Positions 1 through 37,077 of a stretch of 37,077 nt of DNA are shown piece after piece. The position numbers and the translations under genes are program-made. The notes under the pieces are model-generated. The model saw only the letters and a program-made list of their open reading frames with translations, was not told where the DNA came from and ran no database searches. Source of the stretch: a virus; IMG/VR virus record IMGVR_UViG_3300047560_000216, positions 1 to 37,077 of that record; one strand, written 5' to 3'. Numbering within the stretch: the first letter of the stretch is position 1; each line of letters opens with the position of its first letter.

Positions 1-1139
1 ACCTGATCGCGTCCTACAACAAGTCGGACGTCGAGATGAAATTCGTCAACGGCTCGACCATCAAAGGCATCACGGCCGAGAAGCCCGAGCGCTTCCGTGG
101 TCCCCAGTTCCATGGTGGATGGCTCGACGAGCTGGCAGCGTGGCAATATGCCGACGAGGCCTTCGACCTGCTCATGTTTGGCATGCGCCTCGGCGCCCGG
201 CCTCGGCTGATCTGCTCGACCACGCCCAAGCCTAACACCATCATCCGCAACCTGCTGAAGCGCGAAGGCAAGGACGTCGTCGTCACCCGCGCCTCGACCT
301 ACGACAACCTCGCCAACCTCGCGCCAACCTTCCGCGATCAGATCCTGCGCTACGAAGGCACGACGATCGGCCGGCAGGAAATTCACGCCGAGATCATCAA
401 CCCCGAGGAAATGGGCGTGGTGCGCCGCTCGTGGATCAAGCAATGGAAGGGCGAGCTGCCTGAGCTTGAGTTCGTGGTCATGTCGCTCGACACAGCTTTT
501 ACCGAAGAGACCGGCAACACCACCAAGGGCGACCCCGACTATTCGGCCTGCGTCGTCTGGGGCGTGTTCAGCCCGCGCGCCGATCGACGCGACGTCATCC
601 TGCTCGACTGCTGGCAAGAGCGGCTGGGCTTTCCCGATCTCATCCGCCGGGTGAAGCAGGAAATGAAGGCGGTGTACGCGCCGCGTCAGAAGGCGCTGAT
701 CAAGCCCGTGATCGGGCCCAGCTACATGGAAGACAGCGGCCGCAAGCCTGACGTGCTGCTGATCGAAGACAAGGGCTCTGGCATTAGCCTGCGCCAGATG
801 CTCGGCCGTGAGGGCATCATCGCCGCCCCATACAATCCCGGCCGCGCAGGCAAGCTCGACCGCCTGCACGCGATCTCGCCGCTATTCGCAGCCGGGCGCG
901 TGTGGATCACCGAGAGCAGCAAGGTGCCCGGTGAGTTCGTGAGCTGGGCGCACCCGCTCATTGAGCAGATGTGCACCTTCTCGGGCAGCGGCTCGATCCC
1001 GCATGACGACATGATGGATGCCGGCGTGCAGGGGCTTCGCTACATCGCAGATCGTGATATGATCCGCGTCACGCGCCCAGAGGCCCCAGAGCCACGGGCC
1101 AGAGACGACCGGCCAAAGGTGAACCCATATGCCGCCTGA
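1..1139 (+). CDS. terL: Terminase large subunit, 3' part (5' end outside window)
   Basis: This is the ATPase/nuclease motor that packages phage DNA through the portal. The reading frame is open from base 3, so the ATG at 36 is internal and the gene begins upstream of the window. A Walker B-like stretch (GGWLDELAAW, about base 114) carries the acidic pair, and LICSTTPKP fits the ATPase coupling motif. The C-terminal RNase H-like nuclease is marked by acidic motifs MSLDTAF, LLIEDKGSG and PHDDMMDAG. The Walker A motif is missing because the N-terminal part lies outside the window. The stop overlaps the start of the next gene by 11 bases. The identification is firm. Confidence 0.95.
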   Translation, partial: LIASYNKSDVEMKFVNGSTIKGITAEKPERFRGPQFHGGWLDELAAWQYADEAFDLLMFGMRLGARPRLICSTTPKPNTIIRNLLKREGKDVVVTRASTYDNLANLAPTFRDQILRYEGTTIGRQEIHAEIINPEEMGVVRRSWIKQWKGELPELEFVVMSLDTAFTEETGNTTKGDPDYSACVVWGVFSPRADRRDVILLDCWQERLGFPDLIRRVKQEMKAVYAPRQKALIKPVIGPSYMEDSGRKPDVLLIEDKGSGISLRQMLGREGIIAAPYNPGRAGKLDRLHAISPLFAAGRVWITESSKVPGEFVSWAHPLIEQMCTFSGSGSIPHDDMMDAGVQGLRYIADRDMIRVTRPEAPEPRARDDRPKVNPYAA

Positions 1140-4100
1140 TGATTTCAAGCTCGAGCCAGTTCCTTCGGCCTTCGACCCATACGCGCAGCCGCAAGAGAGC
1201 GCAGCTCAGCGCATGAATCGCGTCAGCCGCGAGATCCGCACAGGTGATGCTTACGAGCGCATAGGTGGTCTTCGCCATATGGCTGGTGCCAATCCAGTTG
1301 CAGGCAGCGGCTATAGCGGCATGGTCGGCGCGCAGCACGGCCCGCTATCCGGCAATCTGCTTGTGTCGTCTGGCGATCGCGTCGCTGGCGATGTGCAGAT
1401 GGTCGGTGGCAACGTCGGCGTCGGCCCGCTGTCGGCGCATTACATGAAACCAACCTTTAAGGGCGCGCCTGCAGCCTATGGCGTTGGCGTTGGCGGCAAG
1501 CCTTTCGACGCAGACACATACTTCGGTGCTAAAGCAACGCATACGCCGAAAGGCATGCAGTATGGCGTGAACGCCGCGCGCTTCGGCGAAGACGGCGGCG
1601 GCTATGTCGGCGTCAGCTATAATCCGTCGCAGCGCTCGCCCGGCGCGTTCTTTGGTTATGACAAGCGCTTCGCTGATGGTGGCCCGGTTACTGCTCGGCG
1701 CATCGGCGCCAACATCGTACCGCCTGAAGAGCAGGGCGCTGTCAGTCCGTCATGGGAAGGCGTCGGTGACGCTGCACGCGGCATTGCTGCAGGCACAGGC
1801 CCGGCGCTTGAGACGGCTGGCAAGTATATCGCAGAGACGCCTGTCTCGCAGATGGCCAGTGATGTCGGCAAGCTCGGCAGCCATATGTACGAAGCAGCCA
1901 AAGAAAACCCCGCTGAGTTCATCGGTGGCATGTTGCCCGGCGTTGGCAATCTCTACGCAGCCAAAGACGTCGCAGAGCTGAAGGACAAGATTGCAGAAGC
2001 TCGAGCTGCAGGCCGTGACGACATCGCGCAGCAGCTTGAGAAGATCCTGCCTGTTGCGGCCACTGGCGCTGTAATGCCATTTGGCGCAGGCGCTGCAACG
2101 CGCTCCGTGATCAAGGGTGCTGAAAAGGCAGCCGTTCATGAAGCAAGCAATCTTGCGACAAAGGCTGCTGAAGTGTTTGGAAAAACACGCGACATCCGCG
2201 AAGCTGGCTATGTTATGCCGGATGGTTCAATGCTTGATTTCACAGGTCGCCATCAAGTGCAAAATGATTACGCACGCGTTGGTGAGTTTAATCGACCTGT
2301 TGAAGGTCAGCGCGATTGGATGGCGGGCGAGCGCAACGTCGATCATCGAGAAGTATCAGACATCATTGATGCGCCAGAAGGTATATCTGGCACAGATGCA
2401 ATGACGCGCTTCATGAATGAGACCAATGCTATTCGCAACAAACCCGGCATTGGTTTTGAATCATTTGATGTTCCAACTGATCAGCAGTTGAAAGCTCTTA
2501 TTGGCGGTCACAACAAGGCCTATCGTGGCGAGCCAATGCTTGTAGAGTTGGCTGATCGAAACACAGGCGACATCATTGCTTCGACCGACTTTGAAAAGCC
2601 TACAGTTGAAGGCGTGAAGAAATGGTTTGAAGAGAATGCGCCTAAAGAATCTGTCGTTGAGAAAGCTGCAGAGCGTGAATTAACCAACATGGGCTTGTAT
2701 AGCCATGGCGCTGAAACAGCGCTTGCATTGCCACAGGCTAAGGGAACGCCTGAGCAAATGGCTGCGATGCTCGCAAAGCAGGGCGTGAAGCCTGCTGAAT
2801 TGGAAGGTTTTACTGAAGCATTCGCTGGCCGTCCATCTGTGACCCGTGAAGAAGCTGCACAGTATTTCCGTGAGCGTATGCCGCAAGTTGAGGAAAAGGT
2901 TCTTTCAACCAATCCAAAACTTTCTGATGAACAAGTTGAGCGTGAATACCGCCGTGTCTATGGTGAACCATTCACCTCAGATGGCGAGCGTCTAAACATT
3001 GATGAAATGCGCAGTATGGTGACGAGTGAATGGGCTGGAATTGATAGCCAATATGTTCCAAAGTTTCAGCAATACACTCTCCCCGGTGGTGAGAACTACC
3101 GTGAGGTGTTGTTGAAACTTCCTAAAGGTGCGGGAGCTACCAAAGAAGCATTGGAAGAGTTAGCAGCAGCTAAACAGCGATCTAAAGAAGCCACCAAAGC
3201 ATATAATGATATTCTTGCTGCGGAGCTTGAAGGAACATCAAACATTCCTCAAGAGCAAGTTAATGCTTTGAGAAGAGAAGCTGATATTGCTCATGCAAGA
3301 GTTAAGAACTTTGAGCATTTAGCTAACAAGCCTATGTTTGAATCTGCCCATTGGCGGGACGATCCGAATGTCCTCGCACATCTTCGCATGTCTGACCGCA
3401 CTGGTCCTAACGGTGAAAAGATTCTTCACATTGAAGAAATCCAATCTGATTGGGGCCAACAAGGTAAAAAGGCTGGGTTCAAAACTGAGATACCAAAACA
3501 GTTGCAAGCATCGGTGGATGAAATCTTAAAAAATAAAATTCAACCAAATGCAGAATTGCTTCCTGTTGCTATGCAGGAAAAAGATGGCTCTGTTGCATTG
3601 AGGAATGTTCCTCCTGACTTTATTAAACATTGGGAGAAAAGTAATATACTTACTCCTGATGAAGCTAAAACCTTATTGGAATGGAATGATAAGTACTTCA
3701 AAAGTATGGAAGGAATTCCATCGGCCCCCTACGTCGCAAACACGGCTGCATGGACAGACCTTGCATTGAAGCGCGCTTTGAAAGAAGCGGCTGAAGGCGG
3801 TTATGATCGTGTTGTTTGGACGCCCGGTGTAGAGCAAGCCAAGCGATATGATTTGAGCAAGCAGATTGATAGTCTTCAGTATGTCCCTAAAACTGGGAAA
3901 TTATATGCTTACAAGGATGGACAACTTGTTGTTGATAAAGCAACAAAGCCAAATGAACTGGAAGGTTTAGTTGGAAAAGAAGTTGCGAAAAAACTTCTTG
4001 ATACTGAACTTAAAACATATGGGTCTGGCAATCCTGTTCATTACCTTGAAGGCCAAGACCTCTCTGTTGGCGGCGAAGGCATGAAGGGTTACTACGACAA

Positions 4101-5217
4101 GATTGTACCAACCCAGTTGCAAAAGTTGCTGAAGAAACTGGACCCTGAAGCGAAGATTGAGAAAACCCAACTTCCTATCAACAAGGAAGGTTGGCACATC
4201 ACCGATCCATCAGCGACAGTTTCGGGTAAGTGGATGGTCAAAAGCTCAGACTACAATTCTAAGGGTCTGATGTTTGACACTGAAGCCGAAGCTCGCGCTG
4301 CGATGGCGAAGAAGATTGCAGAGAACTCAATTGATGTTCCTGTAATTCAAATCACCTCGGCCATGCGTGAGAACATCCTCAAGGGTATGCCTCATATGGC
4401 AGAGGGCGGCATGGTTGAGGAAGCCGAGCCAACGCTGAACGCAGAAGAAGTAAACTTTGCAGAAGGTGGCGCAGTCAACGGCGCTGGGATGAGCCCAGAA
4501 GACCGCGTAGGCGAAACCGCTGCCGACGTTGCCAACTTGATCCAAGAAGGTGAGATGGACCAGCGCAAGCTGGCCTACCTTATCCGCATGGCATCGACGG
4601 GCACGATTGCGCCTGACAAGGCCTACGAGTTCGCAGAAGAGATCCTCGCGCAAAACGTGCCAGCGCTCATGCAGCGCTTTGCACGTTATCCGCGTGCAAT
4701 CCGCATCCTCGCTCGAGTTGATCTTGCGCTCGGTGGTCTTGGCGGACAGGCGCTCGGCCTCGTGGGCAATCAAAAGATCCGCAATGAGCCTGTTGGTGCA
4801 GACGGCTATGCCAAGGGCGGTGCCGTTAAGAAGAAAAAAAGCGCCAAGCGCATGCCCTATCAGGGCGATGAGCAGGCGTTCCAAGCTTTTGCTGACTTCG
4901 CCATTGAAGAGTATGGCCCGCAGCTCGGTGGCAACATGGCCAAGCGAGCCGAAGGCAATGCCGCAAAGCTCCTGTTTGCCCTGCAACAACAGGAAAAGAA
5001 CTCGGCGGAGAGCCCTGAGCAATATCGCGAGAAGATCACGATGCTCAATCAGATGGGCCGTCAGTTCAACATCAATCCCAAGGCCGCCTTCAATCGAACG
5101 ACAGATGCGATGGATACCAAGCGCGAGCTTGCCAGCATCTTGAAGAGCGATCATAAGATTAACCCAGCCTTTCAGGCTGCGTTGCAACGCATGGACCGAC
5201 TTGTGGGGAGTCGCTGA
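1129..5217 (+). CDS. Large multidomain polyvalent-type protein (1362 aa), probably delivered with the DNA
   Basis: The ATG at 1129 follows AAGGTG. Residues 1-330 are Gly/Ala-rich with hydrophobic stretches (about 250-330). Residues 359-505 contain GYVMPDGSMLDFTG and VDHRE, a domain seen in other phage mega-proteins. Residues 521-600 begin MGLYSHGAETAL. Residues 645-1088 form the widespread phage domain with PGGENYREVLL, HWRDDPNVLAHLRMSDR, LHIEEIQSDW, GGYDRVVWTPG, RYDLSKQ and MKGYYDKIVP. From memory, this is a domain of large polyvalent proteins of phages and conjugative elements, whose proposed role is injection into the host. The C-terminus (1090-1362) carries three AxGGxV motifs, and a fourth lies at residue 181. 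DNA from about 2150 to 4350 is clearly more AT-rich than either end. The biochemical activity is unknown. Confidence 0.8.
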   Translation: MPPDDFKLEPVPSAFDPYAQPQESAAQRMNRVSREIRTGDAYERIGGLRHMAGANPVAGSGYSGMVGAQHGPLSGNLLVSSGDRVAGDVQMVGGNVGVGPLSAHYMKPTFKGAPAAYGVGVGGKPFDADTYFGAKATHTPKGMQYGVNAARFGEDGGGYVGVSYNPSQRSPGAFFGYDKRFADGGPVTARRIGANIVPPEEQGAVSPSWEGVGDAARGIAAGTGPALETAGKYIAETPVSQMASDVGKLGSHMYEAAKENPAEFIGGMLPGVGNLYAAKDVAELKDKIAEARAAGRDDIAQQLEKILPVAATGAVMPFGAGAATRSVIKGAEKAAVHEASNLATKAAEVFGKTRDIREAGYVMPDGSMLDFTGRHQVQNDYARVGEFNRPVEGQRDWMAGERNVDHREVSDIIDAPEGISGTDAMTRFMNETNAIRNKPGIGFESFDVPTDQQLKALIGGHNKAYRGEPMLVELADRNTGDIIASTDFEKPTVEGVKKWFEENAPKESVVEKAAERELTNMGLYSHGAETALALPQAKGTPEQMAAMLAKQGVKPAELEGFTEAFAGRPSVTREEAAQYFRERMPQVEEKVLSTNPKLSDEQVEREYRRVYGEPFTSDGERLNIDEMRSMVTSEWAGIDSQYVPKFQQYTLPGGENYREVLLKLPKGAGATKEALEELAAAKQRSKEATKAYNDILAAELEGTSNIPQEQVNALRREADIAHARVKNFEHLANKPMFESAHWRDDPNVLAHLRMSDRTGPNGEKILHIEEIQSDWGQQGKKAGFKTEIPKQLQASVDEILKNKIQPNAELLPVAMQEKDGSVALRNVPPDFIKHWEKSNILTPDEAKTLLEWNDKYFKSMEGIPSAPYVANTAAWTDLALKRALKEAAEGGYDRVVWTPGVEQAKRYDLSKQIDSLQYVPKTGKLYAYKDGQLVVDKATKPNELEGLVGKEVAKKLLDTELKTYGSGNPVHYLEGQDLSVGGEGMKGYYDKIVPTQLQKLLKKLDPEAKIEKTQLPINKEGWHITDPSATVSGKWMVKSSDYNSKGLMFDTEAEARAAMAKKIAENSIDVPVIQITSAMRENILKGMPHMAEGGMVEEAEPTLNAEEVNFAEGGAVNGAGMSPEDRVGETAADVANLIQEGEMDQRKLAYLIRMASTGTIAPDKAYEFAEEILAQNVPALMQRFARYPRAIRILARVDLALGGLGGQALGLVGNQKIRNEPVGADGYAKGGAVKKKKSAKRMPYQGDEQAFQAFADFAIEEYGPQLGGNMAKRAEGNAAKLLFALQQQEKNSAESPEQYREKITMLNQMGRQFNINPKAAFNRTTDAMDTKRELASILKSDHKINPAFQAALQRMDRLVGSR

Positions 5218-5846
5218 TGTATGATGAAGCAATCAAAACGCTTGTTGAAAAGCTCAAGAGCGATGCCGCTCTGCTCGAGGCGTCAAAAGGCCTAACTGAG
5301 GCTGACAAGATCCGTTGCTTTGATGATGCCATTCCAGAAGATCTGCTCGCCGAGGCCATCGCCGAGGTCGAGCGCCGGGGCTGGCAGTATGGCTGGCGTA
5401 GCAACAAGATGCTGGGTTTCGGCCACTGGAACATCGTGTTGTCGGACAGCAAGATTGAGCGCGAAGAAGTCTATCACGAAGTGCCGCAGTGCATCCGTGA
5501 TCTGTGGGACTATATCCAGCCGCGCTTTATGCCAACAACGCCTGTGCTGGTGCGCGCCTATGCAAACGCTCACACCTATGGCGTTGAAGGCTACATCCAT
5601 CGAGACAGCAAGTTTGAGACGGATGAGACTTGCGTGATCTATTACGAGAAGGATTGGAAGCCGGAATATGCTGGCGAGACAATCTTCTTGAACGAAGACG
5701 AAGACAACATCCTCAAGGCTGTGCTGCCGAAATACGGCCGCATGACGATCTTCCCCGGCAACATCAAGCATGCCGGCCGTGGCGTAAGCCGGATCTGCCC
5801 AGTGGCGCGCCGGGTGCTCGTGATGAAGGGGCGCCCCCGTGAGTAA
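5217..5846 (+). CDS. 2-oxoglutarate/Fe(II)-dependent oxygenase (prolyl 4-hydroxylase-like)
   Basis: This is a double-stranded beta-helix dioxygenase of 209 aa, expected to couple 2-oxoglutarate decarboxylation to hydroxylation of an unknown substrate. The iron ligands are visible as H128-x-D130 (YIHRDS) and the distal H185 (IKHAGRG). R198 or R199 in VARRVLV is the likely 2-oxoglutarate-binding residue. The N-terminal part (RRGWQYGWRSNKMLGFGHWN) fits this phage/bacterial subfamily. The start overlaps the preceding stop by one base (TGATG), and the next gene overlaps its end, so the three genes are translationally linked. Phage relatives are of uncertain function; protein or nucleobase hydroxylation are both possible. 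The collagen-like fibre at 20349 is one conceivable substrate, but no direct evidence links them. Confidence 0.88.
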   Translation: MYDEAIKTLVEKLKSDAALLEASKGLTEADKIRCFDDAIPEDLLAEAIAEVERRGWQYGWRSNKMLGFGHWNIVLSDSKIEREEVYHEVPQCIRDLWDYIQPRFMPTTPVLVRAYANAHTYGVEGYIHRDSKFETDETCVIYYEKDWKPEYAGETIFLNEDEDNILKAVLPKYGRMTIFPGNIKHAGRGVSRICPVARRVLVMKGRPRE

Positions 5847-6333
5847 GCGGCACCTTCTGCTTGTTGCGCTGAAGCGCCTTGGCGCTTTCCGCACGCAGCA
5901 CAACCGCCGCATGGGCCTGACGTTAGGCGAACACCTAACTAATACTTACGATGACCTGAAGAGGATGGGCGCAGATGAAGATGTGGCTCTGGCTGGTGGC
6001 CTTCATTCGATCTATGGGACGAACGCCTTCAGGAGCGCCAGCCTCGGCCCCGACAAGCGCCCCGTCATCCGCCAGCTCTTCGGCGAGCGCGCCGAGCGCC
6101 TCGCGTGGCTCTTCTCGCAAATCAACCGCCCCCGCTGCTTTGAAGGCGAAGCCATTAAAAACTGGCAAACGGGTGAGCCGGTCGAAGTCTCGGAAGAAGA
6201 CCTCCAAGACCTGATGTTGATTGAGGTGGCCAATCTGAGCGATAATGGCGCAAAGCTTTCGGGCTACCCTAACCTTGAGCGGTTCTATCATGAACGACAG
6301 AGAACTCTACGAGCTGGCAGCGAGGCTGCTTAA
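5839..6333 (+). CDS. HD-like domain protein resembling DUF6817
   Basis: This 164 aa protein starts with GTG at 5839, after AAGGGG about ten bases upstream, and overlaps the oxygenase stop by eight bases. The segment from TLGEHLTNTYDDLKRMGADEDVALAGGLHSIYGTNAF (positions 28-63) matches the pattern of the DUF6817 group in the HD superfamily: H32, then H56. At the usual His-Asp pair the sequence is His-Ser (H56-S57), as I recall for this family in general, so classical HD phosphohydrolase activity should not be assumed. An acidic C-terminal helix region (EEDLQDLMLIEVANLSDN) follows. Gene order suggests co-function with the oxygenase. The substrate is unknown. Confidence 0.75.
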   Translation: MSKRHLLLVALKRLGAFRTQHNRRMGLTLGEHLTNTYDDLKRMGADEDVALAGGLHSIYGTNAFRSASLGPDKRPVIRQLFGERAERLAWLFSQINRPRCFEGEAIKNWQTGEPVEVSEEDLQDLMLIEVANLSDNGAKLSGYPNLERFYHERQRTLRAGSEAA

Positions 6334-8689
6334 GCATTACGTCGCCGAAGATGAAACGGTGGCCAAGATCGTGGAGACCGCTAAGGTCGATCGCGGCGAG
6401 CCCAAGCTCGTGCCTGTGATCACGGCAGAAGAACGCGCCCTCCTGAACCTTCTGGGCGGCCCCATGGCGGAAGCTATGGAGGCTAAGCATATCTCGCTGG
6501 CGTCGCAGGGTTGCGGTTGTGGCTGCGGTTGCGGGTGCGGTGATGGCGGCGACGACGACGGAGAGGCAGATTCTGCCGCTGCAGATTCCGACGCTGATGC
6601 CGAAGAAGATTCTGAAGCTGATCCTGATGCGCCTGATCCAAACGCTCAGCAAGTAAGCCAAAATTTTAGTAGCTGGGCTGCAATGACTGCAGCGCTTGGT
6701 ATTGGTCAAGGACAGGGTCAAGGACAGGGTCAAGGCCAAGGACAGGGCGAAGATAATAACAGCAACCCTGATAATATGAACGACCCCAACTTTGATTGGG
6801 CTGCCTATCTTGGTATTCCGTCTGTAACTGTATCTGGTCCGGCTAATGCAGGGCAGGGCGAAGAAGGAGAGGGACAAGGCGTTGGGCCGGGCCAAGGACC
6901 GGGTCAGGCGACCGGCACTGAAGGTGATCAAGGCGTCACAAGCGCAAATGCATCAGGCCCAACCAGCGGCCCCGGCGCGCCCGGTGGTGCGGCTGATACA
7001 GGTGGCGCAGGTACAGGCACTGGCAGCTTTGCTGATGCTGTGTCAAACTTCTTTAGTCAGTTCAACCCGATGGGGTCGGCGCAGGCCTCGACCAGCAACT
7101 GGGCAGCACCGAAAGATAGCAGCTATGCCGCGCTGATTGATTCCGCACGCGATGCTGCGTCTAAGGGTCAGTTCAACAACTGGATGGCATCACCGCTCGG
7201 TGCGCAATTCAATGCAAACCCGGCTGTCACAAATCAGTTTTTTGGCGAACTTGTTAATACCAACGACAAAGCTATTGCTGCCGCACAGGCTAATGCCGCG
7301 CAGGCGGCTGGCTCGCTGTCTGGCATGAACGCAAGCCAAGCGGCAAACATTGCAGCGCAAAACCAAGCTGCGGCTCAACAAAATGCCGCTGCTCAAACCG
7401 TGGCCAACCTGACCACGCAGACCTATGGCCTGCCTGCCACAGTCTCAGCGCCGTTGGCATCACAGATTGCATCATCCTATGGGTTCGGTGCGCCGTCCGC
7501 ATCTCAGACCGGCCAAAACACACAGACAGCGGCAGCTCCTACCAGCGCACCAAGCCCATACGGAGCCCTCACAGCAGCCGTCACCAGCGCGCCGTCTACT
7601 TCACCTGCGCCAGCGCCCGCCCCAGCTCCTGCTCCCGCGCCAGCCCCTGCTGCACCCGCAGCACTGGCGCAGTATGGGCAGGCTGCTCCTCTTGGTGAGC
7701 CTATCAGTGTGCCAACGCTCACTGTTGCAGAGACACCGCAAGGGCAGCCCGGCCCGACCGCGACATCCTCGACCAGCACCACCAACAACCAATCGGTGGC
7801 GCAGGCGGTGCAGAACTATATTGCTGACAAGGTCAATGCAGCCATCAGCAATCCGGCTGCTACAGCCACCAATATCGCCACAAGCTTCGTGCCGGGGCTC
7901 GGTATTGCAAATACCATTTCAGGCCTTGTGGGTGGCCCAACGGTGGGCGGTCTGGCGTTTGGCAACAATACCAGCAACCAAACAAATGAAGACCTATTCG
8001 ATCCGACAGGTGCCAAAGACGCTGCAATGGTCGCGGCAGCCTTTGGTGACATCAATACAAACTATGGCTCAAATATTGATAGCGGCGGCGGTGGCACATT
8101 GCCGCCTGTGCGCGTGCAGGATCTTGCCATGGGGCTGCCGATCGCGCCGACTTCTGCATATGACTATGTTGCCCCCGGTACGGTCATTGAAGGAACGCCA
8201 ACAGGCACGCGCACTGGTGCTGAGACGACAGACACAGGCCGCATTTATCTCGGCGCTCCAGTTAATCCGTATACCTATGGCGCATCAGGAGAAACCGTCT
8301 TTTACAAGCCAGTCGCAACAGCCGCTCAAGGCGGTTACTTCGACGCTGATGCATACTTTGCTGATGGCGGTCTCGTGAGCACGCCCAAGCCGCCAATGCA
8401 GCCCGTAGTCGCGTCCTATCCAACCATGGCCTACACCGATGGTCAGGGATTGATTGGCTCCGTTGCTGCGCCTCCTGCGCTGACGCCTTATGAGAGCGTT
8501 GGGTCAGATGCGCCGCATGCTTCGCCAATGGCGCCAGCACCTGCGGCCGCAGCGCCAACACTGACGCCTGATAGCCCGCTGTTGGCAATTCGTAACACCA
8601 ATGCTACGCCAGTTCAGTCTGCAATATCCCAAAACCCAAATCTGGGGTATTCTCTCGGCATGTCGCCACTCTCGCGGCTCAAGGGATAA
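6290..8689 (+). CDS. Low-complexity protein with Cys-Gly, Gly-Gln and Pro-Ala tracts, upstream of portal
   Basis: I chose the ATG at 6290 (MNDRELYEL, preceded by GAGCGG) over the ATG at 6245, which would overlap the previous gene by about 90 bases. The product is 799 aa. A helical N-terminus of about 65 residues is followed by five alternating Cys-Gly pairs (C75, 77, 79, 81, 83), an Asp/Glu-rich stretch, seven Gly-Gln dipeptides (139-152), a Gly/Ala/Ser-rich linker, and an alternating Pro-Ala tract (439-458). The C-terminal 350 residues are less repetitive and contain FADGGLV at 690. I recognise no enzyme. The position between accessory genes and the portal, and the fibrous composition, suggest a structural or internal head protein. 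The Cys-Gly run could bind metal or form disulfides. Confidence 0.72.
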   Translation: MNDRELYELAARLLKHYVAEDETVAKIVETAKVDRGEPKLVPVITAEERALLNLLGGPMAEAMEAKHISLASQGCGCGCGCGCGDGGDDDGEADSAAADSDADAEEDSEADPDAPDPNAQQVSQNFSSWAAMTAALGIGQGQGQGQGQGQGQGEDNNSNPDNMNDPNFDWAAYLGIPSVTVSGPANAGQGEEGEGQGVGPGQGPGQATGTEGDQGVTSANASGPTSGPGAPGGAADTGGAGTGTGSFADAVSNFFSQFNPMGSAQASTSNWAAPKDSSYAALIDSARDAASKGQFNNWMASPLGAQFNANPAVTNQFFGELVNTNDKAIAAAQANAAQAAGSLSGMNASQAANIAAQNQAAAQQNAAAQTVANLTTQTYGLPATVSAPLASQIASSYGFGAPSASQTGQNTQTAAAPTSAPSPYGALTAAVTSAPSTSPAPAPAPAPAPAPAPAAPAALAQYGQAAPLGEPISVPTLTVAETPQGQPGPTATSSTSTTNNQSVAQAVQNYIADKVNAAISNPAATATNIATSFVPGLGIANTISGLVGGPTVGGLAFGNNTSNQTNEDLFDPTGAKDAAMVAAAFGDINTNYGSNIDSGGGGTLPPVRVQDLAMGLPIAPTSAYDYVAPGTVIEGTPTGTRTGAETTDTGRIYLGAPVNPYTYGASGETVFYKPVATAAQGGYFDADAYFADGGLVSTPKPPMQPVVASYPTMAYTDGQGLIGSVAAPPALTPYESVGSDAPHASPMAPAPAAAAPTLTPDSPLLAIRNTNATPVQSAISQNPNLGYSLGMSPLSRLKG

Positions 8690-8692
8690 TCC

Positions 8693-11125
8693 ATGGAAGA
8701 CGACGACAAGAAGGAAGGTCTCGAAGTCGAGATGGAAGACAACGAGGCTGACGTCGAAGAGAATGACGACGGCTCAGCTATCGTAACGCTGGACGAGCCA
8801 GACGAGGCAAAGAACGCCGAGTTCTATGCCAACCTCGCCGAGGACATGGAATCTTTTGACCGCATGACGATCTCGTCGCAGTTGCTGGAGTTCATTGAGC
8901 GCGACAAGGAAGCACGCTCTCTCCGCGACAAGCAATACGAAGAAGGCCTGCGCCGCACCGGCCTTGGTGATGACGCCCCCGGCGGCGCGAATTTCCAAGG
9001 TGCATCAAAAGTCGTGCACCCCATGCTCACCGAAGCATGCGTGGACTTCTCATCTCGCGTGATCAAGGAACTGTTCCCGGCCAATGGCCCGGTGAAAGAA
9101 TACATCCCCGGCGAGGTCACGCAGGAGAAGATGGAAAAGGCGCGCCGCAAGCAGCGCTTCATGAACTGGCAGCTCACGCAGCAAATGATCGAATACCGAT
9201 CAGAGCTGGAGCAGCTCACAACGCAGATCCCGCTTGGTGGCGCGCAATATATGAAGCTCATCTGGGATGAGCAGCGCAATCGCCCCACATCTCTCTTCAT
9301 CCCGATTGACGACGTTTATCTGCCTTACAGCGCGACAAGCTTCTACAGCGCAGAGCGCAAGACCCATGTGCAATACATCACGCGCATGGAGTTTGAGAAG
9401 CGCGTCGGCACTGGCATGTATCGCGACATCAATCTCACGGCGCCGCAAGAGCCTGATCTGACTGGCCCGCAGAAGGCCAACAACAAGATCGAAGGCAAAG
9501 AGCAGAACAGCTACAACGAAGATGGTCTGCGCACGGTGTTCGAGATTTATTGCTATCTCGACTTTGAAGATAACTTCGGTCTCGCACCATACATCGTGAC
9601 GATCGACCACACGACGAAAGAAGTGCTGTCGGTTTATCGCAACTGGGATCCAGACGACGAGAACCAAGAAGAGCTTGTTCACATCGTCGAGTTTCCCTTC
9701 GTGCCGTGGCGCGGTGCGTATCCGATCGGCCTGCCGCACATGATCGGCAGCTTGTCGGCTGCAGCGACTGGTGCGTTGCGTGCGTTGCTCGACAGCGCGC
9801 ACATCAACAACTTCCCCGGCATGCTGAAGCTGAAGGGCGGCTCGCGCGGCGGTCAGTCTGATCGCATTGAGCCGACACAGGTCACGGAAATTGAAGGCGG
9901 CGTTGGTGTTGATGACATCCGCAAGATCGCAATGCCTGTGCCGTTTAATCCGCCGAACCCTGTGCTGTTCTCGTTGCTTGGTTTTGTGACGGAAGCAGCG
10001 CGCGGCGTTGTTCGCACGACATACGAAAAGCTTCAAGATCAGAACCCGAATGTTCCTGTCGGCACGACGCTCGCGATGATCGAGCAGGGCATGACAGTGT
10101 TCTCGGCCATTCATGCTCGTTTGCATAACTCAATGCAAATGACGCTGAAGGTTCTGCATCGTTTAAACTCTAAGCACATCACCGATGAATACATCGAAAA
10201 GGTGTGCGGCGAAGAAATGTGCAAGGCCAAGGATTTCCAAGGCCCAATGGATGTGATCCCCGTATCAGATCCAAACATCTTCTCTGATGTTCAGCGCGCA
10301 GCGCAGATGCAGGCTGTCGTGCAGCGTGCGCAGGCTCGTCCTGATCTTTACGATGCTCGTGCAGTTGAAGAGCGCTTCTTGGAAGGGATGAAGATCCCAG
10401 ATTACAAGCCGCTGCTTGCCAAGAAGCCCGAGCCGATCGAACTCAATGCAGTGAATGAGAACCTTGCTCTAACGCTCGGCCGTCCTGTTGCTGCGTTCCC
10501 AATGCAAGATCATCTCGCGCATTTGCAGGTGCATCTTGATTATCTGCAGAGCCCGATCTTCGGCATGAACCCGCTGATTGGCCCGGTCTACATTCCCGGC
10601 GTGCTGCAGCACATCAAGGAGCACATGGCATATTGGTATTCGCTCTACATCTACGAGCAGACCAGCGCTGCTGTCGGCGTGCCTCTTGATGCATTCCTTG
10701 GCGGCAAGGATCACGACATGTCTGCAGAGCTTGATCGCACGCTGGCAATGGCATCGCAGCGCTTCATGCCTGACATTCAAGCATCGCTGCAGGGCATCCC
10801 GCCGATCATCCAACAGGCCATGCAGGTCATGTCCCAGATGGGTCCGAAGCAGCCTGTTGATCCCGCTGAAATCTTGCAGGCCGAGACACAGCGCAAGGCA
10901 GCTTATGATCAAGGTCGCTTGCAGATTGATCAGGCTCGCCTTGAGCGTGAAGCGCAGCTTGATCAGATCAAGCAGCAGGAGAAGCAAGCAGAGATTGCTG
11001 CTAAGGTGGCAATGAACCGCGAAGACAACCTTACTGCTAAGGAGCTTGCGGTCTTTAACGCCGAGGAAGGCCGCAGTGGCCGGTATACCACCGGGCACGG
11101 CATCAACCCTAACCCCCACCCGTGA
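8693..11125 (+). CDS. Portal protein
   Basis: This 810 aa protein is the dodecameric head vertex channel through which DNA is packaged. It begins three bases after the preceding stop. The N-terminus is very acidic (residues 1-50). The core shows portal-like segments: GANFQGASKVVHPMLTEACVDF, PFVPWRGAYPIGLPHMIGSL, LLDSAHINNFPGMLKLKGG, and NPNVPVGTTLAMIEQGMTVFSAIHARLHNSM. The C-terminal 110 residues are a long Gln/Glu/Lys coiled coil. Size and pattern match the large portals of podoviruses and related marine phages. Its place between the terminase and scaffold/capsid genes is as expected. Confidence 0.92.
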   Translation: MEDDDKKEGLEVEMEDNEADVEENDDGSAIVTLDEPDEAKNAEFYANLAEDMESFDRMTISSQLLEFIERDKEARSLRDKQYEEGLRRTGLGDDAPGGANFQGASKVVHPMLTEACVDFSSRVIKELFPANGPVKEYIPGEVTQEKMEKARRKQRFMNWQLTQQMIEYRSELEQLTTQIPLGGAQYMKLIWDEQRNRPTSLFIPIDDVYLPYSATSFYSAERKTHVQYITRMEFEKRVGTGMYRDINLTAPQEPDLTGPQKANNKIEGKEQNSYNEDGLRTVFEIYCYLDFEDNFGLAPYIVTIDHTTKEVLSVYRNWDPDDENQEELVHIVEFPFVPWRGAYPIGLPHMIGSLSAAATGALRALLDSAHINNFPGMLKLKGGSRGGQSDRIEPTQVTEIEGGVGVDDIRKIAMPVPFNPPNPVLFSLLGFVTEAARGVVRTTYEKLQDQNPNVPVGTTLAMIEQGMTVFSAIHARLHNSMQMTLKVLHRLNSKHITDEYIEKVCGEEMCKAKDFQGPMDVIPVSDPNIFSDVQRAAQMQAVVQRAQARPDLYDARAVEERFLEGMKIPDYKPLLAKKPEPIELNAVNENLALTLGRPVAAFPMQDHLAHLQVHLDYLQSPIFGMNPLIGPVYIPGVLQHIKEHMAYWYSLYIYEQTSAAVGVPLDAFLGGKDHDMSAELDRTLAMASQRFMPDIQASLQGIPPIIQQAMQVMSQMGPKQPVDPAEILQAETQRKAAYDQGRLQIDQARLEREAQLDQIKQQEKQAEIAAKVAMNREDNLTAKELAVFNAEEGRSGRYTTGHGINPNPHP

Positions 11126-11133
11126 GGTGACAC

Positions 11134-11331
11134 ATGGATAACAGCCTGCTCCCACAGCACAAGCGACTCGCGATGGGCATGCCCGTCAACAACGAGCCTG
11201 CTGGTGCGTCGAAGAACATGACCAATGACATGGTCAAGCCGCATAAGCCTTACGGTATCCACAAGAATATGTCTGGCACGAGCGATAAGCATGCACAGAG
11301 CAAGCTTTCCCGCTTTGATGGCCGGAAATAA
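11134..11331 (+). CDS. Small protein of unknown function after portal
   Basis: This 65 aa, basic, Met/Asn/Lys-rich protein begins MDNSLLPQHKRL. A GAGGTG ribosome-binding site lies about seven bases upstream, within the end of the portal gene. It has no membrane segment or recognisable domain. It fits tightly in the operon (8 bases after the portal stop, 6 bases before the next ATG). Small unstructured proteins of this kind often sit next to portal genes; its function is unknown. Confidence 0.65.
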   Translation: MDNSLLPQHKRLAMGMPVNNEPAGASKNMTNDMVKPHKPYGIHKNMSGTSDKHAQSKLSRFDGRK

Positions 11332-11337
11332 GTTCTT

Positions 11338-11565
11338 ATGTTGGAACTCGTTATCAAGCGTCTACTCGAGGAACAATCTCGAGTAGCGCATGAAAGCATG
11401 GAGCAGCCCGGCGACGGCTCATTATTTGAGTACGGGCGCAGGGCAGGGATCTACGCCGGTCTAGGTCGCGCACTTGCGATCATTGAGGAGACCTTGGCAC
11501 AGGGTGAAGAGGATGAAGAGCATGACAAACGTCGTCGTGTTAGCAGAGCAGTCTACGGAGAATAA
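11338..11565 (+). CDS. Small helical protein of unknown function
   Basis: This 75 aa protein (MLELVIKRLLEEQSRVAHESM...) is predicted to be mostly helical with an acidic C-terminus (GEEDEEHDKRRR). The region YGRRAGIYAGLGRALAIIEETL looks like a single amphipathic helix. It overlaps the GroES-like gene that follows. A perfect 9-bp inverted repeat lies inside its first 20 codons (see separate entry). Function unknown. Confidence 0.6.
   Translation: MLELVIKRLLEEQSRVAHESMEQPGDGSLFEYGRRAGIYAGLGRALAIIEETLAQGEEDEEHDKRRRVSRAVYGE
11362..11386 (+). repeat. Perfect 9-bp inverted repeat with 7-nt loop inside a gene
   Basis: CTACTCGAG at 11362-11370 is matched exactly by CTCGAGTAG at 11378-11386, separated by GAACAAT. 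It would form a stable hairpin in mRNA near the start of the gene at 11338. It lies inside coding sequence and has no following T-run. Confidence 0.85.
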
Positions 11566-11953
11566 GTATTTCCCGAACGTGAACCCCGGCGTGAAGCCTT
11601 TTGGCTCTCGCATTCTGGTTCAGATCCGCGCAGCAAAATCTGTCAGCGCAGGCGGGATTATCTTCACAGACAACACCAAAGACACCGAGCGCGACAACAC
11701 ACAGGTTGCGAAGGTGCTGGCTATTGGCCCGTTGGCCTATAAGAACCGCAACACCATGGAAGAATGGCCTGAAGGCGCTTGGTGCGCCGAAGGTCAGTAT
11801 GTCTTCGTGCCGAAATACGGCGGCGTGCGGTTTGAACGCAAAGTTCCAAAAGGCATCGAATCTTTTGATGAAGCCGTGCAGTTCGCCATCATTGACGACC
11901 TGAACGTCATCGGAGCCGTTGATGATCCCTTTGGTATTAAGTCGTTCGTCTAA
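11522..11953 (+). CDS. GroES-like co-chaperonin (Cpn10)
   Basis: The start at 11522 (MTNVVVL) has AGAGG nine bases upstream; ATGs at 11513 and 11474 are possible but poorly spaced. The 143 aa product has Cpn10 features: VKPFGSRILVQI (about residues 24-35), a mobile-loop-like SAGGIIF (42-48) that would contact GroEL, and QVAKVLAIGP (61-70) typical of the GroES beta-barrel. The C-terminal part ends IIDDLNVIGAV. Phage T4 gp31 is the known precedent for a phage GroES substitute needed to fold the capsid protein. Its place between portal and scaffold genes fits a role in capsid folding with host GroEL. No GroEL gene is in the window. Confidence 0.85.
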   Translation: MTNVVVLAEQSTENKYFPNVNPGVKPFGSRILVQIRAAKSVSAGGIIFTDNTKDTERDNTQVAKVLAIGPLAYKNRNTMEEWPEGAWCAEGQYVFVPKYGGVRFERKVPKGIESFDEAVQFAIIDDLNVIGAVDDPFGIKSFV

Positions 11954-11964
11954 AGGAGGCGGCC

Positions 11965-12900
11965 ATGAATAGCACTGAGAAAGCCCAACTGCAGGGCGAA
12001 GAAGAGCAGTACGAAATCATCGAAGGCGAGGCTCCGGCTGAAGAAGCTCTTGAGGCTGGGCAGCAGGAGCAGGAAGAGCAAGAAGACGAGCGCCTTTCTG
12101 AGGAGCTTTCCGCAGAGGAAGAGGCTCGCCGTGAGGCTAAGCGCAATGAGCGCCGCCGTCGCAAAGAAAACCAGCGCTATGCCCGCGACAAAACTCGTGA
12201 GGAAATGCAATGGCTTATGGATCAAAACCGTCTCTTGCAGCAGCGTCTGGAAGCAGTCGAGACCCATGCCATCACGGCGCAGAAGGGCAACCTTGATCAG
12301 AACTATCAGCAGGCCCTCTACGGCGTGCAGGCGGCTGAGCAGGCCCTTGCGAAGGCGATTGAGATTGGTGACGGCGCCCGCGTGCCTGAGCTGCTCCGCC
12401 AGCGCGATCAGGCCATGGCAAAGGCTGCTGAGATCAACCGTGCCAAGGCTGGCTTCGACGCCCCGCGTCAGCCAGTGCAGAGCAACGAAGTCACTGAGCG
12501 CGCACAGCGCTGGGCGGCTGATCATTCTTGGTTCAATGCCAATGGCACTGATCCAGACAGTATGATCGCCAAGGCTGTCGATGCGAGCCTGATGTCAGAA
12601 GGTTACGATCCCGCGACATCGCGCTATTGGAATGAGCTGGATCGTCGTCTTGCCGATCGTCTTCCACATCGCTTTGCAGATGATGACGATTCCGACTATA
12701 CTCCTCCACAACAGGGCCGTCGTGGCCCACCGGTTGGCGGTACTCGTGAGATAAGCGCCCCCGGCTCTAAGAAAGTTTATGTCAGCGCCGAGCGCGTGCA
12801 AGCGATGAAGGATGCTGGCTATTGGGATGACCCAGTGATGCGGCAGCGCATGTTGAAGCGCTACGCTGAAGTGGATCGTGAACTGAAATCTGCACGCTAA
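11965..12900 (+). CDS. Capsid scaffolding protein
   Basis: A strong AAAGGAGG site precedes the ATG at 11965. The 311 aa product is highly charged and helical: an acidic N-terminus (Glu/Gln-rich to about residue 60), a basic patch (NERRRRKENQRYARDK), a coiled coil (MDQNRLLQQRLEAVE), and a region WFNANGTDPDSMIAKAVDASL around 190, followed by a C-terminal helix (VQAMKDAGYWDDPVMRQRMLKRYAEVD). This composition and its place upstream of the capsid gene are typical of scaffolding proteins that template procapsid assembly. No protease domain is visible. Confidence 0.82.
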   Translation: MNSTEKAQLQGEEEQYEIIEGEAPAEEALEAGQQEQEEQEDERLSEELSAEEEARREAKRNERRRRKENQRYARDKTREEMQWLMDQNRLLQQRLEAVETHAITAQKGNLDQNYQQALYGVQAAEQALAKAIEIGDGARVPELLRQRDQAMAKAAEINRAKAGFDAPRQPVQSNEVTERAQRWAADHSWFNANGTDPDSMIAKAVDASLMSEGYDPATSRYWNELDRRLADRLPHRFADDDDSDYTPPQQGRRGPPVGGTREISAPGSKKVYVSAERVQAMKDAGYWDDPVMRQRMLKRYAEVDRELKSAR

Positions 12901-12913
12901 ATAGGAGCGAGCT

Positions 12914-13450
12914 ATGAACCTTGGTAATGATGATCGCCTCAAGAAAACCGTTGACACGGGACGTCGTAGCCGCGCGATGGACGATCGCAGCGTAACAGAG
13001 AGCAGAGAGCTTTCCGATGATGACCGCGTCCAGATGTTTCGAGATGCGTTTTATCAAAGCGCACTGCCTGATCTGCCGGAAATCCCCGGTTATCATGTGT
13101 GCTGGTTGACCACGACCAACCCTCGCGATCCTATTCAGGGCCGCTTCCGTCTCGGCTACGAGCCGGTGAAGCCCGAAGAGGTGCCGGGTTGGGAATACGC
13201 TTCGATCAAAACCGGCGAATATGCCGGCCTGATCGGTGTGAATGAGATGATCGCAGCTAAGCTACCCGATCGTCTCTACTACCGCCTGATGAGAGAGGCG
13301 CATCACGACGCGCCACTGCGTGAGGAAGAACGGATCACATCCGATATGGATTCAATGAGCGAACGCGCGCGTGGTTCAAAGAGCCGCATGATCGAGGAAG
13401 ACGGTATGTCTAGCTTGCGTGAAGCGCCGCCTGAACCTGAGTTCAGGTAA
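12914..13450 (+). CDS. Unknown protein between scaffold and capsid genes
   Basis: This 178 aa protein has an AGGAGCGA site upstream. A charged, probably disordered N-terminus (to about residue 40) is followed by a compact-looking region: LPEIPGYHVCWLTTTNPRDPIQGRF, then LGYEPVKPEEVPGWEYASIKTG and a hydrophobic segment. The C-terminus is charged and low in hydrophobics. I recall similar small proteins in the same place in other marine podovirus-like genomes, without an assigned role. A head-assembly or minor capsid role is an inference from position only. Confidence 0.65.
   Translation: MNLGNDDRLKKTVDTGRRSRAMDDRSVTESRELSDDDRVQMFRDAFYQSALPDLPEIPGYHVCWLTTTNPRDPIQGRFRLGYEPVKPEEVPGWEYASIKTGEYAGLIGVNEMIAAKLPDRLYYRLMREAHHDAPLREEERITSDMDSMSERARGSKSRMIEEDGMSSLREAPPEPEFR
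13430..13447 (+). other. Hairpin at the end of the gene at 12914
   Basis: CCTGAAC (13430-13436) and GTTCAGG (13441-13447) are perfectly complementary around a CTGA loop, immediately before the TAA at 13448. No T-tract follows, so it is more likely an RNA-processing or stability element, or chance, than a strong terminator. It separates this gene from the abundant decoration/capsid pair. Confidence 0.5.
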
Positions 13451-13476
13451 ACCTCACCTAGCAGAAGGAATCGAGA

Positions 13477-14034
13477 ATGTCCTCGACCAATGCTCCTTTC
13501 GGTATGCGTACGGCATATAGCCCGTCCGGCACTATCCGCGAAGTCGCTGGCACCATTGCCAGTGGCTACAATACCGACATCTACACGGGTCAGCCCGTGA
13601 AGATCGGCACGAATGGCACGATTGAAGTTGCTGCCGCTGGCGAACGCCTTATTGGCGCTTTCGCTGGTTGTCAGTATCTCCCCTCTGGTGCGCAGCGCCC
13701 TGTTGTCTCGCCTTCTTGGCCGGCTAACACTTCTGCCACGCAGATCGTGTGCTACTACACCTCGGACCCGTATCTCGTTTACGAGATTCAGGCCGATGGT
13801 CCTGTCTCGCAGGCAGAAGTGGGCCAGCAGGCTGATTTCACCAACGTCGCAAATTCCAATGGTCTCGGTTACTCGACCTGCACCATGGACGCTGCTACGT
13901 CGGCTGTTACGGCTGCTCAGCTCCGCGTCGTCGGCATCGCTACGGACATCAACAATGCCCCCGGTGATGCTTATACTGTCGTTCAGGTGCAGATCGCTCA
14001 GCACCAGTTCGTCGCTACCGAAAACCCGGTCTAA
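13477..14034 (+). CDS. Head decoration-like protein
   Basis: This 185 aa protein directly precedes the major capsid gene, with an AAGGAA site upstream. It is Gly/Ala/Thr-rich and beta-type, with no charged clusters. Features include NAPFGMRTAYSPSG at the N-terminus, GQPVKIGTNGTIEVAAAGERLIGAFAG (about 39-66) and a C-terminal VVGIATDINNAPGDAYTVVQVQIAQHQF. The turn-rich beta pattern and location fit capsid cementing/decoration proteins. No specific family is certain. Confidence 0.68.
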   Translation: MSSTNAPFGMRTAYSPSGTIREVAGTIASGYNTDIYTGQPVKIGTNGTIEVAAAGERLIGAFAGCQYLPSGAQRPVVSPSWPANTSATQIVCYYTSDPYLVYEIQADGPVSQAEVGQQADFTNVANSNGLGYSTCTMDAATSAVTAAQLRVVGIATDINNAPGDAYTVVQVQIAQHQFVATENPV

Positions 14035-14049
14035 TAGGGAGATCCGCAC

Positions 14050-14964
14050 ATGGCTACTCCTATGCGCAGTACGGACTTCCGTTCCATCGTCGAACCGATC
14101 CTCAATGAGGCGTTCGACGGCGTCTACGACCAGCGCGCAGACGAATGGAAGCAGGTTTTCCGTGAAGAACGCGGCATTCCGCGTAACTACCATGAAGAGC
14201 CCGTCCTCTTCGGCTTTGGCGCTGCGCCTGAGCTGCCCGATGGCACGGCTGTCACCTATCAGTCTGGTGGCGTGCTCTTCATCAAGCGTTACCAGTACAA
14301 GGTCTATGGCCTTGCCTTCGCTCTGACGAAGGTTCTTGTCGAAGACGGTGATCACATCCGTATCGGCCAGACCTACGCCAAGCATCTCGCCCAGTCGCTG
14401 GTCGAGACGAAGGAGACCAACGCTGCCAACGTCCTGAACCGCGCCTTCAACGGTGCGTATGCAGGCGGTGACGGCAAGTCTCTGGTGGCAACCGATCACC
14501 CGATCATCAACGGCACCTTCTCCAACCAGCTCTCGACCGCCGCTGCGCTGTCGCAGACCTCGCTGGAGCAGATCCTCATCCAGATCCGCAACGCTGTTGA
14601 CAACAACGGCAAGCGTATCCGTTTGAACCCGACGAAGCTCGTTGTGTCGCCTTCAAACGTCTTCCAAGCGGAAGTTCTTTTGAAGTCGGTTCTGCGCGCT
14701 GGCACTGGGAATAATGATATTAACCCGGTGAAAAGTATGGGTCTTTTGGATGGCGGTCAGGCTAACCTGTCGCGTCTGACCTCGACCACCGCTTGGTGGG
14801 TTGAGACGGATGCGCCGGAAGGCCTCAAGCTGATGATGCGCCGTCCGCTTGAAAAGAGCATGGAAGGCGACTTCGAAACCGACTCGATGCGCTTCAAGTC
14901 CACCGAGCGTTACGACATCGGCTGGACCGATCCTCGCGGCGTGTACGGAACTCCCGGCGTCTAG
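14050..14964 (+). CDS. Major capsid protein (Mu gpT-like/HK97-fold type)
   Basis: This 304 aa protein has a GGGAGA site upstream. Features typical of this capsid group are IVEPILNEAFDGVYDQ near the N-terminus, VYGLAFALTKVLVEDGDH (about 93-110), AKHLAQSLVETKETNAANVLNRAF, and the late motif LVATDHPIING (about 145-155). RIRLNPTKLVVSPSNVFQAEVLLKS (195-218) and a C-terminal RYDIGWTDPRGVYGTPG complete the pattern. It lies immediately after a decoration-like gene and before a hairpin, as expected for the most abundant late product. No N-terminal delta domain is apparent, consistent with the separate scaffold gene. Confidence 0.93.
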   Translation: MATPMRSTDFRSIVEPILNEAFDGVYDQRADEWKQVFREERGIPRNYHEEPVLFGFGAAPELPDGTAVTYQSGGVLFIKRYQYKVYGLAFALTKVLVEDGDHIRIGQTYAKHLAQSLVETKETNAANVLNRAFNGAYAGGDGKSLVATDHPIINGTFSNQLSTAAALSQTSLEQILIQIRNAVDNNGKRIRLNPTKLVVSPSNVFQAEVLLKSVLRAGTGNNDINPVKSMGLLDGGQANLSRLTSTTAWWVETDAPEGLKLMMRRPLEKSMEGDFETDSMRFKSTERYDIGWTDPRGVYGTPGV

Positions 14965-14992
14965 TTGACAATCCACTCGGATTAGTCCAGTG

Positions 14993-15026
14993 TGGCGGCG
15001 GAGAAATCTGCCGCCATAGGACTTTT
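14993..15026 (+). terminator. Putative rho-independent terminator after the capsid gene
   Basis: A 10-bp stem (14993-15002 with 15007-15016, one G-T pair) closes a GAAA tetraloop and is followed six bases later by TTTT. It starts 28 bases after the capsid stop codon. The T-run is short, so termination is probably partial, which would raise capsid mRNA relative to downstream genes. Confidence 0.72.
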
Positions 15027-15029
15027 AAG

Positions 15030-15734
15030 ATGCCAACAAAATGCAGCGTTTTTCATTGTAACCAGCCCAGCGTAGCCAAAGATCTTTGCGCCACTCATTA
15101 CAAGAGAATGCAGCGCCACGGATCTTTTGAGGAAACACGCCCACCTGATTGGGGTGCTCGCGAAAAACATCCTGCTTACAAAGCTTGGTGTGGTCTCCGT
15201 CGATATCATCGCAATGACATGCCGCTTCATTGGCGCGATGATTTCTGGGCTTTTGTTAAAGAAGTGCCCGAAAAACCTTCAAAACAATCTAGAGCGTTCA
15301 GACCTAATAAGGAAATACCATGGGGGCCCGATAATTTTTATTGGCAAGAATCTCGTGTTAGCGATGAATATAGAAAAGGGCGCGCCGCTTATATGCGGGA
15401 ATGGATGAGTAAAACACGGACAAATAACAAAGATTATTTCAAATCATCCGACCTCAAAAAACTCTACGGCATCAACCTCCAATGGTATGAGGCGCAACAT
15501 GCCAAGCAGGATGGAAGGTGCGCCATTTGCTGCGAGCCTGAGACCGCCCAGATCAGGGGCAAGACGCTATCTCTGGCTGTCGATCATTGCCACGAAACGG
15601 GAGAGATTAGGGGTCTCCTTTGCCGAGCTTGCAACAACGCGATTGGGGCTCTCAAGCATGACCAAAAGCTATTGCGGAAGGCCATAGATTACCTGCAAGA
15701 GCCCCCTACCAAACCCTTTGAAAATGGTGCATGA
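15030..15734 (+). CDS. HNH / endonuclease VII family nuclease, homing-type insertion
   Basis: This 234 aa protein has three parts. The N-terminus holds a possible zinc-binding set (C5, C10, C20, H23). The middle contains HPAYKAWCGLRRYHRND and GPDNFYW, resembling helper domains of phage homing nucleases. The C-terminus is an endonuclease VII domain: LKKLYGINLQWYEAQ (143-155), zinc knuckles C164-x2-C167 and C198-x2-C201, and the active-site D185-H186-C187-H188. It lies just after the capsid terminator, is more AT-rich than its neighbours and interrupts the structural cluster. These are signs of a mobile free-standing nuclease gene. A role in DNA debranching for packaging is the alternative. Confidence 0.88.
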   Translation: MPTKCSVFHCNQPSVAKDLCATHYKRMQRHGSFEETRPPDWGAREKHPAYKAWCGLRRYHRNDMPLHWRDDFWAFVKEVPEKPSKQSRAFRPNKEIPWGPDNFYWQESRVSDEYRKGRAAYMREWMSKTRTNNKDYFKSSDLKKLYGINLQWYEAQHAKQDGRCAICCEPETAQIRGKTLSLAVDHCHETGEIRGLLCRACNNAIGALKHDQKLLRKAIDYLQEPPTKPFENGA

Positions 15735-15777
15735 TGTGGTTCCCAACAACCGGTCATGCTTTTCAAGGAGAAGACCT

Positions 15778-16497
15778 ATGCCTCAATATTCCGACGATCT
15801 CTGGCTCGGCGCCGCAACTGGTCCGCAGTCACAAGGCTGGGCTGGCCCCGGCACCGTATTCGCAGGCGTTGGCCCGCTCGGCCGCACCTACATCTTCGAC
15901 GCTGTCCCCGCTGCTAAGTCTGCCACCGCTGTGTGCGCAGCTCAGGCTGCTGCAGGCGCTGGTGGTCTTACCATCAATGGCGCTTCTGCTTCTGGCGGCG
16001 TTGCTACCTTCGACTATGCGCGCTGCGTGAACGTCGATTCGTCCAGCTCTGCTAACACCACGCAGACCGTGACCATCACTGGCACGGATTACTGGGGTCA
16101 GGCTCAGACTGAAACGATTGCCATGGACGGCACCAATGCTGTCGCCGGCAAGAAGGCGTTTAAGACTGTCACTGGTGTGACTGTCAGCGCTGCAATCACC
16201 GGCACGATGACGATCGGCAACGAAGATATCTTCGGTCTTCCATATCGCGTGACCGATGCTGGCTATCTGTTCCGTCTCGGCTGGGCTGGCGCTCTTGCAA
16301 ACGACACGTCTGGCACCTTCGTGGCTGCTGATACGACGTCGCCTGCAACTGCAACGACTGGCGACGTGCGCGGCACGTTTGCTCCGTCTTCCGCTGCAAA
16401 CGGCACTCGTCGTCTTGTGATTGGCATTGCGCTCACTGGTTCGCAGGCTGGCCCGAATGCCACGCAGACGGCTGCTATCGGCGTCACCCCCGCCTAA
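15778..16497 (+). CDS. Structural protein with Ig/beta-type repeat, paralogue of 16542 gene
   Basis: The start at 15778 (MPQYSDDLW) has AAGGAG nine bases upstream; the in-frame ATG at 15718 would overlap the nuclease gene. The 239 aa product is rich in Gly, Ala, Thr and Ser with few charges. Its middle, VTITGTDYWGQAQTETI then KKAFKTVTGVTVSAAITG (about 96-145), aligns by eye with FTIIGTDQNNLPISEAV and LSFKTITEIATDAPSG in the next gene. This beta pattern is found in phage virion proteins with Ig-like domains. It lies between two hairpins, so it may be made at its own level. A minor head or neck role is an inference. Confidence 0.68.
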   Translation: MPQYSDDLWLGAATGPQSQGWAGPGTVFAGVGPLGRTYIFDAVPAAKSATAVCAAQAAAGAGGLTINGASASGGVATFDYARCVNVDSSSSANTTQTVTITGTDYWGQAQTETIAMDGTNAVAGKKAFKTVTGVTVSAAITGTMTIGNEDIFGLPYRVTDAGYLFRLGWAGALANDTSGTFVAADTTSPATATTGDVRGTFAPSSAANGTRRLVIGIALTGSQAGPNATQTAAIGVTPA

Positions 16498-16504
16498 TAA
16501 ATAA

Positions 16505-16522
16505 GGGGAGCTTCGGCTCCCC
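16505..16522 (+). terminator. Perfect 7-bp hairpin with TTCG loop between structural genes
   Basis: GGGGAGC (16505-16511) and GCTCCCC (16516-16522) close a TTCG tetraloop, seven bases after a double stop (TAATAA). What follows is TCCCCATT with no T-run, so it is either a weak terminator or an mRNA-stabilising 3' end. The ribosome-binding site of the next gene lies just beyond. Confidence 0.65.
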
Positions 16523-16541
16523 TCCCCATTAGGAGGACGAT

Positions 16542-17192
16542 ATGCGCCCTATTCAACAGAACCTCTATTTCGTTGAGGAAGATGATGCCGGCATTGCAAG
16601 CGCTCAAACGCCTGCTGAAAACGGCAGCCTTAGCCTTGATGGACCACTTGCAACTGCTGGCACGGTTACGCTGCCAATTGCTGCGCCGGTGACACTCACC
16701 AGCACAGATGATTTCAGCGGCGTGACGTTTACGATCATTGGTACGGATCAGAACAATCTTCCGATTTCGGAAGCTGTTACGGGTCCGAACAATGAAACTG
16801 TCACCAGCACGCTGTCGTTCAAGACCATCACAGAAATCGCAACTGACGCGCCATCAGGTCTTTCGTCTGAAACGGTGTCCGCTGGTGTTCCTGATGTTGG
16901 CCTTGGCGCAGGCGCTTGGTGGCCGTTGGATATCTACACGCCTAATCAGGTGACCAACATCTCTGCGACGATCGTGAGTGGCACGGCTGGTTACACGGTC
17001 GAGTACACCAACGAAGATCCTTTTGATCTTAACATCACGCAGCAGGCTGTTAATCATCCTGACGCGAACCTCGTTGGTGCTTCGACGGATCAGACTGGGT
17101 TCACAACCACGCTGATGCGTGCTGTGCGTTTCAACATCGCGTCTGGCACGGGTCACATCCGCGCAACGGTTGTTCAACAGTCTACGCAGTAA
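16542..17192 (+). CDS. Structural protein, paralogue of 15778 gene
   Basis: This 216 aa protein follows AGGAGGA. The N-terminal MRPIQQNLYFVEEDDAG is distinct, but residues 40-130 share the pattern of the upstream gene: TIIGTD, a G-x-N loop, then FKTITEI. The C-terminal half (WWPLDIYTPNQVTNISATIVSGTAGYTVEYTNEDPFD) is beta-rich. No enzymatic motif is present. It is probably a minor virion protein descended from the same ancestor as the gene at 15778. The extent of homology needs a profile alignment. Confidence 0.68.
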   Translation: MRPIQQNLYFVEEDDAGIASAQTPAENGSLSLDGPLATAGTVTLPIAAPVTLTSTDDFSGVTFTIIGTDQNNLPISEAVTGPNNETVTSTLSFKTITEIATDAPSGLSSETVSAGVPDVGLGAGAWWPLDIYTPNQVTNISATIVSGTAGYTVEYTNEDPFDLNITQQAVNHPDANLVGASTDQTGFTTTLMRAVRFNIASGTGHIRATVVQQSTQ

Positions 17193-17201
17193 GGTGAGAC
17201 C

Positions 17202-17513
17202 ATGGCGCGCTGGTGCATGGCAAAAGGTGGCGCAACTCCCGTCTACAAGACAGGCGGTGCGTGGACCCGTGCTGAAGGGAAGAACCCTGAAGGCGGTTTG
17301 AACGAGAAGGGACGCGCGTCTCTTCGCGCTCAAGGTCACGACATCAAGCGACCAGTCTCTGCGAAGGAAGCCGCGAGCAGCCCCAAAGCTGCTGCGCGGC
17401 GTTCTTCATTCTGTAGCAGGATGAAAGGCATGAAGGCGAAACTCACTTCGTCTGAAACGGCCCGTGATCCAAACAGCCGCATCAACAAATCACTGAGGAA
17501 GTGGGACTGCTAA
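17202..17513 (+). CDS. Small basic protein resembling DUF6321
   Basis: This 103 aa protein has AGGTGAG just upstream. Its pattern, EGKNPEGGLNEKGRASLRAQG...RRSSFCSRMKGM and a C-terminal SLRKWDC, matches the small phage family I know as DUF6321, of unknown function. Three Cys (C5, C72 and the last residue) and many Lys/Arg suggest nucleic-acid or metal binding. The N-terminus contains MAKGGAT, an example of the recurring xAxGG motif. Its stop overlaps the start of the next gene by one base. Confidence 0.72.
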   Translation: MARWCMAKGGATPVYKTGGAWTRAEGKNPEGGLNEKGRASLRAQGHDIKRPVSAKEAASSPKAAARRSSFCSRMKGMKAKLTSSETARDPNSRINKSLRKWDC

Positions 17514-17677
17514 TGGCAAAGAAGATTGAGCCTTTTTGGGAAAAGTCTTTCAGCGGTGAAAGCAAAAAGCTGACACCGAAGCAAAAGGCATCTGCAAAGG
17601 CTCGAGCTAAAGCTGCAGGCAGACCCTATCCAAATCTCGTCGATAATGCTGCGGCCGCACGCCGCAAGGAGAAATAA
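17513..17677 (+). CDS. Small basic 54-aa protein
   Basis: This short frame begins MAKKIEPFWEKSFSGESKK and ends AARRKEK. Its ATG overlaps the preceding TAA (TAATG), and its stop (17675-17677) lies one base before the next ATG, so it is tightly coupled. It is Lys/Arg/Ala-rich, with no membrane segment. It is supported by placement and codon use only. Function unknown; it may be a DNA- or virion-associated basic peptide. Confidence 0.6.
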   Translation: MAKKIEPFWEKSFSGESKKLTPKQKASAKARAKAAGRPYPNLVDNAAAARRKEK

Positions 17678-17678
17678 G

Positions 17679-18965
17679 ATGGCTATTCGCTATGTGAAAG
17701 ACTTCGAGTTTCCGTCCGCTTGTGGCTTCACAAAGAGCGCCACGAAGGTGACGGGTCAGATGTATGCCAAGGGTGGCGACGTCAAGAAGCCTGCCGGCAT
17801 GATGGTTGTCATCGGCGTTGGCAAACCTGCAAAGGGCGCTGTGCGCAAAGCTGAAGGCGATGATGCCAGCAACTACACTGATGACGGTTATGATCGCGCA
17901 AAACTTGCGCAGATGGCTGGTGATGCCGGTGCTGTGACTGACGCTGAGCGCATTATGAGCGGTCGTTCCGGTCAGGGTGCCATTACTGATGCTGAAGCGC
18001 GCGCTATGCGTAATGCTGCAGCTAAGAAACGTGTGCAGGCCCGTCGCAGCTCTCCATATATTCCCGGCTCAAACATCCCTGTTGATCAGATTTATAGCAA
18101 GGAAGATATGGAGCGCATGGAGCGCGGCTATAAAAAGGGTGGCAAGGTTGCCAAGGTGATGCGCGAATACAAGGCTGGCGAACTGCATTCTGGCTCCAAG
18201 AAGGGCCCGAAGGTCACCAACCCTAAGCAGGCCATCGCGATCGCTCTCAGCGAAGCTGGTAAGAGCAAGCCTGCAATGGCTAAGGGCGGCAAGTGGATTC
18301 AAGAAGCAATTAAGAAGCCCGGCTCTTTGCGCAAGTCTCTTGGCGTGAAGGAAGGCGAAAAGATCCCGGCCAAGAAGCTGCACGCTGCTGCTGAAAAGCC
18401 CGGTTTGATGGGCAAGCGCGCTCGTCTTGCTGAGACGCTCGGCAAGATGCACAAGGCCAAGGGCGGCAAGGTCTCGCACATGGAGTGGGAACACTCCAAG
18501 GAAGATCTCGCGCAGGATCGCAAGCTTGCCAAGAAGCATGGCATGTCGCTTGAGAAGTGGGAAAAGTCGGCGCTCGACAAGAAGCACGATGAGCAGCAGT
18601 CGCCAAAGGGTCTCGCAGCAGGCGGCGTTGCAGCTCGTCCTCTTGATTTGGCTAAACGGCCCGGCGCTCGCGAAACGGCGCCTGACATTGCAAAGATGGC
18701 ATCTACCATGGGCAAGGCTAACGGTGGTCTTGCATCTCCTCTGCAGCGTATGCCTCTTGCTCGGTCCAAGGGCGTACCTGTAGCCCCCCGCGCGCCGGTC
18801 GTTGCTCCTCCCACGATGCCGGTGGCGCGCGGTGTGGGCGTAAACGCGAAGCGTCCCGGCGGCCCCGATGTCGGTGCTCTGAAAGCTGCTATGGCAAAGG
18901 CAGCTTCGCAGGCTATGCCGCAAAACGCGCCTTCGATGATGAAGAAGGGCGGAAAGGTTAAGTAA
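17679..18965 (+). CDS. Lysine-rich modular protein with DUF6496-like module and repeated KGG motifs
   Basis: I chose the ATG at 17679 (MAIRYVKDFEF) because it follows AAGGAG in the preceding gene and has tight spacing. The product is 428 aa and strongly basic. Modules: YAKGGDV (29), a linker with VTDAERIM and AITDAEARAM, YKKGGKV (151), then VMREYKAGELHSGSKKGPKV and QAIAIALSEAGKSK (about 157-198), which resembles DUF6496. A second module follows: IQEAIKKPGSLRKSLGVKEG and KIPAKKLHAAAEKPG (208-242). The tail is Pro/Ala/Arg-rich and ends MKKGGKVK. At least five GG motifs separate the modules like punctuation. No enzyme motif is visible. A DNA-binding or packaged virion protein is likely but unproven. 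Confidence 0.75.
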   Translation: MAIRYVKDFEFPSACGFTKSATKVTGQMYAKGGDVKKPAGMMVVIGVGKPAKGAVRKAEGDDASNYTDDGYDRAKLAQMAGDAGAVTDAERIMSGRSGQGAITDAEARAMRNAAAKKRVQARRSSPYIPGSNIPVDQIYSKEDMERMERGYKKGGKVAKVMREYKAGELHSGSKKGPKVTNPKQAIAIALSEAGKSKPAMAKGGKWIQEAIKKPGSLRKSLGVKEGEKIPAKKLHAAAEKPGLMGKRARLAETLGKMHKAKGGKVSHMEWEHSKEDLAQDRKLAKKHGMSLEKWEKSALDKKHDEQQSPKGLAAGGVAARPLDLAKRPGARETAPDIAKMASTMGKANGGLASPLQRMPLARSKGVPVAPRAPVVAPPTMPVARGVGVNAKRPGGPDVGALKAAMAKAASQAMPQNAPSMMKKGGKVK

Positions 18966-20053
18966 TGCCAGTCTCAGGGACCGTATCCACAACAGTATTC
19001 AAAACACGGAAGGTGATTGATCACGCCTACCGTCGTTGTCGGATTCTGCCCCAGAGCATCACGTCCGAGATGCTTGAGACTGCAAAAGATAACCTCTATT
19101 TGCAGCTCTCATCTCTCGGCAGCCAAGGCGTGCCTCTGTGGTGCATCGAGAAGGAAATTCTGCCGCTCTATGTGGGCCAAGCAGTGATCACGCCTTCTCG
19201 CGGCACCATGGACATCCTCAATGCAAACTTCCGCTGGATGTACCGCCAGAACGGACCTGTGCAATACAGCACGCCCGGCGGCATAACGCAGTATGCGTTC
19301 GATGGTGATCTCAACACGTCATGCGCGCAGACTGGCCCAGATGGCGAGCTGATCATCGCTTATATCGGCGCCGATCCTATCAATGATCCTCAGTCGCCTG
19401 TTCAGGTCACAACTGTTGGCGTCATGATGGCCGCGACGGGTTCGTTTGATATCCTCTTTGAATGGTCGAACGACGGCGTCACATGGACAACATGCTATGC
19501 GCCGGGCCCGACAGATTATGTCACCGGCAAGTGGCACTGGTACGACATCGACGGCACGCAGCCCGTTAACTTCTTCCGCATGCGCGAAACGGGCGGCAAC
19601 ACACTTGATGTCATTGAGTTCTATGCGGGAAATAACCCCACCGAAATCCCACTCGCTCGCATGAACCGCGACGACTGGACGAACCTGCCCAATAAGACGT
19701 TTCAGGGCAAGCCGCTGCAATATTGGTTTGATCGCTCGCGCGATTATCCAACTATGCAGATCTGGCCTGTAACTGATCCGACAAATATGTTCGGCCAGTT
19801 CGTGATCTGGAAGCAGCGCTACATCATGGATGTTGGCACGCTGACAGATGAGCTTGATATTCCGCAGCGCTGGTACGAAGCTGTCGTGTGGCAGCTCGCA
19901 TGGCGCCTTGCTATGGAAATGCCTGAGTTTGACATGAACTTGCTCGGCATGATCAAAGCCACCGCTGACGAAGCGCTCAAGGTTGCTCAAGACGAAGAGC
20001 GCGACAACAGCCCGATCTACTTCGCCCCTAACATAAGCCCGTACACACGATGA
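18965..20053 (+). CDS. Head-tail adaptor-like protein with an inserted jelly-roll domain
   Basis: This 362 aa protein overlaps the previous stop by one base. The N-terminal helices (FKTRKVIDHAYRRCRILPQS, then LYLQLSSLGSQGVPLWCIEKE) and the C-terminal half (YWFDRSRDYPTMQIWP, FVIWKQRYIMDVG, DIPQRWYEAVVWQLAWRLAMEM) resemble connector/adaptor proteins of short-tailed phages. Between them, about 95-225, lies a beta-rich insertion: YAFDGDLNTSCAQ, FDILFEWSNDGVTWTT, NFFRMRETGGNTLDVIEFYAG. It looks like a discoidin/F5-8-type or carbohydrate-binding jelly roll. That would place a ligand-binding domain on the neck. The adaptor call rests on pattern and position; the inserted fold is an inference. Confidence 0.72.
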   Translation: MPVSGTVSTTVFKTRKVIDHAYRRCRILPQSITSEMLETAKDNLYLQLSSLGSQGVPLWCIEKEILPLYVGQAVITPSRGTMDILNANFRWMYRQNGPVQYSTPGGITQYAFDGDLNTSCAQTGPDGELIIAYIGADPINDPQSPVQVTTVGVMMAATGSFDILFEWSNDGVTWTTCYAPGPTDYVTGKWHWYDIDGTQPVNFFRMRETGGNTLDVIEFYAGNNPTEIPLARMNRDDWTNLPNKTFQGKPLQYWFDRSRDYPTMQIWPVTDPTNMFGQFVIWKQRYIMDVGTLTDELDIPQRWYEAVVWQLAWRLAMEMPEFDMNLLGMIKATADEALKVAQDEERDNSPIYFAPNISPYTR

Positions 20054-20348
20054 GCGTTTTTCTCGACCCTCGCGGAAAATCAACCTTCGGCATCGGCATC
20101 TGTGCTCGGTGCTCGCGGAAGTTTTCGCTTGAGGATCTTGAATCAGATCCGAACTATCCCGGCCTGTATGTGTGCGAGGTCGATAAAGATCAGTTCGATC
20201 CGTATCGTTTAGCTGCGCGTCAGCCGGAACGTATTAACCTGTTCCATCCGCGTCCTGATACGAACATCGCGCTTAACATGTATGGTACGATCTCGCAGGA
20301 TGAAGACCTCTTCATTATCGGTGAAGAGGGGGATGGATACTTGGTGCC

Positions 20349-20352
<4 letters not shown>
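20050..20352 (+). CDS. Small zinc-ribbon-like protein
   Basis: This 100 aa protein overlaps both neighbours through ATGA junctions. C18-x2-C21 (ICARC) and C42-x2-D45 (VCEVD) suggest a zinc ribbon in which the last ligand is not Cys. Related phage proteins usually have four Cys, as I recall. [12 protein letters not shown] and [12 protein letters not shown] follow and are typical of this small family next to tail adaptor genes. The function is unknown; a structural role in the neck or tail is inferred. Confidence 0.68.
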
Positions 20353-22157
<1,805 letters not shown>

Positions 22158-22160
22158 GGC

Positions 22161-23216
22161 ATGAAGATCTGCGTCTATGCAATCAGCAAAAACGAAGAAC
22201 AGTTTGTTGAACGATTTTGCGCGTCTGCTAAAGGTGCTGACCTTATCCTTATCGCAGATACGGGGTCTACAGATGGGACTGCTGCCAAGGCGCGCGAGTG
22301 CGGCGCGGTGGTGCATGATATATCTATCCGCCCTTGGCGCTTCGATTTGGCACGCAATGCGGCCTTGGCGCTAATCCCCGGCGATTTTGATGTTTGCATC
22401 TCCCTAGACTTAGACGAAGTGCTAACAGAAGGCTGGCGCGAAGAGATTGAGGCAGTCTGGAAGCCAGACACAACCAATCTCTGGTATCTGTTCGACTGGG
22501 GGAATGACATAACATTCCCATATCGCAAGATTCATAGCCGTCACGGCTATCATTGGCATCACCCATGCCATGAAGACATTCGCCTTGATCCGCGCGTTCA
22601 AGAAGTGCGTGCTTGGACGAACAAAGTTCTTGTAAGGCACTTTCCAGACCCCACAAAGAGCCGTGGCCAATACATGGATCTGCTTGAAGCGGCTGTTAAG
22701 GAAGATGACCGCGACCCGTCGCATTACTTCTATTATGCCCGCGAGCTGACTTTCTACCAGCGCTGGGATGAGGGCATTGCGGCTCTGACCAAGTATCTTG
22801 GCATGAATGCCGCCAGCAATCAGAACGAGCGCTGCTATGCCATGCGGCTTATGGCCAAGTGCCATGCCGAGAAGAGCAATGCGCAGGAATGCGAAAAATG
22901 GCTACTACAGGCTGCTGGCGAGGCGCCTAATACGCGCGAGCCTTGGTATGAGCTGGCTATGTTGATGTATCGCCTCCACCGCTGGGAAGAGTGCTTTGCT
23001 TTCTCCCGCAGATGCCTCAACATTGTGGATCGGGCGCTTGTTTATACCTGCGACCCCACGGTTTGGAGCGCAGCGCCGCATGATCTTCTGGCCATCTCGG
23101 CCCATTGGCTTGGTTTTAAAGATCTTGCCATTGAAGAAGGTCGAAAGGCTGTGGAATTAGACCCTCATGATCCACGGCTCGCCGAGAACTTGAAGTGGTA
23201 CGAAGGTTCTGTTTGA
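22161..23216 (+). CDS. GT2-family glycosyltransferase with C-terminal TPR-like helices
   Basis: This 351 aa protein starts three bases after the collagen-like fibre stop. The N-terminus is a GT-A fold: KICVYAISKNEEQFVERF, ADTGSTDGT (D33) binding nucleotide-sugar, and SLDLDEVL (D83-x-D85), the metal-binding DxD-type motif. HPCHEDIRL lies in the second half of the catalytic domain. Residues from about 190 form helix pairs (HYFYYARELTFYQRWDEGIAALTKYL, then WYELAMLMYRLHRWEECFAFSRRCL) resembling tetratricopeptide repeats, as in peptide-recognising transferases. The donor sugar and acceptor are unknown. Its position suggests the fibre, whose Thr residues are exposed in the Y position, as a substrate; host surface or DNA are alternatives. 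Confidence 0.88.
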   Translation: MKICVYAISKNEEQFVERFCASAKGADLILIADTGSTDGTAAKARECGAVVHDISIRPWRFDLARNAALALIPGDFDVCISLDLDEVLTEGWREEIEAVWKPDTTNLWYLFDWGNDITFPYRKIHSRHGYHWHHPCHEDIRLDPRVQEVRAWTNKVLVRHFPDPTKSRGQYMDLLEAAVKEDDRDPSHYFYYARELTFYQRWDEGIAALTKYLGMNAASNQNERCYAMRLMAKCHAEKSNAQECEKWLLQAAGEAPNTREPWYELAMLMYRLHRWEECFAFSRRCLNIVDRALVYTCDPTVWSAAPHDLLAISAHWLGFKDLAIEEGRKAVELDPHDPRLAENLKWYEGSV

Positions 23217-23245
23217 TATAAGATCAGCACGACAAGGAGGCCAAT

Positions 23246-23563
23246 ATGGCTCAGACATTCACCAATGCGGTGGCCAATGATGTGACGACCGTCACCACCG
23301 TTTATACAGCACCGGCGGCGACCACTGGCGTGGTGGTTGGCTTGATCATCGCCAATGATGGGGCATCGGACACGACAGTTACCGTTAGCGCGACCAAGGG
23401 CGCCACGACTGTGAACCTTCTGAAGAGCGCACCGATCCCGGCTGGTTCAAACATCTCGGTTTTGTCGAACAACAACCGTTTGGTTCTCTTGACTGGCAAT
23501 AGCATTTCGGTCACGGGTGCTGCTGCTGTTGATGTCATCGCCTCGGTTCTGGAGCTGACCTAA
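23246..23563 (+). CDS. Small beta-rich virion protein
   Basis: This 105 aa protein follows AAGGAGG. It is Thr/Val/Ala-rich with almost no charged residues, and alternating hydrophobic strands (TTGVVVGLIIANDGASDTTV, SNNNRLVLLTGNSISV) suggest a single beta-sandwich. Similar small proteins lie near fibre genes in other tailed phages. Its TAA overlaps the ATG of the following fibre gene. A tail-associated role is inferred from position. Confidence 0.68.
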   Translation: MAQTFTNAVANDVTTVTTVYTAPAATTGVVVGLIIANDGASDTTVTVSATKGATTVNLLKSAPIPAGSNISVLSNNNRLVLLTGNSISVTGAAAVDVIASVLELT

Positions 23564-25530
23564 TGACTACTTCCGCGCAGAACAGCAAGCAGGTCTTGTC
23601 TCAGCAGGGATCTGCGACCGTACCTTCATTCTCGTTCTTGGGCGCGGGCACGAACGGGTTTTATCTGTCTGGTACGAACAAAGTTTCGATTGCCACCAAT
23701 GGCACGCAGGCGGTCACTGTTGACGCAACTCAACAGGTCGGTATTGGTACAGCATCTCCTGCTGCAAAACTTGATCTCGCATCTGGGAATTTGTTGTTTA
23801 GCAGCACCGCCCAGCGCATCACTGGCGACTTTAGCAATGTGACAGTTGCTAATCGTGTTAATTTTCAAACATCAACAACGAATGGTGCGACATATGTTAG
23901 CACTCTCCCTGTTGGGACTGGAACTGCAAGTGGTTTCTTCTCGTACAACGCTGCTGATGGAGATAACGCTTCTTACCTTGGCTCATATTTAACCAGTTCT
24001 GTTTCTGTAATTAACTCTGGGAAAACCGGCACAGGCACTTACCTACCGATGACGTTCTACACGGGCGGCTCGGAGAGGATGCGCATCGACAGCTCTGGCA
24101 ACGTGGGCATTGGTACGAGTTCATCGTCGTATCCTCTAACCGTTCGCACATCTGGCACAAGCACAACTGTTGGCGGCAACATTGGTCTGCGTGTTGAAAG
24201 CAATGGAAGTGGCTACGCATCTACGCTGCAATTCTCAGACAACGTAGCAAACAGTTCGTCCATCTCCATGATTGGCAGCGCCACTGCATTCTTGCAAGCT
24301 GGCACAGAAGCCATGCGTATCACATCGGCTGGCAATGTCGGTATTGGAAGTACGGCCCCCAATCTCAGCAGCAGCAGCACTGCGCTTACCATCAACACTG
24401 GTACGGCTGCTAACTACTCTGCGATGGAGTTAGCTTCCGGTGGAACGCTTAACTTCTACATCAACGCCAACAACGCTGCTTCTTATATTGCAAGTGCTGG
24501 TACGCGCCCAATGGTGTTCTACACGAACTCGTCTGAGCGTATGCGTATCGACAGCTCTGGCAATGTCGGGATTGGGACGAGTTCGCCAGCTTGGCGGTTT
24601 ACAAGTGTTGGCGGTTCGGTTCAGTTAAGCCCCGGCACATCAGCGCAAGAAGGCGTGCGCCTCAGTCGCAGTACCGGCGTTATGACATTCAACGGTATCA
24701 ACAACGACAACAACGCATACAACGCCCTAGCCTTCGCCACTAGCGCTTCAGAGGCTATGCGCATCGACAGCAGCGGCAACGTGGGGATTGGCGACCCATG
24801 CTCTAACGTCAACGACCAAGTTGGCAGCGTTCGTCCTCTGCTTGTAGCTGGTTCTAGCACATCCACAACAGTTGCTGGTAGCACGGCTTCTCTTGTCGTT
24901 GCCAATAAAGACACAACCACAAGCAACACTTCGCAGCTATCGTTCGCAACTCTGACGCCATCAAACGGTACATACTTCACTTCGGCTGCGATCAACTGCA
25001 TATTTGGTGCGCGCACCACCGGGCAATATCCAACGGGCCAGTTGACCTTTGCTGTTTCTAAAGCGTTGAATAGCGCACCAACTGAAGTCGCCCGCATCGA
25101 CACCTCTGGCAATTTTCTGGTAGGTCGAACAGATAACCCAAGTGGTTTGAGTAATAGTTTATATGTAACAGGCGCATATTCAAACACAACGCCTAGCGGC
25201 GCAAATGTGTTTGTTAACACAGATGGAAGTTTTTTCCGCTCGACGTCTTCGTTGAAGTATAAAACTGACATCAAAGAATATTCACGCGGTCTTTCAGATG
25301 TCGCGAAATTGCGACCTGTTTTCTATAAAGCTAAAGAAAGTTTAAATGCTAATCAGCAATTTGCTGGTTTTATCGCAGAAGAAATCCAAGCTGCCGGACT
25401 GACTGAGTTTGTTCAGTATGCAGAAGATGGTTCTCCAGATGCCTTGTCTTATGGGAACATGGTCGCGCTTTGCATAAAAGCTATCCAAGAACTTTCGGCC
25501 AAAGTGGCCGCACTAGAAGGAAAGAAATAA
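23563..25530 (+). CDS. Tail fibre/spike with C-terminal S74 intramolecular chaperone
   Basis: This 655 aa protein is a trimeric fibre or spike candidate. The body contains the repeated element MRI[D/T]S[S/A]GNVGIG at residues 173, 251, 327 and 399, a beta-helical pattern known from S74 fibres, with a degenerate copy (ARIDTSGNFLVG) near 510. The C-terminus from about 560 is a peptidase S74 domain: STSSLKYKTDIKEYSRG, LRPVFYKAKESLN, FAGFIAEEIQAAGL, ALCIKAIQELSAKVAALE. S562 and K567, five residues apart, fit the Ser-Lys dyad that cleaves just before the Ser and releases the chaperone of about 94 residues after trimer folding. It is probably a second receptor-binding protein. Confidence 0.9.
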   Translation: MTTSAQNSKQVLSQQGSATVPSFSFLGAGTNGFYLSGTNKVSIATNGTQAVTVDATQQVGIGTASPAAKLDLASGNLLFSSTAQRITGDFSNVTVANRVNFQTSTTNGATYVSTLPVGTGTASGFFSYNAADGDNASYLGSYLTSSVSVINSGKTGTGTYLPMTFYTGGSERMRIDSSGNVGIGTSSSSYPLTVRTSGTSTTVGGNIGLRVESNGSGYASTLQFSDNVANSSSISMIGSATAFLQAGTEAMRITSAGNVGIGSTAPNLSSSSTALTINTGTAANYSAMELASGGTLNFYINANNAASYIASAGTRPMVFYTNSSERMRIDSSGNVGIGTSSPAWRFTSVGGSVQLSPGTSAQEGVRLSRSTGVMTFNGINNDNNAYNALAFATSASEAMRIDSSGNVGIGDPCSNVNDQVGSVRPLLVAGSSTSTTVAGSTASLVVANKDTTTSNTSQLSFATLTPSNGTYFTSAAINCIFGARTTGQYPTGQLTFAVSKALNSAPTEVARIDTSGNFLVGRTDNPSGLSNSLYVTGAYSNTTPSGANVFVNTDGSFFRSTSSLKYKTDIKEYSRGLSDVAKLRPVFYKAKESLNANQQFAGFIAEEIQAAGLTEFVQYAEDGSPDALSYGNMVALCIKAIQELSAKVAALEGKK

Positions 25531-25856
25531 TGGCTATCACCTACACTTGGTCTTTCCCGCAGTTTGACGTTGCTAAGGCAGAAGACGGCCTTACTGATGT
25601 CGTGAAGACTGTTCACTGGCGCTATGACGCCACGGACGGCACGTTCAATGCTGGCGCGTATGGTTCTGTCGGCCTTGAGCCGCCAAACCCTGACGCTTTC
25701 ACGCCCTTCACGCAGATCACCGCGCAGTGGGCGATTGATTGCGTGACAGCGCAAGTCAATCTCGAAGAGCTGAACGCGGCTCTTGAGAAGCAGATCGAAA
25801 ATCAGAAGAACCCACCCGTGGTTCCGATGGTGCCTCCTTTCGCTGCTCTTAACTAA
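25530..25856 (+). CDS. Small protein resembling DUF7936
   Basis: The ATG at 25530 overlaps the fibre stop (TAATG) and has AAGGAAA upstream; an earlier in-frame ATG at 25470 lies inside the fibre gene. The 108 aa product (MAITYTWSFPQFDVAK, then KTVHWRYDATDGTFNAGAYGSVGL) matches a small phage family that I recall as DUF7936, usually next to tail-fibre genes. A C-terminal helix (LEELNAALEKQIENQKN) and a Pro-rich tail follow. It may be a fibre accessory or assembly protein. Confidence 0.7.
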   Translation: MAITYTWSFPQFDVAKAEDGLTDVVKTVHWRYDATDGTFNAGAYGSVGLEPPNPDAFTPFTQITAQWAIDCVTAQVNLEELNAALEKQIENQKNPPVVPMVPPFAALN

Positions 25857-25875
25857 AACCTAGTACGAGGGGACT

Positions 25876-26052
25876 ATGGAAAATAAAGACATCAAAATCA
25901 CTATGAATGTGGCTCAATGGAATGCTGTTTTGGGCGCTCTTGGAATGCGTCCATATGCTGAAGTGGCTGAGATCATTGAGGCTATTAAGGCGCAGGCCGC
26001 ACAACAGCTTTCTGCTGCGGCACCTGCGGACGAAGCACCCGTAGAGGACTAA
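25876..26052 (+). CDS. Small 58-aa protein of unknown function
   Basis: This short frame begins MENKDIKITMNVAQWN and ends DEAPVED, with GAGGGG five bases upstream of the ATG. It has two short helices (VLGALGM, YAEVAEIIEAIKAQAAQQL). It lies in the 25857-26054 gap between better-supported genes. Function unknown; similar short proteins occur beside lysis genes in other tailed phages, as I recall. Confidence 0.62.
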   Translation: MENKDIKITMNVAQWNAVLGALGMRPYAEVAEIIEAIKAQAAQQLSAAAPADEAPVED

Positions 26053-26054
26053 AA

Positions 26055-26300
26055 ATGGACGGGCAAACTCTCATCAACGCAGCTTTTGGCATCATCTTGG
26101 CCGGGGGTGGGTGGTTTGCCCGTGAACTTTGGGGCGCGGTCAAAGAACTGCGCAACGACATCCATAAGATAGAAGTCGATTTGCCTAGCAACTACATCCG
26201 CCGCGATGAGTTCCAAGAAGGTATCAAAGAGCTGAAGGACATCTGCCGGCAGATCTTCGACAAGGTAGATAGCCTTGAAAAGAGAAAGGCAGACAAATGA
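26055..26300 (+). CDS. Small membrane protein with cytoplasmic or periplasmic coiled coil
   Basis: This 81 aa protein has one N-terminal hydrophobic segment (INAAFGIILAGGGWFARELW, about 7-26). It is followed by a charged helix with VKELRNDIHKIEVDLPSNYIRRDEF and KVDSLEKRKADK. This layout is common for small phage proteins in lysis cassettes. It could be a holin-accessory or i-spanin-like protein, but no spanin partner with a lipobox is visible. It overlaps the next gene by four bases. Confidence 0.68.
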   Translation: MDGQTLINAAFGIILAGGGWFARELWGAVKELRNDIHKIEVDLPSNYIRRDEFQEGIKELKDICRQIFDKVDSLEKRKADK

Positions 26301-26767
26301 TTGATTATGACAGCATCACTAAACCGATTGCTGTTGTTGCCGCTGTCTTGAGTGCTTTGGGTGGCGGATATGCTTTTATTGATAAAACGGGTTTGATGAA
26401 AAAGGATATTTTGAAATGGGATGCTGAGCATTTCTCCATATCTGACGGCCCAGCACATGAACCCTTCAGGGTAGTGGTAGCTCGTCAAAAAATCAGGGAT
26501 GATTGTTTAGTTGATGACTTCACACTGGAAGTCAGAGATACCAACTACATTGTCCATAAGGCAATTCCGTCTGTCGCTAAGTTTTCTGGTCCTGCCAGCC
26601 CAACGGTGGATAAGTTTGGGTACACAATGACCATTGAAGACCCACAAAATGTTACACCCGGAGAAGCAAAACTGATCGCTCGTATTGTTTATAAATGCCC
26701 AGAAGGTAATGTTGTTATTTCCTATCCAAATCATAGTAATCTTACATTTACTGTGACGGCAAAATGA
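26297..26767 (+). CDS. Membrane-anchored protein with beta-type domain, unknown
   Basis: This 156 aa protein has a single N-terminal hydrophobic segment (PIAVVAAVLSALGGGYAFI, about 9-27), then a beta-rich domain with two or more Cys (DDCLVDDFTLEV, IARIVYKCPEGNVVI) that could form a disulfide in the periplasm. The gene is more AT-rich than its neighbours, suggesting a separate origin. It ends 21 bases before the next gene. Position in the lysis cluster suggests an envelope function, such as spanin or superinfection exclusion, but this is speculative. Confidence 0.62.
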   Translation: MIDYDSITKPIAVVAAVLSALGGGYAFIDKTGLMKKDILKWDAEHFSISDGPAHEPFRVVVARQKIRDDCLVDDFTLEVRDTNYIVHKAIPSVAKFSGPASPTVDKFGYTMTIEDPQNVTPGEAKLIARIVYKCPEGNVVISYPNHSNLTFTVTAK

Positions 26768-26788
26768 GGGGAAGTAAGGCAGTGGCTC

Positions 26789-27256
26789 ATGGACCCCGTA
26801 ACTATCAGCCTTGTATTTGGCGCAGCTAAAACCGCCTACGAGGCCATCAAGGCTGGAATCAAAATTGGCAAAGAAATCCAAGGCATGGCGGGTGACATCG
26901 CCAAACTATACGGGTCTGTTGCCAAGCTGACCTCAATGTCAGCCAATCCGCCCAAACCAAAGCTTTTTTCCAAAATGTCTGCGGAAGAGATGGCAATGGA
27001 TATTGTCGTCAAACGGCGACAGGCAGAAGAATGGTTTGCACAGGTCAAAAACGAGTTTGTGGCAACCTATGGCATCAGGGGATGGCAGGAGGTCGAGAAG
27101 GAACTGGTTCGGATCCAGAAGGAACAAAAGATCGCACGCGAACAGGCCCGCAAGGAAGCGGAAGAGTTCCAGCGCGAGGTGATGATTGTGTGCGCGATTG
27201 GTGGTAGTGTGGTCGCCATCATTATTGGTGTCTTCATGGTGGCTCTGGCTATGTAG
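26789..27256 (+). CDS. Helical protein with C-terminal membrane anchor, unknown
   Basis: This 155 aa protein has a helical N-terminal region (ISLVFGAAKTAYEAIKAGIKIGKEIQGMAGDIAKLYGSV). A long charged helix follows (WQEVEKELVRIQKEQKIAREQARKEAEEFQ), and a single strong C-terminal membrane segment ends the protein (VCAIGGSVVAIIIGVFMVALAM, 132-153). Tail-anchored phage proteins of this type occur in other marine phages next to holin/endolysin genes. A lysis or envelope-associated role is inferred. Confidence 0.66.
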   Translation: MDPVTISLVFGAAKTAYEAIKAGIKIGKEIQGMAGDIAKLYGSVAKLTSMSANPPKPKLFSKMSAEEMAMDIVVKRRQAEEWFAQVKNEFVATYGIRGWQEVEKELVRIQKEQKIAREQARKEAEEFQREVMIVCAIGGSVVAIIIGVFMVALAM

Positions 27257-27265
27257 GAGGGGAAT

Positions 27266-27790
27266 GTGGACCTGCTCAAAACTTTTGGACCCTTGCTTGG
27301 TCAAGTTGCGCCAACCCTTGCCACGGCCCTTGGGGGCCCGCTGGCTGGCATGGCCGTCAAGACGCTCTCCAATGTCCTTCTGGGTCATGAGAATGGTTCT
27401 GAGGATGAAGTAAAGGCAGCGCTAGAAAGCGCATCCCCTGCAGATCTCGCGCAGCTCAAACAGATCGACGCCGAGTTTAAGGTCCGTATGAAGGAGCTGG
27501 ATATTGATCTTGAGCGCATCGCTGCTGGCGATCGAGACAGCGCCCGCAAGATGCAGACAGCCACTCAGGACTGGGTGCCTCGCATGCTGGCCCTCCTGAT
27601 CACGATCGGCTTCTTTGGCATCCTTGTGTGGATGCTCATGAAGGGCATGCCCCAGACCGGCACCGAAGCCCTGTTGATGATGCTCGGCGCGCTCGGGACG
27701 GCATGGACAGGTGTGATCAACTTCTATTATGGATCAAGCGCGGGGTCGAAAGAGAAGAACAATATTCTGGCTCAGAAGGATGGCAAGTGA
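27266..27790 (+). CDS. Holin of the three-TM, GTA-holin type
   Basis: The gene starts with GTG at 27266, preceded by GGAGGGG seven bases upstream. The 174 aa product has a hydrophobic amphipathic N-terminus, a charged helix (FKVRMKELDIDLERIAAGDRDSARKMQ, 71-97), and the motif RDSARKMQTATQDWVPRMLALL leading into one TM segment (107-127). A second TM (133-155) ends in FYYGSSAGSKEKNNIL. The DWVPR and YYGSSxGSxxK signatures are typical of the GTA_holin_3TM family. It would open the inner membrane for the endolysin encoded immediately downstream, whose ATG overlaps its stop. Confidence 0.85.
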   Translation: MDLLKTFGPLLGQVAPTLATALGGPLAGMAVKTLSNVLLGHENGSEDEVKAALESASPADLAQLKQIDAEFKVRMKELDIDLERIAAGDRDSARKMQTATQDWVPRMLALLITIGFFGILVWMLMKGMPQTGTEALLMMLGALGTAWTGVINFYYGSSAGSKEKNNILAQKDGK

Positions 27791-28389
27791 TGGACTTCAC
27801 TGGCGAGGCCCGCAAAGTAACCCCCGAAGACATCGACCTGATTGCTCAAAGCATCAACGTCGAGCCAGCCGCTTTCCGCGCCGTTATCACTGTTGAAGCC
27901 GCCGGCTCAGGTTTCGACAAGGCAGGACGCCCCAAAGCCCTTTTTGAGCGCCATCACTTCTACAAGCACCTGAAGGACGCGCCCGGCCTGCTGGCCAATG
28001 CCGTCGCTGAGGGCCTTGCATATCCCAAGTGGGGCGAGAAGCCCTATCCAAAAGGCTCAGACGCCGTCTATGCCGAGATTGAGCGTGCCTGCGCCATCGA
28101 CGAAGAGGCAGCGCTGCTCAGCACATCTTGGGGCCTTGGCCAGATCATGGGTTCTAATTTCAAAATGGCTGGCTGCCCGTCCGTTTTCCAGATGGTCAAA
28201 GAAGCCTGCGAATCAGAAGCAAATCAGCTTAGCCACATGGCGGCTTTCATCCGCGCAGCTGGTCTGCAGGATGAGCTGATGACTAAGAATTGGGCCAAGT
28301 TCGCCCGTGGCTATAATGGCCCCGGCTATGCCCAGAACGCCTATGATGTTAAGCTGGCACAGGCTTACGGGAAGTATTCTAATGCCTGA
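27790..28389 (+). CDS. Endolysin, N-acetylmuramidase
   Basis: I chose the ATG at 27790 (MDFTGEARKVTPEDID), overlapping the holin stop by one base, over the ATG at 27628 inside the holin gene. The 199 aa product hydrolyses peptidoglycan glycan strands. AVITVEAAGSGFDKAGRP carries the putative catalytic Glu (E36), ALFERHHFYKHL follows, and STSWGLGQIMGSNFKMAG (about 115-132) is characteristic of the N-acetylmuramidase family. The C-terminal ARGYNGPGYAQNAYDVKLAQAY also matches. There is no signal peptide, so export depends on the holin. Confidence 0.92.
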   Translation: MDFTGEARKVTPEDIDLIAQSINVEPAAFRAVITVEAAGSGFDKAGRPKALFERHHFYKHLKDAPGLLANAVAEGLAYPKWGEKPYPKGSDAVYAEIERACAIDEEAALLSTSWGLGQIMGSNFKMAGCPSVFQMVKEACESEANQLSHMAAFIRAAGLQDELMTKNWAKFARGYNGPGYAQNAYDVKLAQAYGKYSNA

Positions 28390-29035
28390 GACCATGACCT
28401 TCGCCTCCCTCAAGGAGGATATGCGACGCTACCTTGAACGCGGTTTCACGGCTGCGTCTGACCAAATTGTCTATGAGCAGCTTCCGCGTCTCATCAATTT
28501 GGCTGAGCGCCGCATCGCCCGTGAGCTAAAGGTCGAAGGTCTCATCAACGTCGTGACCAGCACGATGCAGCCGGGTCTTGCAGTTTATCCAAAGCCTGAT
28601 CGCTGGCGCTCAACTGTTTCTTTCAACTACGGCACTGGTGATCAAGGAAACGATTACACCCAGCTCTTCGCCCGCTCTTATGAGTATGTGCGCGAATATT
28701 GGCCAGATCGAGCCCAAACAGGCGCTCCCTTGTTCTACGCTGAGTATGATTACAACAACTGGATCGTGGCCCCAACACCCGACGCGGCCTATCCTTTTGA
28801 AGTGTTGATCTATCAGCTTCTGCCACTTCTTGATGATGCCACACAAACAAACTGGCTTACCGACTACGCGCCGCAAGTTCTTCTTTATGGCTCTTTGCTT
28901 GAAGCAACGCCTTTCTTGAAGAATGACGAGCGCATCCCCGTTTGGCAAAACATGTATGACCGCGCCGCGCAGGCGCTTAATGGCGAAGATCTGTCGAAGA
29001 TCCTCGACCGCTCTGCACGTCGCACGGAGGTCTAA
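28382..29035 (+). CDS. Tail adaptor protein
   Basis: This overlaps the endolysin stop by eight bases. The ATG at 28382 (MPETMTFASLKEDM) or the ATG at 28394 are both plausible starts; the earlier one gives 217 aa. The protein shows LPRLINLAERRIARELKVEGLINVVTS, SYEYVREYWPDRAQTGAPLFYAEYDYNNWIVAP, and LLDDATQTNWLTDYAPQVLLYGSLLEATPFLKNDERI. These are the signature of the SU10/P22-like adaptor family that joins portal to tail hub. The window thus encodes two adaptor-like proteins (see 18965). Confidence 0.85.
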   Translation: MPETMTFASLKEDMRRYLERGFTAASDQIVYEQLPRLINLAERRIARELKVEGLINVVTSTMQPGLAVYPKPDRWRSTVSFNYGTGDQGNDYTQLFARSYEYVREYWPDRAQTGAPLFYAEYDYNNWIVAPTPDAAYPFEVLIYQLLPLLDDATQTNWLTDYAPQVLLYGSLLEATPFLKNDERIPVWQNMYDRAAQALNGEDLSKILDRSARRTEV

Positions 29036-29038
29036 GAG

Positions 29039-30259
29039 ATGACGACCTATACACAAGTCTTTGGCGGCACGAACATTTATCCAGCGGATGTGTCGTATCT
29101 CGCCTTCAATCTGAATGGCTCAGATGTTTATCTGACATGGCCAACTGAAACAAATGCGCCTGCAAGTGGCGCTTTGATTTCAGCCCGCATCATGGATGTT
29201 AACTGCACCACCGCTGGTCGATATGTATATTTGCCATCTGCTAATGAAGCATCTGTCGGCGAATGCCTGTTGTTTAACAACGTAGGTTCTCAATCTTTCT
29301 ATGTTGTAGATAGCATTGGCGGAGCTGTAGCCACTGTTGCGCCCGGCACTTTGTGGCAGGTCTATATGACCGGCAATAGCAGTGCAGCAGGGACTTGGTA
29401 TGCTTACCAGTTTGGATCTTCGCTTTCGATTGCAAATGCTGCAGCACTTGCTGGCCTTGGCTTGAAGGCCATCACATCAACTTTGAACCAAGCTCTGAGC
29501 GTAAATGGTCTAAATTCAGATTATACTGTTGGTGTGAGTGATCGCGCTAAAGTATTCAACTGGACTGGCGCAAGTGGAACTATTTCATTTACCACTGCGC
29601 CGGTACTTGGCAACGATTGGTTCTGTTATGTTCGAAATAGCGGATCAAGCGCTATTACTCTGTCACCTAATGGGTCAGAAACAATCAATGGTGCTTTTAC
29701 GCTTACCATGAACCCCGGTGACTCTGCCGCTGTCATTTGCGACGGTGTTAACCTATTCACGATCGGCCTTGGTAAGAGCGCAACATTTACCTTTGACTAT
29801 ACGCAAATCGACGTATCGGGCTCTGGAACATATACGCTTGCAGGTTTTGAACTAAACCGTATCGCGTATGACTTTATCGGTGCTCTGACCGGAAACCGTG
29901 ACATTGAAGTTCCTGCGACTGTTCAACAGTATTGGGTAACAAACAATACAACTGGGTCATATGATCTAAGTGTTACAGCATCAGGTGGTTTAGGCGTCAT
30001 TGTTCCACAAGGCGGCGCTGCCATTCTGTATTGCAACGGCACTGATGTTGTAAATGCTCAAACACTCAATGTTGCTCTTCCTGTTCCAATTTCTGATGGC
30101 GGCACTGGCGCTACAACAGCTAACGGCGCATTGATCAATCTTGGAGGCACTTCTGTTGGTATCGGTCTCTTCACCGCCACAGATGCAGCAGCCGCACGCA
30201 CAGACATTGATGTGTTTTCAACCGATGAAACAACTTCACTGATCGTGGCGATGAGCTGA
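29039..30259 (+). CDS. Tail protein with GGTGATTA-type motif, probable fibre or tail accessory
   Basis: This 406 aa protein begins three bases after the adaptor stop. It is beta-rich, low in charge and full of Ser/Thr/Gly/Asn. A repeated theme is visible: FLFNN-like strands, GNDWFCYVRNSGSSAITLSPNGSETING (about 196-223), and QQYWVTNNTTGSYDLSVTASGG (298-319). The C-terminus PISDGGTGATTANGALINLG is the GGTGATTA motif common in phage tail-fibre and spike proteins. It probably attaches to the tail hub encoded next. Its exact role is unproven. Confidence 0.75.
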   Translation: MTTYTQVFGGTNIYPADVSYLAFNLNGSDVYLTWPTETNAPASGALISARIMDVNCTTAGRYVYLPSANEASVGECLLFNNVGSQSFYVVDSIGGAVATVAPGTLWQVYMTGNSSAAGTWYAYQFGSSLSIANAAALAGLGLKAITSTLNQALSVNGLNSDYTVGVSDRAKVFNWTGASGTISFTTAPVLGNDWFCYVRNSGSSAITLSPNGSETINGAFTLTMNPGDSAAVICDGVNLFTIGLGKSATFTFDYTQIDVSGSGTYTLAGFELNRIAYDFIGALTGNRDIEVPATVQQYWVTNNTTGSYDLSVTASGGLGVIVPQGGAAILYCNGTDVVNAQTLNVALPVPISDGGTGATTANGALINLGGTSVGIGLFTATDAAAARTDIDVFSTDETTSLIVAMS

Positions 30260-31800
30260 TGGCACCAACACCTTACATCATCAAATCACTGCCCGGCATC
30301 AAGCGCGATGGTACGCGCTTTGAGAACGGCTTTTATGTTGATGGTCAATGGGTTCGCTTTCAACGTGGTCTGCCGCGCAAGATGGGCGGATATCGCACCA
30401 TTGCTGTTGACCTGCCAGAAATATCGCGCGGCCTGAACTCATACAACGAAGACGCGCGCGTGCATCTCATGACAGGTGGACGCGCTTATCTTTACCAATA
30501 TGAGTTGAACACCAATGGTGTCGTCGTTGCTGAGTATGATCGAACTCCAACTGGATTTACTGCGAACGACACAAATCTTTGGACGTTCGACACTCAATAT
30601 GATTCCGTTGGAATGATCCAAGGAGCTTATGTTCTTGCTCACCCCGGCAAGAACCTGATCGACATTGATTCTGCTGTAAATTCCAATCTTTATTGGGGAT
30701 TGGCAAATGACGGAACTCCCCTTCAGGTGAATAACGCACCTTCTGTTTCAGGTGGCGTGATTTCGCTTTATCCATATACCTTTGTCTATGGATCAAACGG
30801 ATATGTTGCTTGGTCAGTTGCCAATAGCCCGAATGATTGGACTAGCACAGGATCAGGAGAAACCTATGTCACTGGTCAAAAAATTGTGGCAGCTCTTCCT
30901 TTACGAGCTGGTCCCGGCAATGCGCCCGCCGGTCTCTTTTGGTCTCTTGATAGTTTGGTTCGTTGTACTTTCGTTGGCGGCGACCCTGTTTTTCAGTTTG
31001 ATACGCTGACATCTCAATCGTCGATCCTGTCTTCTCAATCTCCGATTGAATATGACGGCATCTTCTATTGGGTCGGCGTCGATCGCTTCCTGATGTTCAA
31101 CGGCGTCGTGCGCGAAATTCCGAACCAGCTCAATCAAAACTGGTTCTTTGACAATCTAAACTACAATCAGCGCCAAAAAGTGTTCTCGTATAAGGTTCCG
31201 CGTTATGGCGAGATCTGGTGGTGTTATCCACGCGGTGATGCGACTGAATGCACGCATGCTGTGATCTATAACGTGCGCGAAAACACTTGGTATGACACCA
31301 AACTTCCAAACTCTGGCCGTTCATGCGGTGAGTTCGTGACAGTCTATCAATATCCTTTGATGACCGGCATAGACCCATCAGAGGATGGAACATATAAGCT
31401 TTGGCAAAATGAGTTTGGTTATGACGAGTTGGACGGCGTTCATGTGAATGCTATCCCGTCTTATTTCCAAACTGCAGACATCGCTGCTGTGGCTGATCAA
31501 AGTCAGCCAAAAAACCGCTCTTTGCGTGTTACCTATATTGAGCCTGACTTTGTCCAGTCTGGGCCTATGACGTGTCAGGTGACTGGACGAGCTAACGCTC
31601 GCAGCCCAGAAGTCACCAGTGATGAGCATGAGTTTCCGGCATTGTCTGATGTCGTAACGCCTGAGCAGCAGATCCTGTTCTTCAAGGAAACGCGGCGCGA
31701 GATGCGTTTTATCTTCAAATCTAATGTGGTCGGCGGCAATTACCAGATGGGTCAGTGCATCGCCCACATTGAAGTCAGCGATGGGACGGTGCTGGGATGA
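30259..31800 (+). CDS. Tail hub/nozzle protein, P22 gp10-like
   Basis: This 513 aa protein shares an ATGA-type junction with its neighbour. The pattern of repeating beta-blade segments is typical of the packaged-DNA stabilisation/tail hub proteins: RFENGFYVDGQWVRFQRGLPRKMGGY, AYLYQYELNTNGVVVAEYD, TGQKIVAALPLRAGPGNAPAGLFWSL, SIEYDGIFYWVGVDRFLMFNG and YGEIWWCYPRGDATECTHAVIYNVRENTWYDT. These proteins form the hexameric nozzle of short-tailed phages. The C-terminal part (LRVTYIEPDFVQSGP, FIFKSNVVGGNYQMGQ) is another family hallmark. This is the main argument for a podovirus-like particle. Confidence 0.85.
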   Translation: MAPTPYIIKSLPGIKRDGTRFENGFYVDGQWVRFQRGLPRKMGGYRTIAVDLPEISRGLNSYNEDARVHLMTGGRAYLYQYELNTNGVVVAEYDRTPTGFTANDTNLWTFDTQYDSVGMIQGAYVLAHPGKNLIDIDSAVNSNLYWGLANDGTPLQVNNAPSVSGGVISLYPYTFVYGSNGYVAWSVANSPNDWTSTGSGETYVTGQKIVAALPLRAGPGNAPAGLFWSLDSLVRCTFVGGDPVFQFDTLTSQSSILSSQSPIEYDGIFYWVGVDRFLMFNGVVREIPNQLNQNWFFDNLNYNQRQKVFSYKVPRYGEIWWCYPRGDATECTHAVIYNVRENTWYDTKLPNSGRSCGEFVTVYQYPLMTGIDPSEDGTYKLWQNEFGYDELDGVHVNAIPSYFQTADIAAVADQSQPKNRSLRVTYIEPDFVQSGPMTCQVTGRANARSPEVTSDEHEFPALSDVVTPEQQILFFKETRREMRFIFKSNVVGGNYQMGQCIAHIEVSDGTVLG

Positions 31801-32033
31801 TTGATCCTCGCGGCTTAACTGTTACTGACTGGACCGATTCAATGGTTTATACTCTGGAGCAATATGGGACGGTCGGGCGTCTCGATGATCCAGAGCGGTG
31901 GCAGAACTGGGCTCTTGGGGTGGTTGCGATCTTTGATGTGGGAAAGCAAAACCCTCCAAACCCCCTGAATTACGATAACTGGTTCGACTGGGCTATTGCC
32001 TTCACCCGAGCCGTTAACCTACGCGGTGGCTGA
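31797..32033 (+). CDS. Small protein of unknown function after tail hub
   Basis: This 78 aa protein overlaps the previous stop (ATGA). It is Trp-rich for its size (DWTDSMVY, RWQNWALGVVAIFD, NWFDWAIAF) and acidic overall. It has no clear TM segment. Small Trp-rich proteins of this type occur between the tail hub and internal-protein genes in related phages. It is probably a tail or assembly component; the function is unknown. Confidence 0.68.
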   Translation: MIDPRGLTVTDWTDSMVYTLEQYGTVGRLDDPERWQNWALGVVAIFDVGKQNPPNPLNYDNWFDWAIAFTRAVNLRGG

Positions 32034-32034
32034 G

Positions 32035-33363
32035 ATGACGATCCATTACCCCGACTACCCCGCCGAATGGACACCATTGGCAAATGATGCCGCCGACAGC
32101 TCGTTCCGTGGCAGCCCCATGTCGATGTTCTACAAGGGCGGCCGCGTCGGCACTAAGCCTGTTGCCATCAAGGTTCCAAAGGCACCTAACTATGCCAAGG
32201 GCGGTCTTGCTCATGCTGCTAAGCAGGTGGCAGATGCCGGTGTCGGCGGCGACGAGCTGATCATCCATATCAACCGGGATGAATACGAGCAGCTTAAAAA
32301 GCACTGGGGCGAGCCCACGGTGAACCCGCACACCGGCATGCCGCAGTTCACGCCGTTCTGGAAGCAGAGCTGGTTCGCCCCGGTGGCTGCCATTGCTGGT
32401 GCCGCGCTGGCCGCTACTGGCGTTGGTGCCGGGCTAGGTGCTGGCCTTATGGGGCTTGCTGGTGCGGGCGAGACCGCTGCAGCCACGCTTGGCGGCATCA
32501 CCGGAATTGAGGCCCTTGGCGGCAGCACCGTTGGCTCTCTTGTTGGCAATACGCTGATTGGCGCTGGCGTCGGTGGCCTGACAGGTGGCGCCAAAGGCGC
32601 TCTGACGGGTGGCCTTCTCTCCGGCCTTGGCACGATCGGCACGTCAGCTCTTGGCAAAGCCCTTGAAGGCAGCACGGTTGGTAACTGGCTGGGCACAGGT
32701 AGCGGCGATGCGGCTAAAGTTTATCCCATTGGTGCTTTAGACTCGAATCCGGCATCTGTTGGCGCATATGGCCCACAGGTTCCTCCCGGCGCAGAAGGTG
32801 CGTATGCGGCTGCAAACACGCAGGGCTATGTCGCACCGGGAGCAGGCGGCTCAGGCACAGGCATTATGGGCGCCCTTTCAAAGCCCGGCTTCTTGATTCC
32901 GGCCGCTATTCTTGGTGCATCTGCGCTTGGTGGTGGATCTGCAAAGCTTCCAACCGCACAGGGCGGCACGAAGCAACCAACTGACCCCAATCTCACGCGC
33001 CCATTGGAAACAACGCCTCTGTCCCGCACTCGTTTGGCTTCGCCAATGGACTATTACAGCTATGGGGCGATGCCTGAGCAGCGTTATTACGCACAACAAC
33101 CTGTGCAGGCAGCCATGGGTGGCCCACTTGCTCGATATGTTCAGGGCGGCGGCACTGGTCGATCAGATAGCATTGATGCTAAACTCTCGGACGGTGAATA
33201 TGTCATTGACGCCGAGACTGTTTCGCTTCTTGGCGATGGATCTTCAAAGGCCGGGGCTCAGCGCCTTGACCAGATGCGTGCTAACATTCGCAAACAAAAA
33301 GGCCGCGCGCTGTCTAGGGGCAAGTTCAGCCCTGATGCCAAGCGACCGGAGGAGTACATCTAA
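32035..33363 (+). CDS. Internal virion / ejection-like protein with glycine-rich membrane-active region
   Basis: The ATG at 32035 lies one base after the previous stop; an upstream ATG at 31996 overlaps the neighbour. The 442 aa product has FYKGGRV (32) and YAKGGLA (53). After a helical segment, a long Gly/Ala/Leu-rich stretch (about 113-235: AAIAGAALAATGVGAGLGAGLMGLAGAG and so on) is dense in small-residue motifs typical of membrane insertion. The C-terminus carries GRSDSIDAKLSDGEYVIDAETVSLLGDGSS and RKQKGRALSRGKFSPDAKRPEEYI (about 370-442), a conserved phage module. Such proteins are thought to be ejected with DNA to help it cross the envelope. This role is an inference. Confidence 0.75.
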   Translation: MTIHYPDYPAEWTPLANDAADSSFRGSPMSMFYKGGRVGTKPVAIKVPKAPNYAKGGLAHAAKQVADAGVGGDELIIHINRDEYEQLKKHWGEPTVNPHTGMPQFTPFWKQSWFAPVAAIAGAALAATGVGAGLGAGLMGLAGAGETAAATLGGITGIEALGGSTVGSLVGNTLIGAGVGGLTGGAKGALTGGLLSGLGTIGTSALGKALEGSTVGNWLGTGSGDAAKVYPIGALDSNPASVGAYGPQVPPGAEGAYAAANTQGYVAPGAGGSGTGIMGALSKPGFLIPAAILGASALGGGSAKLPTAQGGTKQPTDPNLTRPLETTPLSRTRLASPMDYYSYGAMPEQRYYAQQPVQAAMGGPLARYVQGGGTGRSDSIDAKLSDGEYVIDAETVSLLGDGSSKAGAQRLDQMRANIRKQKGRALSRGKFSPDAKRPEEYI

Positions 33364-34361
33364 TGGCGTTCCTGAACTTCCTCACACAGGGTCAGCCGCT
33401 CCCTTCGACATCGTCGAGCCTGACAACGTCGCAGGTGCCGCAGTACCTGTCAGACTATCTCTATAACCTGATGTCGGGTGCCTACAGCGCTGCGCGAGAA
33501 GAATATCAGCCTTATGGCGGCCCGCGCCTTGCAGGCTTTTCTCCTGACCAGTTGGCGGCTTTCAACGTCACCCGTCAGGCTTCTGGCGCTTATCTTCCGG
33601 GCCTCAAAACAGCGGAACAAACTTCTCTTGAAGCTGGGCAAATGAGCCCCACTGAGGCCGCTCAGCCTTACTTTAATGCCGCAAGTGCATCGTTGCCGCA
33701 AAACATCGGCAACTACATGAACCCCTACGAAAGTCTTGTCACCAACCGAATGGGCGACATCGCAGCTCGACAGATTCGCGAGAAGCTCATGCCTGAGCTG
33801 GGTGACCAGTTCATTCGTGCTGGTCAGTATGGCTCGACCCGTCAGCAGGAGCTGGCGCAGCGCGGCGTGCGCGACATTTCTGAGAACCTTGCCAGCCAGA
33901 TCGGCACACAGCTCGCACAGGGCTATACCACCGCCGGCCAACAGGCTCAGGAAGATCTGCGTCGTTTGGCTTCGATCGGCCAAGCACAGGGAACACTTGC
34001 TGGCACTGAAATGCAGGGCCTTTCTAACCTTGCAAACGTGCAGGCTGGCCTTGCCCAAAAAGAACAGGCTCTTGGTTTGCAGGGTGCTGGCGCACTTGAG
34101 ACGATCGGCATGACGCAGCAAGGGCAGGCTCAGAAGAACCTTGATCTTGCCTATCAGGACTTCCTGCGTCAGACGCAGTATCCGAAAGAGCAGATCTCAT
34201 TCCTGTCAAATATTGTGCGTGGTCTTCCATCTGGTGGTGGCACTCAAGCTCAAACAACAACTGGCATGGGCCAGCAATATTCTGCATCGCCTCTCGCACA
34301 GCTCGCAAGCGCTGGCATGAGCGCTGCTGCTCTTAGCAACTTGCTGGGGAGTCCTAAGTAA
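33363..34361 (+). CDS. Probable ejection/internal virion protein, helical
   Basis: This 332 aa protein overlaps the previous stop by one base (TAATG). It is Gln/Ala/Leu-rich and mostly helical, with YLSDYLYNLMSGAYSAAREEYQPYGGPRLAGFSPDQLAAF at the N-terminus, MNPYESLVTNRMGDIAARQIREKLMPELGDQFIRAGQYGSTR (about 119-160), and repeated Gln-rich helices to about 280. Similar proteins of marine podovirus-like phages sit in the tail/ejection block. No enzymatic motif is seen. The ejection role rests on position. Confidence 0.72.
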   Translation: MAFLNFLTQGQPLPSTSSSLTTSQVPQYLSDYLYNLMSGAYSAAREEYQPYGGPRLAGFSPDQLAAFNVTRQASGAYLPGLKTAEQTSLEAGQMSPTEAAQPYFNAASASLPQNIGNYMNPYESLVTNRMGDIAARQIREKLMPELGDQFIRAGQYGSTRQQELAQRGVRDISENLASQIGTQLAQGYTTAGQQAQEDLRRLASIGQAQGTLAGTEMQGLSNLANVQAGLAQKEQALGLQGAGALETIGMTQQGQAQKNLDLAYQDFLRQTQYPKEQISFLSNIVRGLPSGGGTQAQTTTGMGQQYSASPLAQLASAGMSAAALSNLLGSPK

Positions 34362-35644
34362 TGGCTAAGAACCCCGTCCAACAGGTCATTGATGACCTGC
34401 CTGATGATGAGGCGCCTGCCACATATCCTGTGTCGCCGGATCGTATTGCAGCAATGAATGCAGCATCTGTTCGCGCTGGTGGCCCCGGCGTTGTGCAGGG
34501 CGCTGCGCCCGGTCGTCCAGCCGCTCCGCCTTTGTCTGGGGCAGCCATGTTCCCGGCCGGATCTCCATATGGCGCTCTATACCAACAGTTGGCTGAAGAG
34601 GCTGCCGCTCGTCGTGCTGGTTTGCAGTCGCAGATGGACATTATCAACCAGCAAGCGCAGCAGTATGGCCAGAAGGGCATGTCGGACATCGACAAGGCAT
34701 CTTTGCTGTTCCAAGCCGCTGGCGCTCTTGCAGCACCAACTCGCTCTGGCGCTTTGATGGAAAGCATTGGCGCGGCTGGTACAGCCGTTGCTGGCCCTCT
34801 TCAGAAGGCCGCACAGGCCGAGCGCGATCGCCAAGATAAGATGATGCAGCTCCAGCTCGCACGCGCCAAGCTGGCCGCTGAGATGGGCACGGGTGGTGTG
34901 TCTGCATCTGATCTGCTGAAGCTTCAGCAAGCACAAACTGAGGCGGCCGCTGCGGCCGCAGGCAAGCCTGTCACGCTTGAAATTGATGGCGAGAAAGTTT
35001 CAGGCATCTTTAAGAACGGCAAATATTACGACATGACCGGTCGTGAGATTACGCCTGAAACGATGCCCAAAGCTGGTGCCGATGAAGGCAAAGCTCAAAT
35101 CCCGCCCGAAATCACAGCCATGGGGCGTGAGGCTATCAAGAAATACAAAGAGCGCATGGGCACCAAAGTTGCCGATACGATTGAAGCTGCTGAGCAAGGC
35201 GCTGAACGTGCTCGTCGCATCCAGCCAATCTTTGAGCGCGCAGCAAATGCATATCAAACGCTCGCTAAGATGGGCGCTATTGGCAACATTCAAGGCAAAC
35301 CTGAAGGTTGGTCTCGAAAGATTGCAGCCACGTTTGGCACAACGGCTGAACAGGTTCGTCAGGATTACGAGCAGGCTTTGTCTGAGTTGCAGGCGTTCAA
35401 GTCTGAGTTGCTCAAAGGCCAAGGCGCGATCACTGACTTCGAACGCCGCCTGCTCAATTCAACGCTGCCAAAGCTTGATGCTGTCAATGCGAAACCGGGC
35501 CTCACCACTCTTGATTTCCTTCGCAAGGATCTTCAATCGACTGTTGAGCGTCCGCAGCGCTATCGTAAACGCGGTGAAGAAACACCGGGCGCTCCTGCAC
35601 CTGCAGCCGGCGGCAAGGTTGTTGACTTTGGAGACCTGAAATAA
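34361..35644 (+). CDS. Probable ejection/internal virion protein, helical
   Basis: This 427 aa protein overlaps the previous gene by one base. The N-terminus is Pro/Ala-rich. Residues 75-190 form helices with MDIINQQAQQYGQKGMSDIDKASLLFQAAGALAAPTRSGALMES and an Ala-rich run. VTLEIDGEKVSGIFKNGKYYDMTG is a short beta insertion at about 206-229. The C-terminal part (LQAFKSELLKGQGAITDFERRLLNSTLPKLDA) forms a helical domain found in other phage internal proteins. No catalytic site is visible. An internal head or ejection function is inferred from gene order. Confidence 0.72.
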   Translation: MAKNPVQQVIDDLPDDEAPATYPVSPDRIAAMNAASVRAGGPGVVQGAAPGRPAAPPLSGAAMFPAGSPYGALYQQLAEEAAARRAGLQSQMDIINQQAQQYGQKGMSDIDKASLLFQAAGALAAPTRSGALMESIGAAGTAVAGPLQKAAQAERDRQDKMMQLQLARAKLAAEMGTGGVSASDLLKLQQAQTEAAAAAAGKPVTLEIDGEKVSGIFKNGKYYDMTGREITPETMPKAGADEGKAQIPPEITAMGREAIKKYKERMGTKVADTIEAAEQGAERARRIQPIFERAANAYQTLAKMGAIGNIQGKPEGWSRKIAATFGTTAEQVRQDYEQALSELQAFKSELLKGQGAITDFERRLLNSTLPKLDAVNAKPGLTTLDFLRKDLQSTVERPQRYRKRGEETPGAPAPAAGGKVVDFGDLK

Positions 35645-37077
35645 TGGACGTCCGTCTTCCTGATGGGACCATCATCCAGAATGTCCCTGAAGGGACGACA
35701 AAGGCTGACCTGACCGCGAAGCTTAAGGCAAACGGTTATGACGTCAGCGCTTTTGAGCCGAGCGAGCGCGAGCAGCTGCGCGCTGAAGGCCGTCGCTCTG
35801 TCGAAGAAAGCATGAAGGCAGAGCCTGAATATGTCGAAGTGCCTATGTATGACGCCGCTGGCTCTTACATCGGCACCGAGCGCGTGGCGAAGGCAAGCAA
35901 GGCAGATCCGATCGGCCGTGGCGCTATGAGCATGCTGCCCTTCGGCGAAGACATTGGCGCGATGGGCCGCGCCGGTGCTTTGCCGTTCACTGAAGCGGGC
36001 CGAGAGGCAATCACGCGAGAGCGCATGAAGATGGAAGGCGAGCGCGAAGCCGCGCAGGAAGCCTATCCCGGCGCGTTTACGATTGGTCAGGGCGCAGCCA
36101 TCGTGCCGCAGCTCTATCTGCCCATGGGGCTGGCTGGCAAAGGCAGCAGTGTTCTTGGTCGCACCGCCCTTGGTGCTCTTGAAGGCGCTGGCTATGGCGC
36201 CGCCACAGGCTTTGGGCAGGGCATAACAGCCGAAGAGCGTGCGAGAGAGGCTGGTGTAGGAGCGCTTATCGGAGGCGGTCTAGGCGGCGTTTTTGGGCGT
36301 TTTGCGGCACCTGCTGAGCGCGCTGCTCCTGCCGTGCCTGAAGCGGTGCAGGCCGCTGAACGTCTCGGTGCCGAGTTGCCCTATTATGCGATCACCGAAA
36401 GCCCCATGCTCCAACGCGCGACTAAGATCGCTGAAAACGTCCCGCTTGCCGGCGAGGCCGCGATCACAGCTCGTCAGCGTGCGACCGCATCCCTAGAAGA
36501 TGCCATTGACAACCTTGTGCCTCAGATGACCACTGAGCAGGCTGGTCAGACAATTGGTGCGCAGCTTAAAAACTGGATGACCAAGGGTGTGCGTGAGAAG
36601 GCTGATGAAGCCTACACTGAAGTGCGCAGCCTGTTTACCAATCCTGACGTCACCGCACCGCTCAACAACACGCGCAATGCTGTTGCTGACGTGATGGCCC
36701 AACGCGCTGGGGCAAAGCTGTCTGGCTCGACGCCTGCAATCGACCTGATCCTTCCCGCTGTTCAATCTAAGGAAGGTCTGACCTACGAAGGCGCAAAGAC
36801 ACTTTACACTGAGCTGCGCAATCTTCGCTCTGAGAACATGATCAAGGGCGTAAAAGACGCCAACGTAGACAAGCTCTATAAGGCTCTCCAGAACGACGTG
36901 CTCGACATTGCGGAAGCGGCAGGCGGAGAGCCCGCTCGATTCTTTCTACAGAAAGCCGACCGCGAATATCGTGCTATGGCAAACATGCGCGAGAAGCTGC
37001 AGAAGATCGTCGGCAAGACCGATGAAGCCGTCAGCGACGAACAAATCTTCAGCCGTCTTTATGGAGCGGCTCGTACC
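35644..37077 (+). CDS. Large internal virion/ejection-like protein, 5' part (runs off window)
   Basis: The frame opens at the ATG overlapping the previous TAA and stays open for 478 codons to the window edge. The N-terminus VRLPDGTIIQNVPEGTTKADLTAKL (3-27) is a short domain seen at the start of many phage internal virion proteins. Residues 143-220 include VLGRTALGALEGAGYGAATGFGQG and EAGVGALIGGGLGGVFGRF, glycine-zipper-like segments suited to membrane insertion. The remainder is helical (AAERLGAELPYYAITESPMLQRATKIAE, YTEVRSLF, ADREYRAMANMREKL). This resembles the start of a large ejection protein; any enzymatic domain would be downstream. Confidence 0.8.
   Translation, partial: MDVRLPDGTIIQNVPEGTTKADLTAKLKANGYDVSAFEPSEREQLRAEGRRSVEESMKAEPEYVEVPMYDAAGSYIGTERVAKASKADPIGRGAMSMLPFGEDIGAMGRAGALPFTEAGREAITRERMKMEGEREAAQEAYPGAFTIGQGAAIVPQLYLPMGLAGKGSSVLGRTALGALEGAGYGAATGFGQGITAEERAREAGVGALIGGGLGGVFGRFAAPAERAAPAVPEAVQAAERLGAELPYYAITESPMLQRATKIAENVPLAGEAAITARQRATASLEDAIDNLVPQMTTEQAGQTIGAQLKNWMTKGVREKADEAYTEVRSLFTNPDVTAPLNNTRNAVADVMAQRAGAKLSGSTPAIDLILPAVQSKEGLTYEGAKTLYTELRNLRSENMIKGVKDANVDKLYKALQNDVLDIAEAAGGEPARFFLQKADREYRAMANMREKLQKIVGKTDEAVSDEQIFSRLYGAART

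Follow-up and report, generated by a model that had tools for sequence, protein, structure and literature searches.

Two described systems, PhnY/PhnZ and TmpA/TmpB, consist of a 2-oxoglutarate (2OG) hydroxylase with an HD-fold partner encoded beside it (PMC8177086). The HD-domain diiron oxygenases carry the motif H...HD...H...H...D, in which the first Asp bridges the two irons (PMC8177086), while the small alarmone hydrolases, which share the helical HD fold, bind Mn through a His-Asp box (PMC5954133). On the oxygenase side, the HIF prolyl hydroxylase PHD2/EGLN1 and the 2OG-FeII_Oxy_3 enzymes use an HxD...H triad, and PHD2 has no partner domain. One cyanophage carries 24 2OG oxygenases, and the functions of the viral enzymes had not been specifically investigated before (PMC9602691).

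Here we describe a phage locus in which a 2OG oxygenase (OX) is paired with an HD-like protein of the family DUF6817. Like PhnY/PhnZ and TmpA/TmpB, it encodes a 2OG oxygenase next to an HD-fold protein, the likeness being one of genomic pairing only. Unlike in those systems, the oxygenase is of the prolyl-hydroxylase type, and the pair is phage-borne, often fused and free of any phosphonate context. Many aquatic and soil phages carry such an oxygenase coupled, and often fused, to an HD-fold partner that lacks the usual metal-binding pair. A literature search returned no paper that mentions DUF6817 and none that mentions FlmC, the family to which OX is related, together with an oxygenase, the existing FlmC papers being concerned with other proteins. 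Our results suggest that the phage pair is an undescribed two-part oxidative modification system.

The oxygenase gene and its phage context

The window, i.e. the whole analyzed stretch of 37,077 nt (IMG/VR record IMGVR_UViG_3300047560_000216), is a tailed-phage fragment that carries genes for terminase, portal, a collagen-like tail protein, an endolysin and virion proteins. The OX and DUF6817 genes are located between the terminase and the portal (Table 1). An earlier, sequence-only reading had described an oxygenase gene and an HD-like gene overlapping by eight bases, and the boundaries of the two ORFs bear this out. We regard the long ORF upstream of OX as context and probably not as a component of the module. 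In addition, a beta-1,4-glycosyltransferase-like protein is encoded directly 3′ of the collagen-like protein and may glycosylate the collagen-like fibre.

Table 1. Features of the window, with positions counted from its first nucleotide.
Feature	Position	Strand	Basis or remark
Terminase large subunit	36-1139		
1362-aa phage ORF upstream of OX	1129..5217	+	Weak PHROG endolysin-type match
TGATG, in which the stop of the 1362-aa ORF and the start of OX share 1 nt	5217..5217	+	
OX, 2OG-Fe(II) oxygenase, FlmC-like / PHROG 274, predicted prolyl-hydroxylase-type fold, 209 aa, ATG start	5217..5846	+	Profiles, residue conservation, fused-homologue model
8-nt overlap GTGAGTAA of the OX stop with the DUF6817 start	5839..5846	+	4 or 8 nt kept in most relatives
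DUF6817 HD-like protein, predicted RelA/SpoT-type HD fold, 164 aa, GTG start	5839..6333	+	Profile, motif, model, fold matches
799-aa low-complexity phage ORF downstream (context only)	6290..8689	+	Contains a Cys-Gly run and (GQ)n repeats; its start lies 44 nt within the DUF6817 gene
Portal	8693-11125		
602-aa collagen-like tail protein	20349-22157		Carries (GPT)n repeats; matched by several collagen profiles and by tail-fibre PHROGs
Beta-1,4-glycosyltransferase-like protein	22161-23216		PHROG 13126, E 3.6e-96

OX scores 26.6 bits against Pfam 2OG-FeII_Oxy_3, just below the cut-off of 27, and matches PHROG 274 (E 1.4e-16). Its match to the NCBIfam FlmC-family 2OG oxygenase NF052475 (E 1.4e-23, 83.9 bits) falls short of the family cut-off of 240 bits, and on these profile scores OX is a relative of that family, not a member. 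The iron ligands H128, D130 and H185 are conserved in the alignment as an HxD...H triad. Conserved Arg is also present, and R192 and R198 are candidates for anchoring 2OG. In a model of a fused homologue, the OX part matches PHD2/EGLN1 (E 4e-9); OX thus resembles PHD2 and the 2OG-FeII_Oxy_3 enzymes in its predicted fold and triad, but shares just 15-18% sequence identity with them. With a predicted double-stranded beta-helix fold and the HxD...H triad, OX has the attributes of the 2OG-Fe(II) oxygenase superfamily. Furthermore, its dN/dS of ~0.06-0.12 against relatives points to purifying selection, dS being near saturation in most pairs.

FlmC-like 2OG oxygenases of cyanophage records (for example L001:2750-3938, NC_031906 and NC_020837), as well as PHROG 274 itself, bear the name ‘DNA endonuclease V’. 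Since both profile and fold evidence indicate an oxygenase, this label looks like a propagated error.

The prolyl-hydroxylase-type fold and the presence of a collagen-like tail protein in the window both fit the idea that the module hydroxylates the phage's own (GPT)n protein, as the animal prolyl hydroxylases do with their targets. However, collagen-like matches were found in 10 of 37 pair-bearing phage records (8 of them above the cut-off), while most such records, some of at least 40 kb and some of them fragments, have none. We consider this idea very improbable, and on the 10 of 37 records the collagen-like protein is ruled out as a general target of OX.

Fold and putative site of the DUF6817 protein

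The HD-like protein of the window belongs to Pfam DUF6817 (PF20680), with 68.9 bits against a cut-off of 25.2, and scores just 12.7 bits against HD_4. Its gene shows a dN/dS of ~0.12-0.28 against relatives, which indicates purifying selection, again with dS near saturation in most pairs. An AlphaFold2 model built from 87 sequences (mean pLDDT 97.5) has a helical HD fold and matches many HD chains with Z up to 12, a moderate value for a helical protein. Its nearest solved folds are the small alarmone hydrolases and the Rel/SpoT hydrolase domains (RelH/SAH, MESH1 and Rel/SpoT: Z ~10-12, rmsd 3.0-4.0 over ~115-142 residues), with 7qod and 7qoe giving Z 12.0 and an rmsd of 3.0-3.5 over 129-131 residues. 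Foldseek likewise matches the model to these proteins with a probability near 1, albeit with E above 0.01 and a TM-score of ~0.5. PhnZ and TmpB come next (Z 7.3-8.0); MIOX is not among the listed matches, an absence that is no evidence against it.

Searches of the PDB with the single OX and DUF6817 sequences gave no significant match. The DUF6817 profile, by comparison, finds the HD protein Lmo0812 (4yf1) at E 2.7e-4, and this match, together with the co-linear His positions, supports a true kinship with HD proteins. The assignment of the second protein to the HD superfamily in the sequence-only reading is thus upheld by the structure prediction, as is the mention of PhnZ, which appears with TmpB among the fold matches. 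A natural OX-DUF6817 fusion was also modelled (335 aa, 19 sequences, pLDDT 86, pTM 0.58), and its domain arrangement is unreliable.

At the expected His-Asp dyad, the same reading had noted His-Ser, and this proves to be a property of the alignment as a whole, H56-S57 being present in 87 of 87 DUF6817 sequences. In addition, the window protein has A131-N132 in place of AD, and this position, the last Asp of the HD motif, is Asn in every viral row and Asn or Asp in cells. With HD changed to HS and the last Asp to Asn, the viral proteins have lost two of the four residues that are the canonical metal ligands. H21, H56, S57 and Y59 are invariant in the 87 sequences, H32 is present in all but one, and T61 is near-invariant; a three-His metal site using H21 is conceivable. 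It should be noted that part of the sequence scans used a pattern containing HSIY, so that the invariance of Ser in the loci found in this way is partly by construction. Loci found with the OX query or the Pfam profile are free of this bias, and the dyad position there is Ser or Ala, never Asp; those recovered by the profile alone have HS or HA, never HD. The extra histidine pair of the PhnZ/MIOX diiron class is absent after HS in the alignment.

The HS dyad, the viral Asn and the missing His pair place DUF6817, by motif, with neither the canonical alarmone hydrolases nor the PhnZ-type diiron oxygenases. The former had the best fold matches, as would suit a phage alarmone hydrolase acting on (p)ppGpp, or on a nucleotide akin to it, to remove it and merely co-inherited with OX. 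Both His ligands of DUF6817 lie at positions matching those of RelH/SAH, MESH1 and Rel/SpoT. In contrast to these enzymes, DUF6817 has its Mn-binding Asp residues replaced (the His-Asp box reads HS), carries IYGT for the acidic motif that follows and has a constant oxygenase partner; moreover, this pairing and the 21 fusions described below do not look like accidental co-inheritance. Such a role is extremely improbable, and identity as a canonical alarmone hydrolase is rejected because the Mn2+-binding His-Asp box is lacking.

The PhnY/PhnZ pair had been raised as a weak analogy in the sequence-only reading. In a pathway of this type, OX would hydroxylate beside a C-P or C-C bond, which would then be cleaved by DUF6817 as a mixed-valent diiron oxygenase. 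The gene logic and the fold agree with it, but the chemistry that a PhnZ metal site implies does not: Ser stands for the bridging Asp, no further conserved His pair is present, and viral proteins have Asn for the last Asp. PhnZ-type identity is rejected on this ligand motif. Furthermore, the alarmone hydrolases fit the fold better, and phosphonate genes were seen in none of the neighbourhoods inspected. The pathway is very improbable as a whole, and neither phosphonates nor nucleobases, the proposed substrates, find support in any neighbourhood seen.

Pairing of OX and DUF6817 in phages and bacteria

When metagenomic viral contigs were searched with either protein and with an alignment, 78 distinct DUF6817 domains were recovered. 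Two of these are truncated at a contig end and were excluded. In all of the remaining 76, DUF6817 adjoins or is fused to a member of the OX family: 48 are in the order OX-HD, 7 in the order HD-OX, and 21 are single polypeptides fused in one frame. Among the overlaps, lengths of 4 nt (33 loci) and 8 nt (31 loci) are the most frequent. An arrangement that recurs in 76 of 76 testable domains, fusions included, is not due to chance, and the pairing is far more strongly conserved across genomes than the sequence-only reading could show. The lack of pairing elsewhere that would have counted against that reading was thus not observed. In a tree of DUF6817 domains, the reversed order appears in two separate places with the pair retained; the fused state needs four changes, with starred branches forcing only one. 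Distances among the OX sequences are correlated with those among the DUF6817 domains (Pearson 0.81, 0 of 500 permutations), and shared phage descent contributes to this correlation.

The location of the pair varies with the phage group, being near portal and terminase in window-like phages and near clamp-loader genes in T4-like phages. Its neighbours differ between the groups and are of ordinary phage kinds, such as portal, terminase, clamp-loader and tail genes, a number of these names having been read from sequence, and no third gene family recurs across phage groups among the viral loci inspected. For phages, the case that OX and DUF6817 work as a single functional unit is as strong as genomic evidence can make it.

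Isolate phages show both the pairing and its limits. The Synechococcus phages ACG-2014g and S-RIM50 encode OX-OX-DUF6817 with overlapping ends, their two oxygenases being of the same PHROG 274 family as OX. In S-SSM7, DUF6817 overlaps a cupin-fold gene whose JmjC_2 score is just below the cut-off, and the same place was found in S-SSM6a. In Prochlorococcus phage P-TIM68, no oxygenase was found adjoining DUF6817, its neighbour being an HNH endonuclease, and a cyanophage OX query had no match in the genome. Given this exception, the rule of pairing, though very strong, is not absolute. Among isolate-phage records, 114 have an OX relative, whereas 4 matched the DUF6817 query from the window and 9 matched the cyanophage versions. 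Judging by 114 against 4 records, the dependence is one-sided, OX often occurring without DUF6817; unlike the window, most cyanophages have an FlmC-like oxygenase without it.

DUF6817 is rare in bacteria, being found in ~0.5-2.5% of sampled genomes from four phyla. Bacterial loci of the HSIY type are mostly without the viral OX family, and several are near 2OG oxygenases of other families, namely: PhyH (L078 and L086, and directly upstream in L077), TauD (L079, L080, L083, L187 and L199) and JmjC_2 (L097). In the Flavobacterium genome of L079, the sole TauD gene adjoins DUF6817. PhyH or TauD is nearby in 6 of 22 bacterial DUF6817 loci, against 0.23-0.38 expected by chance, given the PhyH and TauD gene counts measured for the genomes (Poisson 2e-7 to 3e-6); with two related cyanobacterial loci merged, five such loci give 4e-6 to 5e-5. 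Other bacterial loci have NRPS, glycosyltransferase or thiolase neighbours with no oxygenase in the stretch read, as in the Chloroflexota thiolase clusters and the cyanobacterial glycosyltransferase loci.

Two further bacterial arrangements were observed. In two Actinomycetota MAGs (L077:1428-2977 and L086:5968-7461), DUF6817 adjoins or is fused to a protein weakly resembling the M14 zinc carboxypeptidases, with PhyH near. L188-L192 form a divergent DUF6817 branch with HA for HS, and a glycosyltransferase-like protein is beside or fused to DUF6817 in four of these five cyanobacterial-sample loci, L191 being fragmentary.

A possible two-part oxidative modification module

We propose a two-part oxidative modification module made up of OX and DUF6817, in which the second step acts on the OX product, and we give this reading a probability of about 0.5. 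Judging from its fold and invariant residues, OX would act as a prolyl-hydroxylase-type enzyme, using 2OG, Fe(II) and O2 to hydroxylate a phage or host target. DUF6817 would then bind and convert the hydroxylated product by a step distinct from canonical HD phosphohydrolase or diiron-oxygenase chemistry. The candidate site comprises the invariant His, Ser and Tyr residues and the near-invariant Thr and Asn, where the Asp residues that are canonical metal ligands have been lost. The activity of OX, a later action of DUF6817 on the same substrate and a catalytic, not purely binding, role of DUF6817 are inferred.

What the analysis shows is the predicted folds, the conserved pairing with its fusions and reversals of gene order, the purifying selection and the replaced residues. 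The pairing in all 76 testable viral domains, 21 of them fused, its persistence where the order is reversed, the correlated distances, the triad, conserved Arg and PHD2 match of OX, the bacterial neighbours from other 2OG-oxygenase families and the one-sided dependence count in favour of the module. Against it, P-TIM68 has DUF6817 without an oxygenase neighbour, as do several bacterial loci in the stretch read, and a non-catalytic binding domain would account just as well for the absence of both Asp ligands. Such a domain is the main rival: a degenerate HD domain that binds a substrate, nucleotide or other signal and recruits it to the oxygenase, or regulates the enzyme. In its favour, the viral proteins have S57 and N132 in place of the two acidic metal ligands of the HD site, 21 domains are fused to the oxygenase as recruiting domains typically are, and HA is tolerated for HS across the broader Pfam family. 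However, the invariance of H21, H56, S57 and Y59, and of H32 but for one sequence, goes beyond the need of a plain adaptor, even if the HSIY pattern biases part of it. In addition, partners from several oxygenase families are less easily explained by one docking role, and for this reason a shared product is favoured over a single docking surface. We regard a purely binding DUF6817 as a serious possibility, though not as the probable one.

Taken further, the proposed module would make DUF6817 the founder of a chemically new class of HD-fold enzymes that lack the HD dyad and act on the products of several 2OG-oxygenase families. Phages would spread it in paired or fused form, and during infection the two activities would modify some component of the host or of the virion. 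This extension is tentative, and the neighbourhoods of DUF6817 hold no consistent hint of a substrate. Unexplained 2OG oxygenase genes are frequent in aquatic phages, and a constant partner, in some cases within one polypeptide, gives a handle on one subset of them. If DUF6817 is an enzyme, the HD superfamily would gain a chemistry that dispenses with the HD dyad, which would also help to explain an uncharacterised Pfam family that occurs beside bacterial 2OG oxygenases and in NRPS-containing loci.

Finally, two loci (L144:2094-4501 and L162:815-3026) have three OX-family genes in an array followed by one DUF6817 gene, an arrangement that suggests successive oxidations.
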